This document shows, in pieces, positions 1-51,229 of a DNA stretch of 51,229 nucleotides. Positions within the stretch are counted from its first letter, which is position 1; each line of letters begins with the position of its first letter. The translations under genes were made by a program, and so were the position numbers. The notes under the pieces were generated by a model, which was given only the letters and a program-made list of their open reading frames with translations, did no database searches and had not been told where the DNA came from. Location of the stretch: the NCBI GenBank assembly GCA_018814875.1, contig JAHIYH010000045.1:77316-128544 (forward strand). The letters run 5' to 3'. The DNA is from Patescibacteria group bacterium (GTDB taxonomy: Bacteria; Patescibacteriota; Gracilibacteria; Peribacterales; Peribacteraceae).

Positions 1-155
1 TCTTATTCTTTGTATTCGTTGGCCTCTTCGTCTGGGTAGCTATCATTCCTCCTGACGGAATGAGCAAGTATCCTGCAGTCAACGTTCAGTTTGATTATGA
101 CGATGTGCAAGGGACAGCACAGTTGCATGTTGGTACAAAAGACTTAGATGAATAA
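1..155 (+). CDS. C-terminal end of a truncated membrane protein
   Basis: An open frame enters from the left edge (codons in phase with position 3) and stops at the TAA at 153-155, so only about the last 50 residues are visible. They begin with a strongly hydrophobic stretch, LFFVFVGLFVWVAII, that looks like a transmembrane helix, followed by a short polar tail rich in Asp, Val and Gln that ends in KDLDE. This is seen directly. The function cannot be told from this piece. It lies on the same strand as the LOG-like gene that starts 72 bases later. Confidence 0.5.
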   Translation, partial: LFFVFVGLFVWVAIIPPDGMSKYPAVNVQFDYDDVQGTAQLHVGTKDLDE

Positions 156-227
156 TGCAACGTATTTCACTAAGTTAATATTACTGCACGTGCATTCTTA
201 TTGCCTAATCCGTTACAATAAAAATAT

Positions 228-842
228 ATGAATAATAAGCACAGACTAAAAATCGGCGTCATGGGTTCTGCAAGCGGGCCACAAATTGAAGATACAGATG
301 CTCAGGAAAAAGCAACTGAGCTTGGACGTGAGATTGGTAGACGCGGACACATTTTCATTAACGGAGCATGTCCAGGGCTTCCACATTATGCGCTTTTGGG
401 TGCAATGGAAGAAGGTTCATTTTCATTGGGCATCTCTCCTGCCTTTTCTGAATACGAACATGAGAATGAGTATCATTCGCCACACGATAATGATATGATC
501 ATTTACACTGGTCAGGGATTTATGGAGCGAGATATCGTTAACATACGTTCATCTGATGGGATTTGTTTTATTGGCGGAGGTGTTGGTACTTTGAATGAAT
601 TCACAATTGCTTACGACGAAGGACGTCCTATTGCCATCCTGACGAATACCGGAGGTATCTCTAACGCTATTCCACACATTATAGAAGAGTTGTGTAATAG
701 ATCACTTCCGCCAAATATGGTTTTTGATGATGATCCAAAGAAGCTAATTGATAAGTTGGAAGAAGTGATTAGGTCCTATCCTCATCCGATTCATGAAGAT
801 GGGCGCGTAAAGGATAGGCACAGTCCTAAAATACTAGGGTAG
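228..842 (+). CDS. LOG/SLOG-family Rossmann nucleotide-binding protein
   Basis: A 204-residue protein of the LOG-like (formerly lysine decarboxylase-like) Rossmann family. The N-terminus has a beta strand followed by a glycine/serine turn (KIGVMGSASGP). The central GGGVGTLNEF, around residues 116-125, matches the family signature PGGxGTxxE with Gly replacing Pro. Known LOG enzymes release a base from nucleoside monophosphates; other SLOG members bind nucleotides or carry cofactors, so the substrate is not predictable here. The ATG at 228 is the first start after an AT-rich leader and has no clear Shine-Dalgarno sequence; a second Met lies 11 codons in. The gene is convergent with der, with a hairpin terminator between them. 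Confidence 0.82.
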   Translation: MNNKHRLKIGVMGSASGPQIEDTDAQEKATELGREIGRRGHIFINGACPGLPHYALLGAMEEGSFSLGISPAFSEYEHENEYHSPHDNDMIIYTGQGFMERDIVNIRSSDGICFIGGGVGTLNEFTIAYDEGRPIAILTNTGGISNAIPHIIEELCNRSLPPNMVFDDDPKKLIDKLEEVIRSYPHPIHEDGRVKDRHSPKILG

Positions 843-865
843 GTAAATCGCAAATCCCTAAATCC

Positions 866-922
866 AAATCCCAAAAACCCCAGTTTACATATTTGGGATT
901 TGTTTTTTGTGTTTTGGGATTT
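866..922. terminator. Bidirectional hairpin terminator between LOG gene and der
   Basis: The 10-base arm AAATCCCAAA (866-875) pairs perfectly with TTTGGGATTT (892-901), followed by G and six T. A further TTTTGGGATTT (912-922) can pair with the same left arm. It separates two convergent genes. The same kind of TTTTGGG/CCCAAAA palindrome recurs near 24.8 and 47.0 kb, so it belongs to a dispersed repeat as well as looking like a terminator. Confidence 0.6.
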
Positions 923-947
923 TAGTATGGCGTGTTGTAACTAGCAG

Positions 948-2288
948 CTATCTCTGATTTTTCGTAACCCATCTGACCGGCGTTCCCTCAAGTCCAAATG
1001 TTTTGCGTAGGTTGTTTTCCAAATATCTGAGTTGGCTTACATGTACATCTTTTGGGTTTTTTACGAAGATTGCAAATGTTGGAGGGACGTCCTCAGCTTG
1101 TGTTATGTGTTTGGAGGAAGAGAGTGAACCCATTGGTTTCCCGTACACCGCATCACGGAACCACTCGTTAAGATCCTTTGTAGGTATACGTCTGCTTCTG
1201 CTTTGTTGAACCATTTCGATCAGATCGAATATTTTAATCAGATCTTTGCGTGTCTCGGCAGATACGGTTAGGAATGGTGCGAACGTACAGAAGGGGAGTT
1301 CATCCTTAGCTTCTGCGAGTGCAGTTGCTCTTTCTTCATTTAATAAGAGGTCTATTTTATTTAGCAGGATAATCAATCCTTTACCATCTTCTATTGCAAC
1401 TCGCGCAATGCGTTTGTCCTGTTTACTCACAGGTTCTGTTGCGTCTAGTACTAGCACAGCAATGTCCGATTCTTCCAGTGCCTTGATACTGCGGAAATAA
1501 GCAAACGTTTCGATATCCTTATCTGTTTGAGATCGACGTTTAATTCCAGCAGTATCAACGAATAGATATTCCTGATCGTGGAATCGAATGATAGTGTCCA
1601 CGGCATCGCGTGTAGTTCCGGGGATTTTGGATACTAGTAGAGGAGATTCCTCTTTTTGCTTGTCGGACATGAACGCATTGATAATCGAGCTCTTCCCGAC
1701 ATTTGGTTTTCCTATAATTGCAATGCGAGGCATTTTTTGATCACATCTTTCTTCTTTTTTAAAGTTTAGTTTTGTAAGTTGTTCGATGATTTCTTTTCCA
1801 AGTTCTTCCATTCCCAGCATGTGGTTTGCACTTACAGGGAGAATATGATCGGCAATTCCAAACTCATAGTAACGTGGCAGAATCTCATCAACCTTTTCCG
1901 GGTTATCGCATTTTGTTATAACCAGAAGTACAGGAACATGGCCTTTCCTCTTTTTCCTTAGATCATCCACGATAGCGAAATCACTCGCAGTCAGTTCTTC
2001 TTGTGAGTTCACTGTGAATAGAATCAAGTCAGCATTTTCTAATGCAAGAAGCGATTGAGCATGCACATCATCTTCAAAATCTTCATCATTGGTTCCACCT
2101 CCCATCCCACCGGTATCAACCAATAGGTAATCAACTGCATCGGTTTTTATGCGGCTTGCAACGTGATCTCTGGTTGTGCCAGGAATATCACTTACAATAG
2201 CTTTACGTCTGCCTACGAGACGGTTGAAGAGTGTTGATTTCCCCGTATTTGGCCTACCGATAATTGCAACTGTGGGTAATTTAGGCAT
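948..2288 (-). CDS. der: GTPase Der (EngA), ribosome assembly
   Basis: A 446-residue protein with the double G-domain architecture unique to Der. The first P-loop GRPNTGKS is at residues 11-18 with DTGG as its G3 motif. The second domain starts near residue 188 with GKPNVGKS, DTAG and NKID. The final ~80 residues form the KH-like domain. Der acts in maturation of the 50S ribosomal subunit. Length is normal for the family and all GTP-binding motifs look intact. The ATG at 2288 is preceded by about 50 bases separating it from the GNAT gene on the same strand, so the two may be co-transcribed. Confidence 0.95.
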   Translation of the reverse strand: MPKLPTVAIIGRPNTGKSTLFNRLVGRRKAIVSDIPGTTRDHVASRIKTDAVDYLLVDTGGMGGGTNDEDFEDDVHAQSLLALENADLILFTVNSQEELTASDFAIVDDLRKKRKGHVPVLLVITKCDNPEKVDEILPRYYEFGIADHILPVSANHMLGMEELGKEIIEQLTKLNFKKEERCDQKMPRIAIIGKPNVGKSSIINAFMSDKQKEESPLLVSKIPGTTRDAVDTIIRFHDQEYLFVDTAGIKRRSQTDKDIETFAYFRSIKALEESDIAVLVLDATEPVSKQDKRIARVAIEDGKGLIILLNKIDLLLNEERATALAEAKDELPFCTFAPFLTVSAETRKDLIKIFDLIEMVQQSRSRRIPTKDLNEWFRDAVYGKPMGSLSSSKHITQAEDVPPTFAIFVKNPKDVHVSQLRYLENNLRKTFGLEGTPVRWVTKNQR

Positions 2289-2340
2289 TGAGACAGCGAG
2301 TATAGCATTTCAGAAAAGATTGTCATCAATTCTATTGATA

Positions 2341-3291
2341 CTATCCTGCTAATCTTGAGACACGGTTCGTTATGTGAAACTTATCTCTGCGCCTTAGATT
2401 GTGTTTGGACCGATACTTCGAGATGTATATATCTTCAGGATAATCATCTAAATCTCCCAGTATATTTTCGACGCGAAAGCCATTTGCACGATTGAAAAGA
2501 TGAGCAGCATAATTATTTTCTCCCACGTCTAGAGCAATGATATTGCGGCGTTGGTCACAGACTTTTCCTTTAAGCTTTTGAATCATTTGTGTTCCGACTC
2601 CTCTGCGGTGCTCTTTTGGAGATACAGCAAATTTTAGTACACTGATTTGATGTTTATTGAGTTGATAGATCATAAAACTAATAACACGATCATCATGTTC
2701 CCCAACCATTCCGAAACAATTACGTTGCCTCAGACATCTAATGAAATCTTCTTCTAACCAAGGAAGCTCTTCTACCCAAGGAGATTTAAAACAGTCATTC
2801 TCTATACTGAGTACTTCAGGCATATCAGTCTTAATCATCCAACGAATGTATATGGAGGCTATATTGGGATTATGGTCCTGTATTAAAAGCGATCTATCAA
2901 TCTTCTTGGGTGGTGGAACTGGCACATCGTTATCATTGAATAGAGAGATAATTGATGGGCGTATGGTACGTATAGTTTCAGAAATAACATCTGCATCTAA
3001 ATACAGATTTTCCTCTAAAAGATAGTCGAGTTCTGTGGTTGCATTGTAAGGCAGTTGTGCCATTTTTATGTCGGGGTGAAACATTGCAGTAACCAATCGA
3101 TGTCGTAGTTTCGCGATGGCTGGTATAACATGTATGGAGTGAGCGGATTGATTATTAGTTTCCCCACATGCTCTCCATAAGGCATTTCTTTCTTCAGGAC
3201 TCAGCATCGACCATCTTTCCAGTGATGCCATGCGTTCTAAAATGTCTTTAGGAGCATCTTTCAATGTTGTATTCCTGTAGGGTGATTCCAT
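2341..3291 (-). CDS. GNAT-family N-acetyltransferase with long N-terminal extension
   Basis: A 316-residue protein. The C-terminal half, about residues 150-295, is a GNAT fold: a substrate-side segment MIKTDMPEVLSIENDCF resembling RimI, then the acetyl-CoA motif FAVSPKEHRRGVGTQMI with the pyrophosphate-binding R/Q-x-x-G-x-G/A pattern, then a motif B helix near ANGFRV. The N-terminal ~150 residues match nothing I recognise. RimI-type enzymes acetylate protein N-termini, and this may do so, but the acceptor is unknown. The start at 3291 is divergent from leuS with a 95-base gap that must hold both promoters. Confidence 0.8.
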   Translation of the reverse strand: MESPYRNTTLKDAPKDILERMASLERWSMLSPEERNALWRACGETNNQSAHSIHVIPAIAKLRHRLVTAMFHPDIKMAQLPYNATTELDYLLEENLYLDADVISETIRTIRPSIISLFNDNDVPVPPPKKIDRSLLIQDHNPNIASIYIRWMIKTDMPEVLSIENDCFKSPWVEELPWLEEDFIRCLRQRNCFGMVGEHDDRVISFMIYQLNKHQISVLKFAVSPKEHRRGVGTQMIQKLKGKVCDQRRNIIALDVGENNYAAHLFNRANGFRVENILGDLDDYPEDIYISKYRSKHNLRRRDKFHITNRVSRLAG

Positions 3292-3386
3292 TGTATGTTT
3301 TATACCATTATTTGTTTGTTGCGCAAGCAGTGTCTTCTGGTTTTTTCGTTTGGTGATATAAACGCATAGAGGGTACTATTGCGCCA

Positions 3387-5801
3387 ATGCCAGCCGAATA
3401 TGAACCAACATCGATAGAGGCCAAATGGCAAAAAAAGTGGGAAGAAGCCAAGGTGTTTGAAGTGGACTTCAAAAAGGCTAAGAATCCTTATTACGGTCTT
3501 GTGATGTATCCGTATCCAAGTGGAGACAAATTGCACGTTGGGCACTGGTATAACTTCGGTCCGGCAGATTCGTATTATCGTTTCCAGAAGATGCATGGAA
3601 AAGATGTATTTACGCCAATGGGTTTTGATGCATTTGGTCTTCCTGCAGAAAACTATGCAATTAAAACTGGCACACCTCCGGCAGAATCTACTGCAAAGAA
3701 TGTGAAGACAATGATCAGGCAGTTCAAGCGCATTGGATGCATGTACGACTGGAGCAAGACTTTGAATACCTCTGATCCAGAATATTACCGCTGGACGCAG
3801 TGGTTGTTCCTGCAGATGTTCGAGAATGAGTTGGCGTATAAGAAAGAGGGTAATGTGAATTATTGCCCAGGCTGTAAAACAGTTCTTGCTAACGAACAAG
3901 TGTGGGAAGGTAAATGTGAAAGGTGTGATTCCGATGTAGCGCTAAAGCCGTTAACGCAGTGGTATTTTAAAATTACGAATTATGCTCAAAGGATGCTTGA
4001 TGGACTTAAAGATCTTAATTGGCCTGAAAAAACTAAAACTATGCAGAAAAATTGGATTGGTCGAAGTGCAGGTATCTCTCTTAAAGAAAAAGTAAAAGAC
4101 ATGGATATTGAACTGGAAGTGTTTGACACCGTCCCTCAGACTTATCTTGCACAAACATTCACCATCATTGCGCCTGAGCATCCATTAGTTAGTAAGCTTG
4201 TAGAAGGAACAAAATACGAAAAAGATGTGATGGATTTGGCAAATCGTGTGGCAAAGAAAAAAGCATCGGGGAAATTTGATATAGAAAATGAGATGGAAGG
4301 AATATTTACGGGCAGGTATGTGGATAATCCATTCGGTACAGGCGATCTTCCTATTTGGGTTGCATCATTTGTAGTAGCTGATTATGGAACTGGAATAGTT
4401 AACTGTTCGGCTCATGATGAGAGAGACTTTGCTTTTGCTAAAAAATATGACATCCCTCTTAAAACAGTTATGGAACCAGAGGATCCAGAGGAAGCTGATA
4501 AAGTGAGAAATCTTGAATATTGCTATTCCAAAGAGCCTAAAGGAGTTCTTCAAGATCCTGATGAGGTTAAAGGTATGTATTGGAAGGATGCGTACGATCC
4601 AATTGTTAAATATATTAAGAAGCATGGTCATGGGAAAGAGGCTGTCAATTATCGTATTCGTGATTGGACAGTATCCAGACAGAGATACTGGGGAGCACTC
4701 ATCCCCATTGTTTATGATCCTAATGGCAAAGCACATCCGGTTCCAGATGAACACTTGCCGTGGCTTCTGCCAACTGATGTAGAGTTCAAGCCAACCGGTA
4801 CTTCGCCAATTGCAGGGTCAAAAGAACTTAAAAAGAGAGTGGAGAAGATTTTTGGAAAAGGATGGACGCCTGAGGTAGATACAATGGATACATTTGTTTG
4901 TTCATCGTTCTATCAATTCCGTTATCTTGCAGAAGGCAATCAGAAAGAATTCGTGACAAAGGACATTGTTAAAAAATGGATGCCAGTGGATATGTACATC
5001 GGCGGTGCAGAGCATGCATGCATGCACCTCATCTACTCTCGTTTTGTTACGATGGCGCTTAAGGACTTCGGACATGTTTCTGTTGATGAGCCATTCCAAG
5101 CACTTATACATCAGGGGATTATTACAAACGATGGAGCGAAAATGAGTAAGAGCAAAGGTAACGTTGTAAGCCCAGATACATTTATCGATAATTATGGCTC
5201 AGATGTTTTCAGAATGTATTTGATGTTTATGGGTCCATTCTCCGAAGGAGGGGATTGGAATGACACGGGAATAAAGGGTGTAAGCAGATTTGCTCAAAAG
5301 GTGTATAAAATAATTGTACAGAATAAAAAATGTGATCAGAGTAAATCCCTAACTACAGCGCTTCATATCGCTATCAAGAAAGTTACAGAGGACATAGAAA
5401 GGTTACATTTTAATACTGCTATTTCGGCTCTTATGGAGTTTATGAATGTCTGTGATAAGCAAGGAGGTATAGATGAAGAGTCTGCAAAAACGTTTACTAA
5501 ACTTCTCGCACCACTTGCTCCACACCTTTCAGAAGAATTATGGGAACTATTGGGCGGGGAGGGTTTTGTTATCGAGCAGCAGTGGCCAACGTTTGATCCT
5601 AAACTTATCAAGACCGATACCATTACCATTGCAGTTCAGGTTAATGGAAAAGTAAGAGGCGATTTTTCTGCTCCAGTTGGTATATCTGAGGCGGATGCTA
5701 TTAAAACAGCAAAGGAACTTCCTAACGTTGCAAAGTTTATAGAGGGAGATGTGAAGAAGGAGATCTACGTTAAGGGAAAGTTAGTGAGTCTCGTAGTATA
5801 G
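3387..5801 (+). CDS. leuS: Leucyl-tRNA synthetase
   Basis: An 804-residue class Ia synthetase that charges tRNA-Leu. The HIGH motif appears as HVGH after YPYPSGDKL (residues ~45-55). Two Cys pairs (CPGC and CERC, residues ~157-180) form the zinc knuckle. The CP1 editing domain covers about residues 220-400, the KMSKS loop is KMSKSKGNVV near 585, and the anticodon-binding domain follows. The length is close to the bacterial norm (~800-860) and no key motif is missing. Its TAG stop (5799-5801) directly abuts the stop of the convergent downstream gene, with no base between. Confidence 0.97.
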   Translation: MPAEYEPTSIEAKWQKKWEEAKVFEVDFKKAKNPYYGLVMYPYPSGDKLHVGHWYNFGPADSYYRFQKMHGKDVFTPMGFDAFGLPAENYAIKTGTPPAESTAKNVKTMIRQFKRIGCMYDWSKTLNTSDPEYYRWTQWLFLQMFENELAYKKEGNVNYCPGCKTVLANEQVWEGKCERCDSDVALKPLTQWYFKITNYAQRMLDGLKDLNWPEKTKTMQKNWIGRSAGISLKEKVKDMDIELEVFDTVPQTYLAQTFTIIAPEHPLVSKLVEGTKYEKDVMDLANRVAKKKASGKFDIENEMEGIFTGRYVDNPFGTGDLPIWVASFVVADYGTGIVNCSAHDERDFAFAKKYDIPLKTVMEPEDPEEADKVRNLEYCYSKEPKGVLQDPDEVKGMYWKDAYDPIVKYIKKHGHGKEAVNYRIRDWTVSRQRYWGALIPIVYDPNGKAHPVPDEHLPWLLPTDVEFKPTGTSPIAGSKELKKRVEKIFGKGWTPEVDTMDTFVCSSFYQFRYLAEGNQKEFVTKDIVKKWMPVDMYIGGAEHACMHLIYSRFVTMALKDFGHVSVDEPFQALIHQGIITNDGAKMSKSKGNVVSPDTFIDNYGSDVFRMYLMFMGPFSEGGDWNDTGIKGVSRFAQKVYKIIVQNKKCDQSKSLTTALHIAIKKVTEDIERLHFNTAISALMEFMNVCDKQGGIDEESAKTFTKLLAPLAPHLSEELWELLGGEGFVIEQQWPTFDPKLIKTDTITIAVQVNGKVRGDFSAPVGISEADAIKTAKELPNVAKFIEGDVKKEIYVKGKLVSLVV

Positions 5802-6191
5802 CTAAGCAGCACTTTCTAGTTCCTGTGCCATGTCTAGAAGCTGTTTGAGACTTATTCTTCTTTCACGAGACGCGTTAGGTAGTTTGGTAATTTTTTCTTC
5901 AAGTTCAATAATCAATTCGAGATAGGGAGCACCAAGTATTTCTTCTTTTATAAGAGCAATAGTGTCTTCAGGGTCTCTACTCATATCGGACATACTGTTT
6001 ACGAATCCACTTTCTTCAGCTTCAATTTGTTCGACACATTCGATAAGATCTCTGCGTCCATGACATTCGCCCTTAGCGTACGCTATAAGTGCGCGCGTTC
6101 TTCTGAAGATAAGATGTGCGGTTCGTTCAAGTTCTTTTTGTGGATTCTTTTCTTTTGGTGAATCGTCAGGCTGTCTGGCTATTTCGATCAT
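5802..6191 (-). CDS. Conserved-looking hypothetical helical protein
   Basis: A 129-residue charged, mostly alpha-helical protein with no recognised domain. I chose the ATG at 6191 (MIEIARQP) over an upstream TTG at 6227 because the longer N-terminus would add a short, unlikely hydrophobic stub. The middle has the run HLIFRRTRALIAYAKGE and several Glu/Asp-rich helices. The stop codon abuts that of leuS, so neither gene leaves room for a separate terminator. Coding is supported by length and amino acid composition only. Confidence 0.6.
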   Translation of the reverse strand: MIEIARQPDDSPKEKNPQKELERTAHLIFRRTRALIAYAKGECHGRRDLIECVEQIEAEESGFVNSMSDMSRDPEDTIALIKEEILGAPYLELIIELEEKITKLPNASRERRISLKQLLDMAQELESAA

Positions 6192-6280
6192 GCTATTGAT
6201 TGGAAAATATAGAAGACAAGCAAACAATACTCTAGTGCATATTTAGCTTCAACGATTTATACTCAAAAATTGACAAAGCC

Positions 6281-6334
6281 TACCTTACCTACCTTACTTA
6301 CCTTACTTACCTTACTTACCTTACTTACCTTACC
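6281..6334. repeat. 9-bp tandem repeat (ACCTTACTT)n upstream of dnaG
   Basis: At least four consecutive copies of ACCTTACTT (6291-6326) are flanked by degenerate ACCTTACC units. The plus strand has no G through the whole tract. A possible -10 hexamer, TATACT (6344-6349), follows and dnaG starts at 6375, so the array sits where its promoter should be. Related G-free arrays occur at 25.8 and 47.1 kb. Confidence 0.85.
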
Positions 6335-6374
6335 CCTATTATGTATACTCATCATCCCTGCCATGCCAGCATAA

Positions 6375-8138
6375 ATGACCATCGACCCTGTTAACGAGAT
6401 CAAAGCCCGGCTGCCTATAGAAGAACTTGTAGGTCAATACTGCCAACTTAAGAAGAAAGGTAGGAACTTTGTGTCACTTTGTCCGTTCCATAACGACTCG
6501 CGTCCCAGCCTTCAGATTTCACCGGACAAAGGTATTGCATATTGTTTTGCATGTCAGACGGGTGGAGACATCTTCAGTTTCTATCAATCTATAGAAGGAG
6601 TGGACTTCCGGCAGGCGCTTTCTGATCTTGCAGAACGAACAGGTGTCACTATCGAGAAAATGGCGCCAGCTTCTGTTGTTGCGAAGGATGAGAAAGATCA
6701 AGCGCGCAAGTGTCTGGAAGCGGCAATCAAATTTTATCAGGAGCAACTTAAAACGAATAAGAAAGCACATGATTACATTACGAATCGTGCAATTCCACCT
6801 GCGACTATCGAAGAATTTCAGATTGGATACGCACCAGATTCATTTTCGGATACGTATCAGTATTTACTAAAGAAAGGATTCAGTCGCAAAGAGATTCTCA
6901 CAGCTGGTTTGGGTGTTCAAAAGGAACTCAAAGAAGAAAAGATATACGACCGATTCCGCAATAGGATCATGTTCCCGATTCACGATCAGAAAGGAGACAT
7001 TGTAGGATTCGGAGGTCGTACAATTGGGGAGGACGATGCTAAGTATATCAATTCATCAGAGGGGCCTTTGTATAACAAGTCACGTGTTCTATATGGATTG
7101 CATCGTGCAAAAGAAGCGATACGTGAATCTAAGAAGATAGTGCTCGTAGAAGGTTACTTTGATGTAATTGCATGCCATCTTTCCGGAGTACCAAACGTTG
7201 CGGCTGTAAGTGGAACAGCACTTACCGATCAGCATTCAAAAATTCTCAAACGATACACCGATACGGTAGTTCTGTGTCTTGATCAAGATCAGGCCGGACG
7301 TGAGGCAGCTGAGCGTGCGTTTTGTTTATGTGCAAAAGAAGGGATGCAAGTTCATGTGGTAACATTGGACCAGAAAGATCCGGACGAAACAATGCGTCAG
7401 GATCCCACTTTGCTAAAGAAGGTGCTTAATGAAGGTGGTATTCCATACATGGATCATGTTCTTGCAGATATTGCGTCCATGGATCTTTCGCAAGCTGAGA
7501 ACAAGCGCAAAGGTTTGGAGCGACTTCTGCCATTGCTTGATGCATTAGCTACATCTGTAGAAAAAGAACACGAGATGAATCGTGCCGCTGGGGTATTGGG
7601 TACTACAGAGGCAGCATTTAAAGAAGACCTAGAACGTTTTCAGCAGCAATCAATAATGCCTATTCCTAAGAAAATCGAAGAAAGTGCATCAAACAAGGAA
7701 AGAAAATCCGATATTTTTTCGCGTATGGAAATTACACTTGGACTCTTTTCGCTTTTTCCATCTCAGCGTGCGTACATGGCTGAGCTCATTTCTCCGGAGG
7801 ATGGATTTTCTGTTGCACTTTTTGAGGCACTAAAGAAAGCACCCGAAAAGGAAAAACTCACACTAGAGATGTTGGATCTTCCTGAGGAGTACCGCGAACG
7901 TGCTGCGATTCTATATTTGTATTGCGAACATCATGCTTTTAACGATTGGTCAGAAAATGTTGCGGTTCGCGAAGTACATGCCAATTGTGTTAGGGCAAAT
8001 AGGGAAACACTGAGAGAAAAACAGCGTCAAATCTCCGGAAAACTCCTAGAAGCTCAGCGTCAAGGGAAGACTAGCGAAGCGACACATCTTATGAATCAGT
8101 ATCAACAGGTGCTTAAGTTGGTGAAAAAAGCGTCCTAA
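6375..8138 (+). CDS. dnaG: DNA primase DnaG
   Basis: A 587-residue bacterial primase, which makes RNA primers at the replication fork. The N-terminal CHC2 zinc-binding domain has C36, H39, C57 and C60 (CPFH and CFAC). The catalytic core follows, with the TOPRIM segment at about residues 255-340 (IVLVEGYFDVIACH and VVLCLDQDQAGREAAE, giving the acidic metal ligands). The C-terminal ~150 residues are a divergent helicase-interacting region. The primase-then-sigma order (dnaG-rpoD) echoes the classical macromolecular-synthesis operon without rpsU. A long hairpin region separates it from rpoD. Confidence 0.95.
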   Translation: MTIDPVNEIKARLPIEELVGQYCQLKKKGRNFVSLCPFHNDSRPSLQISPDKGIAYCFACQTGGDIFSFYQSIEGVDFRQALSDLAERTGVTIEKMAPASVVAKDEKDQARKCLEAAIKFYQEQLKTNKKAHDYITNRAIPPATIEEFQIGYAPDSFSDTYQYLLKKGFSRKEILTAGLGVQKELKEEKIYDRFRNRIMFPIHDQKGDIVGFGGRTIGEDDAKYINSSEGPLYNKSRVLYGLHRAKEAIRESKKIVLVEGYFDVIACHLSGVPNVAAVSGTALTDQHSKILKRYTDTVVLCLDQDQAGREAAERAFCLCAKEGMQVHVVTLDQKDPDETMRQDPTLLKKVLNEGGIPYMDHVLADIASMDLSQAENKRKGLERLLPLLDALATSVEKEHEMNRAAGVLGTTEAAFKEDLERFQQQSIMPIPKKIEESASNKERKSDIFSRMEITLGLFSLFPSQRAYMAELISPEDGFSVALFEALKKAPEKEKLTLEMLDLPEEYRERAAILYLYCEHHAFNDWSENVAVREVHANCVRANRETLREKQRQISGKLLEAQRQGKTSEATHLMNQYQQVLKLVKKAS

Positions 8139-8140
8139 AC

Positions 8141-8242
8141 AGGAGGAAAAAGAGTTAAAGGAGGAATAAGGAGATAAATGAGATTCTCTTTAAAATACTC
8201 CTTTTCCTTCTTTTCCTCCTTTTGATCTTTTTACTCTTTTTC
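8141..8242. terminator. Long imperfect inverted repeat between dnaG and rpoD
   Basis: A purine-rich arm (8141-8172, containing AAAAAGAGTTAAAGGAGGA) faces a pyrimidine-rich arm (8199-8241, ending in ACTCTTTTT). The arms pair over most of their length with small bulges. Such a large hairpin ending in T-runs could attenuate readthrough from dnaG into rpoD. It could equally be a purine/pyrimidine repeat remnant. Confidence 0.45.
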
Positions 8243-8291
8243 AAGGAATGCTCTTGGCGTGGGTGATTTTTTGCCTATACTGCTCAGGACT

Positions 8292-9764
8292 ATGGCATCA
8301 CATCCGCGAAAATTCATTGTTCAGCCCACAGACGAGGACCTCAAGAAGTTTCCTGAGGCCGTTACGCACTTGGTTAAAAAGGGACGTGAGCAACGTTACG
8401 TAACTCATCAGGAGGTAATGGGGGCTGTTCCAAATGCTGAGGATAATATCGATCTTCTAGATGATATATATACTTTGCTTGTGGATTTAGGTATCCAAAT
8501 AATTGATGTGAAGGATGCGTTGATTTGGGAGAAACAAGGAAAGAGTGAGTTGGATATTCCAGAGCCTACTCAAGATCTTACAGATATAGCATCCTTTGGT
8601 GGTGCAGATGAGGATGATGAGGATGATGAAGATGATGATGTAAAAGATAATGTGTCGAAGGTTGATAAGGATGACAGTGGAGAAATACTCGATGTGATTG
8701 CAACTGCCGGAATTGCCATTGATGAAAAAGATTTGACTGATGAGGAGCGTGGCAAGCGTCGCCGTGAGCGTGAAGTGGATCTTTTGGAAATAAGTAACGA
8801 TTCGGTGCGCATGTATCTTTCTGAAATTGGACGTGTTCCTCTTATCGATGCAAAGAAAGAAGTAGAACTTGCACGTCGCATTCGCAAGCACGATGCATCT
8901 GCCAAGCAGCAATTGGCCGAAGCAAACCTTCGTTTGGTTGTTTCCATTGCTAAGAAATATATTGGGCGTGGTCTCTCGTTTCTTGATCTGATTCAAGAGG
9001 GGAATATTGGTCTCTTCCGTGCGGTAGAAAAATTTGATCCTGAACGTGGATTTAAATTCTCAACATATGCAACATGGTGGATTCGTCAGGCGATTACACG
9101 TGCAATTGCAGATCAGGCACGTACGATTCGTATTCCGGTTCACATGGTGGAGACTATAAACAAACTCACGCACACGCAGCGCAGGCTTGTTCAAGAGCTT
9201 GGTCGCGAACCAACTGTAGAAGAGCTTTCAGTGGAAATGGAGATGGATATCAAAAAAGTCCGACACATTCAGAAGATAAGTCAGGATATTATTTCACTGG
9301 AGTCCCCCGTTGGATCCGAAGAAGATAGTAAGCTCGGAGACTTTATCGAGGATGAAGAGGCAATCAATCCATTTGATGCAACCAATAGGCAACTCAGAAA
9401 AGAGAATGTTCATGCGATGCTCGAGTTCCTCACTCCACGCGAACGCAAGATTATAGAGATGCGTTTTGGATTGCGTGACGGTATAGGACACACGCTAGAA
9501 GAAGTTGGAAAAGAATTTGGAGTTACACGTGAACGCATTCGTCAGATTGAGGCCAAAGTACTACAGAAAATGAGAGACCATCCTCGTTCTATGACAATTC
9601 GTGAGCAGGGAGGTGCACCTAAACGCGTAGGTTTCTCGGCCATTCAGGCCTTCTCTCAGGGTAAACTTTGTCCTGAGTGTCGCAAGGGAACAACGATTGA
9701 ACTGGTGCGTGAAGGCAGGAGGTATCTCAAGTGTGATCATTGTGCATATGAGATCAGTAACTGA
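8292..9764 (+). CDS. rpoD: Primary RNA polymerase sigma factor (sigma-70) with C-terminal zinc ribbon
   Basis: A 490-residue group 1 sigma factor from the ATG at 8292 (a GTG at 8259 would add 11 residues). Region 1.1 is followed by an Asp-rich run (about residues 106-117). Region 2 is near-canonical ([40 protein letters not shown]). Region 3 follows, and region 4 has the helix-turn-helix [20 protein letters not shown] around 401-420. Most unusual are the last ~60 residues. After region 4 the chain continues and ends in a four-Cys ribbon, CPEC at 460-463 and CDHC at 481-484, resembling topoisomerase or transcription-factor ribbons. Region 1.1 and the intact regions 2-4 identify it as the housekeeping sigma. 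Confidence 0.93.
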
Positions 9765-9808
9765 CAGTTGACTATTAACAATTAACATTTAACAGTTAAC
9801 ATTTAACA
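9762..9808. repeat. Left inverted repeat flanking the four-helix-bundle gene
   Basis: Overlapping TTAAC/GTTAA units lie directly after the rpoD stop. Positions 9762-9786 match the reverse complement of 10242-10266 with about three mismatches in 25. Together the two copies bracket the small gene at 9874-10254. Confidence 0.6.
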
Positions 9809-9873
9809 TGTTTGTTTTGATTGACAATCAATAGTTGCTGATAAACAATCATCCGCTATTTGTAATTATCTTT

Positions 9874-10254
9874 ATGGTGGATACTTTTCGTTTTCGGCAG
9901 TTTAAAGTCTATCAGGATGCAAAAATATTCAGAAAATTGGTTGTAGAAATGTTAAATAAATTTCAGATAGAAAGAAAATTTGCTTTACTAAATCAGATAG
10001 ATAGAGCATCTATTTCAATCGTATTGAATATTGCTGAAGGATCAGCAAAGAAATCTGATAAAGAATTTGCAAGATTCTTGGAGATATCAATTGCTTCGGC
10101 GAACGAAGTTGTTGCAGCTTTTGATATTGCGCAAGATGATAGAATTATTACACAGAAAGATTTTGATCTTATTGAGAGGGAAGCTGCTAATGTTGTAAAA
10201 CAATTAGGAGGTTTCAAAAAAACTCTTCTACGCTCAACTAGAGTTAATTGTTAA
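9874..10254 (+). CDS. Four-helix-bundle protein (S23/IVP-Avd family)
   Basis: A 126-residue protein of the four helix bundle family (TIGR02436), first seen as the protein in 23S rRNA intervening sequences and related to the Avd accessory protein of diversity-generating retroelements. The typical features are an N-terminal FRQFKVYQDAK helix, the LLNQIDRASISIVLNIAEGS segment and the later KEFARFLEISIASANEV helix. I use the ATG at 9874 (MVDTFRFRQF); upstream TTG starts would add a non-homologous stub. Its biochemical role is unknown and I see no reverse transcriptase nearby. It is flanked by inverted repeats, consistent with a small mobile cassette. Confidence 0.85.
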   Translation: MVDTFRFRQFKVYQDAKIFRKLVVEMLNKFQIERKFALLNQIDRASISIVLNIAEGSAKKSDKEFARFLEISIASANEVVAAFDIAQDDRIITQKDFDLIEREAANVVKQLGGFKKTLLRSTRVNC

Positions 10255-10303
10255 TAGTTAATTGTTAACTGTTGCTAAAGCCATGCACTTACGTACATGG
10301 CTT
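10242..10303. repeat. Right inverted repeat plus hairpin after the four-helix-bundle gene
   Basis: GTTAATTGTTAATAGTTAAT (from 10242) is the inverted partner of the repeat at 9762-9786. Immediately after it, AAAGCCATG and CATGGCTTT form a 9-bp perfect stem with a ~10-base loop (10277-10304). No T-run follows on the plus strand, so terminator function is uncertain. Confidence 0.55.
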
Positions 10304-10328
10304 TGAACTGTTGATATTAATTACTAAA

Positions 10329-10538
10329 CTAAACGCAGCACTTCTTGCCACATGTGAGCATCAAAACTGCGCTAAGACCAACAAGGATATAAACAATTGA
10401 CTCGACTGCTGGCCATGTACCAAGGGCCATGTTTACGACATTCAGGTCAGTGGCCATAAAGTCGCCAACACCGATAAGTCCCCAGTTGAGGGCACCAATA
10501 ATGACCAATATTTTGGCAACGGGACAAAGATTTTTCAT
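10329..10538 (-). CDS. DUF378 small membrane protein
   Basis: A 69-residue protein matching the DUF378 (YuzA-like) family. The signature KILVIIGALNWGLIGVGDF is at residues 9-27, followed by a second helix WPAVESIVYILVGLSAVLML and a Cys-containing end (TCGKKCCV). Two transmembrane helices are expected. DUF378 proteins are widespread in bacteria and have no known function. The gene is monocistronic, divergent from the helicase gene and convergent with the four-helix-bundle gene. Confidence 0.88.
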   Translation of the reverse strand: MKNLCPVAKILVIIGALNWGLIGVGDFMATDLNVVNMALGTWPAVESIVYILVGLSAVLMLTCGKKCCV

Positions 10539-10690
10539 AGAGATAAGGGGAAAAGGGTGAAAGAGGAAAGATTTCTGACAACTCTATCATGGAAATCTAA
10601 AGAGAGGACTTGTGTAGCAGGGCAATCTGTAGTGTTTTAATATTTAAAAGAGATGCTGGCATTGAGCAATTAGTAAGCTATTCTTCCTGT

Positions 10691-13600
10691 ATGGCAGAAG
10701 CTCAAGTTTCAAAAAAGGCGCAAAGAACTCCTCAAGAGAATATGCAGAGATCATCAGTGTCAAAATCTTTTGATTTACTATCTGTGCGGCTTAACGCAGG
10801 GCAGAAGAGAGCAGTAGAAACCATCGAAGGTCCGGTGATGGTTGTGGCTGGTCCGGGAACAGGAAAAACGCATGTACTGGGGATGCGAGTGGCAAATATC
10901 CTCAAGAAAACGCAAATGCGTCCGAGTAATATTTTGTGTCTTACATTCTCGGTTAGTGCAGCTACTCAAATGCGTGAGCGTCTGCGATCGTTTATTGGTC
11001 CTGATGCATATGGAGTGACCGTAAAGAACTTTCATGGTTTCTGTAATGATCTGATTGCTCAGCATCCACTTGTGTTTGATTCTTGGTCTGCGTTGGAACA
11101 GATTAGTGATGTAGAGCGGTATCGAGAGTTGAACACAATAATTGATCAACTTCTTCCAAATTTAGTACTTGTAAACAAGAAAAATCCATATCTGCGTACC
11201 CGTGATATCATTTCACGCATCTCTCAACTCAAGCGTGAAAGTAAGGCAGATCGTAAGGAATTGGAACAAATTGCAGATGAATATGAAGAGAAAATGTCAT
11301 CCAAAAGTAAAGAGGGAACTAAAGCGCACGAGAAGAATGTTCTGCAAGCGCGCAAGTTTAAAGAGTTTATAGAAGTGTTTTTCCGATATCAGGAAATGCT
11401 CAAAAACACAGGTCGTTTTGATTATGAAGATATGATCTTATACGTAATAAAAGCTTTGGAAGAAGAAGATTGGTTACTTGCTGCGCTGCAAGAACGGTAC
11501 CAATACATTTTGGTTGATGAATTTCAGGATACCAATGGTGCACAATACCGATTAATAGAACTATTAACTACTTACTCTTCACTCGATCATGAACCAAACC
11601 TCTTTGTAGTAGGGGATGATGATCAAGCGATCTACAGGTTCCAAGGTGCGAATCTTGCAAACATTCTTTCATTCCATAATCGTTTTCCTAAAGCACCTGT
11701 TGTTACACTTACAGAAAGTTATCGATGTACACAGCCTATCCTCGATGCAGCTGGTTCACTAATAGCCAATAATACAGAACGTCTTGTTGGGCACATCAAA
11801 GAATTGGAGAAAGATCTCACTGCCGCTAAGCAAACAGAAGGAGCAGATCCGCAGCTTCTCTTCTCGCCAAGTGATACTACAGAGCCTTGGATGCTGGCAG
11901 ATCTGGTCGAAGAGCGGCTAAAACAAGGGCTAAAACCAGATGATATTGCAATTCTTGTTCAGACGAACAAAGAGCTTCTTCCGCTTTATGATGTATTTAC
12001 TGCGAGGAATCTACCTGTGCAGATGACAGGAAAAGTGGATTTACTTGCACATCCATTAGTTCAGCAGGCCATTGCAATTTTGAAGGCGGTTGAGTCGCCC
12101 GATAAAAGTGTAAATATGGGAGCTGCGCTTTCTTGTGCGTGTTTTGAATGTCATCCAGCTGATTTGGCTTCGCTTTTCGCAAAGCGTATAGAAGAGAAGA
12201 AGACACTTTCATCACTTCTTTTAGAGATTGATAAAGATGAATCTCTGCGTGACAAGAACACTTTGATAAAAGTACGAGATGTCCTCTTTGATCTTCATAA
12301 CAAGCTTGGTAATAGAACTGTGGTAGACACGTTGCAGCATTTACTGGAAGAAACAGGATTACTTGATCTTGCGAGAGGAAAAAAAGAAGGAACAGAGTTC
12401 GACCCCATTAATTTTGCAGCATTGCAAGAATTCTTTGACCGTTTGAAGATGCGTGCATACGAGCAACCAAGCTTCTCTTTTAAATCATTCTTAAGTGATC
12501 TTGAGTATTATCAACAGCCTGAATACGGTGATCTGCGTCTTAGTTACAGTCTTCCTCATCTTACAGAAAAGGGAGTGCAACTTATGACGGCACATCAAAG
12601 CAAGGGAATGGAATTTGAAACAGTGATACTCGCAAACTTCCGTGATAAGCATTGGGACAAGCGCTTTAACCGTTCAGGACTCTCGGTGCCGGAAGATTTA
12701 CTCTTTGGCTGGGATAAGGATCAAAAATCATTCGAGAAGAATCAAGACGAACGTAGGCTTGCATATGTGGCTATGACAAGGGCTAAACGTGAGCTGATAT
12801 TTACATGTCCAAAGGAGCTCACAACAGGGGATAAGTCACGCGAGGTCTCTCCATCTGCCTTTTTTGCAGAAGCGGGGTCTCTTTTGGAAGAGATGCGCGA
12901 TCTTAAAGATCCAACCAATGTTTCGTTGTTCTTGCACAAGTCTGTACGCAAATTTGATCAGGAGATGGAGGCGTTTCTGCAACAGAGACTCGAGAATTAC
13001 AAACTTTCAGTAACAGCACTCAATCATTTTTTGGAAGATCCGCAAAAGTTCTTGGAAGTGGATTTGCTGCGGGTTCCACAGGCAAAGCAGCCTAGTTTCG
13101 TTTATGGAAATGCAGTACATGATGCGTTAAAGAAGTGGGGACTTTCTGTTCAGCAAGGAAAGCCTTTAGATCAAAAAGGTTTTATGAATGCATTTAATAC
13201 ATATATGGATGAACGTGAACTTCTGACTGACAAAGAGAAGGCGATACTGCTGAAGATTGGTGAAGAAACTCTTCCGCGATACTTCGATCAGAAAATAGCT
13301 CAGGTTTCTCCAATTATCTACAAAGTTGAGTTTGGTATTCAAACGTTCTTCGATGACCCCTCCGATCCCGTCGGGACAAGCGTTCCAATCAAAGGCGCAT
13401 TAGATCGTATCGACTTGTATGCACCGGACTCATCACTTGCTACGGTTATAGATTACAAAACAGGACGACCAAAGACCGAGAAACAAATTCGTGACGACGG
13501 CGATTACTTCCGTCAGCTTGCGTTCTATGCATTGCTATTGGAGCAGAAGAGTCTTCCAATCGAACCACAGGAGTTTGTGCTCGAATTCATTGGAGAGGGG

Positions 13601-13720
13601 ACAGATCATCCTGTTACACGTGCATTTGCTATTACACAGTCAGAACTTGATGACCTGAAGAAAGTTGTGAAGGAGGTGTGGGGGAGGATTGTGGCGTTGG
13701 ATTTTACGCCGATTGACTAG
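10691..13720 (+). CDS. UvrD/Rep-type helicase fused to a RecB-like PD-(D/E)XK nuclease
   Basis: A 1009-residue superfamily 1A helicase from the ATG at 10691 (upstream TTG at 10610 rejected). Walker A is GPGTGKT (54-60), motif II is LVDEFQDTNGAQ, motif III GDDDQAIYRFQGA, and the motif V/VI region holds MTAHQSKGMEFE and RRLAYVAMTRAKR. After about residue 800 comes a RecB-family nuclease domain: YGNAVHDALKKW, then GALDRIDLY and DYKTG, giving the metal-binding His, Asp, Asp and Lys. This layout resembles AddA/AdnA halves of end-resecting machines. A partner subunit is not visible in the window, so it may act alone or with a distant one. Its 3' end is partly duplicated downstream. Confidence 0.92.
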   Translation: MAEAQVSKKAQRTPQENMQRSSVSKSFDLLSVRLNAGQKRAVETIEGPVMVVAGPGTGKTHVLGMRVANILKKTQMRPSNILCLTFSVSAATQMRERLRSFIGPDAYGVTVKNFHGFCNDLIAQHPLVFDSWSALEQISDVERYRELNTIIDQLLPNLVLVNKKNPYLRTRDIISRISQLKRESKADRKELEQIADEYEEKMSSKSKEGTKAHEKNVLQARKFKEFIEVFFRYQEMLKNTGRFDYEDMILYVIKALEEEDWLLAALQERYQYILVDEFQDTNGAQYRLIELLTTYSSLDHEPNLFVVGDDDQAIYRFQGANLANILSFHNRFPKAPVVTLTESYRCTQPILDAAGSLIANNTERLVGHIKELEKDLTAAKQTEGADPQLLFSPSDTTEPWMLADLVEERLKQGLKPDDIAILVQTNKELLPLYDVFTARNLPVQMTGKVDLLAHPLVQQAIAILKAVESPDKSVNMGAALSCACFECHPADLASLFAKRIEEKKTLSSLLLEIDKDESLRDKNTLIKVRDVLFDLHNKLGNRTVVDTLQHLLEETGLLDLARGKKEGTEFDPINFAALQEFFDRLKMRAYEQPSFSFKSFLSDLEYYQQPEYGDLRLSYSLPHLTEKGVQLMTAHQSKGMEFETVILANFRDKHWDKRFNRSGLSVPEDLLFGWDKDQKSFEKNQDERRLAYVAMTRAKRELIFTCPKELTTGDKSREVSPSAFFAEAGSLLEEMRDLKDPTNVSLFLHKSVRKFDQEMEAFLQQRLENYKLSVTALNHFLEDPQKFLEVDLLRVPQAKQPSFVYGNAVHDALKKWGLSVQQGKPLDQKGFMNAFNTYMDERELLTDKEKAILLKIGEETLPRYFDQKIAQVSPIIYKVEFGIQTFFDDPSDPVGTSVPIKGALDRIDLYAPDSSLATVIDYKTGRPKTEKQIRDDGDYFRQLAFYALLLEQKSLPIEPQEFVLEFIGEGTDHPVTRAFAITQSELDDLKKVVKEVWGRIVALDFTPID

Positions 13721-13895
13721 AACGCAGAAGCTCTGCGGCGTCGCTACTGCGTAATTCTGTAAAAGAAATTTTGGCTTTGGATTTCACGTCGATTGACTAG
13801 AACGAAGTAGCTCTGCCGCGTCGCTGTTGCGTGACTGTGAAGGAGGTGCGGGGGAGGATTATAGATTTAAACTTCAAAAATGTTGACTTGTAAAG
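13669..13895. repeat. Imperfect tandem duplications of the helicase gene 3' end
   Basis: The last ~50 bases of the helicase gene plus a palindrome (13698-13752, ending CTACTGCGT) recur at 13777-13832 with about 85 percent identity, including a second in-frame-looking GATTGACTAG. A third degenerate copy starts with GTGAAGGAGGTGCGGGGGAG at about 13835 and ends in GTTGACTTGTAA (13892). The palindrome between ACGCAG and CTGCGT (13722-13752) is carried along with the first two copies. Confidence 0.75.
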
Positions 13896-13917
13896 TCTCT
13901 TAAATAATGATTGTTTC

Positions 13918-14241
13918 ATGCCAATTAACAGTATCAAAGAAGAAGAACGTTTTATTGAAGCATGTCGAAAATGCAATCTGGCCGAAATAGTCCTAATAAA
14001 ATTTGGCATTAGAGCAATATTTGAAACGCTTATGGGTATTGGTCACACGCCGAATAAAGATCATATGAAGAAGCTGTGTTCTGCTTTTGTTGAGCTTGAT
14101 GATATAGATGTGCAGATAATCATTGCAAAATATCTTGAAGCTGAGCCAAGTCCTGTAGTCTTAAGATTGATTCTTGAAAATGAAAACATAAAACCACCGC
14201 GGCCTGTCAGGAAATATTTAAATGGGATTGGAAACATTTGA
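13918..14241 (+). CDS. Small hypothetical protein
   Basis: A 107-residue, mostly helical protein with no recognised domain. The sequence alternates charged and hydrophobic residues (EEERFIEACRKCNLAEIVLI) and the end is proline-containing (IKPPRPVRKYLNG). There is no obvious Shine-Dalgarno sequence. The gene follows the duplicated helicase 3' ends and is convergent with the pilin gene, 7 bases away. It could be an acquired gene, but this is inference from position only. Confidence 0.5.
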   Translation: MPINSIKEEERFIEACRKCNLAEIVLIKFGIRAIFETLMGIGHTPNKDHMKKLCSAFVELDDIDVQIIIAKYLEAEPSPVVLRLILENENIKPPRPVRKYLNGIGNI

Positions 14242-14248
14242 ATAGCTA

Positions 14249-15181
14249 TCACCGCAACCACCTCGGAGCCGCCTGTTGCCAGTAAATCAGTATGGAATCG
14301 CCGTAATTGGTGCAGCGTGTCTGGAAAAAGACAGAATTCCCTCCAGGTGTATATGTCACTTCATCGCCACCTACACCACTGTTCACATTTCCATCAAATG
14401 GGTTCTCGGTTACATTCTCGGATCCTTCGTCATTCTCAACCCGATCGATAACTGCATTTTCAAATACGATACGTGCATCTACAATTTCTTTCCCTCCAGG
14501 GTCTAATCCTCCATGTGCGAGCACGCGAACATAATTTTGCTTACGTTCCACAGCCAATCCCAGTGCTCCAATGATTAGTCCTTGGTCGGTATAGATCGTG
14601 CTGCCAGACTTAAGAGGAATCCATTCTCCATCTTCGTACCGTTTGCCATCCAGACCTACATAAGTAGCAGCTTCTGCACTTCCGCTACCTTGGTTTTGAA
14701 TATTTTCAAAAACTATTTTCATTCTCGCATTTCCATTCAGGTCTATTGTGCTGGGGCCTGTTAGAAGTCCATCATCTGTAACAGCAATTTCACGTGTGTC
14801 ACCGTTGATAGCAGTGAGGATGATTATACCTTTGTGATTGGGAATACCGTAGAGTCGCGAGAATGTGGTTTCTGTAAGTCCTGATACTGTGATTGTTGGA
14901 ACGAATGAGTAAATTTCGTCATAATCCGGGTCGCGTCCTGCAAAGTTTGATCCTTTATAGATAGTTTTCTCGGTGATCGATACTCCCCACGAAGAATTCT
15001 CCAATCCAGCTCGTGAGCGTGCCTGAGCTGAGTTGAGCATCTGGATTGTTTGTTGTTCAGCCAAATTCAAATCATTACGAATCATGTATTCGCGATACAT
15101 TGGAATAGAAATCGCAGAGATAGTTACTACAACTGCAAGAACGATCAGAAGTTCTGGGAGATTGAAGGAGGGGCGTTTCAC
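14249..15181 (-). CDS. Type IV pilin-like / pseudopilin protein
   Basis: A 310-residue protein with a prepilin-type N-terminus: short basic leader MKRPS, then FNLPELLIVLAVVVTISAISIPM, a long hydrophobic helix with the key Glu at position +5 after the expected cleavage point. The residue before the cleavage site is Ser rather than the usual Gly, and +4 is Pro. The rest is beta-rich and glycine/asparagine-rich, as in minor pseudopilins. No other pilus assembly genes (ATPase, prepilin peptidase) are in the window, so it must rely on machinery elsewhere. Confidence 0.75.
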   Translation of the reverse strand: MKRPSFNLPELLIVLAVVVTISAISIPMYREYMIRNDLNLAEQQTIQMLNSAQARSRAGLENSSWGVSITEKTIYKGSNFAGRDPDYDEIYSFVPTITVSGLTETTFSRLYGIPNHKGIIILTAINGDTREIAVTDDGLLTGPSTIDLNGNARMKIVFENIQNQGSGSAEAATYVGLDGKRYEDGEWIPLKSGSTIYTDQGLIIGALGLAVERKQNYVRVLAHGGLDPGGKEIVDARIVFENAVIDRVENDEGSENVTENPFDGNVNSGVGGDEVTYTPGGNSVFFQTRCTNYGDSILIYWQQAAPRWLR

Positions 15182-15206
15182 AAAGATATTCTAGCGCAAG
15201 TTACAA

Positions 15207-15464
15207 TTATCTGTAGGCATCTTTTCTGTGTTTGATTTTGGTGATGGTGATAATTTCTATGCGTTTCTTGAAGTGGTATACAATACGGTATTGTCCTATG
15301 CGTAGACGATAATAATCTGGAACATCTTGCATCTTCTTTGAGTTTCTAGGGAGTGGATTGTGCCCCAGTTGCACTATAGTATCACGGATGATGTGAGACA
15401 TTCTCCGTGGAATTTTTCGGAGGTCTTTTTGTACAGACCGAATTAATATAATTTTGTACTTCAT
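15207..15464 (-). CDS. RelE/ParE-family toxin
   Basis: An 85-residue basic protein with the RelE fold pattern: N-terminal MKYKIILIRSVQKDLRKIP, central helix IIRDTIVQLGHNP, and the C-terminal strands YYRLRIGQYRIVYHFKKRIE and TITKIKHRKDAYR that hold the basic catalytic residues. RelE toxins cut mRNA in the ribosomal A site, while ParE homologues poison gyrase; the YRLRIGQYRIVY and IKHRKDAY motifs favour RelE. Its ATG shares one base with the antitoxin stop (TAATG), so translation is coupled. Confidence 0.88.
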   Translation of the reverse strand: MKYKIILIRSVQKDLRKIPRRMSHIIRDTIVQLGHNPLPRNSKKMQDVPDYYRLRIGQYRIVYHFKKRIEIITITKIKHRKDAYR

Positions 15465-15694
15465 TATTCAAACCATGATGATGCTTCTTCCATTGGAACA
15501 GTTTCTTCATTTTTACGCTCTTCGATTGTAATCATATCTTCCAGTTCCTCAAGTTCATCCATAATCATTTCGTATCTATCAACTGGTATCATGACGCACT
15601 TCGGTTTGGAGTTTACAATCAAATAAATCGGTTCATTTCCAGAAATGCTTTTAGAGCCATGTTTTTTGATATCCTGAATGGTTATAGTCTTCAT
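15464..15694 (-). CDS. Phd/YefM-like antitoxin
   Basis: A 76-residue acidic partner of the toxin. The N-terminal half (ITIQDIKKHGSKSI, then IYLIVNSKPKCVMIPVDRYE) follows the Phd/YefM DNA-binding fold. The C-terminal half is Glu-rich (LEELEDMITIEERKNEE) and ends in WFE, as expected for a toxin-neutralising tail. The antitoxin is encoded first, as is typical. The promoter and palindromic operator lie directly upstream, consistent with autoregulation by the toxin-antitoxin complex. Confidence 0.85.
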   Translation of the reverse strand: MKTITIQDIKKHGSKSISGNEPIYLIVNSKPKCVMIPVDRYEMIMDELEELEDMITIEERKNEETVPMEEASSWFE

Positions 15695-15719
15695 TGTAGT
15701 TTGGGGAATTGACTACTAA

Positions 15720-15753
15720 ATTATATACCAAATTTGGTACTAAATAAAGTACT
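15720..15753 (-). promoter_or_regulatory. Promoter and palindromic operator of the toxin-antitoxin pair
   Basis: On the minus strand a perfect -10 TATAAT lies at 15725-15720. Adjoining it is the perfect 14-bp palindrome TACCAAATTTGGTA (15726-15739), and a second imperfect palindrome, GTAC-8-GTAC (15737-15752), falls in the -35 region. A repressor bound here would cover the promoter. The -10 and palindrome are seen; operator function is inferred from the toxin-antitoxin family. Confidence 0.7.
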
Positions 15754-16351
15754 ATTTCAAACTATTTTCAAGATGGATTCTTAGTTTTTGGCTAGCTTTG
15801 CCCCTATGGCTTGTACTATTTTTTTGTTCAATAGTTAGCGCTGAGAATACAGCTTTTTCTCCATCTGGTCGGAAACAAGCTGATATTGGAAGTCCCGGAA
15901 GATAATCAGCCTCCAACTCATCTGTAATCACTCCTTCGCACCTTCCTTCAAACGTGTGGAGTTTTTCGTTATGATCCAAATAGGCGAGTGTACAAACAAA
16001 AGCAGCACGTTTGTTCTCTTCTTCTTTCATGCGTTTTAGAAAGTACTCAATCCATTCCTCGTCACTGGCAGCGGGTCCTGCTCCCCAACGTCTGGTATGA
16101 ATACCGAGTTCATCACCAAGAGATTCAACTATGATTCCAGAATCATCTGCAATTGTCGGAATCTTTCCGGAAGCTGAGTGAAAATATTTTGCTTTCAAAA
16201 TAGCATTCTCCTTAAAACTTGATCCGGTCTCATCAGGATCAGTTTCTATTCCAAGCTTTTTAGGATGTGTAAGATCAAGCTCAAGTCCGCTTAAGACTTC
16301 GGATATTTCTATGATCTTGCCTTGGTTATTGGTTCCGATTAATAGCTGCAT
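15752..16351 (-). CDS. rdgB: RdgB/HAM1 non-canonical purine NTP pyrophosphatase
   Basis: A 199-residue Ham1-family enzyme that hydrolyses ITP/XTP/dITP to monophosphates, cleaning the nucleotide pool. The start motif LLIGTNNQGKIIEI, the metal-site region ADDSGIIVESL and the C-terminal SHRGKA are all characteristic. I place the start at the ATG at 16351 (MQLLIGTNN). The frame is open upstream to 16471, but that stretch reads through a GGGCGTTGGGTG repeat and a dispersed palindrome and has no coding character. It lies between the toxin-antitoxin pair and ftsK on the same strand. Confidence 0.92.
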   Translation of the reverse strand: MQLLIGTNNQGKIIEISEVLSGLELDLTHPKKLGIETDPDETGSSFKENAILKAKYFHSASGKIPTIADDSGIIVESLGDELGIHTRRWGAGPAASDEEWIEYFLKRMKEEENKRAAFVCTLAYLDHNEKLHTFEGRCEGVITDELEADYLPGLPISACFRPDGEKAVFSALTIEQKNSTSHRGKASQKLRIHLENSLK

Positions 16352-16355
16352 GGGG

Positions 16356-16510
16356 TAGGGCGTTGGGTGTGGGGCGTTGGGCGTTGGGTGAGGGCATTTT
16401 TCATTTTCTTGCCGGCCGTAGCCTTGTTCGCAGGCCATAGCTTTAGCGACGGCTGGGCGAAGGCTGGTCATTTTTAACTTTTCATTATTAACTATTCACT
16501 TTTAACTATT
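16356..16510. repeat. Repeat cluster with a 56-bp dispersed palindromic element
   Basis: GGGCGTTGGGTG-like units lie at 16356-16396. A palindromic element spans 16411-16466 (starting GCCGGCCGTAGCCTTG and ending CTGGGCGAAGGCTG), and TTAACTATTCACTTTTAACT-type repeats lie at 16470-16510. The 56-bp element has a second copy, about 93 percent identical and inverted, at 24799-24854. Confidence 0.75.
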
Positions 16511-18734
16511 CACTCGTAACCCGTTCCGTATACACACTTCTCGCTTTAGCCCCATTCGACGGTCCAATAAGTCCTTTATCTTCCATGATGTCCAGAAGTC
16601 TTGCAGCACGTGCATAACCTACTTTGAGCTGACGTTGCAGTAGGCTAGCTGATGCTCTGCCAGTTTCTTGTACAACGCGCACAGCTTCAAAGAAGAGTTC
16701 ATCACCACCGTTATCATCAGCTTCCAGATCGATAGAATCATATCGTCCAGACAATTGTCCTTCGTCATCTTCGCTATCAGGCATATCAATTTGCTCAGTA
16801 ATTTTACCGCCACCTGCAATCTTTACGGCATTAATCACACGCTCTACTTCTTTGATATCAATGTAGATTCCCTGCACACGTACTGGTTTGGAAGTGGTGG
16901 CTGTCATATAAAGCATGTCCCCCTTTCCAAGAAGGTCCTCAGCGCCAACACTATCAATGATTGTACGTGAGTCGACAGCGCTTACAGTTCGGAAACTCAT
17001 ACGTGTAGGAATGTTTGCTTTAATGAGTCCTGTAATAACATCCACACTCGGGCGTTGAGTGGCAATGATCAAGTGCATACCAGTTGCTCGTGCCATCTGT
17101 GCAATACGAGCGATCATAGTTTCTGTATCTTTACGGAACTGACGCATCATAAGGTCAGCAAGCTCATCAATTACAAGAACAATACGCGGAAGTAGGTGTT
17201 CTTCTTCCGTCTGTTTCTCGTTGAATTCATCCAGATTACGTACGCCAATCGCGGAGAATCTATGCAAGCGTCTTCCCATTTCTGCTACTACCCATCGCAA
17301 AGCCTGAAGTGCTTTATCTGAATCTGTGATCACAGGAGTAAGGAGATGTGGGATGCCGTCGTATGGCATAAGTTCTACACGTTTAGGGTCGATCATGATT
17401 AACTTGAGTTCGTGTGGAGCGTTCTGGAACAGGAGTGCTGTAAGGAATGTATTCATGCATACGGACTTTCCTGATCCTGTTGCACCTGCAACAAGCAAGT
17501 GAGGCATATCCGCAAGATTGGCGACTATTGCTTCGCCAGACACGTCTCGTCCCAATGGGAGTGTAAGAGGGGACTCGCTCTGTGTGAACTCGGGGCTTTC
17601 TAGAATTTCTTTTAGATGTACCAGTGTTCGTTTGGCATTTGGCATTTCTATTCCTACAAGTGCTTTACCAGGGATAGGAGCTTCTATTCGCAAGCTGGGA
17701 GCTGCAAGTGCCAATGATAAATCATCTTTTAGATTTCCAATACGGCTGAGCTTCACCCCTTCGGCTGGTTGCAGAGTAAACTGTGTTACGGTTGGTCCCG
17801 GTCGTGCATCGCGCACTGTGACTTCTACATCAAATTCTTCAAGCTTCTCTTCTATTAATCTTGCTTGTCTCTTTAATTCTTCATCATCTACAGTAAGTTC
17901 GCTTTGTATGTTATCCAAAAGGTCGAATGAGGGGAATGTCCATTCCTCATAGCGCGTGTCTTGCATCTTTATTGTATCTTGCACTTTTTCTTTGACGTTC
18001 TTCTTCGTCTTTTCTTTGGCAACTTTTTTGGCAAATGCAGGACGAATTATGTTGAGCTCTGGCTCTTCTTCATCTTCGTCTTCATATTCTTCATCTTCAT
18101 CATCTTCTTCCTCATCTTCATATTCTTCATCTTCATTATATTCCTCATCTTCATTTAGTACTTTGCGTCTGGATCTGCTCTTCTTTTTCTGAGGAAGTTT
18201 GATAAGTGAAACTGCTGATTTTGCTATTGAACTTAGGTCTGGTTCGAATGCTACAAAAACTCCAATCAAAAAGACTGCACTTAAAACAGTGTATCCAACT
18301 GCACGAGTTGTAAAGAGAATGAATGGTAAGCTAACAGTGAAACCAATAGCACCTGCAAGTTCATCACGCATAGGAGCTAAGTCTTCCAATGGTGCTCGCA
18401 TGTGCATTACTCCAAGAAAAGCGAGGAAGCAGAGCATAAGTCCTATAGATCTTTTTGCCTCGAAGAAGTTTTCTGCAGCAAACCAGTGAAGTACTCCAGA
18501 TCCAATCAGGAAGAGTGGGAAGATCATTCCCCATCGTCCAAAGAAGAATGTGAGAACTGTATTCAAAGAGTTCCCTATCGGCCCAGCCTGTTCGCGAAGT
18601 GCCAGAAGAACCAAAATTCCAAATCCAATCTGAACTATCCCACTAATGTGACGTACTGTGTTTTCGCTTAAATCAAGTGCTGCGGACTTCTTGCGTCTTG
18701 TGTTTCGCCTGCGTCCTGTTTTTCTTCGAGCCAT
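16506..18734 (-). CDS. ftsK: FtsK/SpoIIIE DNA translocase
   Basis: A 742-residue DNA pump for chromosome segregation at the septum. The very basic N-terminus (MARRKTGRRRNTRRKK) is followed by about four transmembrane helices (residues ~30-165). A linker contains an extreme Glu/Asp run (~194-226). The RecA-like motor has Walker A GATGSGKS (417-424) and Walker B LVIDELADL. The C-terminal gamma winged helix (about 680-740, with LLQRQLKVGYARAARLLD) would recognise KOPS-type sites. It is shorter than E. coli FtsK and similar to SpoIIIE. The gene is followed by the palindromic repeat cluster and rdgB. Confidence 0.95.
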   Translation of the reverse strand: MARRKTGRRRNTRRKKSAALDLSENTVRHISGIVQIGFGILVLLALREQAGPIGNSLNTVLTFFFGRWGMIFPLFLIGSGVLHWFAAENFFEAKRSIGLMLCFLAFLGVMHMRAPLEDLAPMRDELAGAIGFTVSLPFILFTTRAVGYTVLSAVFLIGVFVAFEPDLSSIAKSAVSLIKLPQKKKSRSRRKVLNEDEEYNEDEEYEDEEEDDEDEEYEDEDEEEPELNIIRPAFAKKVAKEKTKKNVKEKVQDTIKMQDTRYEEWTFPSFDLLDNIQSELTVDDEELKRQARLIEEKLEEFDVEVTVRDARPGPTVTQFTLQPAEGVKLSRIGNLKDDLSLALAAPSLRIEAPIPGKALVGIEMPNAKRTLVHLKEILESPEFTQSESPLTLPLGRDVSGEAIVANLADMPHLLVAGATGSGKSVCMNTFLTALLFQNAPHELKLIMIDPKRVELMPYDGIPHLLTPVITDSDKALQALRWVVAEMGRRLHRFSAIGVRNLDEFNEKQTEEEHLLPRIVLVIDELADLMMRQFRKDTETMIARIAQMARATGMHLIIATQRPSVDVITGLIKANIPTRMSFRTVSAVDSRTIIDSVGAEDLLGKGDMLYMTATTSKPVRVQGIYIDIKEVERVINAVKIAGGGKITEQIDMPDSEDDEGQLSGRYDSIDLEADDNGGDELFFEAVRVVQETGRASASLLQRQLKVGYARAARLLDIMEDKGLIGPSNGAKARSVYTERVTSE

Positions 18735-18774
18735 GTTGCTATTTATAGCACTTTTCTCGGGGAATGTGAAATTA

Positions 18775-18866
18775 GGACTTAGGACATAGGGATTAGGACA
18801 TAGGACATAGGACTTCGGGGCAATGAAGATCCGAAGTCCTAATCCCTAATCCCGAAGTCCTAATCC
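18775..18866. repeat. Nested inverted repeats built from TAGGAC/GTCCTA units
   Basis: An inner stem AGGACTTCGG/CCGAAGTCCT (18809-18818 and 18831-18840) is enclosed by GGGATTAGGA (18789-18798) facing TCCTAATCCC (18838-18847), plus extra copies of GGACATAGG and CCCGAAGTCCTAATCC. It sits in the divergent gap between ftsK and the RmlD-like gene, where no terminator is needed, which suggests a mobile palindrome rather than a regulator. Confidence 0.7.
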
Positions 18867-18911
18867 GTTCCTAAGCAAGACAATCACACAACAACCTGCT
18901 ATTCTCACAGC

Positions 18912-19763
18912 ATGAAAACAGTAATCTTTGGTGCCCGCGGGTACCTCGGGACACATTTTTCTAAAGTTTTTAAGAATGCGCTGACCCCGCGCGTCGATAT
19001 TAGTGATATAGGTCAGGTAGTTTCTGCTTTAGAGGAGCTGCGTCCGGATGTTGTTATTAATGCTGCAGGGAAGACAGGTCGTCCCAATGTGGATTGGTGT
19101 GAGGATCACAAAGAAGAAACACTCATCAGCAATGTTGCAGGTCCCATTATTCTTTTAAATGAATGTGCCAAGCGTAATATTTATTTGGTTCACCTTGGAT
19201 CTGGCTGTATCTATTCCGGTGATAACGGAGGCAAAGGATTTAGCGAAGAAGATCCACCAAACTTTTCGGGCAGTTTTTATTCACGTACCAAAGCGTGGAT
19301 CGATCAGATTCTTAAAGAGTTTCCGGCTAGTCCCGACGGTACCGGAGGGGTTCTTGTGCTCAGATTACGTATGCCTTTTGATGGTACAAATGGAGAGCGC
19401 AATCTGATTAATAAGATCAAGAATTACGATCATGTTCTTGATGTCCAAAATTCTATAACTTACATTCCAGATTTTCTGGAAGCTACGCAAAAACTTATAG
19501 AGAAGAAGGCAACGGGGCTATATAACATGGTGAATCCTGGCACAATTTCACCTTACGAAATAATGGAGATGTATAAAGAGATAGTTGATCCATCAAAGGA
19601 ATTTGAGCGTCTTACTTCGGAAGGTCTTTCTGGGATTACAAAGGCAGGACGTAGCATTTGCACGCTTAATTCGGATAAGCTTAAAGGGGAGGGGATTGTT
19701 ATGAAACCGGTTAAGGAGGCTGTAGAAGAAGCTTTGATTGGGGTTAAAAAAATGAATAATTAA
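18912..19763 (+). CDS. RmlD-like NAD(P)-dependent sugar-nucleotide reductase
   Basis: A 283-residue extended short-chain dehydrogenase resembling dTDP-4-dehydrorhamnose reductase and bifunctional UDP-rhamnose synthase tails. The Rossmann motif is GARGYLG (residues 7-13). The substrate domain holds the catalytic YxxxK as YSRTK near residue 128, with IYSGD nearby. It presumably supplies a deoxysugar for the cell surface, but the rest of such a pathway is not in the window, so the substrate stays open. The ATG at 18912 opens with MKTVIFGA, typical of the family. Confidence 0.85.
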   Translation: MKTVIFGARGYLGTHFSKVFKNALTPRVDISDIGQVVSALEELRPDVVINAAGKTGRPNVDWCEDHKEETLISNVAGPIILLNECAKRNIYLVHLGSGCIYSGDNGGKGFSEEDPPNFSGSFYSRTKAWIDQILKEFPASPDGTGGVLVLRLRMPFDGTNGERNLINKIKNYDHVLDVQNSITYIPDFLEATQKLIEKKATGLYNMVNPGTISPYEIMEMYKEIVDPSKEFERLTSEGLSGITKAGRSICTLNSDKLKGEGIVMKPVKEAVEEALIGVKKMNN

Positions 19764-19986
19764 AAATGAAAAGTGAATAGTTAAGAATTAAGAATTTAGA
19801 ATTAAGAATTATAATTTCGGGCAAAGGGGAAAAGGGAAAGGGAAAATTCAAGAATGGTTGCCTGTAGCGTCACACGACCGTCTCGGTCGTGTTAAAGAAT
19901 GAAATGGAAATAACAGGAGCACCGCTCCTGCGGTGTGGTTGGATAACAATAATTAAAATGAAGAATCTTGTGGTATGTTTGGGAGA
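19764..19986. repeat. Intergenic repeats and two small hairpins
   Basis: AT-rich AAGAATTAAGAATT-type repeats (19765-19815) are followed by ACACGACCG-TCT-CGGTCGTGT, a 9-bp perfect hairpin (19872-19892) that could terminate the RmlD-like gene, and then AGGAGC-ACC-GCTCCT (about 19915-19930). The tail GCGGTGTGGTTGGA recurs at about 20418-20431, flanking the next gene. No coding sequence was seen. Confidence 0.6.
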
Positions 19987-20373
19987 TCAATACACTGTAA
20001 AAATAAAATCCATAAACAATCCTATTACAGCAATTGAAATCAGAATCAATTGGATGTATCCCACAACTCTACTAATTTTCCCTCTTGATTTCATTAAATG
20101 TTTCATGGATATGATATACAAAACTATTGCAAAAATACCTGCAAACGACGCAGTGTTGTTCAGAATTCTAAGACTTTCATTAGTTGTAGAGAAGATAGGA
20201 ATACTTACCAAAGGAATAATAACTGCAAATATTGCAACCAAAAGAGAAGCTCCTAATCTTTTTTTGCCAGTTCTTATTAATAGAAACGAGGCAATTAATG
20301 AAATAACAAATATTAGCCCTAAACCAATCTGATAAATTTCTAAAAAAAGATCTGAGATAAATAATCGATCCAT
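19987..20373 (-). CDS. Four-helix hypothetical membrane protein
   Basis: A 128-residue protein with four predicted transmembrane helices: YQIGLGLIFVISLIASFLLI, GASLLVAIFAVIIPLVSIPI, ASFAGIFAIVLYIISM and VVGYIQLILISIAVIGLFMD. The loops are short and basic residues sit on alternate sides. No family is recognised. The opposite strand also has a long open frame over the same bases, but hydrophobic periodicity supports this strand. The gene is isolated between repeat clusters. Confidence 0.65.
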   Translation of the reverse strand: MDRLFISDLFLEIYQIGLGLIFVISLIASFLLIRTGKKRLGASLLVAIFAVIIPLVSIPIFSTTNESLRILNNTASFAGIFAIVLYIISMKHLMKSRGKISRVVGYIQLILISIAVIGLFMDFIFTVY

Positions 20374-20454
20374 CGTAAAAGCAATTTATCATTCATATGC
20401 TTTATCATCAAGCTTTTGCGGTGTGGTTGGACCCCTTCGCTTACGACCTCTAAG

Positions 20455-20823
20455 GCCTCACCCCCGACCCCTCTCCTTCGCTGAGTTGTTTTTAGAGTAA
20501 ATTACCTTGCCTGTGCCAATGTTGTATTGATGGCGAAAGCGAAGGGAGCTTTGTTTAATACTCCTTCGCTTTCAAGATATTATTAACTCCACAGAATATT
20601 AATTCACAGTTTTTGGCTTGAAAGAAAGCTTCGGCGCATTAATCGCAGATATGGGTTGAATGGATATTTGTGCGGTTTTGAAATGGAATTGGTATAACAA
20701 GTAAAAGACTTTGCTTTCTTCAATAACGTAGCTCCCCTCTCCTGATCTATCGAGAGAATTGAATTGAAGATGCCGACCTGTTTGAAATCAAAAACAACGC
20801 AGGAGAGGGGCAGGGGGTGAGGT
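20455..20823. mobile_element. MITE-like non-coding element
   Basis: A 369-bp segment begins with GCCTCACCCCCGACCCCTCT (20455-20474, extending to 20493) and ends with its imperfect inverse (20789-20823, containing AGGAGAGGGG and GGGGGTGAGG). There is no gene inside. An internal string TTCAATAACGTAGCTCCCCT (about 20719-20739) is nearly identical to one inside the element at 27.3-27.5 kb. Terminal inverted repeats, lack of coding capacity and a second copy fit a miniature inverted-repeat element; no target duplication was established. Confidence 0.6.
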
Positions 20824-20898
20824 CATTACAAAAAACAACAGAACCCCTTGCGCACCACCCAATTACTACTAGGATACTATAAATTCCCCCCTAATTTT

Positions 20899-21129
20899 AT
20901 GACTAAATTTGGAATTGAAGTAAATGAACCTGTAGTAGATGGAGATGGAGAATATATGCCGCCTATAAATGTCCAAGCATCTCAGGCAACTGGTCTTGAT
21001 GTTTCGGTTAAATCTTACGAAGGCAATAGGCGTTTGCTAACTTTTGATGGTAGAGATGGTGGAGATGAACAGGATAGAATTCGTACAGCGTTGCAGGAAT
21101 TGGGTTGTGAGATTTTGGAAGTTGAGTAA
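20899..21129 (+). CDS. Small acidic hypothetical protein
   Basis: A 76-residue acidic protein from the ATG at 20899 (MTKFGIEVNEPVVDGDGEYM). It has no transmembrane segment or known motif; the C-terminal half (EQDRIRTALQELGCEILEVE) looks like a helix-strand unit. An upstream TTG would add 17 residues that overlap the end of the repeat element and is rejected. It ends 31 bases before the next gene on the same strand, so the two may be co-transcribed. Confidence 0.6.
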   Translation: MTKFGIEVNEPVVDGDGEYMPPINVQASQATGLDVSVKSYEGNRRLLTFDGRDGGDEQDRIRTALQELGCEILEVE

Positions 21130-21160
21130 GTGGATCTTAAAGACTGCTAAACTAGCAATC

Positions 21161-22999
21161 ATGAAATATATGTCGCATGCACGGATCTTCAGCATTGCAA
21201 CACTCATTCTCTGCATATCCTTTATTACATGGATCTGTATTTTTAAAATCACTTCAGCGGATTTCTGGTGGCACATAAAGGCTGGGCAGATTATGCGTGA
21301 TAGTGGATGGATAACCACAGAGCCTTTTGCACATACACGAATTGGAGCACCTTACCTTGCAATCTATAGTTGGCTTTCGCAGATCATACTTTCGGTTGTG
21401 TACGATTACGGAGGGGCAAGGGGAGTGATCATGCTGCGCGCACTCATTACACTTCTTACATTTGGAGTACTTTTGATGATTGATCGTAAGCGAATCTGGC
21501 CGAATGCATTTTTGGTTATGGCAGGAGCAATTGCTCTGCGCACAAGCCTTTTGTGTCGTCCGCAACTATTTACATTCCTGATGATTTCTTGCGCATTGTT
21601 TGTTACATTCAAATTGATAGAAGCGCCTAAAGAAAGCCAGAAAATCCGTACACAATATTTGATCAAATGGATCGCTCTTTTTATTCTGATTCACATTCTT
21701 TGGACCAATTTGCACGGAGGAGCGGCGCTACTTTCCTTTGGTCTTTTTGGTGCTGTACTTCTGCAGAAATTATTTGATGTGCGTTCGATAAACAACAGAG
21801 AAGTTATTCTGATTCTGGTTGGCATCATTCTTCTTATAATTGGATCTGTAGTTTCTCCTAATACTACAAACAATCTTACTTACGTCTTTAATTTATTCAC
21901 CGATCAAACCAAGCAATTTATTCTGGAGTGGGGAGCACCCAATGCAACAGTCTATCTTAAGCAGCTTTCATTCTTCTGGATCATTGCAGTCTCGTCACTA
22001 ATGTGGACACGCAAGAACGCAGTCGTGTGTATTGCATTGCTTCTTATCTTTGGGTATTTGTCCATAAGCGCGGGGCGGCATATGTCTCTCTTTATCATCG
22101 TCTCGCTTGGAGTCACCATTTATCAGCTTAAATATAATTCTAAGTGGCAGGATTCTCTCGATTCTGTATTAGATCGTAAGTTTCTCCCCATTATCCTATC
22201 CGTTATCGCTTTGCTGATAATTCTAATTGCAAACGAACCGATACGTTCTCTGTTTGCCAGAACAGGCTTTGATACATTTGGAACATACGAAGAGTTTGCG
22301 AATGCGAATGAGTTTATAGAAAAAACTTCTCCGTCTGGAAACATGTTCAATTCCTATAGCTTGGGTGCGTATTTGCTATTCCATGGATATCCCGATCGTA
22401 AGATATTTGTGGATGGGCGGAATGTGGATCATGGATACCCTCTCTTGAAGAAAACGTTTGATGCGGCGTATAACAAAGAAGTCTGGAAAGAACTGGAAGA
22501 TGATTACGCTCTTACATATGCCATCATTGATTATCGCCCTAAGAAGGATCCTGACGTAGCGTATCCTTATGGTCATCTAAACGAAAATCCTCAGTGGGCT
22601 CTTGTGTTTTTGGATGATTGGGCAGCAATTTACTTTAAGCGCATTCCGGAGAATGCAAGTGTGATAAGTAAGTATGAGTACAGCCTACTTACGCCTGATA
22701 ACTTTATGCGTGGCACTGTGTTTGATGATATTACTCAGCAAGATGTACGGGAACTTGTTGATGAGCTTCTGAGTCAATCCGATTCTGATAAAGAGGGGAT
22801 TACCTCGCTTCTTCTTCTGGCAGACATATTCATCGCATCACAAATTTACGATAACGCTCTTGCAGTTTTAGATGAAGCCATCCTGCGGCAGCCGCGGGAT
22901 TACAGACCATACGAAATTGCTGCAGAGGTTTATGGGAAACTTGGGAATGAAGAAAAGGCGGAGGAGATGTATGGGAGGGCTGTGGGGAGGGTGAGGTGA
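21161..22999 (+). CDS. GT-C-like multispan membrane protein with C-terminal TPR
   Basis: A 612-residue protein with about ten transmembrane helices up to residue ~370, then a soluble domain, then a TPR-like helical end (ASQIYDNALAVLDEAILRQP and YGKLGNEEKAEEMYGRAVG). The first loop has DFWWHIKAGQIMRDSGW followed by PFAHTRIGAPY, the conserved acidic/aromatic pattern of bacterial GT-C-like membrane proteins that use lipid-linked sugars. This supports an envelope glycosylation role, but catalysis is inferred. I use the ATG at 21161 (MKYMSHAR); the longer frame overlaps the preceding gene. Confidence 0.78.
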   Translation: MKYMSHARIFSIATLILCISFITWICIFKITSADFWWHIKAGQIMRDSGWITTEPFAHTRIGAPYLAIYSWLSQIILSVVYDYGGARGVIMLRALITLLTFGVLLMIDRKRIWPNAFLVMAGAIALRTSLLCRPQLFTFLMISCALFVTFKLIEAPKESQKIRTQYLIKWIALFILIHILWTNLHGGAALLSFGLFGAVLLQKLFDVRSINNREVILILVGIILLIIGSVVSPNTTNNLTYVFNLFTDQTKQFILEWGAPNATVYLKQLSFFWIIAVSSLMWTRKNAVVCIALLLIFGYLSISAGRHMSLFIIVSLGVTIYQLKYNSKWQDSLDSVLDRKFLPIILSVIALLIILIANEPIRSLFARTGFDTFGTYEEFANANEFIEKTSPSGNMFNSYSLGAYLLFHGYPDRKIFVDGRNVDHGYPLLKKTFDAAYNKEVWKELEDDYALTYAIIDYRPKKDPDVAYPYGHLNENPQWALVFLDDWAAIYFKRIPENASVISKYEYSLLTPDNFMRGTVFDDITQQDVRELVDELLSQSDSDKEGITSLLLLADIFIASQIYDNALAVLDEAILRQPRDYRPYEIAAEVYGKLGNEEKAEEMYGRAVGRVR

Positions 23000-23095
23000 G
23001 GGAGGTGAGGGGTGGGGTGGATATAGTGAGTTAAAGTTTGAACCATTTGTTTTTGCTTATGTTGTTGTTTGCGATGATTCGCAATGTTTGAGTGA

Positions 23096-24700
23096 TCATT
23101 TCAAATTCGTCAATTTCCAAACAATCCAAACAACATCTTTCCTAGTCATATCCGATTCCATACTGGAATCTGAGTCAAACAATATACCCTGTCTGCGTGC
23201 ATGGTTAAGATAACGGGAGTACCACTTATCAGGCACTTCCAAAGTAGAAACACCAAGTGCTTCGTATGCCATCTTCAATGCTTCAGCAAAATTAACCGTC
23301 TGGTCAGGGCGAAATGTTCCGTCTGGGTATCCCTTTATTATTCCGTTTGCCTTTGCATATCTAACATACGGTCCATACCATGCATCTTCGTCTATATCAG
23401 GAAATCCCGTAGGTTCTACTTCTAAATTGATGTCAAAATCTTCTTTGGCAGTCAGAACTATTTTAAGGAACTCAGCACGATTCACCGCTTGCTCCGCTTT
23501 AAACGATCCATCGGGATAACCATCAAGTACATTTGATTCTTTACCCCATTCAATCGCATTGCGGTAAGGGTGCGATATATCAATGTCGTTAAAAAGATGT
23601 TCAGGTTCTTGTTGCTGTTGCTGTTGTTGCTCTTGCTCTTGCTCTTGCTCTTGCTGCTTCTCTCGCTGTTTCTGCCGCTCTATCTCCCGTTGCTCTTGCC
23701 GTATCTGTTTCGCAGCGAGTTCTTCTATGTACTGAAGTGATCCGGGCAGACACTCTGTTCCGGTAGAATTTATGTGGTAACTACTTTTGCAGCGACATGC
23801 ATCACCTTGTTGTTTAGTGTAGCTGGTTGCCTCTGCTCCTTCTCCTAAACTCATAAGACAATCGGCTCTGCTTACATTTTTTCCATCGGATGGGATTGGA
23901 TTAAGTGGAGTTGCTTGTTCTCTTCTTATTCGTTCTTCCTCCTGTTTGTAGATTGTATTGTTTTGCATGTCCTGCGGGGTGTATCCAAAGGATGCAGTAC
24001 CAGAACTTTCCAGCCCCTTTCTTATTACAGAGACGGGAATAAAAATACCATCAAGTGATTTCCCTGTTTTATCTATATGAGCAGCGACGGCTATTCCAAC
24101 AACTTTTCCATCTTGCACCACAGGCCCTCCAGAACTTCCTGCGGTAATTATTGCGTCTGTTACAAGCCACTGCGCGGCGATGTCTGCATATTGTTGTAGT
24201 GCCTGTGTTTTATCGAGTACATGGCCACTTATACTTGTCAGATCCAATGTACCCAGAGAATCCTCTCCAATTGCCGGATATCCAAATATCTCAATTTCGT
24301 CTCCGATTTCCGGATCGCTGTCCGAGAAGAAAACACTTCCATGCGGGCAGTCTACGTAAGCACGCATATATGCAACATCATCTTCTATATTAAGTTTGAT
24401 ATCCGATATGCTCAGTAGCCGGTTGCATCCGGATTCTATCGTGTCATCATCATTTGTTGTAAACACACGATAGTAACGCGCAGTTCCGCCAATCACATGA
24501 ATGTTTGTAATCACTATGCCTTCATCCACAAAAAACCCCGATCCGCGTCCAAGTAAGTCACCTTTGTAATCATAGCTGGCAATTAAGACAGTTGATTTTT
24601 TTACATTGGAATAGAAATCCATGGAATCAGTAGTCGGTGTTACAAACAGGCTCATAACCAAAACAGCCACTATATTTAACGGAAGCAATTTGCGTAACAT
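23096..24700 (-). CDS. Secreted trypsin-like serine protease with SLH repeats
   Basis: A 534-residue exported protein. The signal peptide is MLRKLLPLNIVAVLVMSLFV. The trypsin-like domain (about residues 30-235) has His68 (TNIHVIGG), Asp107/108 (EDDVAYMR) and Ser190 in AGSSGGPVV, a complete Do/HtrA-like triad without a PDZ domain. A Cys-containing EGF-like segment follows (CLMSLGE to TECLPG), then a Gln/Glu coiled region (~325-370) with a run of Q, then S-layer homology repeats (YRNAIEWGKESNVLDGYPDG, then YVRYAKANGIIKGYPDG) that should bind it to the cell wall. A surface-attached protease is the likely role. Confidence 0.88.
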   Translation of the reverse strand: MLRKLLPLNIVAVLVMSLFVTPTTDSMDFYSNVKKSTVLIASYDYKGDLLGRGSGFFVDEGIVITNIHVIGGTARYYRVFTTNDDDTIESGCNRLLSISDIKLNIEDDVAYMRAYVDCPHGSVFFSDSDPEIGDEIEIFGYPAIGEDSLGTLDLTSISGHVLDKTQALQQYADIAAQWLVTDAIITAGSSGGPVVQDGKVVGIAVAAHIDKTGKSLDGIFIPVSVIRKGLESSGTASFGYTPQDMQNNTIYKQEEERIRREQATPLNPIPSDGKNVSRADCLMSLGEGAEATSYTKQQGDACRCKSSYHINSTGTECLPGSLQYIEELAAKQIRQEQREIERQKQREKQQEQEQEQEQQQQQQQEPEHLFNDIDISHPYRNAIEWGKESNVLDGYPDGSFKAEQAVNRAEFLKIVLTAKEDFDINLEVEPTGFPDIDEDAWYGPYVRYAKANGIIKGYPDGTFRPDQTVNFAEALKMAYEALGVSTLEVPDKWYSRYLNHARRQGILFDSDSSMESDMTRKDVVWIVWKLTNLK

Positions 24701-24782
24701 GTTGAATATCCTATCTTCCTTAAGGACTTTCTGTCTACGATAATATTGCTTGTATTACGGTTGTTTCTACAATCCAGCACTT

Positions 24783-24934
24783 TTCTTTTAAATCCCAACA
24801 GCCTTCGCCCAGCCGTCGCTAAAGCTATGGCCGGCGAGCAAGGCTACGGCCGTCAATAAACCCAAAAAACAAAACCCAAAATCTACGATTTAGGTATTTG
24901 TGATTTGGTATTTGTGTTTTGGGTTTTAGAAAAT
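24783..24934. repeat. Palindromic repeat with the 56-bp element nested inside
   Basis: AAATCCCAA is followed by the 56-bp element (24799-24854) and then by AACCCAAAATC...GATTTAGGTATTTGTGATT and TTTTGGGTTTTAG. The same outer frame recurs at 46962-47055, where a shorter palindrome occupies the same slot (46972-46999). The outer AAACCCAAAA/TTTTGGGTTT arms can pair. The remainder of 24701-25043 shows nothing coding. Confidence 0.7.
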
Positions 24935-25043
24935 AAATTTCTCCATTGCCTTCTTCGTCTTCCTGAATTTTTATTAAAAGTTCATTTTGGTTGTCTACAC
25001 AATCTGTCGAATTTGAAAGTAAAAAATAATTGGAGATTGACGT

Positions 25044-25742
25044 GTGAATACATTTTGGTATTTTAATTACCGACTTATGTCGGAAAGTTCTTCAAAAACA
25101 TTAAAAAAATGGGAAGCTGGCGAGCGGGGTTATAATTATGATACAGCTGAGGAAAAAACACGAGATCTATTTGGTTCATTGGAATTAATACGAACTCATC
25201 TTGGAGATTACAGACGTGCCTTAGCATTGATTGTGAAGCAAATAGTAGAAGACACGCCGTATGATAATGTCAATCATATTTTGGATGGGTTTATTTCGCG
25301 TCGCATCTTGCGGATCTATTCGCAATTTGCTAAGAGATTACAAGACGTAGGAATAAATGATGTTGATTGTCCTAATGAGGGATTAGAGGATGCGGAGTTT
25401 GATTTTCCCGGATATTGTGCAGATGGAATCGAATATAGTGGTGGTTTACAGTACCCATTAGAATTTAATGTAGATGATTTAGATCGTGTCCAAATTGGCA
25501 ATCTAGATTTAGATATAAGAGGAACATGTAACGATCCTTTGTTATTTGCTGAATTAACATCAAATTTTCTTTTCGAATGTGTTCTTAAGGGCTTCAAAGA
25601 GAAAAGACGAAATAGACCTGGACTTGCAGAGCGGATGTTGCCTCTGGAAGAATACGGTGAGATAGATATGACAATTGTTCGTGCAGAAATTAGTTTATTA
25701 TTGAAGAAAGTTAGATCAATCTCTTTTCAAACTGTCGATTAG
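25044..25742 (+). CDS. Hypothetical soluble protein
   Basis: A 232-residue protein of unknown function. The GTG at 25044 is preceded by GGAG at a reasonable distance; the ATG at 25077 (MSESSSKT) is an alternative. Residues ~45-110 are helical and basic (YRRALALIVKQIVED, ISRRILRIYSQFAKRLQD). The middle is acidic with several aromatic residues, and the C-terminal third is again helical (FLFECVLKGFKEKRRNRPG). No membrane segment or catalytic motif is recognisable. The gene stands alone between repeats. Confidence 0.6.
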   Translation: MNTFWYFNYRLMSESSSKTLKKWEAGERGYNYDTAEEKTRDLFGSLELIRTHLGDYRRALALIVKQIVEDTPYDNVNHILDGFISRRILRIYSQFAKRLQDVGINDVDCPNEGLEDAEFDFPGYCADGIEYSGGLQYPLEFNVDDLDRVQIGNLDLDIRGTCNDPLLFAELTSNFLFECVLKGFKEKRRNRPGLAERMLPLEEYGEIDMTIVRAEISLLLKKVRSISFQTVD

Positions 25743-25807
25743 AGGTTGTTAAAGAAATGAAAGGGGATTTATAGAGTCATAAAATGATTCGGTGAAGAAG
25801 GTAGATC

Positions 25808-25909
25808 ATTTACCTACCTTACTTACTTTACCTACTTTACTTACTTTACCTACTTTACTTACCTTACCTTCTTTACCTCCCTTACCCATTACCCTTTACC
25901 CTTTACCCT
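25808..25909. repeat. G-free (TTTACYTAC)-type microsatellite
   Basis: Degenerate 8-10 bp units (CTACCTTACTTACTTTACCT and similar) change into CCCTTTAC triplicates near 25890-25909. The plus strand has no G in the array. It directly abuts the stop codon of the DEAD-box helicase gene. Confidence 0.8.
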
Positions 25910-27247
25910 TTACCTCCTTCTACGCTGATTTGGTCGTCCGCTAGACTTGTCACTTGGTCGTCGTCCGCTAGGTTTGCTGCTATGTCTGTTAGGACTATTA
26001 GATTCACTTGGTTTGCTGCTATGTCTGCTAGGACGCCTTGATCCACTTGGTTTGCTGCTATGTCTGCGAGGATGCCTTGGTTCACTTGGTGCATCTTCCA
26101 TATCAGCATGAGGTGCAGCTTCATGTTTTCGGCGGCGCAATGGTAAGCGCATTAGTCGTTCGATGTCGCGGATGCTGCGGGCCTGTGTAGGTGTTGCAAA
26201 AGAAATAGCCATACCTTCTCGGTCAGCACGTCCTGTACGCCCTATTCGATGAATGTAATCGGATGGATCATCAGGGAGATCGTAGTTTATAACCACCGCG
26301 ATGTTTGTTACATCTATACCACGCGAGGCAATGTCTGTTGCAACCAGCACACGGAATATTCCCTTTTTAAATCCTTCCAGTGATTTACGGCGTTGTACAA
26401 GAGTGCGATTGGAATGGATTTCCGCTGCGCGGATACTTTGGTCGTTAAGTGTGCGTGTGATCTTTTTAGCACCATGCTTTGTGCGTGAGAAAACCAGAAC
26501 TTGTCCTTTATGTTCTTTGAGTAACGAAATGAGAAGTGACTGTTTGTTCTGTTGCCTTACGATTATAACTTCTTGTTCTACCTTTTCGGCTACAGTGCCC
26601 GAAGGTGCAACTTCTATACGAAGTGGCATATGCATCTGAGCGGTTGCGAGCTTAACTATTTCTTGTGCCATTGTTGCGGAAAAGAGCAGTGTCTGACGTT
26701 CGCGTGGGACATGCGCAAGAATACGATTAATTTGTGGTTTGAATCCCATATCCAACATGCGGTCGGCTTCGTCCAGCACCAGAATTTCTACTTCTTTTAA
26801 CGACACTGTCTTTCTTTCCAGATGATCATTAAGTCTGCCGGGGGTAGCAATCAGGATACGTGGATTTCGTTTTATCATTTGCATTTGCAGTCCCATAGAA
26901 GCACCTCCAACAAAGACTGCCGTGCGAATACCAAGGGCAGATGCAAACGGCTGCAGTGCTTCCTCTACCTGATATGCCAACTCGCGTGTTGGGAGTATTA
27001 CTAGCCCTCTCTTCTTCCCTGCTGCCAATTGCTGCAACATAGGGAGCCCAAATGCAAATGTTTTGCCCGTACCCGTTTGTGCTATACCAATAAGATCTTT
27101 TCCTTCTAATGCCTGTCCGATGGCCTGATTCTGAATTGGCGTCGGTTTTGTGATACCTCGTGAATTGAGGACCTTTAAAAGTGCAGGACTTATGCCGATC
27201 TCCTGGAAGCCAGAAGATTGTTGATCAGACTTATCACTGGAATGCAT
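25910..27247 (-). CDS. DEAD-box RNA helicase (RhlE-like) with repetitive RS-rich tail
   Basis: A 445-residue helicase with all standard motifs: Q-motif region (GISPALLKVLNSRGITKPTP and IQ), AQTGTGKT, PTRELAYQ, DEAD at about residue 160, SAT, and HRIGRTGR. The length and motif order fit RhlE-type cold-shock or ribosome-assembly helicases. From about residue 380 the chain becomes a basic low-complexity tail with repeated RHSSKPSG units, which probably bind RNA nonspecifically. Copy number of that tail may vary between strains. The stop codon lies in the adjoining microsatellite. Confidence 0.93.
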   Translation of the reverse strand: MHSSDKSDQQSSGFQEIGISPALLKVLNSRGITKPTPIQNQAIGQALEGKDLIGIAQTGTGKTFAFGLPMLQQLAAGKKRGLVILPTRELAYQVEEALQPFASALGIRTAVFVGGASMGLQMQMIKRNPRILIATPGRLNDHLERKTVSLKEVEILVLDEADRMLDMGFKPQINRILAHVPRERQTLLFSATMAQEIVKLATAQMHMPLRIEVAPSGTVAEKVEQEVIIVRQQNKQSLLISLLKEHKGQVLVFSRTKHGAKKITRTLNDQSIRAAEIHSNRTLVQRRKSLEGFKKGIFRVLVATDIASRGIDVTNIAVVINYDLPDDPSDYIHRIGRTGRADREGMAISFATPTQARSIRDIERLMRLPLRRRKHEAAPHADMEDAPSEPRHPRRHSSKPSGSRRPSRHSSKPSESNSPNRHSSKPSGRRPSDKSSGRPNQRRRR

Positions 27248-27301
27248 GTACTATGACTATACTCCTCCATTCGCTCAATAGGGAGTAAATATGATGATAT
27301 T

Positions 27302-27522
27302 TTAGCTTCTAGCTTTTAGTTACCTCCACCCCTAACCCCTCCTCCACCCACCTTCGCCTCCCCACTTCGCCGCTGGGCTACGAGGGGCAGGCTGGGCTTC
27401 GGATGGGCAGGCAAGAGGAGGGGAACTCTGTTAAAGGAGAACAATGATTTTTACTTCAATAACGAAGCTCCCCTTCCTCCCGTGGAGGAAGGGGTCGGGG
27501 GATGGAGGAAAAGCTAGAAGCT
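27302..27522. mobile_element. MITE-like element with long terminal inverted repeats
   Basis: TTAGCTTCTAGCTTTT (27302-27317) followed by a C-rich CCTCCACCCCTAACCCCTCC is mirrored by a G-rich arm and AAAAGCTAGAAGCTAA (about 27507-27522). The element is 221 bp with no gene. Inside are a palindrome of the GGGCTACGAGGGGCAGGC type and the string CTTCAATAACGAAGCTCCCC shared with the element at 20.4-20.8 kb. Confidence 0.65.
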
Positions 27523-27568
27523 AATAAAGGCACCTTTCTCCTAGTAATATAGTCATTTAAAGCATATA

Positions 27569-27841
27569 GTGACCTTGCGCGTTTGCGTGTTTATTCCACT
27601 CTCTATCATTCCTAAAAAGTACGAATTCTGTACGGTTAAAGGTTGCGAAAAGGCGACTAATGGCAGGCAATACTGTGATAAGCACATGTCGGTGGATGAA
27701 CGCAGAAAGTTGTCTAAAGGGCAGCAATCTAATATTAAATCAGGCTGTTGCAGTGCGAAGTGTGTTATAGGTGCAGTTCACGAGAATGGAGAGCAATATT
27801 GTACAAAGTGCAAAGAAGCGTGTTGTTGGAAGGCGGCGTGA
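27569..27841 (+). CDS. Small cysteine-rich, probably zinc-binding protein
   Basis: An open frame of 90 residues with two Cys-rich knots: CTVKGCEKATNGRQYCDKH (Cx4C...Cx2H) and CCSAKC...YCTKCKEACC. This pattern suggests one or two bound zinc ions. There is no ATG near the start; GTG at 27569 or 27587 are the options, and the N-terminal ~15 residues are therefore unreliable. No family is recognised. Confidence 0.5.
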   Translation: MTLRVCVFIPLSIIPKKYEFCTVKGCEKATNGRQYCDKHMSVDERRKLSKGQQSNIKSGCCSAKCVIGAVHENGEQYCTKCKEACCWKAA

Positions 27842-27966
27842 GTGGGGGAGTTGAGAGTAGGGTTTGAACGCAAATTCCTCTTGCCCGTCCGGCTTGTCTC
27901 CTCGTAGCTTTAGCGAAGGAGGAAACGGAGGGGAGGTGGGTGTGGAGGGAGATTATGGGATGATAT
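27842..27966. repeat. Palindromic repeat region
   Basis: G-rich and C-rich stretches surround the hairpin CCTCGTAGCTTTAGCGAAGG (about 27900-27919), a member of the GTAGC-TTTAGCGAAGG family found throughout the window. No coding sequence was seen. Confidence 0.5.
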
Positions 27967-28392
27967 TTAGGAATCCCCCCAACGAACATCAACTGAATAC
28001 TTAACATAACCATTAAACTCTTTCATAATATCCAGAAATACGGTTTGATCAGGGCTTTTCAAATAATGAACTGTTTCCAAAGTTGAGTATTCGTATCCCT
28101 GCGACTCATATGTATTCCTGTACCAAGCAACAATGTTATTTGCTGTATCTTTTGCACATAAGATACCAACCAAATTTTCATCATAATCGGAATCCATCTC
28201 ATAACCATCCAGTGGAACTGATTTGGGATAAATCACATCAAGAGGAAATTCCTCCGGAAAATATCTCTGATTTTTGCACTCCTCCGGCCACGATGCATCC
28301 GGTTCAATAAGTGGCCCATTTGAGGCTTGTTGAGCGCAGGCAGTGAGAATGAATAACGAAAGGAATGTAAGAGGGAAAATAATTGATCTCAT
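27967..28392 (-). CDS. Hypothetical lipoprotein
   Basis: A 141-residue exported protein from the ATG at 28392 (MRSIIFPLTFLSLFILTACA), which ends in a clear lipobox (LTAC); the Cys would be lipidated. The mature part is acidic with two further Cys (PEECKNQ and GILCAKD) that may form a disulfide. Its start lies one base downstream of the preceding gene's stop, so it is the last gene of the minus-strand secreted-protein series. No known domain is seen. Confidence 0.8.
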   Translation of the reverse strand: MRSIIFPLTFLSLFILTACAQQASNGPLIEPDASWPEECKNQRYFPEEFPLDVIYPKSVPLDGYEMDSDYDENLVGILCAKDTANNIVAWYRNTYESQGYEYSTLETVHYLKSPDQTVFLDIMKEFNGYVKYSVDVRWGDS

Positions 28393-28393
28393 A

Positions 28394-28930
28394 CTATTCA
28401 ATAGTAAGAATAATAGAATGAAGTACCGTTTCAAAACCACCTAAGTTGTTGCTGTAATCAGGCTCACTGCCCATGTAGTTGATAAGAACAATGTTGTTTC
28501 CATGCTTAAGATACACTCCAAGTGGTTCTCCTTCTTCTTCAAACATCGGTTCAGAAGTAACACGAATAGCATTAATACCACCTACTGTAATTTTATCTTT
28601 CCGTATTTCATCACCTCCCATTCCTCCCATAGTCATTTGCTCCACCCATGTATCCAGATCCAGATTGTCGTAATTTTCCAAAACCATTACTTCCATTTTG
28701 ATCCCATCCGGTAGTCCGCCATCACCCGGAGGATTATCAGCAGTAAAGAACTGCAAAATATCAGATTGAGCGCTTCCTCTCATATTCCATTCCGCAGGAT
28801 ATTGAAGGCTATATCCATATTTTGTATTGGCGTAATCTCTGTTGTCATTACCACGCCACTTTGTGGTGAGCGTGTAGACGACGACACCTGCAACGATGAC
28901 AATTACGAGGAATATCAGTGCTTTTTTCAT
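28394..28930 (-). CDS. Membrane-anchored protein with PsbP-like domain
   Basis: A 178-residue protein: N-terminal anchor KALIFLVIVIVAGVVVYTL, then a soluble domain beginning YANTKYGYSLQYPAEWNM, the opening pattern of PsbP/DUF1795-like folds. The opening segment resembles that of the protein at 32262-33194 (YANSRYEFQIDFPSDW), so the two are probably distant paralogues. The domain is common in CPR exported proteins and its ligand is unknown. It is translationally close to both neighbours (1 and 17 bases). Confidence 0.78.
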   Translation of the reverse strand: MKKALIFLVIVIVAGVVVYTLTTKWRGNDNRDYANTKYGYSLQYPAEWNMRGSAQSDILQFFTADNPPGDGGLPDGIKMEVMVLENYDNLDLDTWVEQMTMGGMGGDEIRKDKITVGGINAIRVTSEPMFEEEGEPLGVYLKHGNNIVLINYMGSEPDYSNNLGGFETVLHSIILTIE

Positions 28931-28947
28931 GATTAAAATGGAAGAAA

Positions 28948-30633
28948 TTACACAAACAGCATAAGAATCCCAATAATGAAATTCATTAGAATAAATCCAA
29001 GAATGAACATGCCAATTTTCATGACAACCCCTCGTTTCGATCTGAGCACTTTGCGGATGACATACACCATGCCCAAAATATACAAAACAACAGGAACGAA
29101 TATCGACAAACCTGAATCATCTTCCCACTCTTCCCACCACTCATCCTTAACCTGCGATGCAGGCTCTACGTCCATGTCGTGAGGTAAAGCATCCGGCTCT
29201 ACGGTAATCTGTTCACCAGCAGAAAGAGACACTGACACTGTCTCGTTGAGATCTGTCACATATACTTCTCCCTTTTCAACGTAGAACTTGGAGATCTGCG
29301 TGTCTTCATCGTGTGATGCATGAAGAATTGTGTCTCCGTATTCCGCGCTTGCCACTGGAATTTCAAACACGTCATAAGCAACTTCAAATTCGTAATTATC
29401 ATAGTAGTCATACATAGGTCGGCCTCTTTCAGACCCTCCGGCAATAGCCGTTGGTGTTTTGATAGCGAACTCACATTCACTGGAGACAGGCTTAACCTTG
29501 CTCCATACTTTCCCCCAATACATATCCAAGTACCCAACTTTTAAATTGCTATAGCAATTGCATGGGTTCTTGTGATCCGGGATTTCCAGCTGACTTAAGG
29601 GTCTCATTCTATATATGGCTGAATTAGCAAATTTTACTTCAACCCGACCGTTGCGACTTGTTTTGATTTTGTCGCCTATTGTCATACGTTGCCCTTTGAA
29701 AGCAGGTGCCCATCTGGGAGCATCTTTAGTCATGATTAGAACTTCTCCTTCTATGTGCGTAATAACTGAATAGTTTGAATAGATTTGTGCATTTGCGATG
29801 GGAATACCAAATTCATTGTACGAGAGTGGCTCTGCATCCGGCGGCTGACAGAATGAATTTCCATCTTTGGTAGGTGGTGTAGGAGGTGGAGGTGGTGGAG
29901 GTGGTGGAGGTGGTGGAGGCTGATTAACTGGTGGTGGAGGTGGTTCAGGTGGTCTGAGATCATCTTCATGGACGCACTTGCCACTTTTTGGAACGTAAGG
30001 ATCGGGACAAGAGCACACCCCTGTTCTTTCATTGTAAGTAAAGAGTGAATCTCTGCCGCAGAGTTCGAAGATATGTTTGCATACGCCTCCAACTTTGTAT
30101 TCCTGAGGTCCGCACCCTGGCTCGGGTACATCAGGAACGAGTTTTTTAGCATAGGCCATTAGTTTTGCGGCAAATTCACTCTTACATTTGTTTCCAACTG
30201 CCATTCTGCATTCAATTTGAGTTTTGTCACATGCTTTTCTGCATTCTTCATTCTCGCAAGTATTTCTACATGTACTCCAAGAAGAATTACAGGAATTTAT
30301 TGTAGGGTTTGTGCAATCACCAATAGAAAACCCGAAGCTATGAGCAATGTGCTCCGCACCTTTAAGACAAATATATCCAATATTATTATAGACTTCAGGT
30401 TTATAAATCGTGTCATAACACTGCCATGCATCTAAGTATTCCGAATAATATTTTACAGGATCTCCATCACTAGATTCCCATACTGAAGGATTGTAAAAAT
30501 GATCATATGACCAATCATATTTTACAAGACATGCATTTATAAAATCTTCTCTTGATGGAAGATCTGCTTTTACAACAGAAGCACTGCATATAAATATTAG
30601 TAATGATACCGGGATGAGGAGATATTTTTTCAT
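28948..30633 (-). CDS. FecR-domain surface protein with polyproline linker
   Basis: A 561-residue protein. A signal peptide (LLIPVSLLIFICSASVVKA) is followed by a Cys-rich region to residue ~225 (for example CNSSWSTCRNTCENEECRKA), then a polyproline linker with runs of P, then a FecR-like beta domain (about 285-470: IEGEVLIM, GDKIKTSRNGRVEVKF, IYRMRPLSQLEI). Two hydrophobic helices close the C-terminus (IFVPVVLYILGMVYVI and IGMFILGFILMNFIIGILML). FecR domains in non-iron contexts are thought to bind surface ligands. The protein should be anchored with its Cys-rich head outside. Confidence 0.85.
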   Translation of the reverse strand: MKKYLLIPVSLLIFICSASVVKADLPSREDFINACLVKYDWSYDHFYNPSVWESSDGDPVKYYSEYLDAWQCYDTIYKPEVYNNIGYICLKGAEHIAHSFGFSIGDCTNPTINSCNSSWSTCRNTCENEECRKACDKTQIECRMAVGNKCKSEFAAKLMAYAKKLVPDVPEPGCGPQEYKVGGVCKHIFELCGRDSLFTYNERTGVCSCPDPYVPKSGKCVHEDDLRPPEPPPPPVNQPPPPPPPPPPPPPTPPTKDGNSFCQPPDAEPLSYNEFGIPIANAQIYSNYSVITHIEGEVLIMTKDAPRWAPAFKGQRMTIGDKIKTSRNGRVEVKFANSAIYRMRPLSQLEIPDHKNPCNCYSNLKVGYLDMYWGKVWSKVKPVSSECEFAIKTPTAIAGGSERGRPMYDYYDNYEFEVAYDVFEIPVASAEYGDTILHASHDEDTQISKFYVEKGEVYVTDLNETVSVSLSAGEQITVEPDALPHDMDVEPASQVKDEWWEEWEDDSGLSIFVPVVLYILGMVYVIRKVLRSKRGVVMKIGMFILGFILMNFIIGILMLFV

Positions 30634-30648
30634 GGGAAAAGAAGGAAC

Positions 30649-31308
30649 TTAATTAATGATAAGTTGCAGTGAATCATCTGCTCTATCGTCATACTCCTTA
30701 ATAAATTCAAGCAGATCAATTTTGAGAGCCGGATTGTCGTAATTGTTGTTCTTATCTTCTTCAACATACTGAATGAGCTCTCTGCGCGGAAAATCAAAAC
30801 GTGGGATTACTCTAATTCTCTGCGTTTCATCAGGTTGGCTCTCCCACTTCACTTTGAACCTGATTTCCCGTATATCACATTTTCTGATTATCTCTGAAAA
30901 TGAGCATTTTTCTGTGCTCCCTCCGCACCCCTTCATTGTTGGTTCCCCATCAGTAATCTTTAGTCCATCCGAAGTATAAAAATCAAACCGTACATTCTCC
31001 ATGTCCGTAAGCCACGGCATTATCCGTGCATATACTTCAAACTCTTCACCAAACTTCGCCTGCTTAGCATCCACAAAGTTCATGCTCTTTTGATACCAAC
31101 GTGGCGTGAGGTAATGGAAAGGAATATCTGCCGCTTCACCGGTCAACGGTGTCGGATCTCCCCGTACGCTCTCCCACTTGCCATTACATCCCGCATCGGC
31201 ACCGAGGGGTTTAGGTGGAGGCTCTTCTACAAACAACCACTGCCCAAAGAACGCTACAATTGCAATTGATATAAGGATATATGCCGATATGAATATTCTC
31301 TTCTTCAT
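30649..31308 (-). CDS. Membrane-anchored exported hypothetical protein
   Basis: A 219-residue protein from the ATG at 31308, whose ATGA overlaps the stop codon of the upstream gene, a sign of translational coupling. The N-terminal helix IFISAYILISIAIVAFFGQW is followed by a proline-rich segment and a beta-rich domain with two Cys pairs (CNGKW, GCGGSTEKC, IIRKCDIRE). No family is recognised. It belongs to the secreted-protein series. Confidence 0.75.
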   Translation of the reverse strand: MKKRIFISAYILISIAIVAFFGQWLFVEEPPPKPLGADAGCNGKWESVRGDPTPLTGEAADIPFHYLTPRWYQKSMNFVDAKQAKFGEEFEVYARIMPWLTDMENVRFDFYTSDGLKITDGEPTMKGCGGSTEKCSFSEIIRKCDIREIRFKVKWESQPDETQRIRVIPRFDFPRRELIQYVEEDKNNNYDNPALKIDLLEFIKEYDDRADDSLQLIIN

Positions 31309-31727
31309 ATGCATTCAATCGCATGAATCATCCATAACCCTCCTTCTACAAGCACTACTGTAAATTTCCACATATCCCGCCACCCACCGTGGTACGCACC
31401 TACAACGGTTGCTTCCACCCAATTCATTTGTTCATTGAAGCTGACATCAGTCACTCGGACGTCCTCTGGACCATCCTGAATGCAGTAGGTTGCCGGAATG
31501 AACATGGGGGTAGTGAATTCAGCCGCAAAATCTGGAGTCATAAGTTCTTTCGCTGCATCGTAATCAATGCTAGCACCGGGAATTGAACCAAGTGTAAACT
31601 TCATAAATGCATCGACCGTTGCGGCGGCCTCTTTCAGCGCAGCATCTGAATTGCTCGGTGGTGCTCCGCAAGCGGATAGAACTATGAGTGATAAAACCGA
31701 TATCGCTAGTGTTGTGTAATTTTTCAT
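31305..31727 (-). CDS. Lipoprotein, paralogue of the 31755-32243 product
   Basis: A 140-residue lipoprotein with signal MKNYTTLAISVLSLIVLSAC. The mature domain has an NTF2-like feel: DAFMKFTLGSIPG, LMTPDFAAEFTTPMFIP, YCIQDGPEDV and W-rich C-terminal strands ending HAIECI. Long stretches align with the next upstream gene (TPNFAAEFTEPVFVP, SYCIQNNPDNV), so this is a tandem duplication. Function is unknown. Confidence 0.8.
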   Translation of the reverse strand: MKNYTTLAISVLSLIVLSACGAPPSNSDAALKEAAATVDAFMKFTLGSIPGASIDYDAAKELMTPDFAAEFTTPMFIPATYCIQDGPEDVRVTDVSFNEQMNWVEATVVGAYHGGWRDMWKFTVVLVEGGLWMIHAIECI

Positions 31728-31754
31728 AAGAAAAATGGAAATAAAAGAAGTAAA

Positions 31755-32243
31755 TTATAAATTATTAATTAAATTTTGATACTCCTCATCGAGTAAATAT
31801 ATGCATTCAATACTCTCAATGAGCCATTCGCCACCGTCTGACACCACAAGAGTAAAGAGCCACATGTCCTTCCATGAGTCATCACCATACTTTGCTCTAA
31901 CAAGAGCTTCAGCTCTATGCCAACCGTCATCAAATGTAACGGATGCAACATCTACATTATCCGGATTATTTTGAATGCAGTAACTAGTAGGAACGAAGAC
32001 TGGCTCAGTAAACTCAGCAGCAAAATTTGGCGTGAGCATTGTTTTTGCTTTTGCATATTCGTTGCTATCTCCCGGAACGTGTACCAACGTAAGCTTCATG
32101 TACTCCTCCACAGTATCCTTCACAGTATTTATCTGAATTTCCTCCCACTCATCAGCTGGCTGATCTGGCAAGAATGGACCTATACAACCGACGAGAGCCA
32201 ATGTTGCCAGAATTGAAATTGTAATTGTTGCGTGAATTTTCAT
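31755..32243 (-). CDS. Lipoprotein, paralogue of the 31305-31727 product
   Basis: A 162-residue lipoprotein with signal MKIHATITISILATLALVGC. The mature region mirrors its neighbour: VEEYMKLTLVHVPGD, TMLTPNFAAEFTEPVFVP, CIQNNPDNV and DMWLFTLVVSDGGEWLIESI. It has an extra acidic tail (YLLDEEYQNLINNL). The pair lies head to tail with 27 bases between. The NTF2-like assignment is by pattern and is tentative. Confidence 0.8.
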   Translation of the reverse strand: MKIHATITISILATLALVGCIGPFLPDQPADEWEEIQINTVKDTVEEYMKLTLVHVPGDSNEYAKAKTMLTPNFAAEFTEPVFVPTSYCIQNNPDNVDVASVTFDDGWHRAEALVRAKYGDDSWKDMWLFTLVVSDGGEWLIESIECIYLLDEEYQNLINNL

Positions 32244-32261
32244 GAGTAGGAATGGGGGGAA

Positions 32262-33194
32262 TTATTTTGTACAAAGCCAAACATAACTCTCTCCTGCATC
32301 ATCCATCCAACAATCTTGTTTCGCGCAATTATAGTCTCTGAAACTATCTGGTGGCTGCATAGTTTCTAGTCCTTGTAGATATTCCCATTCTTCATATTCC
32401 AGTTCGCAACTCCACTCGACCATTGTCACTTCAGGCTGGGGTAACACATCGCCTTCTGCTTCTCCTCCACTAAATTCAGAGGGCATTGGGAAGCAATCAT
32501 ATCCTTTACTTTCCAGCTCAATAACCCGAGAAGGCAATCTATTTCTATCCCATGCGTCTTTACTTGTCATTGTCACTTCTGTGTACTTGTCATCATAAAA
32601 AATTTGCCTGTCCTTTAGTGGTGTTAAAACTCCTGACAATAAATCACTGCACGATGCAATATTTGCTTGAGATTCGCCACCTAAATCTACATCTGTACCC
32701 ATACTATCCATCATAATATTAGTGATACTTTCGTATTTATCTCTATGACTTAAAGAATCAAACTTACAAAACACACCAACACCAACATCATCACCTAGTG
32801 CATATTTTGCCTTTTTTATATTTTTGCCCTCATAAAATAGAAGGCGAACAGCAGGTTTGTCGCCAAGCATATCCGGCTCACGTTCAATAACACGCCAATC
32901 GACGACAAGCCAATCTATAAATTCATCCAAGCTTTGTGGATTTCCCTGTTCATTTTGCAGAGCATTCTCAAAACCATATGCATAGCAATACACCTCTTCA
33001 TCAGGCGAATATAACTCTCTTCCTGCATTATTTGTTTCTGCTTCTCCCAAAGTCCAGTCGGATGGAAAATCTATTTGAAATTCATAACGTGAATTCGCAT
33101 ATGTCTGCCATTCACCTGTAGGATAATTTATGAAATATACAGCTAATAAACCCATTATAACTAAAATGGCTAGGACAAAGACAAACTTTTTCAT
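32262..33194 (-). CDS. Membrane-anchored PsbP-like-domain protein with C-terminal Cys region
   Basis: A 310-residue protein with anchor FVFVLAILVIMGLLAVYFI. The domain starting YANSRYEFQIDFPSDW (about residue 32) resembles the one in the 28394-28930 product. From about residue 175 the sequence is unrelated and holds paired Cys (WSCELEYEEW, YNCAKQDCW, WLCTK). A PsbP-like fold is likely for the N-terminal half; the rest is unknown. It is the second gene in the series. Confidence 0.77.
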   Translation of the reverse strand: MKKFVFVLAILVIMGLLAVYFINYPTGEWQTYANSRYEFQIDFPSDWTLGEAETNNAGRELYSPDEEVYCYAYGFENALQNEQGNPQSLDEFIDWLVVDWRVIEREPDMLGDKPAVRLLFYEGKNIKKAKYALGDDVGVGVFCKFDSLSHRDKYESITNIMMDSMGTDVDLGGESQANIASCSDLLSGVLTPLKDRQIFYDDKYTEVTMTSKDAWDRNRLPSRVIELESKGYDCFPMPSEFSGGEAEGDVLPQPEVTMVEWSCELEYEEWEYLQGLETMQPPDSFRDYNCAKQDCWMDDAGESYVWLCTK

Positions 33195-33263
33195 GCGGTA
33201 GGGGGAAAGTATTGATACCTAATATGGAAGTGTACCATTACCTCAATAATAGTAAATGTTTGT

Positions 33264-33536
33264 TTACTCGAATGCGCTCACGCAGTATGCAATTCCTGCA
33301 TCACAGCTAGCTCCACAAGAATACATTCTGGATTTTAGTTCGCATGCCCCTGGATATGCAGAGCACTGAGTATGATCGCAAGCTTCACAATCCGTCGCAT
33401 CACATTCTGCAGTATTTATTTTATTTTTTATTTCAGTTACCCATTCAGGTTCTTCATGTGGTTGAGCATACTCAGAAGCTCCATATATATACACAGCAAT
33501 TAATCCAATAATAATGAGAATGATTATCTTTTTCAT
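33264..33536 (-). CDS. Small Cys-rich membrane-anchored protein
   Basis: A 90-residue protein: N-terminal helix IIILIIIGLIAVYIYG, then an exported portion with eight Cys (CDATDCEACDHTQC, CELKSRMYSCGASC, AYC), enough for four disulfides. The ATG at 33536 is the most upstream of the eight-gene minus-strand series, so the promoter should lie at about 33540-33600. The Cys spacing matches no toxin or known knot I can name. Confidence 0.72.
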   Translation of the reverse strand: MKKIIILIIIGLIAVYIYGASEYAQPHEEPEWVTEIKNKINTAECDATDCEACDHTQCSAYPGACELKSRMYSCGASCDAGIAYCVSAFE

Positions 33537-33701
33537 GTGGATCAGTGTATCACTTTTATATTGCCTGATGCCAATTTGCTATTTTGGAATGAGGTGGGAC
33601 GGTCCTCCTTCGTCCGTCTCCGCTTACGGCTACGACGAGACTACGGCGAGCCACGGGAGTTGCTAATAAATTCTGGAAATCTGGAGTTTGTAATTTTATT
33701 C
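33537..33701. repeat. Palindromic element next to the integration boundary
   Basis: GACGGTCCTCCTTCGTCCGT and CTCCGCTTACGGCTACGACG lie at about 33598-33645, followed by GAGACTACGGCGAGCC. They belong to the short palindrome family of the window. The sequence immediately before 33702 (TTTTATTC) would be the original flank of the tRNA-Tyr 3' end before integration. Confidence 0.5.
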
Positions 33702-33804
33702 TGGTGGGGCGCCTTCGCGCAAATCCGAACCGATTTTAACACGAACCGGCGCGGCGGCTGAAAAATTCGCACCCGCAGCCGCCGCACATTCCTTACCGTT
33801 GTAG
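33702..33804. repeat. Left attachment site (attL) with 103-bp arm
   Basis: TGGTGGG then GCGCCTTCGCGC and onward to GTTGTAG is a perfect 103-bp inverted copy of 35777-35879. The match ends abruptly at both sides. Read with its left flank this is flank-core-arm C, the combination expected of attL. Confidence 0.75.
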
Positions 33805-33850
33805 GACGATTTCCAACTGTTCTTTTGCTACAAAAGAAGCTAGGGGCACA

Positions 33851-34498
33851 TCATTTATTATCACATCTTGAAGCAACTTTTGGCCATTTCATAACCAAAT
33901 CCTCGTAAACCGGTTTCCAATTTTCTTCTCTTACTTCTTCGTCTGTCACTGTGAAATTAAGGTCTTTCCCAAGTTTGTTTGCATGGAGCCTATATGCGTT
34001 GAAAAAGTTTCGCTCGGAGGAAGTGTATGCAAGGCCTGTGAGTTTATGCATAAGTTTCATTTCAATAAAACCAAAAATGTGGTTATCGATTAATGTGGCT
34101 AGAATTCTGCCAATGAAAAAGAATATCACTGCCTTCCAACCCAATAGCAACAAGCCTGTTACAGCTATGATAGCTGAATACAGCCCAAATCCATGGAAAT
34201 AGCTGTACCAAACACCCAGTGTAGGAATGCCAGGGAAAATGTAGAAACCGTAAGAGGTTATAAGACCCCCAATTCCTGTAGCCATGAATGCAAAAACACC
34301 GATGAAGAAAGGGTCGAGACGAAAAGCAAAGCACACAAGGCCAGTGACAGTACCAAGTAGGCTGGGAATCAGCTCCAAACCCTCGGTCATTTTTAGCACC
34401 TTAAATGCATCTACCTTTGGATAGAGTCGCGCCATGAGAGCAAAAGCATGATCTGCCTTAACTCTAAGTCTGAGCCCGCGAGGTGTATAGACTGTCAT
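33851..34498 (-). CDS. Hypothetical integral membrane protein (element cargo)
   Basis: A 215-residue protein with four likely transmembrane helices (LIPSLLGTVTGLVCFAF, FFIGVFAFMATGIGGLITSY, LYSAIIAVTGLLLLGW and VIFFFIGRILATLI) and a soluble basic N-terminus and C-terminus. No domain is recognised. It sits just inside attL of the element and is divergent from the next cargo gene. Function is unknown; membrane exclusion or signalling roles would be speculation. Confidence 0.65.
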   Translation of the reverse strand: MTVYTPRGLRLRVKADHAFALMARLYPKVDAFKVLKMTEGLELIPSLLGTVTGLVCFAFRLDPFFIGVFAFMATGIGGLITSYGFYIFPGIPTLGVWYSYFHGFGLYSAIIAVTGLLLLGWKAVIFFFIGRILATLIDNHIFGFIEMKLMHKLTGLAYTSSERNFFNAYRLHANKLGKDLNFTVTDEEVREENWKPVYEDLVMKWPKVASRCDNK

Positions 34499-34537
34499 AC
34501 AAACGACATGCAGGATTGCATACTTAACAATTTAACT

Positions 34538-34966
34538 ATGCCAAGTATACAGGCAAGAGAGGCAACATTCGAGACTTTCTATGATTTTCTTAAAAATCAA
34601 CAATGCTTGGGAAGATATGGTGAAATGGTATACAATGAGTTCATGGCTCTTACCGCTAAATTCAAAAGCTCTGCAGATATCTATCAAGATTATCTAGACG
34701 ATGATCTGGTAGATGAAATGAAAAAACGAGGATATGTTTTCCTATCTTTTTCATGGGTCAACGACAATCCCCCTCATCCCACCCCATCTTGGAGATCTAT
34801 TCTATACAACATTGGAGAAGAAGATGATTTTGATGGAGATTTTGCTGAAAAAGACCCAGCTTTTACAGTTACTCACAAGGAATCGAATATCACTGTAACT
34901 GGAAATGGTTCTGTTTCTGTCATGTCAGAACTATGGATAAAACTAAAAGATGCAGGATTTATATAA
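34538..34966 (+). CDS. Hypothetical soluble protein (element cargo)
   Basis: A 142-residue protein from the ATG at 34538 (MPSIQAREATFETFYDFL); an ATG at 34508 would add 10 residues and lie only 9 bases from the divergent gene. It is rich in aromatic and acidic residues (YQDYLDDDLVDEMKKRGYVF, then GEEDDFDGDFAEKD). No domain is recognised. It is the only plus-strand cargo gene beside the recombinase and ends 10 bases from the convergent gene. Confidence 0.6.
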   Translation: MPSIQAREATFETFYDFLKNQQCLGRYGEMVYNEFMALTAKFKSSADIYQDYLDDDLVDEMKKRGYVFLSFSWVNDNPPHPTPSWRSILYNIGEEDDFDGDFAEKDPAFTVTHKESNITVTGNGSVSVMSELWIKLKDAGFI

Positions 34967-34976
34967 ACCTCTTCAG

Positions 34977-35675
34977 CTATCGAAGTCCTACCATATGCAA
35001 GAGATGTTTTAGAATGTTTATTGCACGTCGTTTGATTATTTGACCTGTATGCCGAATTAAGGGCATCAGACGAAACTTTTTGAGTTCGCGAATTGAATTC
35101 CCAAATGTCCAGCGAAGCCCAATTTCTCGTCGATCATGCTGACTTCCTTCTTCGGCAAATAGAGTACCATCAATATCTTCAAAGAGAAGCTGATAGACAT
35201 ATCCAGGGGATGTACTTAGTTCGCTAAATATCTTTTCGTCTGGGGTTCCAACGATAGGAAAATCGATCTCAACCATTAGTGGTAGAGCACTTCGAGGTTC
35301 TAAGTGAAAAGGAACATCAACAGATTTTCTACTGCTAGTCTCAATAAATGGACCATTTACATGACCAAAACGAAGTGTTGAATTCTTTCTTTTATTTTTC
35401 CAAACAGTAAGATAAACGTGAGTGATTGTATTAGGCGCATGGCTACGATTAACAAGTGTGAACGAAAACTTACCCTTAAAGAATATCAATTTGTCATGTT
35501 TTTGTAATCCATATGTTACTTTCTTGTTAAGTGCTCCGATCCTTGGTCGCATTCTAATATTACTTGCAATTGTGTAAAACAATGCAAACCAACCTGCCAA
35601 TGCTCCTGATGCAATGAAAATTTTCTTTGCTTCTTGTAGAAGAGGAGAAAACGATTCTATATCGAAGTTGAGCAT
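34977..35675 (-). CDS. Membrane-anchored hypothetical protein (element cargo)
   Basis: A 232-residue protein with one N-terminal helix (IFIASGALAGWFALFYTIAS) and a beta-rich region (LIFFKGKFSFTLVNRSHAPN, ITHVYLTVWKNK) followed by a basic helical C-terminus (ELKKFRLMPLIRHTGQIIKR). No family is recognised. Its start lies 53 bases from a fragment that still reads as a recombinase C-terminal motif on the same strand, so its promoter region is built on relic DNA. Confidence 0.62.
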   Translation of the reverse strand: MLNFDIESFSPLLQEAKKIFIASGALAGWFALFYTIASNIRMRPRIGALNKKVTYGLQKHDKLIFFKGKFSFTLVNRSHAPNTITHVYLTVWKNKRKNSTLRFGHVNGPFIETSSRKSVDVPFHLEPRSALPLMVEIDFPIVGTPDEKIFSELSTSPGYVYQLLFEDIDGTLFAEEGSQHDRREIGLRWTFGNSIRELKKFRLMPLIRHTGQIIKRRAINILKHLLHMVGLR

Positions 35676-35727
35676 ATGATCATTATACGCAATAAAAATT
35701 TCATTAATAGAAAGCCCGACGCTGGCG

Positions 35728-35952
35728 AAAACAAAGTTCGTTCCGATCGTTTTTATCAGGCTCTTTTGCGGTTTTGCTACAACGGTAAGGAATGTGCGGC
35801 GGCTGCGGGTGCGAATTTTTCAGCCGCCGCGCCGGTTCGTGTTAAAATCGGTTCGGATTTGCGCGAAGGCGCCCCACCATCCGCGAAATCCGCGCGATTT
35901 CGCCAATACGCGCCATCCTATTTTGGCTTCCCATTGCACCGCGTTCCCTTTC
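35728..35952 (-). repeat. Internal inverted attP-like site with relic recombinase 3' end
   Basis: On the minus strand, 35952-35873 is an 80-bp perfect copy of 37351-37430, joined at the shared core TGGTGGG to a 103-bp perfect copy of 33702-33804. This arm B-core-arm C order is what attP should be. A further 28 bp (35728-35755) matches the inverse of 37323-37350 (recombinase codons for KTIGTNFV) but sits on the other side of arm C, so a second recombinase remnant is also present. Confidence 0.75.
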
Positions 35953-35989
35953 GTACGCCAGCGGCGGGCTTTTCTGATACCCTGTTTAC

Positions 35990-37516
35990 ATGAAAGTTAT
36001 CGCATACGTTCGTAAGTCTACAGAGCAGGAAGACAGACAAATTTTATCTATTGATGCTCAACTTCGCGAGTTGAGCGATTATGCCGCAAAAGAACAGTTG
36101 GAAATCGTCGCCTCGTTGTGCGAGGCCAAAACCGCAAAAGAGCCCGGGCGAATCGAATTCGCCAGAATGTTGGAAATTGTAGAGAAGGGAGGAGCAGAAG
36201 GCATCCTCGCATGGCACCCTGACAGGCTCGCTAGGAACTCTGTGGATGGAGGGAAGATTATGCACCTTTTGGACACAGGCAAACTTAAAGCACTGAAGTT
36301 CCCGACTTTCTGGTTTGAGCCGACTCCACAAGGAAAGTTCATGCTGAACATTGCCTTTGGTCAGTCCAAGTATTACGTGGACAATCTTGCCGAGAATGTG
36401 AAGCGTGGCATGCGCGAGAAAGTGCGCCGTGGCGAGTGGACGTGGCCTGCTCCGCTTGGTTACATCAATAACCGAGAAAAGCGAAACATTGAGCCTGATT
36501 CAGAGAAGGCACCACTCGTTCGCAAGGCATTTAAACTCTACGCCACAGGAGAGCACACGTTTCTCTCGTTGCGCAATGAACTAACCAGACTCGGACTACT
36601 GACGCGCAAAGACAAGGTGCTGCCAGTGTCCAATGTCCAGAAGATGTTGCAACACCACGTCTACTACGGTGTGATCAGCATGAACGGTGAGCTGTTCCCC
36701 GGCGTATTCGAGCCGATTGTGAGCAAGAGACTGTTCGACGAGGTGCAGGTAATGATGCGAAGCAAGAGCAAACCGAAGAGGAGAAGAAAACATGAGTTTC
36801 CATTTGCCAGTTTTTTACACTGCGCTACTTGCGAATGCGCCATCTCTGCTGAAATTCAGAAGGGGCATCATTACTACCGATGCACTCACAAGCGCGGTCC
36901 GTGTGATCAGCGCAAGTACTTGCGTGAAAAAGGCTTGCTTGAGCAGGTACGTAAAATCGTCGAACAAGTCTCTCTGCCCGATGAATGGGCGGATAACATG
37001 CTGCGAGAACTCGACAAAGAGGAATCATCCGAAAAATCGGATCATCGGGTAACTGCTGCACATCTTGAGGATGAGCGAAAACAGATAGACATACAGCTTG
37101 ATGATCTCCTCGATTTACGATTGGAAGCCGCACTCAATACCGAGGAATATCTTGCAAAGAAAAACAAGCTGGTGTCACGTAAATTAGAGATTGATCAAGA
37201 GATCAAGGACGCTGAACAGAATCATTCTAATTGGCTCGAACCCATGCGAGAGATGATAATGCGCAGTCGTGAAGCCAAAAAATTGCTCTCGACCGAAAAT
37301 CATTCAGAATTTCCAACATTCTTAAAAACGATCGGAACGAACTTTGTTTTGAAAGGGAACGCGGTGCAATGGGAAGCCAAAATAGGATGGCGCGTATTGG
37401 CGAAATCGCGCGGATTTCGCGGATGGTGGGCCGGGAGGGATTCGAACCCCCGAAGTCGGAGACATCTGGTTTACAGCCAGACCCGTTTGACCACTTCGGT
37501 ACCGACCCACAGTTGA
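35990..37516 (+). CDS. Large serine recombinase (integrase/resolvase family)
   Basis: A 508-residue large serine recombinase. The catalytic domain has Ser10 in YVRKST and the DRLARN arginines near 79-82. The recombinase domain follows (YINNREKRNIEPD to ~265), then a zinc ribbon (Cys278, 281, 298 and 305) and a coiled coil (about 340-400). Such enzymes cut attP and attB with a 2-base stagger via Ser-linked DNA. From residue 481 the frame runs through antisense tRNA-Tyr, giving a 28-residue tail that is an integration product. In the reconstructed circular form it would instead end GAFAQIRTDFNTNRRGG, 497 residues in all. The ATG at 35990 follows directly after the inverted attP-like site. Confidence 0.92.
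   Translation: MKVIAYVRKSTEQEDRQILSIDAQLRELSDYAAKEQLEIVASLCEAKTAKEPGRIEFARMLEIVEKGGAEGILAWHPDRLARNSVDGGKIMHLLDTGKLKALKFPTFWFEPTPQGKFMLNIAFGQSKYYVDNLAENVKRGMREKVRRGEWTWPAPLGYINNREKRNIEPDSEKAPLVRKAFKLYATGEHTFLSLRNELTRLGLLTRKDKVLPVSNVQKMLQHHVYYGVISMNGELFPGVFEPIVSKRLFDEVQVMMRSKSKPKRRRKHEFPFASFLHCATCECAISAEIQKGHHYYRCTHKRGPCDQRKYLREKGLLEQVRKIVEQVSLPDEWADNMLRELDKEESSEKSDHRVTAAHLEDERKQIDIQLDDLLDLRLEAALNTEEYLAKKNKLVSRKLEIDQEIKDAEQNHSNWLEPMREMIMRSREAKKLLSTENHSEFPTFLKTIGTNFVLKGNAVQWEAKIGWRVLAKSRGFRGWWAGRDSNPRSRRHLVYSQTRLTTSVPTHS
37351..37430. repeat. Right attachment site (attR) with 80-bp arm
   Basis: The last recombinase codons (GAAAGGGAACGCGGTGCAAT onward) and the core TGGTGGG are a perfect 80-bp inverted copy of 35873-35952. 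The match stops exactly where the sequence enters the tRNA acceptor stem (37431), giving arm B-core-tRNA, the combination expected of attR. Confidence 0.78.
37427..37508 (-). tRNA. tRNA-Tyr (GTA)
   Basis: An 82-base class II tRNA on the minus strand. The acceptor GGGTCGG (37508-37502) pairs with CCGGCCC (37434-37428), the discriminator is A (37427), and CCA is encoded (37426-37424). The anticodon GTA is at 37474-37472 in the loop CTGTAAA. The extra arm is long, as in bacterial tRNA-Tyr, and the T loop is TTCGAAT. All stems look intact. Its 3' end is the recombinase attachment core. Confidence 0.96.
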
Positions 37517-37727
37517 ATTATAGACGAACACGAGCGTGAACGCGACGTGTGAGTCACAAGATACTATGCCTCACCGTAGCTTTAGCTAAGGCGTGCATAC
37601 ACTAAGAATAATACTGAAAGAACTATATCCAACGGCTATATACACCATTTTGGACGTAATGGAGTATAATAAGTAATTGCCCTGAAACACAACGCAAATA
37701 CTCATCATATATAAACGACAACAGAAA

Positions 37728-38015
37728 CTACTCTGTAACAATAATGCCCCCCCTAGAAGCTAGTAGTTCTGTCAGACTTTCAATCGTAGTACCCTTACAA
37801 GAATCTACTGCGTCTGTTGTAACTTGTCCTGATTCATTAACATGAATGCATGGGAATTCGAACGTGCCTCCTCTGTCAACGAGCTCAGAAGTGTCTGGCT
37901 TGCTACCATAATGACCGACGTGTCTTACTTCTAATTCTCGGGCAAGTAATTCACTTATATCTTCCGAGTCAACGCCAGTTGGAGAAATGTCTTCAAAATG
38001 AACTTTTAGTACCAT
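37728..38015 (-). CDS. Small hypothetical protein
   Basis: A 95-residue acidic protein from the ATG at 38015 (MVLKVHFEDISPTGVDSEDI). The sequence has alternating strand- and helix-like segments, one Cys pair (FPCIHV and DSCKG) and ends RGGIIVTE. No family is recognised. It lies between the intact and the wrecked tRNA-Tyr copies. The flanking gap 37517-37727 holds one short hairpin of the CGTAGCTTTAGCTAAGG type and no other feature. Confidence 0.5.
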   Translation of the reverse strand: MVLKVHFEDISPTGVDSEDISELLARELEVRHVGHYGSKPDTSELVDRGGTFEFPCIHVNESGQVTTDAVDSCKGTTIESLTELLASRGGIIVTE

Positions 38016-38205
38016 AGGATATGAAAGGAAGTAGTATATTCAAAATACTACTTTAATTGTTCTTGTCAATAGAGTCCTCTCGGGAATTTCGTCCAATCAT
38101 TACATTCTAAACCGATACTTCAATTCCATCACCTCTCGTCTTATATCCTCTCTCCGGGCGTCTTTGCCTGACCCTCGTAGCCCGCAGGCGAAGTGGGGTC
38201 GAATC

Positions 38206-38432
38206 GGTCTGGAAAGGATTCCCGCCTTCGCATTGCTTCGCAATGGCTACGGTGGGCAGGCGAACCCCCGAAGTCGGAGACATCCCTGTCGGCCATAGCT
38301 CGTAGCGAAGCGGAGAGCGACGGCTGATGGTTTACCACTGTCGCACATGTGCGACGTGGTTTACAGCCAGACCCGTTTGCCTGCCAGCCATAGCCCCAGA
38401 GGGCGGAGGCTGGACCACTTCGGTACCGACCC
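38206..38432 (-). pseudogene. tRNA-Tyr pseudogene split by four insertions
   Basis: Pieces of the tRNA-Tyr at 37427-37508 recur in order over 227 bases: CCGACCC end (38426-38432), TACCGAAGTGGT, CAAACGGGTCTGGCT with the GTA anticodon, GATGTCTCCGACTTCGGGGG and a decayed acceptor. Inserts interrupt the D arm (38380-38413), the anticodon arm (38336-38364, with TGGTTTAC duplicated), the anticodon/variable region (38285-38327) and the T loop (about 38222-38260). The acceptor has two mismatches and the discriminator is lost. It cannot fold as a normal tRNA. Confidence 0.85.
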
Positions 38433-38519
38433 ACGTTGACCATACTATAGACAGGTTTGTTGAAAGCGCAACAATCTGAGTTATAACATTTAAACTCTTA
38501 TTATCATTTATTAACAAAT

Positions 38520-38580
38520 ATCAACTACCGCTGGTATTTCCCGAATAAACTCCTGTGCAAGTGTGTATGTATATGCTCCT
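38520..38580 (-). pseudogene. Duplicated fragment of the PLP decarboxylase 3' end
   Basis: On the minus strand this reads YQGAYTYTLAQEFIREIP with no start, nearly identical to the C-terminus of the decarboxylase at 39042-40307. The 54 bases are about 90 percent identical to 39068-39121. The fragment lies downstream of the SET gene, so the SET gene is flanked by two copies of the decarboxylase tail in direct orientation. Confidence 0.8.
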
Positions 38581-38602
38581 TGGTAGTGTAGGTATCGTAT
38601 GT

Positions 38603-38995
38603 CTATTGCCTATTGCCAGTATTTGCATATGTGTATTCTCTTCCATTGAAGATAATTTCTGCATCTTCTCCTCCAGAGTAATCGTATGTGATTTCCTCAT
38701 TGGCTTGGATATCGCGCAATGCTATAAAGATCAGATTTTCACTTTCGTAGTGCTCTTCAATGTATGCATTTGGATCATTACCGTGGTTGTAGAGCATCCC
38801 GAAGCCAAAGACGAGGCAATCGTGGCCTTCTGATCTCCGAAATGTATAACTGTCGATAAGAGTGTTTTTGATAAGATCAACGTCAGCCTGAGAGATTAGT
38901 GTGATAGGACACGTCTCTATAATATCTCCTTTTGTAATTTTAGTATCTGTGAAGACACCTCTGCCCTTTCCTTCAATCGATTTGATTATCAGCAC
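38603..38995 (-). CDS. Small SET-domain protein (putative lysine methyltransferase)
   Basis: A 130-residue minimal SET domain. The motifs are in order: GKGRGVFTDTKITKGDII (SET-N), FGMLYNHGNDPNAYIEE matching the NHxxxPN motif, and DIQANEEITYDYSG matching the GEEITxDY motif that contacts S-adenosylmethionine. Free-standing SET proteins methylate lysines on proteins; here a peptide or cluster product is also possible. It is the last gene of the ATP-grasp cluster, 46 bases after the decarboxylase. The duplicated decarboxylase tail behind it suggests it was inserted. Confidence 0.85.
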   Translation of the reverse strand: MLIIKSIEGKGRGVFTDTKITKGDIIETCPITLISQADVDLIKNTLIDSYTFRRSEGHDCLVFGFGMLYNHGNDPNAYIEEHYESENLIFIALRDIQANEEITYDYSGGEDAEIIFNGREYTYANTGNRQ

Positions 38996-39041
38996 GGTGA
39001 AAATGTAGTGGTTTCTTTTGCAAAGTCAATATGAACTAAAC

Positions 39042-40307
39042 TTATATATCTGACATATTCACCACTATAGGTATCTCCCGGATAAATTCCTGTGCAAGCG
39101 TGTATGTATATGCCCCTTGGTAGGGTAAACAGAGAATGTCGCCTTCCTGCATGTTGGAGCAGTATACATAGTATCCCCAGATGTCGTCTGGAGTGCAGAG
39201 TGATCCGTAGAGAAGGAAGGGAATCTCTTTTTCCACCGAGAAGTTAGTGAGGTTGAACACTGGTGCGTACCAAAAGTTCTGGTACTTCTCCCAGCCAATC
39301 ATGTTATTGCCTCCGTCCAGAATCCCCATATTGTTTGATTTTTTATCTGTGAGCGATAGGAGGATGTGCAATGAATTCTGCGAAATGTATCGTCCAGGTT
39401 CTATGTAAATTTTCACGTTTGGGAGTACAGGACGAATATGATCCTTTATGGCTCCAGCAATAGTTCTTGTAAATTTTTCAATGGGGTTGATTGTCATTGG
39501 GATAAAACGAGGCTGGAATTCATCGTTCATGATTTTCTCCACTGTTCCTTTGGGACATGCAGCCAGTTCCAAATCTGCATTCCATGGATACAGTCCTTCC
39601 CATGTTTGAACAGGGTATATGCCACCGCCGATATCCAAATACTTGAATGCGGCAAGTTCCGCTTGAGAGAAGTTTTTTGAACAATAGTCGTATATATCCT
39701 TAAGAGTTTTTACATAGTTATCTGGATTTATGTTGAAACTTATGTGGAAGTGTATTCCGCAGAAGTCAATTGCAGGATAATTCATTGCTTTGTCATAGAA
39801 TTCTCTCAGTTGGTTGAGTGGAAGACCAAACTTGGTCCAACCAGATTGGCTCTTAGTGATAATACGCAACCCACATCTAATTTTTACTTTTCTTTTTTTT
39901 GCCATTCCGGCAAGTAGTGTAAGTTCACGTTCTGTTTCTAGATTTACAGTAATACGATCGGCGTGATCGAGAATCAGTTCAAAATCACCTTCCTTTTTAG
40001 CCGGACCGGTATAAATTATTTTTTTTGCTCCTGCTTCTAATGCTAGCGTTAGTTCTCTATTGCTAGATGCGTCCAGACCACCACCTTGCTCTACTACTGT
40101 TTTTAGAAGTTGACGACATGGGTTGCTTTTCATAGCAAAGAATACTTCTACAGATTCACCGGCTTCTTTGAACTTGGAAGTGAATTCATCGTAACTTCTG
40201 CAAACCTCCTGAGCATCGTATACGTAGATTGGCGTACCGTGCTTATGTGCTATATCAAGCAGAGGTTGCCTAAGGGTCTTAATACGATTAAAGAGTTCTT
40301 GATTCAT
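39042..40307 (-). CDS. Fold-type III PLP-dependent amino acid decarboxylase
   Basis: A 421-residue relative of diaminopimelate/carboxynorspermidine decarboxylases. Lys60 (FFAMKSNP) should hold PLP. HFHIS (187-190), GGG (227-229) and EPGR (303-306) bind the cofactor phosphate, and Cys371 with Asp374/375 (LCTPDD) supplies the active site from the second subunit. Tyr400 (GAYTYT) is conserved. All catalytic residues are present, so it is likely active. The position between ATP-grasp ligases argues against simple lysine synthesis and for a specialised substrate. Spacing to the upstream gene is 27 bases. Confidence 0.88.
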   Translation of the reverse strand: MNQELFNRIKTLRQPLLDIAHKHGTPIYVYDAQEVCRSYDEFTSKFKEAGESVEVFFAMKSNPCRQLLKTVVEQGGGLDASSNRELTLALEAGAKKIIYTGPAKKEGDFELILDHADRITVNLETERELTLLAGMAKKRKVKIRCGLRIITKSQSGWTKFGLPLNQLREFYDKAMNYPAIDFCGIHFHISFNINPDNYVKTLKDIYDYCSKNFSQAELAAFKYLDIGGGIYPVQTWEGLYPWNADLELAACPKGTVEKIMNDEFQPRFIPMTINPIEKFTRTIAGAIKDHIRPVLPNVKIYIEPGRYISQNSLHILLSLTDKKSNNMGILDGGNNMIGWEKYQNFWYAPVFNLTNFSVEKEIPFLLYGSLCTPDDIWGYYVYCSNMQEGDILCLPYQGAYTYTLAQEFIREIPIVVNMSDI

Positions 40308-40334
40308 GGATGATACTGTACCTGAAAAATGTAG

Positions 40335-41663
40335 TTATTCGAGGCTCGATTCTATTATTTGAGATACAAAGTCTAGTAGAGATTCTCCTTGCGGCATTAG
40401 CGCAGTCTTGCCGGATTGCACGTTTGCAATGGGAAATTCAGTAAGTACTAAGCCAAGGTTTGATGTGGCATCAAGAAGTGTATTTGCTTGAATTGTGTGT
40501 ACGATCAGTATGTCTTCATCTTTTGCGTCAGCAAGTAAAAGTGAGAATGGCTCGTTTCCTTCCCTTTTGTTATATAGTCCAACACCCCATGGATTTTTGA
40601 TCTTGCGGCCTTCAAATCGGCGTCCAAACTGATCAAGATCAAGTACACATCCTTCAAAATCGGTATCTGGAATTGATGGCAAATGAGCTGTAATATCACC
40701 TTCTGTAAAGCATCTTACATACTCTTCCATAAGGTCATACCCGTGCATTAGTTGAGAATGCTGTGCTATCTGGCAAGTGCATAACGACTGACGCGGATTG
40801 CATTCGATTATAAAGGTATTGTCATCTGTTAAGATGCAATCCACGTTTGCCATACCTCTAAATCCGAGAGTACGAATTGCGTCAGCAAGCTGTGATAGAG
40901 ATCGTTCTAGCGTAATGATCGCCTTTGCAGAAATAGTGTTTTTTGGAATCCATTGCGTTCCTATAAAGTACGGAGGGTCATCTGGAGCAGGGATGAATAG
41001 TTGCGAGCGAAGTGCAGAAAACATTGTGTTAGATTCACCAACCAGTATTGTTACGCCAAGCGCTTGCCCCACAATAAAAGCACGATAAAGCAGTGGGAAT
41101 GAAAGCTTCTTTTCGGAGAAGATGTTTTGTAGATGATCCAAAGATTCAATGAAGTACGTCCCAAGCCCACCCCAGCTATCGGGGACTTGCAGTACTCCAG
41201 GGAAGGGGAGTGTATTATCTATATCTTTGTTCGATCTAAGAACACGGCTAGTGGGGACAGAGATGTTGTTATTGTGAAGCACATCATCAAAGAAGATTTT
41301 ATCTTCCAGTTGTTTTTGTAAGTTTGAGTTGGGAGCGATTATTGTAATTCTATTTTTGTGCGACCAGTCTTCTAGGATACTTGATGTAAAACATGATGGA
41401 AGAAATGCTTTCATTCCCTTTTGCACCAATTCATCCGAAATCTCATTAGATGATATTAGTGAATCGTCTGATATTTTTTCAGAATCTGTTACGAGTATCA
41501 TCTGATTTGGTATCAGATTAGCGCTTGCAAACTGCGCATATGGACTGCCTTCTTGTGCAATGCAGCAGTAGCGTTCTCGCATGTTAGAGAGCAGCAAGTC
41601 CAGTGATGTGATGGAGGCGATCATACTCTGTGAGTTTTGCCTACTATTTTCTGAATTATCCAT
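40335..41663 (-). CDS. ATP-grasp ligase
   Basis: A 442-residue carboxylate-amine ligase of the ATP-grasp superfamily (CPSase/BacD-like). The N-terminal pre-ATP-grasp Rossmann region covers residues ~30-115. A glycine-rich ATP loop appears as DSWGGLGTYF (162-171). The metal-binding end is FIIECNPRQS with Glu287, Asn289 and Arg291. The C-terminal ~120 residues are a separate cap. Such enzymes join an acyl phosphate to an amine, making peptide-like bonds. Its start overlaps the stop of the PP-loop gene by 8 bases, so the two are translationally coupled. Confidence 0.85.
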   Translation of the reverse strand: MDNSENSRQNSQSMIASITSLDLLLSNMRERYCCIAQEGSPYAQFASANLIPNQMILVTDSEKISDDSLISSNEISDELVQKGMKAFLPSCFTSSILEDWSHKNRITIIAPNSNLQKQLEDKIFFDDVLHNNNISVPTSRVLRSNKDIDNTLPFPGVLQVPDSWGGLGTYFIESLDHLQNIFSEKKLSFPLLYRAFIVGQALGVTILVGESNTMFSALRSQLFIPAPDDPPYFIGTQWIPKNTISAKAIITLERSLSQLADAIRTLGFRGMANVDCILTDDNTFIIECNPRQSLCTCQIAQHSQLMHGYDLMEEYVRCFTEGDITAHLPSIPDTDFEGCVLDLDQFGRRFEGRKIKNPWGVGLYNKREGNEPFSLLLADAKDEDILIVHTIQANTLLDATSNLGLVLTEFPIANVQSGKTALMPQGESLLDFVSQIIESSLE

Positions 41664-43077
41664 GGATCAATTTTGCTTGTTTAAGCGATGACCTAGCCTT
41701 ATTTTTGAAATCTTCAGTCTCTACTGTAAATATTTTCATTAGTGGTTCACGGAGCGAAGGCGGAAGATTTTTCTCGGGATTAAGTCCAATATATTTATCT
41801 ATCAACTGATCTTCTCTCTCTCGCATGTAAGGTAAGAGATCACTGCGGAATCGCTCTATACTTTCGCCAGAGTGACCTGCACATTCAGCGAGCAGAAAAG
41901 CGGTACCTAACTCATCTTGGGATCCATATATCGGATGTTTTGGGTCATAGCCAAAGAAGTGTTCATAGATTTCTTCGTACTCTTTTCCAAAGAGGTTCTT
42001 GTTAAATCCTGCTTGTTCTGGTGGTATTCCAGCTCCACAACACAGTGCGTACATGTATCCGCATTTTGTGCAGCGCTGGCACCAGCGGTAAGATCGTCCG
42101 TGTTCTGAATCTGCGAAGCATGACATTTGGTATTTACCAACTTCTGGATAGCGGTTGTGTAGAATTGATATGATGGCAAGCTCGTAGAGAGGTTCCATCA
42201 AGCTTATTACTTCAATCTTTCTGCCAAGCAATAGTGTGGCAAGTAACGTTTGTTGTGAAAGCCAGTCGCTGTGCTGATCGTACCCAGCCTTGTATGTTCG
42301 CACTCCTTCGCGGTCATTAAAGATATCGTTGCACGACTGTTCATTTCCAGGGAATGTGTAATGTGCCTGATATGCATAAACGAATGGAAGTGTAAGAAGT
42401 GCGTATTCTGTGGTATGTAAACCCCAGCCAAGTTCTGTTTTAAGTCCCCAGTATGTTCCGTATCTGAAGATTCCAGGGCTGAATTCCACGACGTGCACGG
42501 TAGTGTCAAACTCCTTCTGAAAACGTTCGATTAGCTCTTTTTTATGTTCGTACTCAAAGATGTTAGCTGGCTCTATAAAAAGCACAGGTATGGGCTCTAT
42601 TCCAAGTTCACGGCTTAGGGCAAAGCTTAGCAGGCTCTCCTTACCAAAAGAAAATGGGATAATTGCGCGCGGAGGCTTACTTTCATTTGGCAAGAAATCT
42701 ACTGTCTTGGGCGTTGCAATGTTATTGTCTGCAAACGACCAGTCGGAATTGAAAAAATTCTTCACGTACTCTACGGAAGAAGCTTCGTCTGTAAGAGCGC
42801 AGATTGGCATGTCGTAGATTCCGTTCTTAAATAGAAATGTTTCCGCAATTGGTCTGCTGGTGCGCATCTCGGCTTTCGGGAGGCCAAACATCTGAGGTAG
42901 ATAGAGTGTGGTGCTGTAAGCAAGATTATCACGGAGGATCTCTTTTAGATTCTGCGGATACTGTGACCAGATTTCCTTGGGATATCGGATAGGAAACGAG
43001 TCATCGTTAACTATGATATCTATTCCTTCATCTGTGATTTTTGCATCAATTGTGAGCGATGAGGGGGCGGTATGCAT
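41656..43077 (-). CDS. PP-loop ATPase-like protein with Cys cluster
   Basis: A 473-residue protein. The motif IIPFSFGKESLLSFAL places SFGKES (143-148) where adenine-nucleotide alpha-hydrolases have SGGxDS, suggesting adenylation of a carboxyl or amide. A cluster WCQRCTKCGYMYALCC (Cys333, 336, 339, 346 and 347) probably binds zinc. GWGLHTTEYALL and FPGNEQSCND are further conserved-looking loops. Possible roles are amide synthesis like asparagine synthetase or QueC, or ATP-dependent epimerisation of a dipeptide as in the MurL family; I cannot decide between them. It is the second gene of the cluster. Confidence 0.7.
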   Translation of the reverse strand: MHTAPSSLTIDAKITDEGIDIIVNDDSFPIRYPKEIWSQYPQNLKEILRDNLAYSTTLYLPQMFGLPKAEMRTSRPIAETFLFKNGIYDMPICALTDEASSVEYVKNFFNSDWSFADNNIATPKTVDFLPNESKPPRAIIPFSFGKESLLSFALSRELGIEPIPVLFIEPANIFEYEHKKELIERFQKEFDTTVHVVEFSPGIFRYGTYWGLKTELGWGLHTTEYALLTLPFVYAYQAHYTFPGNEQSCNDIFNDREGVRTYKAGYDQHSDWLSQQTLLATLLLGRKIEVISLMEPLYELAIISILHNRYPEVGKYQMSCFADSEHGRSYRWCQRCTKCGYMYALCCGAGIPPEQAGFNKNLFGKEYEEIYEHFFGYDPKHPIYGSQDELGTAFLLAECAGHSGESIERFRSDLLPYMREREDQLIDKYIGLNPEKNLPPSLREPLMKIFTVETEDFKNKARSSLKQAKLIHG

Positions 43078-43246
43078 GGGTTATAAATTGTAATAAAAAA
43101 GAAAATTCATAATGAGGAGAAGATGATAGTGTTTTCGTTATTAAAAAAATAGTAATTATTATCTTAGTTGTCACTACTATAGATGATGATTTTCAGCGCT
43201 GGAGAATATATCGTCTTGATCTGGTCGTTTCCTCTCAAGGCTACTT

Positions 43247-45586
43247 CTATTGTTTATACCACTCCACGGCGCTCCAGATAATACTTTCAACCAGTTCGCC
43301 GTAGTCATACCCTGCCAGTTTTGCTGCTGCAGTAAGGAAGTCGGTTGGTTCTATGCCGGGGTTAGGGTTGATTTCCAGTACGAAAGGATTGCCATCTCTA
43401 TCTATACGCATTTCTATTTCCGCAAAATCCCTACAGTCAAAAATAGAAAACATATCAAGTGCAATTTCACTTACAAGTTTATTCAGTTTAAGAGGGATCT
43501 TTGCTGGTTTTTCCACACGAATTGTCTTAAGTATGTCTTTGTATTTCTCTGTCATGAGATCTGACGTGTAAATGTGCCAATGCCCCTTTGGCATTTTGTC
43601 GAACACCGATCGTATGAGAGGTAGAACTTCTGCTTCGTCTCCGTTACCAAGGATGCAGGCATCTATTTCATCTCCTTCTATATATTCTTCGATAAGTGCT
43701 GGCTGTTTCATATCCTGTAGAATTGTTTTGAGCCGATTATTAAGTTCACGTTCGTTGGTTACTACAGAGCATGCTGCAATGCCATAGAAATCATCGGCAT
43801 GAGCAGGTTTTATCATTAGCGGAAATTTTAAATTTGGATTTATCTTCTCTCCAATTTTCTCAACAAAATCCCATTCGGGAGTTGGGATGCCGTGATAGTC
43901 CAACATTTTCTTTACATTGATCTTATCCAGTGTCGCTGCGATTGTCGCCGAGCCAGATCCACTGAATGGAAGCTGCAGCATTTCTAGTAATGCAGCAATG
44001 TGCGTGCTTAAGAACGGGGCATTTGGATCAGTTTCGCAAAGGTTGAGCACAAAATTAAAGTTTGCATCCTGTATTTTGCGTATAGGAAGAGGCATCTGAC
44101 TCACATCTACAAGCTCAGTATGGTATCCACGTTCTTCAAGTACATTGCGAACACTTTCTCCTGCCGGAGAATTTGCAAGAATGCCAATGCGCATGCTGCG
44201 CATGTCATCAAGATTAGAAGAGCGCAGCTTTGCGATTCGTGATGCCTCGATGATCTGACTACGTACAAGAGAGGCAGTATCCAGAGAGTGTTCACGGCTG
44301 GTTTTTCCTAATGTGGAGTCTCTACCGAATTTTGTTACGTTAATGTCTATGCCTCGCATGATACGTTCAAGAAGAGTTTCTGCCTGCTGATAGGTTTTTC
44401 CTCGCACTACAACCCAGCCTGCATGGTCAAATCCTTCAGGTGGAACAAGAACGGCATCGCCAACATCTTTAGTCAGATCTAAATGAATCAAGTCCTTATT
44501 TTTCAGTAGCAGTTTGTCTTGCTGAATACTACTCACAATTCCAGAGTGCTTTGGAATGAAGTATCGGCAGATAACACAATCTTTTGGTGGGTTTGGATGT
44601 ATATCAATGCGCATACCGAGTGCAATCTTCAATCCGATTTCTACCATGTCCACTCCCCATACATGTTTCACGTTGTGGTAAATATCATCTCCTCCCATTC
44701 GCGAACCAACTTCTACTATCTTTGGTCCTTGAGGTGTCACCTTTATTTCTATATGAGATAGGCTATCTTGTACACCGAGTGCGATAAGTGCAGATTCTGC
44801 GAGCTTACCTATTTGTTGTGCCGTATTTTCATCAATTCTTGCTGGTGCTATATCTCCATACTCTACGAAGTAGGGCAATTCGATAGGCTGTTTTTCGTTG
44901 ATTCCGATTACATGTGGTATGCCGTATTGAGAGTAACATTCAACACTCACTTCCAATCCATCCATGTATTCCTCATATAGAAATTGACTGTTGTTGTATT
45001 TGAAGATCGGATTAAATTGCTCATTACAGTTTGCGAGCAGATAGCGCATGGTTACTTTTGCTTCTTGTTCGTTCTTTACAAATAATACAAACTCGCTATC
45101 AGATCCCCATGCCGGTTTCATTACAGCAGGAAAGCCAATTGTGTCCATTGCATGTCGCAGGGTCGCAGATGATTTTACAAGAGCAAATTTAGGATTCCCT
45201 AGTCCGGTTTCGGACAAGCGACGACGCATCTCGTACTTGTTGCGTGTGGAGAGAGAAGTATCGTAACTGTTTCCTAGTAATTTAAATTCATCACATATTC
45301 TTCCGAGCAATGGCACATCGTCTTCCCAGAATGTGATAGCTGCATCAAGTTTAAATTCAGGATTTTGTTTCAGAAAATTGTGCAATTTCGTGCATGATTC
45401 GTTGTGGTTGAATGTATCAGCTTCTATGAATGCATCAATGTGTTGCTTACGAAAGTCAGGAGTTGAGTTTAGAAGTACAACCTTAGCACCCAATTTCTTG
45501 GCTTTTTCGATCGTGAAATATTTCTTCTTACCTCCAGTGTTTATAAAAAGAATTGTTTTCCCAGTGATTTGTTCTTTGCTTCGCAT
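43247..45586 (-). CDS. Double ATP-grasp peptide ligase (BacD-like plus Ddl-like)
   Basis: A 779-residue fusion of two ATP-grasp ligases. The first, residues 1-410, has the BacD/L-amino acid ligase look: TILFINTGGKKKYFTIEKAK, FPAVMKPAWGSDSEFV, EVGSRMGGDDIYHN (292-305). The second, from about 465, resembles D-alanine-D-alanine ligase: RIGILANSPAGESVRNVLE, FPLMIKPAHADDFYGIA, EEYIEGDEIDACILG and FVLEINPNPGIEPTDF. Each should form one peptide bond with ATP. No second Ddl or murein gene is beside it, so a dedicated di- or tripeptide product is more likely than cell wall. It is the first gene of the cluster, 169 bases upstream of the PP-loop gene. Confidence 0.87.
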   Translation of the reverse strand: MRSKEQITGKTILFINTGGKKKYFTIEKAKKLGAKVVLLNSTPDFRKQHIDAFIEADTFNHNESCTKLHNFLKQNPEFKLDAAITFWEDDVPLLGRICDEFKLLGNSYDTSLSTRNKYEMRRRLSETGLGNPKFALVKSSATLRHAMDTIGFPAVMKPAWGSDSEFVLFVKNEQEAKVTMRYLLANCNEQFNPIFKYNNSQFLYEEYMDGLEVSVECYSQYGIPHVIGINEKQPIELPYFVEYGDIAPARIDENTAQQIGKLAESALIALGVQDSLSHIEIKVTPQGPKIVEVGSRMGGDDIYHNVKHVWGVDMVEIGLKIALGMRIDIHPNPPKDCVICRYFIPKHSGIVSSIQQDKLLLKNKDLIHLDLTKDVGDAVLVPPEGFDHAGWVVVRGKTYQQAETLLERIMRGIDINVTKFGRDSTLGKTSREHSLDTASLVRSQIIEASRIAKLRSSNLDDMRSMRIGILANSPAGESVRNVLEERGYHTELVDVSQMPLPIRKIQDANFNFVLNLCETDPNAPFLSTHIAALLEMLQLPFSGSGSATIAATLDKINVKKMLDYHGIPTPEWDFVEKIGEKINPNLKFPLMIKPAHADDFYGIAACSVVTNERELNNRLKTILQDMKQPALIEEYIEGDEIDACILGNGDEAEVLPLIRSVFDKMPKGHWHIYTSDLMTEKYKDILKTIRVEKPAKIPLKLNKLVSEIALDMFSIFDCRDFAEIEMRIDRDGNPFVLEINPNPGIEPTDFLTAAAKLAGYDYGELVESIIWSAVEWYKQ

Positions 45587-45838
45587 CTTGTGCAGGACAT
45601 ACTTTCATCGTACTCATTCTATTGTGCAAGTCTTTTTTTTTAAATTGATCGAATATTCACAAAAAGACATTTATAAATACAAAATGAGGATAAGTCGCGG
45701 TGTCCTCGTTTTGCCGTAGCGATATCACTAGCCATCTGAAGATCAAAAACAGAACGACTCTGACGATACGGCTTCGTGAAGGCGAGAACGGTATCGCCAT
45801 ATCAGTGTAAGTTAAACCAATGACCAAATAATTTTTAT
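45587..45838. repeat. Intergenic palindromes
   Basis: Two overlapping structures: AAAATGAGGA facing TCCTCGTTTT (about 45681-45711), and GTAGCGATATCACTAG facing GGTATCGCCATATCAGTG (about 45716-45810). The latter is the same GTAGC-type palindrome family. They sit between the dCMP deaminase stop and the double ATP-grasp start. The promoter of the ATP-grasp cluster must be in this gap; TTTTTTTTTAAATT at about 45632-45646 is the only T-rich tract. Confidence 0.5.
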
Positions 45839-46876
45839 CTATCGCGAATCTGGACGAATCCTCCTTCCCTCGTACCTCCTCAGCTCCAGAATAGTCTGCT
45901 GCCCCAATATTTCCTTAGAAAGGGGATCGTTGTAATCACTGTCATAAACAACGGTTTTAATCCCAGCATTCAAAATCATTTTGGTACAGATCACACATGG
46001 GAAGGTGTTGCAGTAAAGAATGGAGTCTTGAATATTAATCCCAAACTTTGCAGCCTGTGTAATGGCATTTTGTTCAGCATGTGTTCCTCTACAAATCTCA
46101 TGTCGTTGCCCAGAGGGAATCCCCATCTTCTCACGCAGGCATCCTCCCAACTGTGCGCAGTGGGGGACTCCGCGCGGGGCGCCGTTGTATCCTGCTGTTA
46201 GTTGTTGCTTATCTTTTGCAATCACAGCTCCCACTTGTCGCCTGAGGCATGTTGACCTTTTTCCCCATATGTAAGCGATTTCCATAAAGATTTCGTCAAA
46301 AGTAGGACGATCTTCACCTGTTTTAAGCCGCAGGAAATGTTCAAACTTCTTTTCCAGATCTTCCAGTTTTCCATCGTTCAGAATCATAAAGTCACAGAGG
46401 TCTATACACTTGCTTACTTGCTGTCCTTCCGGAGGTTCGCCAACCCCCTTTTCTTTTTCCAGACGTTCCAGAATACTTTCGCGTTTTAAAACTTCTCCAC
46501 CACGTTGACGTTCCATAATGCGTTTTACAATTGTTTCAGTGTCCGCACTTACTCCTACCATTTGATAATCAGAAAGTTTTTCTAGCTCTTTAACTTCGCC
46601 CGGATTACGTACACCATCAATCACCCAATTATTCTCAGGTTCCTTTTCTATGGCTTCACGAACTTTGGCACCCAGTGCTCCGGCTCCTCCTTTGGTTCTC
46701 AGATCATTTCCAATGTTCTGAAGATTTTCACGCGAGTGTTCCATCCCTCTTGCAGTCGCTTCTGCACGTACCATGTCGGATAACGAAATATACTTAAATC
46801 CGCGTTTCTCAAGTAATTTAACAATTTCCCCCTTTCCGCTTCCCATAGTGCCGGTGAGCCCAATGTATTGTGACAT
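45839..46876 (-). CDS. P-loop kinase / dCMP deaminase fusion
   Basis: A 345-residue two-domain protein. Residues 1-185 form a P-loop nucleoside-kinase-like domain with Walker A GTMGSGKG (9-16) and VIDGVRNPGEV (85-95), similar to dephospho-CoA or adenylate kinases. From ~190 follows a dCMP deaminase-like domain: HAEQNA (His266, Glu268) and PCVICTKMI (Cys294, Cys297) bind catalytic zinc, with Cys-rich CAQLGGC as the allosteric/structural region. The usual role is dCMP to dUMP for dTTP supply. The same architecture exists in longer antiphage dCTP deaminases (AvcD), so a defence role is possible but unproven. Confidence 0.88.
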   Translation of the reverse strand: MSQYIGLTGTMGSGKGEIVKLLEKRGFKYISLSDMVRAEATARGMEHSRENLQNIGNDLRTKGGAGALGAKVREAIEKEPENNWVIDGVRNPGEVKELEKLSDYQMVGVSADTETIVKRIMERQRGGEVLKRESILERLEKEKGVGEPPEGQQVSKCIDLCDFMILNDGKLEDLEKKFEHFLRLKTGEDRPTFDEIFMEIAYIWGKRSTCLRRQVGAVIAKDKQQLTAGYNGAPRGVPHCAQLGGCLREKMGIPSGQRHEICRGTHAEQNAITQAAKFGINIQDSILYCNTFPCVICTKMILNAGIKTVVYDSDYNDPLSKEILGQQTILELRRYEGRRIRPDSR

Positions 46877-46961
46877 AGAGGAACATTGTATTGTTACTTT
46901 TCTTTATTACAAGACAGTTATTCTTTTTTGAACGATCAAAAGTTATAAAACTAAGATTACG

Positions 46962-47055
46962 TAAATCCCAACAGCCTTCGCCTATGGGCTACGGTCGTCA
47001 AGAAAAACAAAACCCAAATCCCAAAAACCTCCGATTTAGGCATTTGTGATTTGAT
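46962..47055. repeat. Second copy of the nested palindromic repeat
   Basis: AAATCCCAACAGCCTTCGCC, then a short palindrome ending CTACGGTCGTC (46972-46999), then AACCCAAATC and CGATTTAGGCATTTGTGATT. It is clearly related to 24783-24934, but the 56-bp element is replaced by a 28-bp form. Confidence 0.7.
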
Positions 47056-47067
47056 TTTTTGCCCGTC

Positions 47068-47178
47068 ACCTTCCTTACCTTCCTTACCTTCCTTACCTTC
47101 CTTACCTTCCTTACCTTCCTTACCTTCCTTACCTTCCTTACCTTCCTTACCTTCCTTACCTTCCTTACCTTCTTTACC
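47068..47178. repeat. 9-bp tandem repeat (ACCTTCCTT)n
   Basis: About eleven copies of ACCTTCCTT run from 47068 to about 47168, ending in ACCTTCTTTACCTCC. The plus strand has no G. It creates open frames reading LTFLTF on one strand and KVRKVR on the other that are not genes. It lies just upstream of the promoter of the 1276-residue surface protein. Confidence 0.92.
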
Positions 47179-47202
47179 TCCCCCAAGCCATTTCAGAGAA
47201 CA

Positions 47203-47231
47203 TTGTTAAAAATGCAAAAAAGTAGTATAAT
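47203..47231 (+). promoter_or_regulatory. Sigma-70 promoter of the surface protein gene
   Basis: TTGTTA (47203-47208), a 17-base spacer and a perfect TATAAT (47226-47231) precede the ATG at 47267, giving a predicted leader of about 30 bases. The 9-bp microsatellite ends about 25 bases upstream of the -35, so repeat number could influence expression. No strong ribosome binding site is close to the start codon. Confidence 0.7.
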
Positions 47232-47266
47232 AATAAGGAAATTAACACACATACCCTTTTCGCATA

Positions 47267-50200
47267 ATGGTTAAAAACAATGCCCTTGCGTTCAAATATT
47301 TCCTTAGCACACTTGTATGTGCTCCTTTACTTGTGGCATCTGTAGCAGTAGCTGCAGCTATTCCTGGTCAGGTTAATTCTAAGTTTTCTTCAAGTGAGAT
47401 GATAATTGATGATATGAATGTTCAATCATCTGTGTCCAGTGTAGTAACGAAGATGAATTTGCAGGCTGTTGTGGTTTCTCCCGCAGTGAATCTTTACTGT
47501 GGTGATGGTACTCCAAGCAATGGTGAACAGTGTGATGATGGTCGTGTATTCCCTACCTGTAGTGCAGATGGGTATCCTATTAATTACCTTGTTGATCCGT
47601 GTTTAACTCCGGTATGCACAGATACAGATGGTGGAAAAGATTTCACCGTAGCCGGAAGAGCATATATTGGTGGCGCAGGACAGAATGATATCTGCAAAGC
47701 AGGCAATATCGGTTATAACCTTATTGAGGGGTATTGTAATGATTCCGGTCAGCCAAGAGGAATGCCATATCTTTGCCCAAATGGTTGCGAGAATGGTGCG
47801 TGTATTCCGGACAGTCCAACCGTAGATAGTAGCGACGATTCTGAGTGTGGCAATGGAGTACTAGAGAATGGCGAAAATTGTGGAGAAGGTGATTTGTCTT
47901 GTGAAGGAAATGAAACGTGTGTTGAATGTACGTGTGTAGAGGAAATTATTCGTTCCTCAGCAACCGAGTGTGGCAATGGACACATAGAAGGAGATGAAGT
48001 TTGTGATGACGGAAACACAGGCAATGATGATGGCTGTGCTTCGAATTGTTTAGAAGTAGAAGAAGGTTGGGAATGTGATGCTATCTGTCCTCTTGCATCT
48101 CAGAATTCTGAAAAGAGTATTGCACAATTCCTTAAGAACATTCTTGCTAGCATATTCCCATTCTTTGTTGCAGATGCATCCGAATCGGAATGTATAAGTT
48201 TCTGTGAGCCGATTTGTGGTGATGAACTTATAAGGGGGGATGAAGGGTGCGATGATGGAGATCTGATAGATGATAATGAGTGTAATAATGACTGTGAAAT
48301 TAATCATTCCTCAGTACCTAAGTGTGGTAACGGAGTTCAGGAAACTGGTGAACAGTGTGATGATGGTAATAGATATAATCAGGATGGATGCAATGTTGAA
48401 TGTCGGACCGATACAGCTCTTCAGCCTCTTACAGGGGTATGTGAACCTTGTTCAGAGTGTGATGAAACATCAGCAGGATGCTATGTGCATACAAATCCGT
48501 ATCTCACTCCGATTGTTCCTAGTCCAGCTTGCAGACAGAATATTTCAACTTACTTACAAAATACTTATCCTTGGTATACATGTAGGAGACCTGGAACATG
48601 TGGTAATGGTAGACTGGAAGGTCAGGAACAATGTGATGATGGAAATTCGAAGGGCGGAGATGGTTGTAGTGTGGGGTGTATGCGTGAACCTTCTTACTAT
48701 TGTCCAAATTGTGAAGGTGTAACGTGTACAGGAGGGCAGGTGTGTACTGTCAGTAATACATCTACGGCGTTTGGAGGAAGTCCAACATGCAGAGATCCTA
48801 ATAATCTAGTAACAGGCGTTGTTACCTGTAGTGCATGTGGTAACGGTAGACCAGATTTAGGTGAAGAATGTGATGATGGAAATACGGTCAATACTGATGC
48901 ATGTACGAACAACTGTACAAATGCAAGATGTGGAGATGGCATAGTACAAAATGGTCAAGAATGGTGTGATGATGGAAATACTGAAGATGGAGATGGCTGC
49001 GGATCTATGTGTCAGGATTGTCCATGTACTCCAGCTTGTACCGGAGATGATGTTTGTTATGTTAGTTTGGCTGGTAGAGATCCGTTCTGTCGTGAATCTA
49101 CACCTACAGGTACAGTGTCGGGCGGATACTGGGATATTTGTAGACCAACATCAACACAAGATTCCATTAGAGTGAAAGTTGTAAAGGTCGCAGTACCTCA
49201 ACTTGATATGGGGCGATACAACTATTCTATTGAGAATACGGGAACCGATACTGTGTATGGCGTATCCCTCTATATTCCTTGGCCAAGTGGTGTAATAGAG
49301 ATGAGTAGCTCGAATGAATGTAGTAGGACTTTGGATAATCAGGGTGTAATTTGTCACAAAAATGGTACGATTTTGCAGTCGGGTGAAAAGAAAACTTCAT
49401 GGGTTCTCTTTATATCTGGTGGCAATACTTGTCCTAAGATTTATTACAACGTGACGGCAGAAGCACGAGTGAATAATAATACGTACCAGAGTAATTCGCT
49501 CAGTGATTGGATGTGGTGCACACAATCTATTCCACAATGTGGAAATAGTAATGTGGAAGAGGGCGAACAGTGTGACGATGGTGATCAAAATTCAGACACG
49601 CAGCCGAATGCTTGTCGCACCGATTGCACCGATCCTATATGTGGAGATAATGTGATAGATACTGAAAGTGGTGAAGAGTGTGACGAAGGAGATACAGAGA
49701 ATGATGACGGATGTGACAGTAATTGCAGAACTGAGCAAACAGATGATGAAAGCTGTTCTGTGTGTGACCAAAGTACGTGTCCGAGTGATAAGGTGTGTTA
49801 TCAATACAAAACGAGTGATTCGATAACGTGTGCTGTATCAGGTCTTCCACTTGTATTTTATACCGAATGTGGTCCAACCGGAGACAATGATGATAGCAAT
49901 GATCCTGAGTGTGGAGATGGAAATAAAGAAGGTGATGAAGAGTGTGACGATGGTGATCAAAATTCAGACACGCAGCCGAATGCTTGTCGCACCGATTGCA
50001 CCGATCCTATATGTGGAGATGATGTGACAGATACTGAGAATGATGAACAGTGTGACAATGGTGATCAAAATTCAGATACACAGCCGAATGCTTGTAGGGT
50101 GGGTTGCAGATATCCCAGTTGTGGAGATAATGTGATAGACACTTCACGTGGTGAGCAGTGTGATGATGGAGCTCGTATCAACGGAGATGGATGTAGTAGT

Positions 50201-51097
50201 AATTGCAGAACGGAGCAGACAACCAGTGGAAGTTGTTCGGTATGTGATCAAAAGACGTGTCAGAGCAATCAGGATTGTTATCAGCGCAAGTCTGACAGAT
50301 ATGCAACATGTGCTAGCCCAGGTTTTTCATTTAGTGATTATACTGACTGTGGTCCAACCGGCGATGGTGACTTTGATGCCTGTGTCGCACAAGGAAACAG
50401 TAATAGTAATTCCAGATGTATTCCGTGCCTGGAAGATCTCTGTATTGATAATACAAACAGTCAAGCGTTGAATGGTTGTATTAACTCATGTAATACAAAT
50501 GAATATGATGTATGTGTTGCGCAAGGAAACGGGAATACAAATCAAAGCTGTCTTCCATGTTTAAAAGATCTCTGTATCAATGGTACTAAAGAACAGGCGT
50601 TAAGTGGCTGTTATCGTGTGTGTAGTACTAATGATGTAAATCGATGTAATACGAGTAGTGATTGCCCGCAGCCGAATTGCAATGAACAGTGCAATATAAC
50701 TTCCGGAACATGCCAACGGATGTGCAATATAGCTGTTTGTAATAATGGAACTTGTGGTCTGGAGGAAAGATCACAAACATGTAATCCATCACAATGCGAT
50801 GAAGGATGTTCATCTTGCAGTGAAATAAGTTGCACGGCTAATTGTGAAATTTGTCCTGATGGTAGTTATGCTTGCAATCAGTGCATAGAAGATGAAAATG
50901 GATGTGGGTCTTGCGTTATAGATTGCGGTAATAATAATGATAATAATAATTGTTCGGCATGTGACAACATAACATGTGAGAGCACTAAGGTTTGCTATCA
51001 ACACAAGACAAGAGGAACAGCATTTTGTTCTGATCCTGGTATTCCAACAACAATCCACAATGAATGTGGTCCAACTGATAATGAAAACAGTGAATAA
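47267..51097 (+). CDS. Giant secreted cysteine-rich DUF4215-repeat protein
   Basis: A 1276-residue exported protein with signal peptide FKYFLSTLVCAPLLVASVAV. About fourteen units of the DUF4215/myxococcal Cys-rich type (CGNGVQETGEQCDDGN, then DGCNVECR) alternate with a second Cys module (SVCDQSTCPSDKVCYQYKT...CGPTGD, seen three times in full). A beta-rich segment at about 625-735 resembles a CARDB/DUF11 adhesive domain. Near the end are two FDACVAQGN...CIPCLEDLC-type repeats. Calcium-binding DGN loops and dozens of disulfides suggest a long rigid surface or adhesion protein. There is no visible C-terminal anchor. One repeat pair is nearly identical at DNA level. Confidence 0.9.
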   Translation: MVKNNALAFKYFLSTLVCAPLLVASVAVAAAIPGQVNSKFSSSEMIIDDMNVQSSVSSVVTKMNLQAVVVSPAVNLYCGDGTPSNGEQCDDGRVFPTCSADGYPINYLVDPCLTPVCTDTDGGKDFTVAGRAYIGGAGQNDICKAGNIGYNLIEGYCNDSGQPRGMPYLCPNGCENGACIPDSPTVDSSDDSECGNGVLENGENCGEGDLSCEGNETCVECTCVEEIIRSSATECGNGHIEGDEVCDDGNTGNDDGCASNCLEVEEGWECDAICPLASQNSEKSIAQFLKNILASIFPFFVADASESECISFCEPICGDELIRGDEGCDDGDLIDDNECNNDCEINHSSVPKCGNGVQETGEQCDDGNRYNQDGCNVECRTDTALQPLTGVCEPCSECDETSAGCYVHTNPYLTPIVPSPACRQNISTYLQNTYPWYTCRRPGTCGNGRLEGQEQCDDGNSKGGDGCSVGCMREPSYYCPNCEGVTCTGGQVCTVSNTSTAFGGSPTCRDPNNLVTGVVTCSACGNGRPDLGEECDDGNTVNTDACTNNCTNARCGDGIVQNGQEWCDDGNTEDGDGCGSMCQDCPCTPACTGDDVCYVSLAGRDPFCRESTPTGTVSGGYWDICRPTSTQDSIRVKVVKVAVPQLDMGRYNYSIENTGTDTVYGVSLYIPWPSGVIEMSSSNECSRTLDNQGVICHKNGTILQSGEKKTSWVLFISGGNTCPKIYYNVTAEARVNNNTYQSNSLSDWMWCTQSIPQCGNSNVEEGEQCDDGDQNSDTQPNACRTDCTDPICGDNVIDTESGEECDEGDTENDDGCDSNCRTEQTDDESCSVCDQSTCPSDKVCYQYKTSDSITCAVSGLPLVFYTECGPTGDNDDSNDPECGDGNKEGDEECDDGDQNSDTQPNACRTDCTDPICGDDVTDTENDEQCDNGDQNSDTQPNACRVGCRYPSCGDNVIDTSRGEQCDDGARINGDGCSSNCRTEQTTSGSCSVCDQKTCQSNQDCYQRKSDRYATCASPGFSFSDYTDCGPTGDGDFDACVAQGNSNSNSRCIPCLEDLCIDNTNSQALNGCINSCNTNEYDVCVAQGNGNTNQSCLPCLKDLCINGTKEQALSGCYRVCSTNDVNRCNTSSDCPQPNCNEQCNITSGTCQRMCNIAVCNNGTCGLEERSQTCNPSQCDEGCSSCSEISCTANCEICPDGSYACNQCIEDENGCGSCVIDCGNNNDNNNCSACDNITCESTKVCYQHKTRGTAFCSDPGIPTTIHNECGPTDNENSE

Positions 51098-51144
51098 CCC
51101 TGTGTCTCGCCCCTCCGCTATCGCTACGGGGCTTGAACACAGGG
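51098..51144. terminator. Hairpin after the surface protein gene
   Basis: CCCTGTGT (51098-51105) pairs with ACACAGGG (51137-51144), directly after the TAA stop. The loop contains CGCTATCGCTACGGGGC, so it is a GTAGC-family palindrome doing terminator duty. No T-run follows. The last ~85 bases of the window show nothing coding. Confidence 0.5.
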
Positions 51145-51229
51145 CATGCCTCGTTACTCGAGATCAAACAGTTTCAGTTGAATATCTTTTGTATGTCTTC
51201 CCTGTTTTTCAACATATTTGAGAATGGTG

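Follow-up and report, generated by a model that had tools for sequence, protein, structure and literature searches.

We found that a small mobile DNA element sits at the end of a tRNA-Tyr gene in a Patescibacteria group bacterium, and that its serine integrase gene (int) and attachment sites appear to have been shaped by evolution so that one DNA strand folds on itself, a design shared by dozens of related elements. The window, which is the whole 51,229-nt stretch of contig JAHIYH010000045.1 (assembly GCA_018814875.1) analyzed here, contains attL, an intact but inverted attP, and attR. Comparing the sequence with itself showed that the two arms are perfect reverse complements between copies, and the 83-nt match given by repeat detection is the 80-nt repeat with one mismatch. 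Repeats of this length in 3.7 kb are far beyond chance, and the 176-bp attP matches only these three places in the 1.42-Mb genome. The core equals the last seven bases of the tRNA gene, CCCACCA, leaving the tRNA whole. The original prediction, that three TGGTGGG copies with identical arms mark attL, attP, and attR at tRNA-Tyr, is correct as an observation. It had missed three further perfect inverted blocks, of 24, 28, and 18 nt, each abutting or nearly abutting an arm. The coordinates of all features are collected in the table.

Features of the element and its target, in positions of the window
Coordinates	Strand	Feature	Support
33702..37430	+	Integrated element, core to core (3729 bp)	Self-comparison; empty tRNA-Tyr in congeners
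33702..33804	+	attL: core TGGTGGG + arm C (103 bp)	Reverse complement of 35777-35879 (103 nt, 100%)
33702..33708	+	Core TGGTGGG in attL	
33805..33828	+	Block c24, perfect reverse complement of int 36086-36109 (24 nt), abuts arm C	Present in 44 of 45 complete elements, 0 of 45 in a control stretch
33851..34498	-	Cargo ORF, 215 aa, hydrophobic	No family match
34448..34966	+	Cargo ORF, 172 aa	No family match
34977..35675	-	Cargo ORF, 232 aa	No family match
35709..35727	+	Block A', imperfect reverse complement of the int leader (A)	Read from the sequence; A pair in 57 of 64 loci
35728..35755	+	Block i28', perfect reverse complement of int 37323-37350 (28 nt)	Present in 59 of 64 loci
35759..35776	+	Block i20', perfect reverse complement of int 36127-36144 (18 nt)	Present in 57 of 64 loci, with covariation at codon position 3
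35777..35952	-	Internal, intact, inverted attP (arm B - core - arm C on the minus strand)	Conserved in relatives
35873..35879		Core in attP, present as CCCACCA	
35956..35975	+	Block A, int leader segment pairing with A'	Family pattern
35990..37516	+	Serine integrase ORF (508 aa in the integrated state; reads through attR into the tRNA); coding sequence structured as a single strand	Domain matches; fold z-scores
36086..36109	+	i24, int segment pairing with c24	
36127..36144	+	i20, int segment pairing with i20'	
36164..36178	+	Base of the internal int fold, pairs with 37308-37322 (15 bp)	Same helix in 50 of 71 genes, 58 double-substitution cells
37308..37322	+	Other strand of the 15-bp internal int helix	
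37323..37350	+	i28, int segment pairing with i28'	
37351..37430	+	attR: arm B (3' end of int) + core	Reverse complement of 35873-35952 (80 nt, 100%)
37424..37430	+	Core TGGTGGG in attR	
37424..37508	-	tRNA-Tyr(GTA), target gene, 3' end rebuilt by the core	

The integrase has the Resolvase (PF00239), Recombinase (PF07508), and zinc-ribbon (PF13408, just below its cut-off) domains of a serine integrase, and the assignment of the three copies as attL, attP, and attR of an element inserted at the CCA end of tRNA-Tyr is supported. It had been stated in advance that this reading would fail if related genomes lacking the element kept the 103- and 80-bp arms, or if no empty site was found, so we examined such relatives. 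They carry TGGTGGG-CCGGGAGG with unrelated DNA beside it and none of the arms. In one congener (G003) the site reads GGATTGTG-TGGTGGG-CCGGGAGG, and in this genome and a second congener (G002) the arm-free tRNA-Tyr lies about 1.3 kb from the same DEAD-box helicase gene that flanks the window locus. The exact predicted left half of attB, TTTTATTC, was not found because that flank differs in all relatives seen. The original interpretation is thus supported only in part: an integrated element should hold only attL and attR, whereas the intact, inverted attP is a conserved part of the family and one block of a larger set of inverted blocks reaching into the integrase gene, a larger feature that the original interpretation did not see.

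An intact, inverted attP inside an integrated element is not a normal leftover. In a widespread family (about 60 of the relatives checked, mostly Patescibacteria), the ~310 bp upstream of int is a mosaic of abutting reverse complements of other parts of the element, namely the int leader, two stretches of int coding sequence, and both element ends, and the blocks meet as three-way junctions. These elements are small (median 2.9 kb), insert at tRNA 3' ends, and carry one or a few cargo genes. It should be noted that most sequences are from draft metagenome assemblies and that the loci were the best hits to one query. The inverted attP and the blocks are conserved in sequence and position while int falls to about 50% identity. 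The gap between A' and i28' is 0-1 nt in 38 of 57, that between i28' and i20' is 0-1 nt in 38, and c24 always ends near int nt 119. All elements with i28' have int pointing at the tRNA although two identical attP copies exist. One locus (L103) carries a second cargo gene between A and int, the other strand of the same open junction.

The int coding sequence also pairs with itself. We counted 5.28 inverted exact matches of 12 nt or more per gene against 0.11 in codon shuffles, with 71 of 71 int genes exceeding their shuffles, whereas 23 other serine-integrase loci, mostly from the same host family, showed 0.13 against 0.07. For the window gene alone such matches are few (1 against 0.07), and its evidence rests on the blocks and on fold z-scores (-3.9 and -4.8 with RNA parameters, -8.3 and -7.7 with DNA parameters). 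In the family, z-scores ranged from -2.3 to -17 on both strands with RNA or DNA parameters, and were near 0 or positive for two non-family integrases (L019 and L023). Consensus folding of 24 aligned int genes with RNAalifold gave a weak structure because helices shift between clades, and per-gene counts were used instead. The cargo is not structured.

We next asked whether the pairing is of an RNA or a DNA type. The i20/i20' pairs covary at wobble positions (C-G, T-A, A-T), and the int helix 173-188~1318-1333 has 723 Watson-Crick cells against 643 (maximum 658) after shuffling. Mismatches were G-T 19, A-C 25, and other 48 in int, and G-T 16, A-C 37, and other 43 in the blocks, while tRNA acceptor stems in the same loci gave G-T 27 and A-C 1. 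The pairs therefore lack G-U wobble, unlike tRNA stems, and selection appears to act on folded DNA. G-T pairs are only weakly maintained in ssDNA virus genomes compared with G-U in RNA (PMC6993869). A-C mismatches slightly exceed G-T, hinting that the strand opposite to int is the one that folds.

What the analysis shows directly is the integrated element and its membership in this family; comparison further shows that the family keeps the inverted attP with its abutting blocks and that the int coding sequence is selected to pair with itself. The rest of our model is inference, so that the fold is well supported but its role is not demonstrated. In this model, at some step the element exists as single-stranded DNA (lagging-strand template, DNA taken up by competence, or a circle), in which the internal attP pairs with arm B at one end and arm C at the other and acts as a splint. 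The two ends would thus meet as a double-stranded attP core at the center of a braced structure, as in CTXphi, while cargo hangs from one open junction. This would give the integrase a duplex attP on a single strand and let attP be rebuilt from an integrated copy without a separate excision factor. We consider this model about as likely as not. No single-stranded form was observed, no read data were available, and the DNA-type pairing is only indirect evidence for a single-stranded substrate, which was not assayed. None of 13 contigs tested for circularity had terminal repeats, though one (L060) runs exactly core to core, and the element encodes no helper for making ssDNA. The attP/attP' duplex, the A/c24 helices, and the i20/i28 helices cross one another, so that all can form together only as a pseudoknotted three-dimensional structure, whose geometry (a ~180-bp duplex bridged by ~48 bp of helices) was not modeled. 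Serine integrases act on duplex sites with double-strand cleavage, so a single-strand route is not established, and how such an enzyme resolves this substrate is not known. The two inverted attP copies able to pair in one strand nevertheless have a precedent in CTXphi (PMC3089051).

The main alternative is that the strand is selected to fold as DNA for protection, compaction, or uptake of single-stranded DNA, for example through the competence machinery of these hosts, rather than to build a recombination substrate. The fold covers the int coding sequence well beyond the att sites, both strands fold about equally, as expected if either strand may enter, the elements are small with no transfer genes, and ComEC is present in the window genome and in the isolate Schleiferia thermophila DSM 21410, although ComEC is widespread and its presence is weak evidence. 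However, this does not explain why an exact attP, core included, is kept inverted and why the blocks abut precisely at the att arms, and we regard it as possible but doubtful. Pairing in RNA, either to control int expression or in an RNA intermediate, is unlikely. The int leader and coding region are typical places for RNA control, but G-U pairs are no commoner than A-C mismatches in the helices, both strands fold equally well, c24 and arm C lie beyond the cargo at the far end of the element rather than in a simple int transcript, and a search of the upstream region against Rfam found no family but the tRNA.

Flip-flop inversion between two inverted attP sites on a double-stranded circle, for amplification or phase variation, is also unlikely. 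Such a circle would carry two identical inverted sites dividing it into a cargo half and an int half, but no flipped arrangement was found among 59 loci with i28', although inversion or use of either attP would give about half. This reading does not explain the int-internal pairs either, and serine integrases normally do not recombine attP with attP. An ordinary integrated element with a chance duplication or an assembly error was rejected. Inverted repeats can mislead short-read assembly, and several contigs end near the repeat, but the same layout recurs with covariation in dozens of independent assemblies, including that of S. thermophila DSM 21410, where the element lies at tRNA-Ser on a contig with Bacteroidota genes.

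If the model is right, a protein-coding gene has been shaped across many bacterial phyla to serve also as a folded DNA scaffold, and a serine integrase, thought to work only on duplex sites, would work on or through single-stranded DNA. In its furthest form, which we put forward only tentatively, these would be a class of bacterial mobile elements whose single strand folds into a conserved three-dimensional scaffold built from its own integrase gene, with the internal attP splinting the two ends so that the integrase can use a folded single strand as its substrate, making the element mobile without an excision factor. We found no description of such elements in the literature, in a search that lacked preprints and most subscription journals, and on that basis consider them a new kind of element, although the integrase class itself is well known. 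They would give Patescibacteria, which mostly cannot be cultured, a described vehicle for moving defence and other genes, and offer compact integrases with built-in targeting to tRNA genes. Because an isolate carries one, the idea can be tested in culture.

Among the closest known systems is CTXphi, which carries two inverted attP copies (attP1 and attP2) that pair in the single-stranded genome to make a duplex attP (PMC3089051). CTXphi uses the host tyrosine recombinases XerC/XerD, dif-like sites, and a ~150-nt hairpin, whereas the present element encodes a serine integrase, has a tRNA 3' end as core and no phage genes, and the pairing involves near-perfect arms of about 80-130 bp and runs through the integrase gene. 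Integron gene cassettes are likewise mobile units with one or few cargo genes recombined through a folded single strand, but integrons use a tyrosine integrase at a fixed platform with attC sites in an array; here each unit has its own serine integrase and inserts at tRNA genes, one unit per tRNA in the loci read, with cargo in a junction of the fold. The yeast 2-micron plasmid also has inverted recombination sites that split the circle in two, but it uses a different recombinase class, no inverted isomer was found here, and it offers no explanation for the coding pairing.

The large serine integrases and recombinases (phiC31, Bxb1, SPbeta YokA, and CcrA/B of SCC elements) share the protein domain order; the best NCBIfam matches are CcrB, CcrA, and XisF, all well below their cut-offs, and PDB relatives include YokA. 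Those elements have one attP and none in the integrated state, and the 23 other serine-integrase loci tested showed no coding-sequence folding. No match was found in phage or plasmid collections at E 1e-60 and only two partial matches in viral contigs, and no replication initiator or capsid gene was recognized in the cargo scanned, which does not settle whether the element is an ssDNA virus or satellite. Genome-scale secondary structure in ssDNA viruses resembles the present case in its selected base pairing in coding DNA with weak or no G-T pairing (PMC6993869); those are viruses, whereas here the fold belongs to an integrative element and includes the attachment sites.

The three copies of the TGGTGGG core were found with the orientation and the arms that had been described, and the original observation is correct. 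The arms are perfect reverse complements of one another over 103 nt and 80 nt, and the adjacent tRNA-Tyr gene ends in CCCACCA, the complement of the core. A search of the rest of the genome (1.42 Mb, 70 contigs) with the attP sequence showed that it occurs nowhere else. A domain search identified the ORF at 35990-37516 as a serine integrase with Resolvase, Recombinase and zinc ribbon domains. Judging from the records nearest to this integrase, the host is a relative of Candidatus Peregrinibacteria and Peribacteria. The int reading frame runs through attR into the tRNA gene, so its C-terminus would differ between the integrated and the circular form.

Coordinates of the att arms, inverted blocks and neighboring features at the tRNA-Tyr locus
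Feature	Position	Strand	Partner or remark
DEAD-box helicase gene	25910-27247		flanks the locus
Run of small lipoprotein-like genes	27967-33536		between the helicase gene and the element
Hairpin-rich repeat-like DNA	33600-33665		just left of attL
Arm pair, 103 nt	33702-33804		perfect reverse complement of 35777-35879
Block c24	33805-33828		perfect inverted match to int 36086-36109
Block i28'	35728-35755		perfect inverted match to int 37323-37350
Block i20'	35759-35776		perfect inverted match to int 36127-36144
Arm pair, 80 nt	35873-35952		perfect reverse complement of 37351-37430
Serine integrase ORF (int)	35990-37516		
int frame through attR into the tRNA gene	37351-37516		
tRNA-Tyr	37424-37508	-	
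Broken second tRNA-Tyr	38250-38434	-	three pieces

The original prediction also named a condition under which it would fail, namely that relatives lacking the element keep the arms or that an empty site is never found, and we examined related genomes for this. In relatives without the element, tRNA-Tyr is followed directly by other DNA with none of the arms. In G003, a genome of the same genus, the site reads GGATTGTG-TGGTGGG-CCGGGAGG. In G003 and a second congener, G002, the DEAD-box helicase gene that flanks the locus lies about 1.3 kb from the tRNA, against about 10 kb in the window, so the site is syntenic and empty. The exact left half of attB that had been predicted was not found, so the prediction withstood this examination for the arms, while the exact left flank was left undecided. 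Because the congeners have only about 1.3 kb between helicase and tRNA-Tyr, the run of small lipoprotein-like genes in this interval may be another insertion. The broken second tRNA-Tyr nearby is split by 33- and 72-nt hairpin-rich inserts and has an altered acceptor end, and matching pieces also lie near the tRNA-Tyr of G021, a genome of another genus (contig C29, 62352-62438). The hairpin-rich DNA just left of attL is similar in style to these inserts.

The interpretation of the three copies as the attL, attP and attR of an integrated element is supported, but not as a full account: such an element should contain attL and attR only, whereas here an intact attP lies inverted in the middle. 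Three further perfect inverted blocks, which the original prediction had missed, join other places of the element to the integrase gene, and they abut the arms or each other.

To ask whether this arrangement is conserved, we compared 80 loci with related integrases from public genomes, taken as the best hits to one query and mostly from draft metagenome assemblies. Most of the loci with enough flank show an inverted copy of the int 3' end just upstream of int. The upstream region reads, toward int: A', i28', i20', arm C', core, arm B', A and the start codon, where A' is the complement of the int leader A, i28' of int about nt 1334-1361, i20' of int nt 137-156, arm C' of the far end of the element, and arm B' of the int 3' end. 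Of 64 loci with at least 330 bp upstream, 59 have i28', 57 have i20', 57 have A and 60 have arm B, although the elements share ancestry and these counts are not independent. The gaps between blocks are 0-1 nt in most of them. At the far end, a block next to arm C complements int nt about 90-119 in 44 of 45 complete elements, whereas a control stretch of int gives 0 of 45. A more distant clade (loci L015, L016, L095 and L097) has a different order of inverted blocks but the same principle of pairing.

From the block order we deduced that the boundaries coincide as three-way junctions: arm B/A/i28; i28/i20/internal int fold; and i20/arm C/c24, with about 17 nt of int between i24 (the int partner of c24) and i20. 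This geometry is a deduction and not a computed model, and because the helices cross, it is a pseudoknot. Cargo lies at the remaining open junction. In the variant locus L103, which has a 44-nt perfect c24 block, one ORF lies in the usual place and another between A and int, which is the other strand of that same junction.

The complete elements range from 2.4 to 7.4 kb with a median of 2.9 kb. A tRNA lies directly downstream of int in 63 of 81 loci (Ser 20, Leu 11, Tyr 6, Lys 6, Gln 6, Arg 4, and others). L059 is the only locus with a tRNA (Trp) just upstream of int, and no arms were found there. Cargo is usually one to a few genes, different in each element, and often restriction-modification or other defence genes, whereas the cargo of the window element gave no family match. 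A second member, L128 (G000:C58:3500-12000), lies in the same genome at tRNA-Gln with the same blocks and an integrase of about 60% identity. Another member, L037, lies at tRNA-Ser(GCT) in the isolate Schleiferia thermophila DSM 21410 (Bacteroidota), on a contig that also carries Bacteroidota type IX secretion signals, and is useful for experiments. L060 is a 3520-bp contig that runs exactly from core to core of one element; it could be an excised circle or just an assembly break.

Pairing was also found inside the integrase gene itself. In 71 non-redundant int genes, the mean number of inverted exact matches of 12 nt or more is 5.28, against 0.11 in shuffles that keep the protein and the codon counts, and all 71 genes exceed their own null. 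Direct matches are near the null (0.41 against 0.23). The same positions recur, for example nt 733-748 with 971-986 in 56 of 71 genes and nt 173-188 with 1318-1333 in 50 of 71. In contrast, 23 other serine-integrase loci, a few of them repeats of one gene and mostly from the same host family, show 0.13 against 0.07. Minimum free energies of family members are well below those of codon shuffles on both strands, and two non-family integrases are at or above theirs. However, shuffle numbers were small (7-12) and one of two ordinary window genes reached a z-score of -3.9 on one strand with few shuffles, so that single z-scores of this size should not be over-read. Covariation was seen at i20, where third codon positions change together with the upstream partner (C-G 12, T-A 10 and A-T 2 at one position; C-G 11 and T-A 12 at another). 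For int nt 173-188 with 1318-1333, there are 58 double-substitution cells, and 723 Watson-Crick cells against a shuffled mean of 643 and a maximum of 658. Some helices, such as nt 733-748 with 971-986, hardly vary and are uninformative on covariation.

We then wondered whether the pairing acts in DNA or in RNA, which would favour G-U pairs. Among 3768 pairs in helices of the int gene, the mismatches are G-T 19, A-C 25 and other 48, and in the blocks A, i28 and i20 they are G-T 16, A-C 37 and other 43. In tRNA acceptor stems from the same loci, by comparison, they are G-T 27, A-C 1 and other 1. The slight excess of A-C over G-T hints at the strand opposite to int, but the sequences are related and the test is weak.

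What the analysis itself demonstrates is an integrated element, a conserved inverted attP, conserved pairing between the blocks and within int, and no wobble pairing; a single-stranded stage is our inference from these, made without sequencing reads, a three-dimensional structure or experiments. Neither the process that makes the single strand nor the way in which a serine integrase completes the reaction was identified, and the host ComEC genes that are present are common. In such a strand, the internal attP can pair with arm B and core from attR and with core and arm C from attL, so that it would act as a splint and rebuild a duplex attP from the two ends. This would also explain why the two attP copies stay identical and why int always points at the tRNA (59 loci with the standard layout and no flipped one), although selection against a flipped layout is not excluded. 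The literature searched, which excluded preprints, gave no description of such elements; the proposed arrangement resembles CTXphi, where inverted attP1 and attP2 pair in the single-stranded genome (PMC3089051).

Follow-up and report, generated by a model that had tools for sequence, protein, structure and literature searches.

Two families of tiny palindromes inserted in a spare tRNA-Tyr copy of a Peribacteraceae genome, one of them recurrent in tRNA leaders

It has long been asked how palindromes of very small size spread through bacterial genomes. Archaeal multi-intron tRNA genes offer one precedent for a tRNA that is split several times with its pieces in order. The broken tRNA-Tyr copy described here differs from those genes in that it is bacterial, has lost its acceptor 3′ strand, is interrupted by members of repeat families and has an intact copy nearby. 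Among small bacterial palindromes, REP elements of the CGTC class are reported to be without a dedicated transposase (PMC3733652), and the activity of TnpA-REP on E. coli REPs is reported to need both the tetranucleotide and a bulge in the stem (PMC8266576). MITEs have a total length under 500 bp with copies down to 39 bp, and Rickettsia palindromic elements (RPEs), at ~150 bp, lie in-frame in proteins, according to a review (PMC10969869).

The locus lies in a window (the whole stretch of DNA that was analysed) of 51,229 nucleotides, G000:C43:77316-128544, from a Peribacteraceae genome (G000) of 1.42 Mb in 70 contigs. It resembles the RPE situation in that small palindromes sit inside genes of a reduced genome. 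RPEs are described as in-frame in proteins (PMC10969869), whereas here tRNA copies are the targets and the read-through frame is not kept in a relative, G021. Searches of the open-access literature turned up no paper that deals with palindromes in the D-arm of tRNAs or with elements of this kind in this bacterial group.

The sole tRNA that ARAGORN and Rfam called in the window is an intact tRNA-Tyr, which we used as the parent copy and as the empty-site reference; neither program called the broken second copy, which spans 38432-38216 on the minus strand, about 0.8 kb upstream of the intact gene. Read along the minus strand, its parts are GT plus tRNA nucleotides (nt) 1-20, insert A, nt 20-42, insert D, insert B, nt 43-66, insert C, AATCC and a diverged 3′ end (Table 1). 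A repeat comparison gave 100% identity to the intact tRNA-Tyr over runs of 22, 23 and 24 bases, in order, and blastn of the whole genome returned the intact gene, the pseudogene pieces and two 21-base matches in other tRNAs. The original prediction, made from the letters of the window, had been of a tRNA-Tyr pseudogene with its segments in order and split by inserts, which the identical pieces (nt 1-20, 20-42 and 43-66) confirm; its coordinates and the insert lengths that it gave (34, 29, 43 and 39 bases) hold, the lengths at 33/34 for A, 29 for D, 43 for B and 40 for C. Its further statement that all segments of the tRNA can be recognised is right as far as nt 66 and AATCC, and fails for the last ~14 bases, the acceptor 3′ strand and CCA, which were not recognisable in the pseudogene. 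It made no mention of the intact parent copy in the same window.

Table 1. Features of the tRNA-Tyr locus, in window coordinates
Feature	Position	Strand	Remarks
Intact tRNA-Tyr (GTA anticodon, CCA encoded)	37424-37508	-	ARAGORN; Rfam RF00005, 59.6 bits
Pseudogene piece 1, tRNA nt 1-20	38413-38432	-	100% identity to intact copy
Insert A, family E (CCTG + imperfect hairpin), D-loop	38380-38412	+	33/34 bases; related E at same site in G021
Pseudogene piece 2, tRNA nt 20-42	38357-38379	-	100% identity to intact copy
Insert D, 23-bp near-palindrome CACTGTCGCACATGTGCGACGTG	38336-38358	+	29 bases added = 23-bp element + 6-bp repeat
Target duplication GTTTAC, 6 bp, left copy	38330-38335	.	
Target duplication GTTTAC, 6 bp, right copy	38359-38364	.	
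Insert B, family E, anticodon arm	38285-38327	+	43 bases; orthologous in G021
Pseudogene piece 3, tRNA nt 43-66	38261-38284	-	100% identity to intact copy
Insert C, family E, T-loop; orientation opposite to A and B	38221-38260	-	40 bases; orthologous in G021
AATCC + diverged rest of tRNA 3′ end	38202-38220	-	
Fifth palindrome, family E variant (CTCGTAGC type), 3′ edge of pseudogene	38167-38200	+	common to G021

Two other readings of this sequence were rejected. A functional split tRNA with introns would have to be assembled from pieces that include neither an acceptor 3′ strand nor CCA, and therefore yields no complete tRNA; a 100-aa open reading frame through the pseudogene (38141-38443, minus strand) was discarded as a protein on the G021 comparison given above. 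Directly downstream of the pseudogene, at 38102-38170 on the minus strand, G000 and G021 share a short frame reading GKDARRE(D/E)IRREVMELKYRF(R/K)M, in which most of the differences are synonymous; Pfam gave no match to this frame, which may be what is left of a gene.

The four inserts had been taken as being of one kind. They belong to two unrelated element families, which we call E (inserts A, B and C, with a fourth copy at the 3′ edge of the pseudogene) and D. On its own strand, an E element of about 30-45 nt starts with a CYTG tag (CCTG at this locus) and continues as an imperfect hairpin, in whose stem GTA or ATA stands opposite GAA or similar and a mid-stem mismatch is conserved. A strict E pattern gave 46 matches in G000 and was present in 64 of the 74 genomes of the taxonomic family, against a single match of the reversed pattern across all 74. 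All six positions of the outer stem were paired in 25 of 103 loosely matched distinct copies, compared with a mean of 7.4 and a maximum of 15 after shuffling. When folded as DNA and compared with shuffles, A (z -2.9) and D (z -2.3) stood out clearly, C did so weakly (-1.1) and B was no better than its shuffles (0.3), so that E cannot be defined by stability alone. Measured against the intact tRNA as empty site, inserts A, B and C showed no target duplication and an overlap of 0 or 1 base. At sites elsewhere E occurs in both orientations, nested in other E elements and in tandem. Two nested pairs, at 16409-16465 (plus strand) and 24800-24856 (minus strand), hold one hairpin within another in near-identical sequence both times.

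E is like REP elements in being a short imperfect palindrome with a tetranucleotide at its 5′ foot, a mid-stem mismatch, many copies and a habit of nesting, and it is like the CGTC REPs, as reported (PMC3733652), in that no dedicated transposase was found. Its tag is CYTG, whereas those of REPs are GTAG or CGTC, and its strong preference for the tRNA D-arm sets it apart from REPs as those sources describe them. Unlike the REP/RAYT arrangement, a Y1_Tnp (RAYT superfamily) gene flanked by E was not found. G000 has two Y1_Tnp genes and matches occur in 53 of the 74 genomes; E lies within about 1.5 kb of 1 of 12 Y1_Tnp loci, and the single-contig assembly of G032 has 23 matches to E but none to Y1_Tnp. 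Because Y1_Tnp is rarely beside E and G032 has E without it, we do not claim a RAYT as the mover of E.

D is a palindrome of 22/23 bp with CAC..GTG ends, inverted arms (CACtGTCGCAC/GTGCGACGTG) and no coding capacity. Its pattern, GTCGCACNNGTGCGAC, was present in 9 of the 74 family genomes, and the reversed-pattern control was zero in 73 of them; the counts for E and D bear out the expectation that the palindromes belong to families with many copies elsewhere. We examined target duplication at sites with CAC..GTG ends only, which gave 22 sites and, after repeats of identical flanks were dropped, 18, several of which share longer contexts and hence are not fully independent. Perfect 6-bp direct repeats flanked 9 of these 18 distinct sites, and repeats matching at 5 or 6 of the six positions flanked 12; with shuffled right flanks the mean was 2.3 sites at this level, and the observed total was reached in 0 of 20,000. 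The nine perfect sites carry six different 6-mers (GTTTAC, GCTTGC, CTAAAG, ATGTAT, GCATGC and GCAGGC). Some sites speak against a duplication: L249 has no repeat, and L264, L270 and L271 match at 4, 4 and 3 of 6 positions, respectively. Matches of 3 of 6 or fewer in register were seen at 4 of the 18 sites, two of which (L251 and L272) have repeats in a shifted register. Two further sites fell outside the test, L250 as a degenerate tandem and L261 as lacking both the CAC/GTG ends and the repeat. At the pseudo-tRNA-Tyr locus, an 8-bp target duplication, TGGTTTAC, had been proposed; the duplication is real and is 6 bp long (GTTTAC) around a 23-bp CAC..GTG element, the two extra bases matching by coincidence.

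In its inverted ends, lack of a gene, fixed-length target duplication and several copies, D is like MITEs. It is unlike them in its total of 22/23 bp, two ends without a middle, and in that a parent transposon with D-type ends was not found with a single-arm pattern in 8 genomes, with seven stretches inspected. One convergent pair of D arms (G020 C15, 3.5 kb apart) was considered as such a transposon and rejected, its flanks not matching. Viral contigs gave 0 matches to D.

A search for the pseudogene over 59 genomes, G000 included, found one other holder, G021, which belongs to the same family and another genus. There, too, an intact tRNA-Tyr is present, and the pseudogene lies about 1.1 kb upstream of it. 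The two pseudogenes align with a mean column identity of 87%. Inserts B and C and the outer palindrome sit at the same places in G021, and an E element of a longer type occupies site A. D is missing there, and G000 is longer at that point by exactly 29 bases, that is, 23 plus the 6-bp duplication. The absence of D from G021, where E elements occupy the same sites, makes D the later insertion. The E elements were in place before G000 and G021 split, or before the locus was transferred between them. G021 is accordingly the relative with fewer inserts that had been called for. The view that palindromes were caught here in the act of inserting stands for D, with its 6-bp repeat and its absence from G021, and falls for A, B and C, which are older, occupy the same sites in another genus and have no duplication; for D, both an emptier relative and direct repeats around palindromes of its type elsewhere were found.

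In the same-genus genomes G001 to G004 the pseudogene was not found (G001 and G003 are about 80% complete). A pseudo-Tyr block of 340 bp is kept between G000 and G021 while its surroundings are not, which could reflect constraint or transfer. Three bases of the middle part that differ between G000 and G021 are identical in both tRNA-Tyr copies within each genome, a pattern that suggests gene conversion. G015 has, immediately upstream of its intact tRNA-Tyr, a truncated 5′ copy of this tRNA that carries a palindrome at the same point of the D-loop.

The association of E with partial tRNA copies extends beyond tRNA-Tyr, and this general tRNA-leader pattern is more surprising than the pseudo-Tyr locus itself. 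A copy of the gene's own 5′ end was seen upstream of 33 of the 138 tRNA genes surveyed in five genomes, among the matches listed. The sample comprised 46 ARAGORN genes of G000 (50 Rfam matches), 30 loci from 39 matches for G004, 30 from 41, with L118 added, for G021 and the best 30 of 88 in G032 and G090, with tRNA genes having less than 100-150 nt of upstream sequence dropped. In G000 an exact copy of the own 5′ end lies within 400 bp upstream of 13 of the 46 tRNAs, Tyr being the 14th; the counts elsewhere, again among the matches listed, were 8/29 in G004, 4/30 in G021 and 7/33 in G032 and G090 together. Leaders paired with wrong tRNAs gave 0.6 on average, where 31 copies within 400 bp had been observed; a second control with 9-mers from inside the tRNA gave 0 and 2. 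The distance from the 5′ copy to the gene is mostly 70-150 bp and reaches about 1 kb only for Tyr. In G000 upstream copies are nearly all of 5′ ends, and downstream copies mostly of 3′ ends. Copies of tRNA 3′ ends (last 13-18 nt), some repeated, lie ~140-230 bp downstream of Arg, Trp, Gln and Cys tRNAs (L143, L141, L144 and L018), and at L023, L150, L153 and L156 of G000 hairpins start right at the tRNA CCA end (for example TCCTTCGC...GCGAAGGAT), some with E in the loop.

In 24 of the 33 cases the 5′ copy leads straight into an E element of the same orientation, nearly always behind tRNA nt 12/13; the pattern used for this count covered one orientation, and at L006 two further 5′ copies, of tRNA-Asn, have a hairpin facing the other way. 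Of 35 fragments with at least 5 nt of tRNA beyond the insert, 28 take up the tRNA again exactly at nt 13. The threshold admits chance matches (about one in seven by estimate, not computation; 19 rows have at least 8 nt), and the position is biased, part of the 56 fragments in the test having come from loci picked by a TAGCTY pattern. In 34 of the 35, the two tRNA parts overlap by 0 or 1 base. These junctions show a precise insertion of E between nt 12 and 13 in the conserved D-arm motif TAGCT^CAG, with no target duplication. The junction pattern TAGCTYCNSCCNNCG matched in 49 of the 74 genomes, a count that means little on its own because its reversed control also has many matches. Thirty of its loci were listed, with 28 tRNAs, 19 of them with a 5′ copy; 9 of the 30 loci have no tRNA within 450 bp downstream on the same strand. 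Longer retained copies, as for Tyr, were seen for tRNA-Lys in L240 and tRNA-Gly in L312. At L223, E lies in the D-arm of a tRNA-Asn-like sequence whose 5′ strand is mismatched and for which an intact neighbour was not seen.

The leaders themselves are in part duplicated. At least 11 of 20 leader bases are shared in 17 of 57 copy pairs, with 1.9 expected, and six pairs are nearly identical; the other 40 fall below that level. As most leaders are unlike, only for the younger cases is it established that leader and tRNA 5′ end were duplicated together in tandem, and the requirement for an exact 9-mer partly explains why nt 1-12 match where leaders have diverged. Tandem arrays of 5′ end, palindrome and leader occur at L137 (G000:C20, ~2781), with two Ile units, and at L006 (G000:C40, ~1501), with three Asn 5′ copies. 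Overall, the recurrence of E in leaders suggests that it inserted into spare 5′ ends of tRNAs that had been copied in tandem.

The 5′ copy and its hairpin might instead be a selected leader RNA and no scar of insertion, the copy acting as a decoy 5′ strand that competes for the acceptor stem and the hairpin being nut-like. Orientation and position are near-constant, as such a role would have it, and the copy tracks its own tRNA between genomes (Lys has GGGTCAG in G000 and GGGTCGG in G021); promoter-like scores also run slightly higher in front of the copy than in the stretch from copy to gene (p 0.016, paired p 0.03). However, only those 33 of the 138 tRNAs have the arrangement, in sets that differ by genome among the matches listed, and E is also found elsewhere, in either orientation and nested in other E. 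A boxA-like motif between 5′ copy and tRNA, present in 15/26 versus 9/79 in the discovery set, failed in G032/G090 (2/7 versus 1/26, p 0.11) as well as in the pattern set (6/19 versus 4/9) and was dropped. We consider a selected leader RNA unlikely.

It is also conceivable that E is immobile, its hairpins having multiplied through slippage in replication, through template switching or through gene conversion from one hairpin to another, and been kept in the D-arm because the tRNA sequence itself can fold there. That E is nested and in tandem, with no associated transposase found, would fit such a history. The exact insertion at nt 12/13 in many tRNAs and genera, with the CYTG tag carried in, and a consensus conserved in 64 of the 74 genomes argue against it, and we regard it as improbable.

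Integrative elements offer a further source of tRNA fragments. A serine recombinase gene at 35990-37516 on the plus strand runs with its 3′ end antisense over the whole intact tRNA-Tyr, and the nearest relatives of its product are Patescibacteria records, several labelled Peribacteria or Peregrinibacteria. Close relatives of the recombinase gene end over genes for Lys, Ile, Tyr, Glu, Pro or Ser tRNAs, so that the recombinase family seems to use tRNA genes in general. The 5′ tRNA copies could on this basis be attachment-site halves left by integrative elements, with palindromes filling in later, and tRNA 3′ ends copied downstream in several cases would agree with that. However, the recombinase is on the 3′ side of the tRNA and the 5′ copies are on the other side, mostly 70-150 bp off, and leaders are duplicated too in the young cases. 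A second tRNA-Tyr 3′ end that could be the matching attachment half was absent from the window, which holds one copy only. We judge an origin as integration remnants to be quite unlikely.

We propose that the spare tRNA-Tyr duplicate probably served as a landing place for two unrelated tiny palindromic mobile elements, E, which leaves no duplication and favours the D-arm, and D, which leaves a 6-bp duplication. A local duplication upstream of the working gene would have produced a redundant second tRNA-Tyr, and this copy, not being needed, would have become a target for both. E would insert precisely and without target duplication, with TAGCT^CAG in the tRNA D-arm as its favoured site, and would survive only in spare tRNA copies because an insertion in a sole functional gene would be lethal. 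D would insert with a 6-bp duplication, the trace expected of a DDE-type transposase that works on fused terminal repeats. The parts of the locus, its empty and filled sites, the 6-bp duplication of D and the recurrence, preferred site and orientation of E are observed directly. By analogy with REP elements, the E hairpin may move as single-stranded DNA, and D was presumably moved by a transposase acting in trans; no transposase tied to E or D was found in our searches, and until an enzyme is found the two are variants of known small mobile palindromes. Our wider suggestion is more tentative and may well not hold: E could represent a new class of mobile hairpins, which throughout the family homes in on the tRNA D-arm (TAGCT^CAG, one preferred orientation, no duplication), is tolerated only in tandem 5′-end copies and reshapes the leaders of about a fifth of tRNA genes, with D, at 22/23 bp, among the smallest elements that transpose with target duplication.

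For the question of how such palindromes spread, tRNA genes give a sequence-identical empty site beside the filled one, so that one can read off directly where, in which orientation and how exactly an element inserted, as well as its relative age, and this comparison is possible in many tRNAs and many genera. The clean 6-bp target duplication on a 22/23-bp palindrome bears on how short the substrate of a transposase can be, and the recurrent D-arm site of E is a concrete target for finding the enzyme.

Follow-up and report, generated by a model that had tools for sequence, protein, structure and literature searches.

Five genes on the minus strand of a Peribacteria-like CPR genome (approximately 1.42 Mb, 98.8% complete) raise the question of whether they form a genuine pathway and, if so, what such a pathway could produce. 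In the window, by which is meant the whole stretch of 51,229 nucleotides analysed, they encode a double ATP-grasp ligase (45586-43247, 779 aa), a PP-loop-like protein (43077-41656, 473 aa), a further ATP-grasp ligase (41663-40335, 442 aa), a PLP decarboxylase (40307-39042, 421 aa) and a minimal SET-domain methyltransferase with a GTG start (38995-38603, 130 aa). There is an overlap of 8 bp between genes 2 and 3, and 169, 27 and 46 bp separate the remaining neighbours, in agreement with an earlier note on this DNA which had described five same-strand genes, two of them overlapping. The cassette is more than a chance gathering since the same genes are found side by side again in remote CPR lineages, and four of them, encoding the double ATP-grasp ligase, the 473-aa protein, the third ATP-grasp enzyme and the decarboxylase, constitute a real operon.

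The ligases and the decarboxylase

Both halves of the 779-aa protein hold ATP-grasp domains above the Pfam cut-offs, accompanied by LAL_C2 (PF13535, 2.5e-24; LAL_C2, 6.1e-10; PF07478, 7.9e-30). The N-terminal half, which includes LAL_C2, is of the L-amino-acid-ligase (LAL) type, the best PDB match of residues 19-324 being the L-amino acid ligase 3vot (E 5e-30), and the C-terminal half is of the D-Ala-D-Ala-ligase (Ddl) type, residues 530-774 matching best the Ddl 3r23 (E 2.4e-22). The protein could be aligned over its full length with 12 homologues. Together with one domain in the 442-aa protein, Pfam thus gives the three ATP-grasp domains that had been read from the sequence, and the presence of LAL- and Ddl-type ligases supports in outline the earlier idea that peptides would be assembled here independently of ribosomes, the chemistry being predicted. 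As a housekeeping Ddl the fusion scores 163.8 bits and does not reach the NCBIfam Ddl subfamily cut-off of 243. It is the sole Ddl-like protein of its own genome, the remaining PF07478 matches being a protein and a long ORF which we take to be PurT-like and carbamoyl phosphate synthase-like, respectively. Most members of the Peribacteria-like family have no PF07478 match at E 1e-10, and therefore the fusion is not the general Ddl of this family.

The third ATP-grasp enzyme, of 442 aa, is divergent (PF02655, 1.6e-8, above the cut-off) and has weak matches to MfnD (E 4e-4) and CPS. Downstream of it lies a fold-type III decarboxylase of 421 aa (PF02784, 7.3e-32), complete as had been claimed, both halves being matched in Pfam, the C-terminal one weakly. 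Its PDB matches are LysA (2p3e, 1.6e-22) and BtrK (2j66, 3.5e-20), and K60, EPGR and GSLC-x-P-x-D-x-WG are invariant or nearly so in 10 homologues. With 148.8 bits it does not reach the LysA equivalog cut-off of 297.9, and it carries the motif CTPDD, the BtrK counterpart of which is CTPED. It is the only PF02784 protein of its own genome, in which, at 98.8% completeness, no PF01678 match (DapF) was found, and these two facts place the decarboxylase outside the DAP-to-lysine pathway.

The third ATP-grasp enzyme and the decarboxylase are strictly paired. All 12 loci with the former also carry the latter; among 24 loci with the fusion, 11 have both, one has the decarboxylase alone, none has the ATP-grasp enzyme alone and 12 have neither (Fisher p 1e-5, uncorrected for relatedness; all p-values given here ignore kinship among loci, three of which belong to one genus, and are inflated by it). 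The pair is present again in L126, at a contig end. Moreover, close homologues of the third ATP-grasp enzyme (E below 1e-100) occur in five of 380 genomes, each of which has the fusion (p 7e-8, relatedness ignored). PLP decarboxylases require a free alpha-amine and an alpha-carboxyl on one carbon, so that an ordinary alpha-peptide is no substrate. This need for a free amino acid, along with the strict pairing, suggests that the decarboxylase makes an amine and that the 442-aa ligase attaches it, and speaks against the decarboxylation of an assembled peptide which the earlier note had proposed. The attachment step is modelled on MfnA-MfnD, to the second of which the 442-aa ligase has only the weak match mentioned above.

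The MurL paralogue

The 473-aa protein had no match in a Pfam search. It displays a PP-loop-like SFGKES motif and a SC...C-x2-C-x2-C cluster, and its AlphaFold model (pLDDT 83.8) has the fold of a PP-loop ATPase, which bears out the PP-loop domain with a Cys cluster noticed before. The NCBIfam MurL model NF041275 matches it weakly and below the cut-off (E 3e-4, 19.4 bits); the housekeeping MurL of the same genome reaches 438 bits, likewise under that Xanthomonadales cut-off. In hhalign, a profile of 11 cassette copies matched one of 22 housekeeping MurL proteins with a probability of 99.9 (E 1.7e-33, 413 columns) and left a QueC profile, made from three sequences only, unmatched (probability 2.5); the housekeeping MurL profile matched this same three-sequence QueC profile with a probability of 96.2 (E 1.5e-9). 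The G-K-x-S of the PP-loop and S-C...C-x2-C-x2-C are among the positions invariant between the cassette copies and the MurL of the same genome, even though the identity of the paralogue to MurL is only about 18-26%. On these sequence comparisons the 473-aa protein is a MurL paralogue and epimerase-like. In a tree the paralogues and the housekeeping MurL proteins form separate clades (support 100/100), and five genomes hold both types (the window's own, G004, G040, G283 and G453).

The closest solved folds to the model are QueC (Z 13.7), QatC (13.4) and Cap9 (11.9), followed by other PP-loop enzymes; the superposition on QueC (2pg3) has an rmsd of 3.4 over 209 aligned residues. A sequence search of solved structures with the paralogue profile found nothing. 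The fold is thus that of QueC, but the sequence features of QueC (PF06508) are absent: the paralogue has SFGKES and C(x)12CxxCxxC and no Pfam match, and the QueC motifs are SGGxDS and C(x)8CxxCxxC (PMC13329287). MurL was reported in 2018 to be without known domains (PMC5808125), and its chemistry is an AMP-forming, one-way epimerisation (PMC8788868, PMC5808125). The present analysis places it in a QueC-like PP-loop fold, which, as modelled, fits this chemistry and would account for both the release of AMP and the single direction. The earlier note had left open whether the PP-loop enzyme amidates or epimerises; kinship with MurL points to the latter, and amidation is less favoured.

The genome of the window keeps a second, true MurL that directly adjoins MurD, away from the cassette. 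Most members of the Peribacteria-like family have MurL, and the cassette is absent from most; it is accessory, since most relatives lack it, and the cassette MurL copy was found in only three of 96 relatives (the window's own, G004 with 86% identity and G040 with 71%). An ordinary housekeeping role, which the earlier note had named as a possible refutation, was rejected on the grounds of the separate MurL-MurD pair, the missing DapF and the relatives without the cassette. In the family at large, as at L024:5846-8459 and in the relatives, MurL is common and PF07478 (E 1e-10) is missing in most members.

Recurrence and variation among CPR bacteria

The search of gene neighbourhoods that the earlier note had set as its own check, with a lack of co-occurrence as refutation, found that homologues do co-occur in distant CPR lineages. 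A scan of 84,980 species genomes with two short peptide patterns, which gives no basis for absence outside CPR, yielded seven cassette loci, all in CPR (Peribacteraceae, Falkowbacteria, two in Roizmanbacteria, Andersenbacteria and two labelled only Patescibacteria). In a sample of 380 Patescibacteria genomes, 10 had the MurL paralogue and 16 the full double ligase; five of the 10 hold the fusion too (hypergeometric p 1.5e-5, kinship ignored), with both genes in one operon in each of them. Of the 12 cassette loci, which come from several CPR lineages, 11 have the two in a shared operon, as neighbours in ten and with two genes between them in L030, and the twelfth locus (G229) has two separate Ddl-like ligases and no fusion. 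The paralogue also occurs without ligases nearby in four further genomes (L045, L048-L050). Across the loci the junctions are mostly overlaps or gaps below 30 bp; gaps of 123-203 bp were seen only in the window, G004 and L046, and most of the others overlap or are separated by at most 46 bp.

The partners of the fusion change from locus to locus. The window and G004 combine it with the MurL paralogue, the ATP-grasp enzyme and the decarboxylase, to which G040, L027 and L028 add a dipeptide epimerase and a probable DegT-like PLP enzyme. Loci L080-L082 have no MurL paralogue and encode the fusion, an extra LAL-like ligase, the ATP-grasp enzyme, a FemAB-like acyltransferase and the decarboxylase; L077 and L125 have the fusion, the ATP-grasp enzyme and the decarboxylase. 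In L085 and L086 only a FemAB-like gene accompanies the fusion, in L084 a methyltransferase, and in some loci the fusion stands alone. The cassette is therefore a hub ligase with changing partners, and its product varies between loci. The dipeptide epimerase, of the enolase superfamily, was found in five loci (L023, L027-L030) and is a second, independent enzyme for the D-residue in a dipeptide. The DegT-like assignment concerns a recurrent gene of 360-377 codons without match in Pfam or NCBIfam. The model of its product is poor (pLDDT 60) but has a likeness to DegT-type aminotransferases (best Z 15.6, rmsd 10), and the product is no more than a probable PLP enzyme.

Several further arrangements were observed. 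In L046, where the cassette comprises two double ligases as well as a SET gene, a lysine-2,3-aminomutase-like radical SAM gene (10740-11669) lies inside it. Two MurL paralogues stand tail to tail at L045:8967-11820 (G283) with no ligase nearby, and those of L048-L050 (516-555 aa, one genus, no ligases) share a conserved gene setting. A second, divergent family of about 800 aa with Ddl-like matches, of the same class, is encoded at L122:8772-11216, L123:8517-10940, L124:8210-10633 and L076:14657-17056; the L122 gene is close to an apparent elongation factor P.

The 130-aa protein is a minimal SET domain as had been described (PF00856, 4.3e-15; 56.4 bits against a cut-off of 22.4). The earlier note had made it a core step, which was rejected, since no SET gene exists in the G004 and G040 loci nor in most other cassette loci. 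Beyond it, a relic of 58 bp on the same strand (38533-38590) is identical to the end of the decarboxylase gene at 52 of 58 positions, and it can be aligned with the sister gene as far as the stop region, beyond the point where its match to the present decarboxylase end stops, which suggests that SET was inserted recently in the window. SET genes lie near MurL paralogues in three further lineages. They are present in 70 of the 380 CPR genomes and in four of the 10 with the paralogue, a genome-wide co-occurrence that is not significant (p 0.09); in all four genomes the distance between the two genes is 94 to 3650 bp, and the chance of three such proximities, the window omitted, is about 5e-7. 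This physical linkage makes it probable that the association is functional, though optional. SET could act on the product itself, on one of the biosynthetic proteins or on a target.

Some neighbours of the cassette can also be mentioned. A large serine recombinase with Resolvase and Recombinase domains (35990-37516, plus strand) lies about 1.1 kb away, and the end of its ORF crosses a tRNA-Tyr gene on the opposite strand (37424-37508, minus), an overlap that may mark an integration site. Upstream of the cassette there is a fusion of a P-loop kinase-like and a dCMP deaminase domain (45839-46876, minus) and, nearby, a probably secreted protein of 1276 aa with repeated CGNGxxExGEQCDDGN units (DUF4215; 47267-51097, plus). 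In the sister genome a SerRS-core-like protein adjoins a PhnP-like metallo-hydrolase (L022:213-2082) at 2.4 kb from the cassette.

A proposed pathway and its place among known systems

With a little more confidence than doubt, we propose that the cassette encodes an accessory, modular, ribosome-independent CPR pathway to a short D-residue peptide with a decarboxylated amine cap; the substrates and the step order are our inference, as are the cap, the target of SET and the role of the pathway in biology. The LAL-like half would join two L-amino acids through an acyl phosphate. The MurL paralogue would then adenylate the C-terminal carboxylate of the peptide and epimerise the alpha-carbon from L to D with release of AMP, in one direction, and the Ddl-like half could extend the peptide from the D-residue. 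The decarboxylase would convert a diamino acid or a similar amino acid into an amine, with which the 442-aa enzyme may cap the free carboxylate, on the pattern of MfnA and MfnD, which handle tyramine in this way when methanofuran is made. SET, which only some loci have, might methylate a lysine-like amine, either on the product itself or on a partner protein. An L,L-peptide from the LAL half, a flip by MurL and an extension by the Ddl half would be the simplest order for the known preferences of these families.

Against the epimerisation step it can be said that the known substrate of MurL is a UDP-MurNAc dipeptide, that the paralogue is a distant one and that the PP-loop relatives QueC and Cap9 form amides. 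The paralogue could be no epimerase but an enzyme that forms amides or amidates in the manner of QueC and Cap9, in an otherwise unchanged pathway. QueC converts a carboxylate into an amide and a nitrile through ATP (PMC13329287), and the closest solved folds are indeed QueC, QatC and Cap9; yet the profiles join the paralogue to MurL and not to QueC, and a second peptide epimerase, with a different fold, is found repeatedly in these operons, so that we consider amidation quite unlikely. In a comparison with known anti-phage defence systems, the PADLOC protein models (2023 release, E 0.01) matched none of the five proteins, although the QatC and Cap9 folds rank high for the paralogue. Most kinds of enzyme in these loci have a murein counterpart (MurL, Ddl, L-Ala-D/L-Glu epimerase, FemAB-like acyltransferase), and this, with the fusion as the sole Ddl-like protein of its own genome and with most family members showing no PF07478 match at E 1e-10, would agree with a cell-wall module that builds or modifies a murein stem or cross-bridge peptide instead of a free small molecule. 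Nevertheless MurL-MurD is kept as a separate pair, most family members do without the cassette and mostly have MurL, which shows that it is not needed for their wall, and neither a LysA-type decarboxylase nor a radical SAM enzyme would be expected in murein synthesis; a wall function appears unlikely.

Far less probable is a salvage of host murein peptides, in which scavenged meso-DAP would be turned into lysine by the decarboxylase and the ligases would handle recycled peptides. LysA is the best match of the decarboxylase, and murein recycling is known to use dipeptide epimerases (PMC5808125), but the score is half the LysA equivalog cut-off, the CTPDD motif is BtrK-like, three ATP-consuming ligases are synthetic in character and no recurring peptidase was seen in the mapped operons. 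A RiPP pathway of the graspetide kind, in which a ribosomal precursor would be modified, deserves hardly any credence: CPR bacteria are known to hold graspetide clusters (PMC8939145), but the ligases belong to the LAL and Ddl types and most junctions, being overlaps or gaps of up to 46 bp, are too tight for a precursor gene. To return to the D-residue peptide pathway, a single product for all loci is difficult to reconcile with the several in which the fusion has no partner, or none other than an acyltransferase or a methyltransferase. A wider reading, which we advance tentatively and with slightly more doubt than belief, is that of a widespread, CPR-centred nonribosomal class in which the fused LAL-Ddl ligase works with interchangeable tailoring enzymes (MurL-type, enolase-type epimerase, decarboxylase-ligase pair, FemAB-like, SET and radical SAM) and yields D-residue peptide amides, which these epibionts may use on their hosts.

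Several known systems come close to the proposed pathway. In the alternative D-Glu pathway of Xanthomonas and others (MurD2-MurL) a ligase likewise adds an L-residue which a MurL-family enzyme flips to D at the cost of ATP; here, in contrast, the MurL relative belongs to a separate clade, stands beside ATP-grasp enzymes and not a Mur ligase, and can share its genome with a true MurL-MurD. LAL-type ATP-grasp enzymes also make the dipeptide in the NRPS-independent routes to anticapsin (BacD), dapdiamide (DdaF) and tabtoxin (TabS), whereas the present operons, found here only in CPR, have a fused LAL-Ddl, a MurL-paralogue epimerase and a decarboxylase-ligase pair. In methanofuran synthesis a decarboxylase-made amine is similarly joined to a carboxylate by an ATP-grasp enzyme, MfnA being of a different decarboxylase family from that of the cassette. 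In the butirosin pathway the BtrK decarboxylase, which has the LysA fold and a CTPxD motif, works with the ATP-grasp ligase BtrJ, and an acyl carrier protein is involved; none was seen in the cassette operon. Finally, TabS and a dipeptide epimerase have been combined in an engineered in vitro route to L-Cys-D-Val (PMC13338154). Genes for such a succession of an ATP-grasp dipeptide and an enolase-superfamily epimerase occur naturally in L023 and L027-L030; the TabS version is man-made.

No described precedent for the gene combination was found in the open-access (open-licence) papers searched, and the operon family is a variant within ATP-grasp peptide biosynthesis that is new as a combination. 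It suggests that the cell-wall chemistry of MurL was recruited a second time, for the tailoring of peptides. The general view being that CPR bacteria synthesise very little for themselves, an operon that is conserved in them but patchy is a pointer to a dedicated small molecule, which might play a part in their life on host cells.
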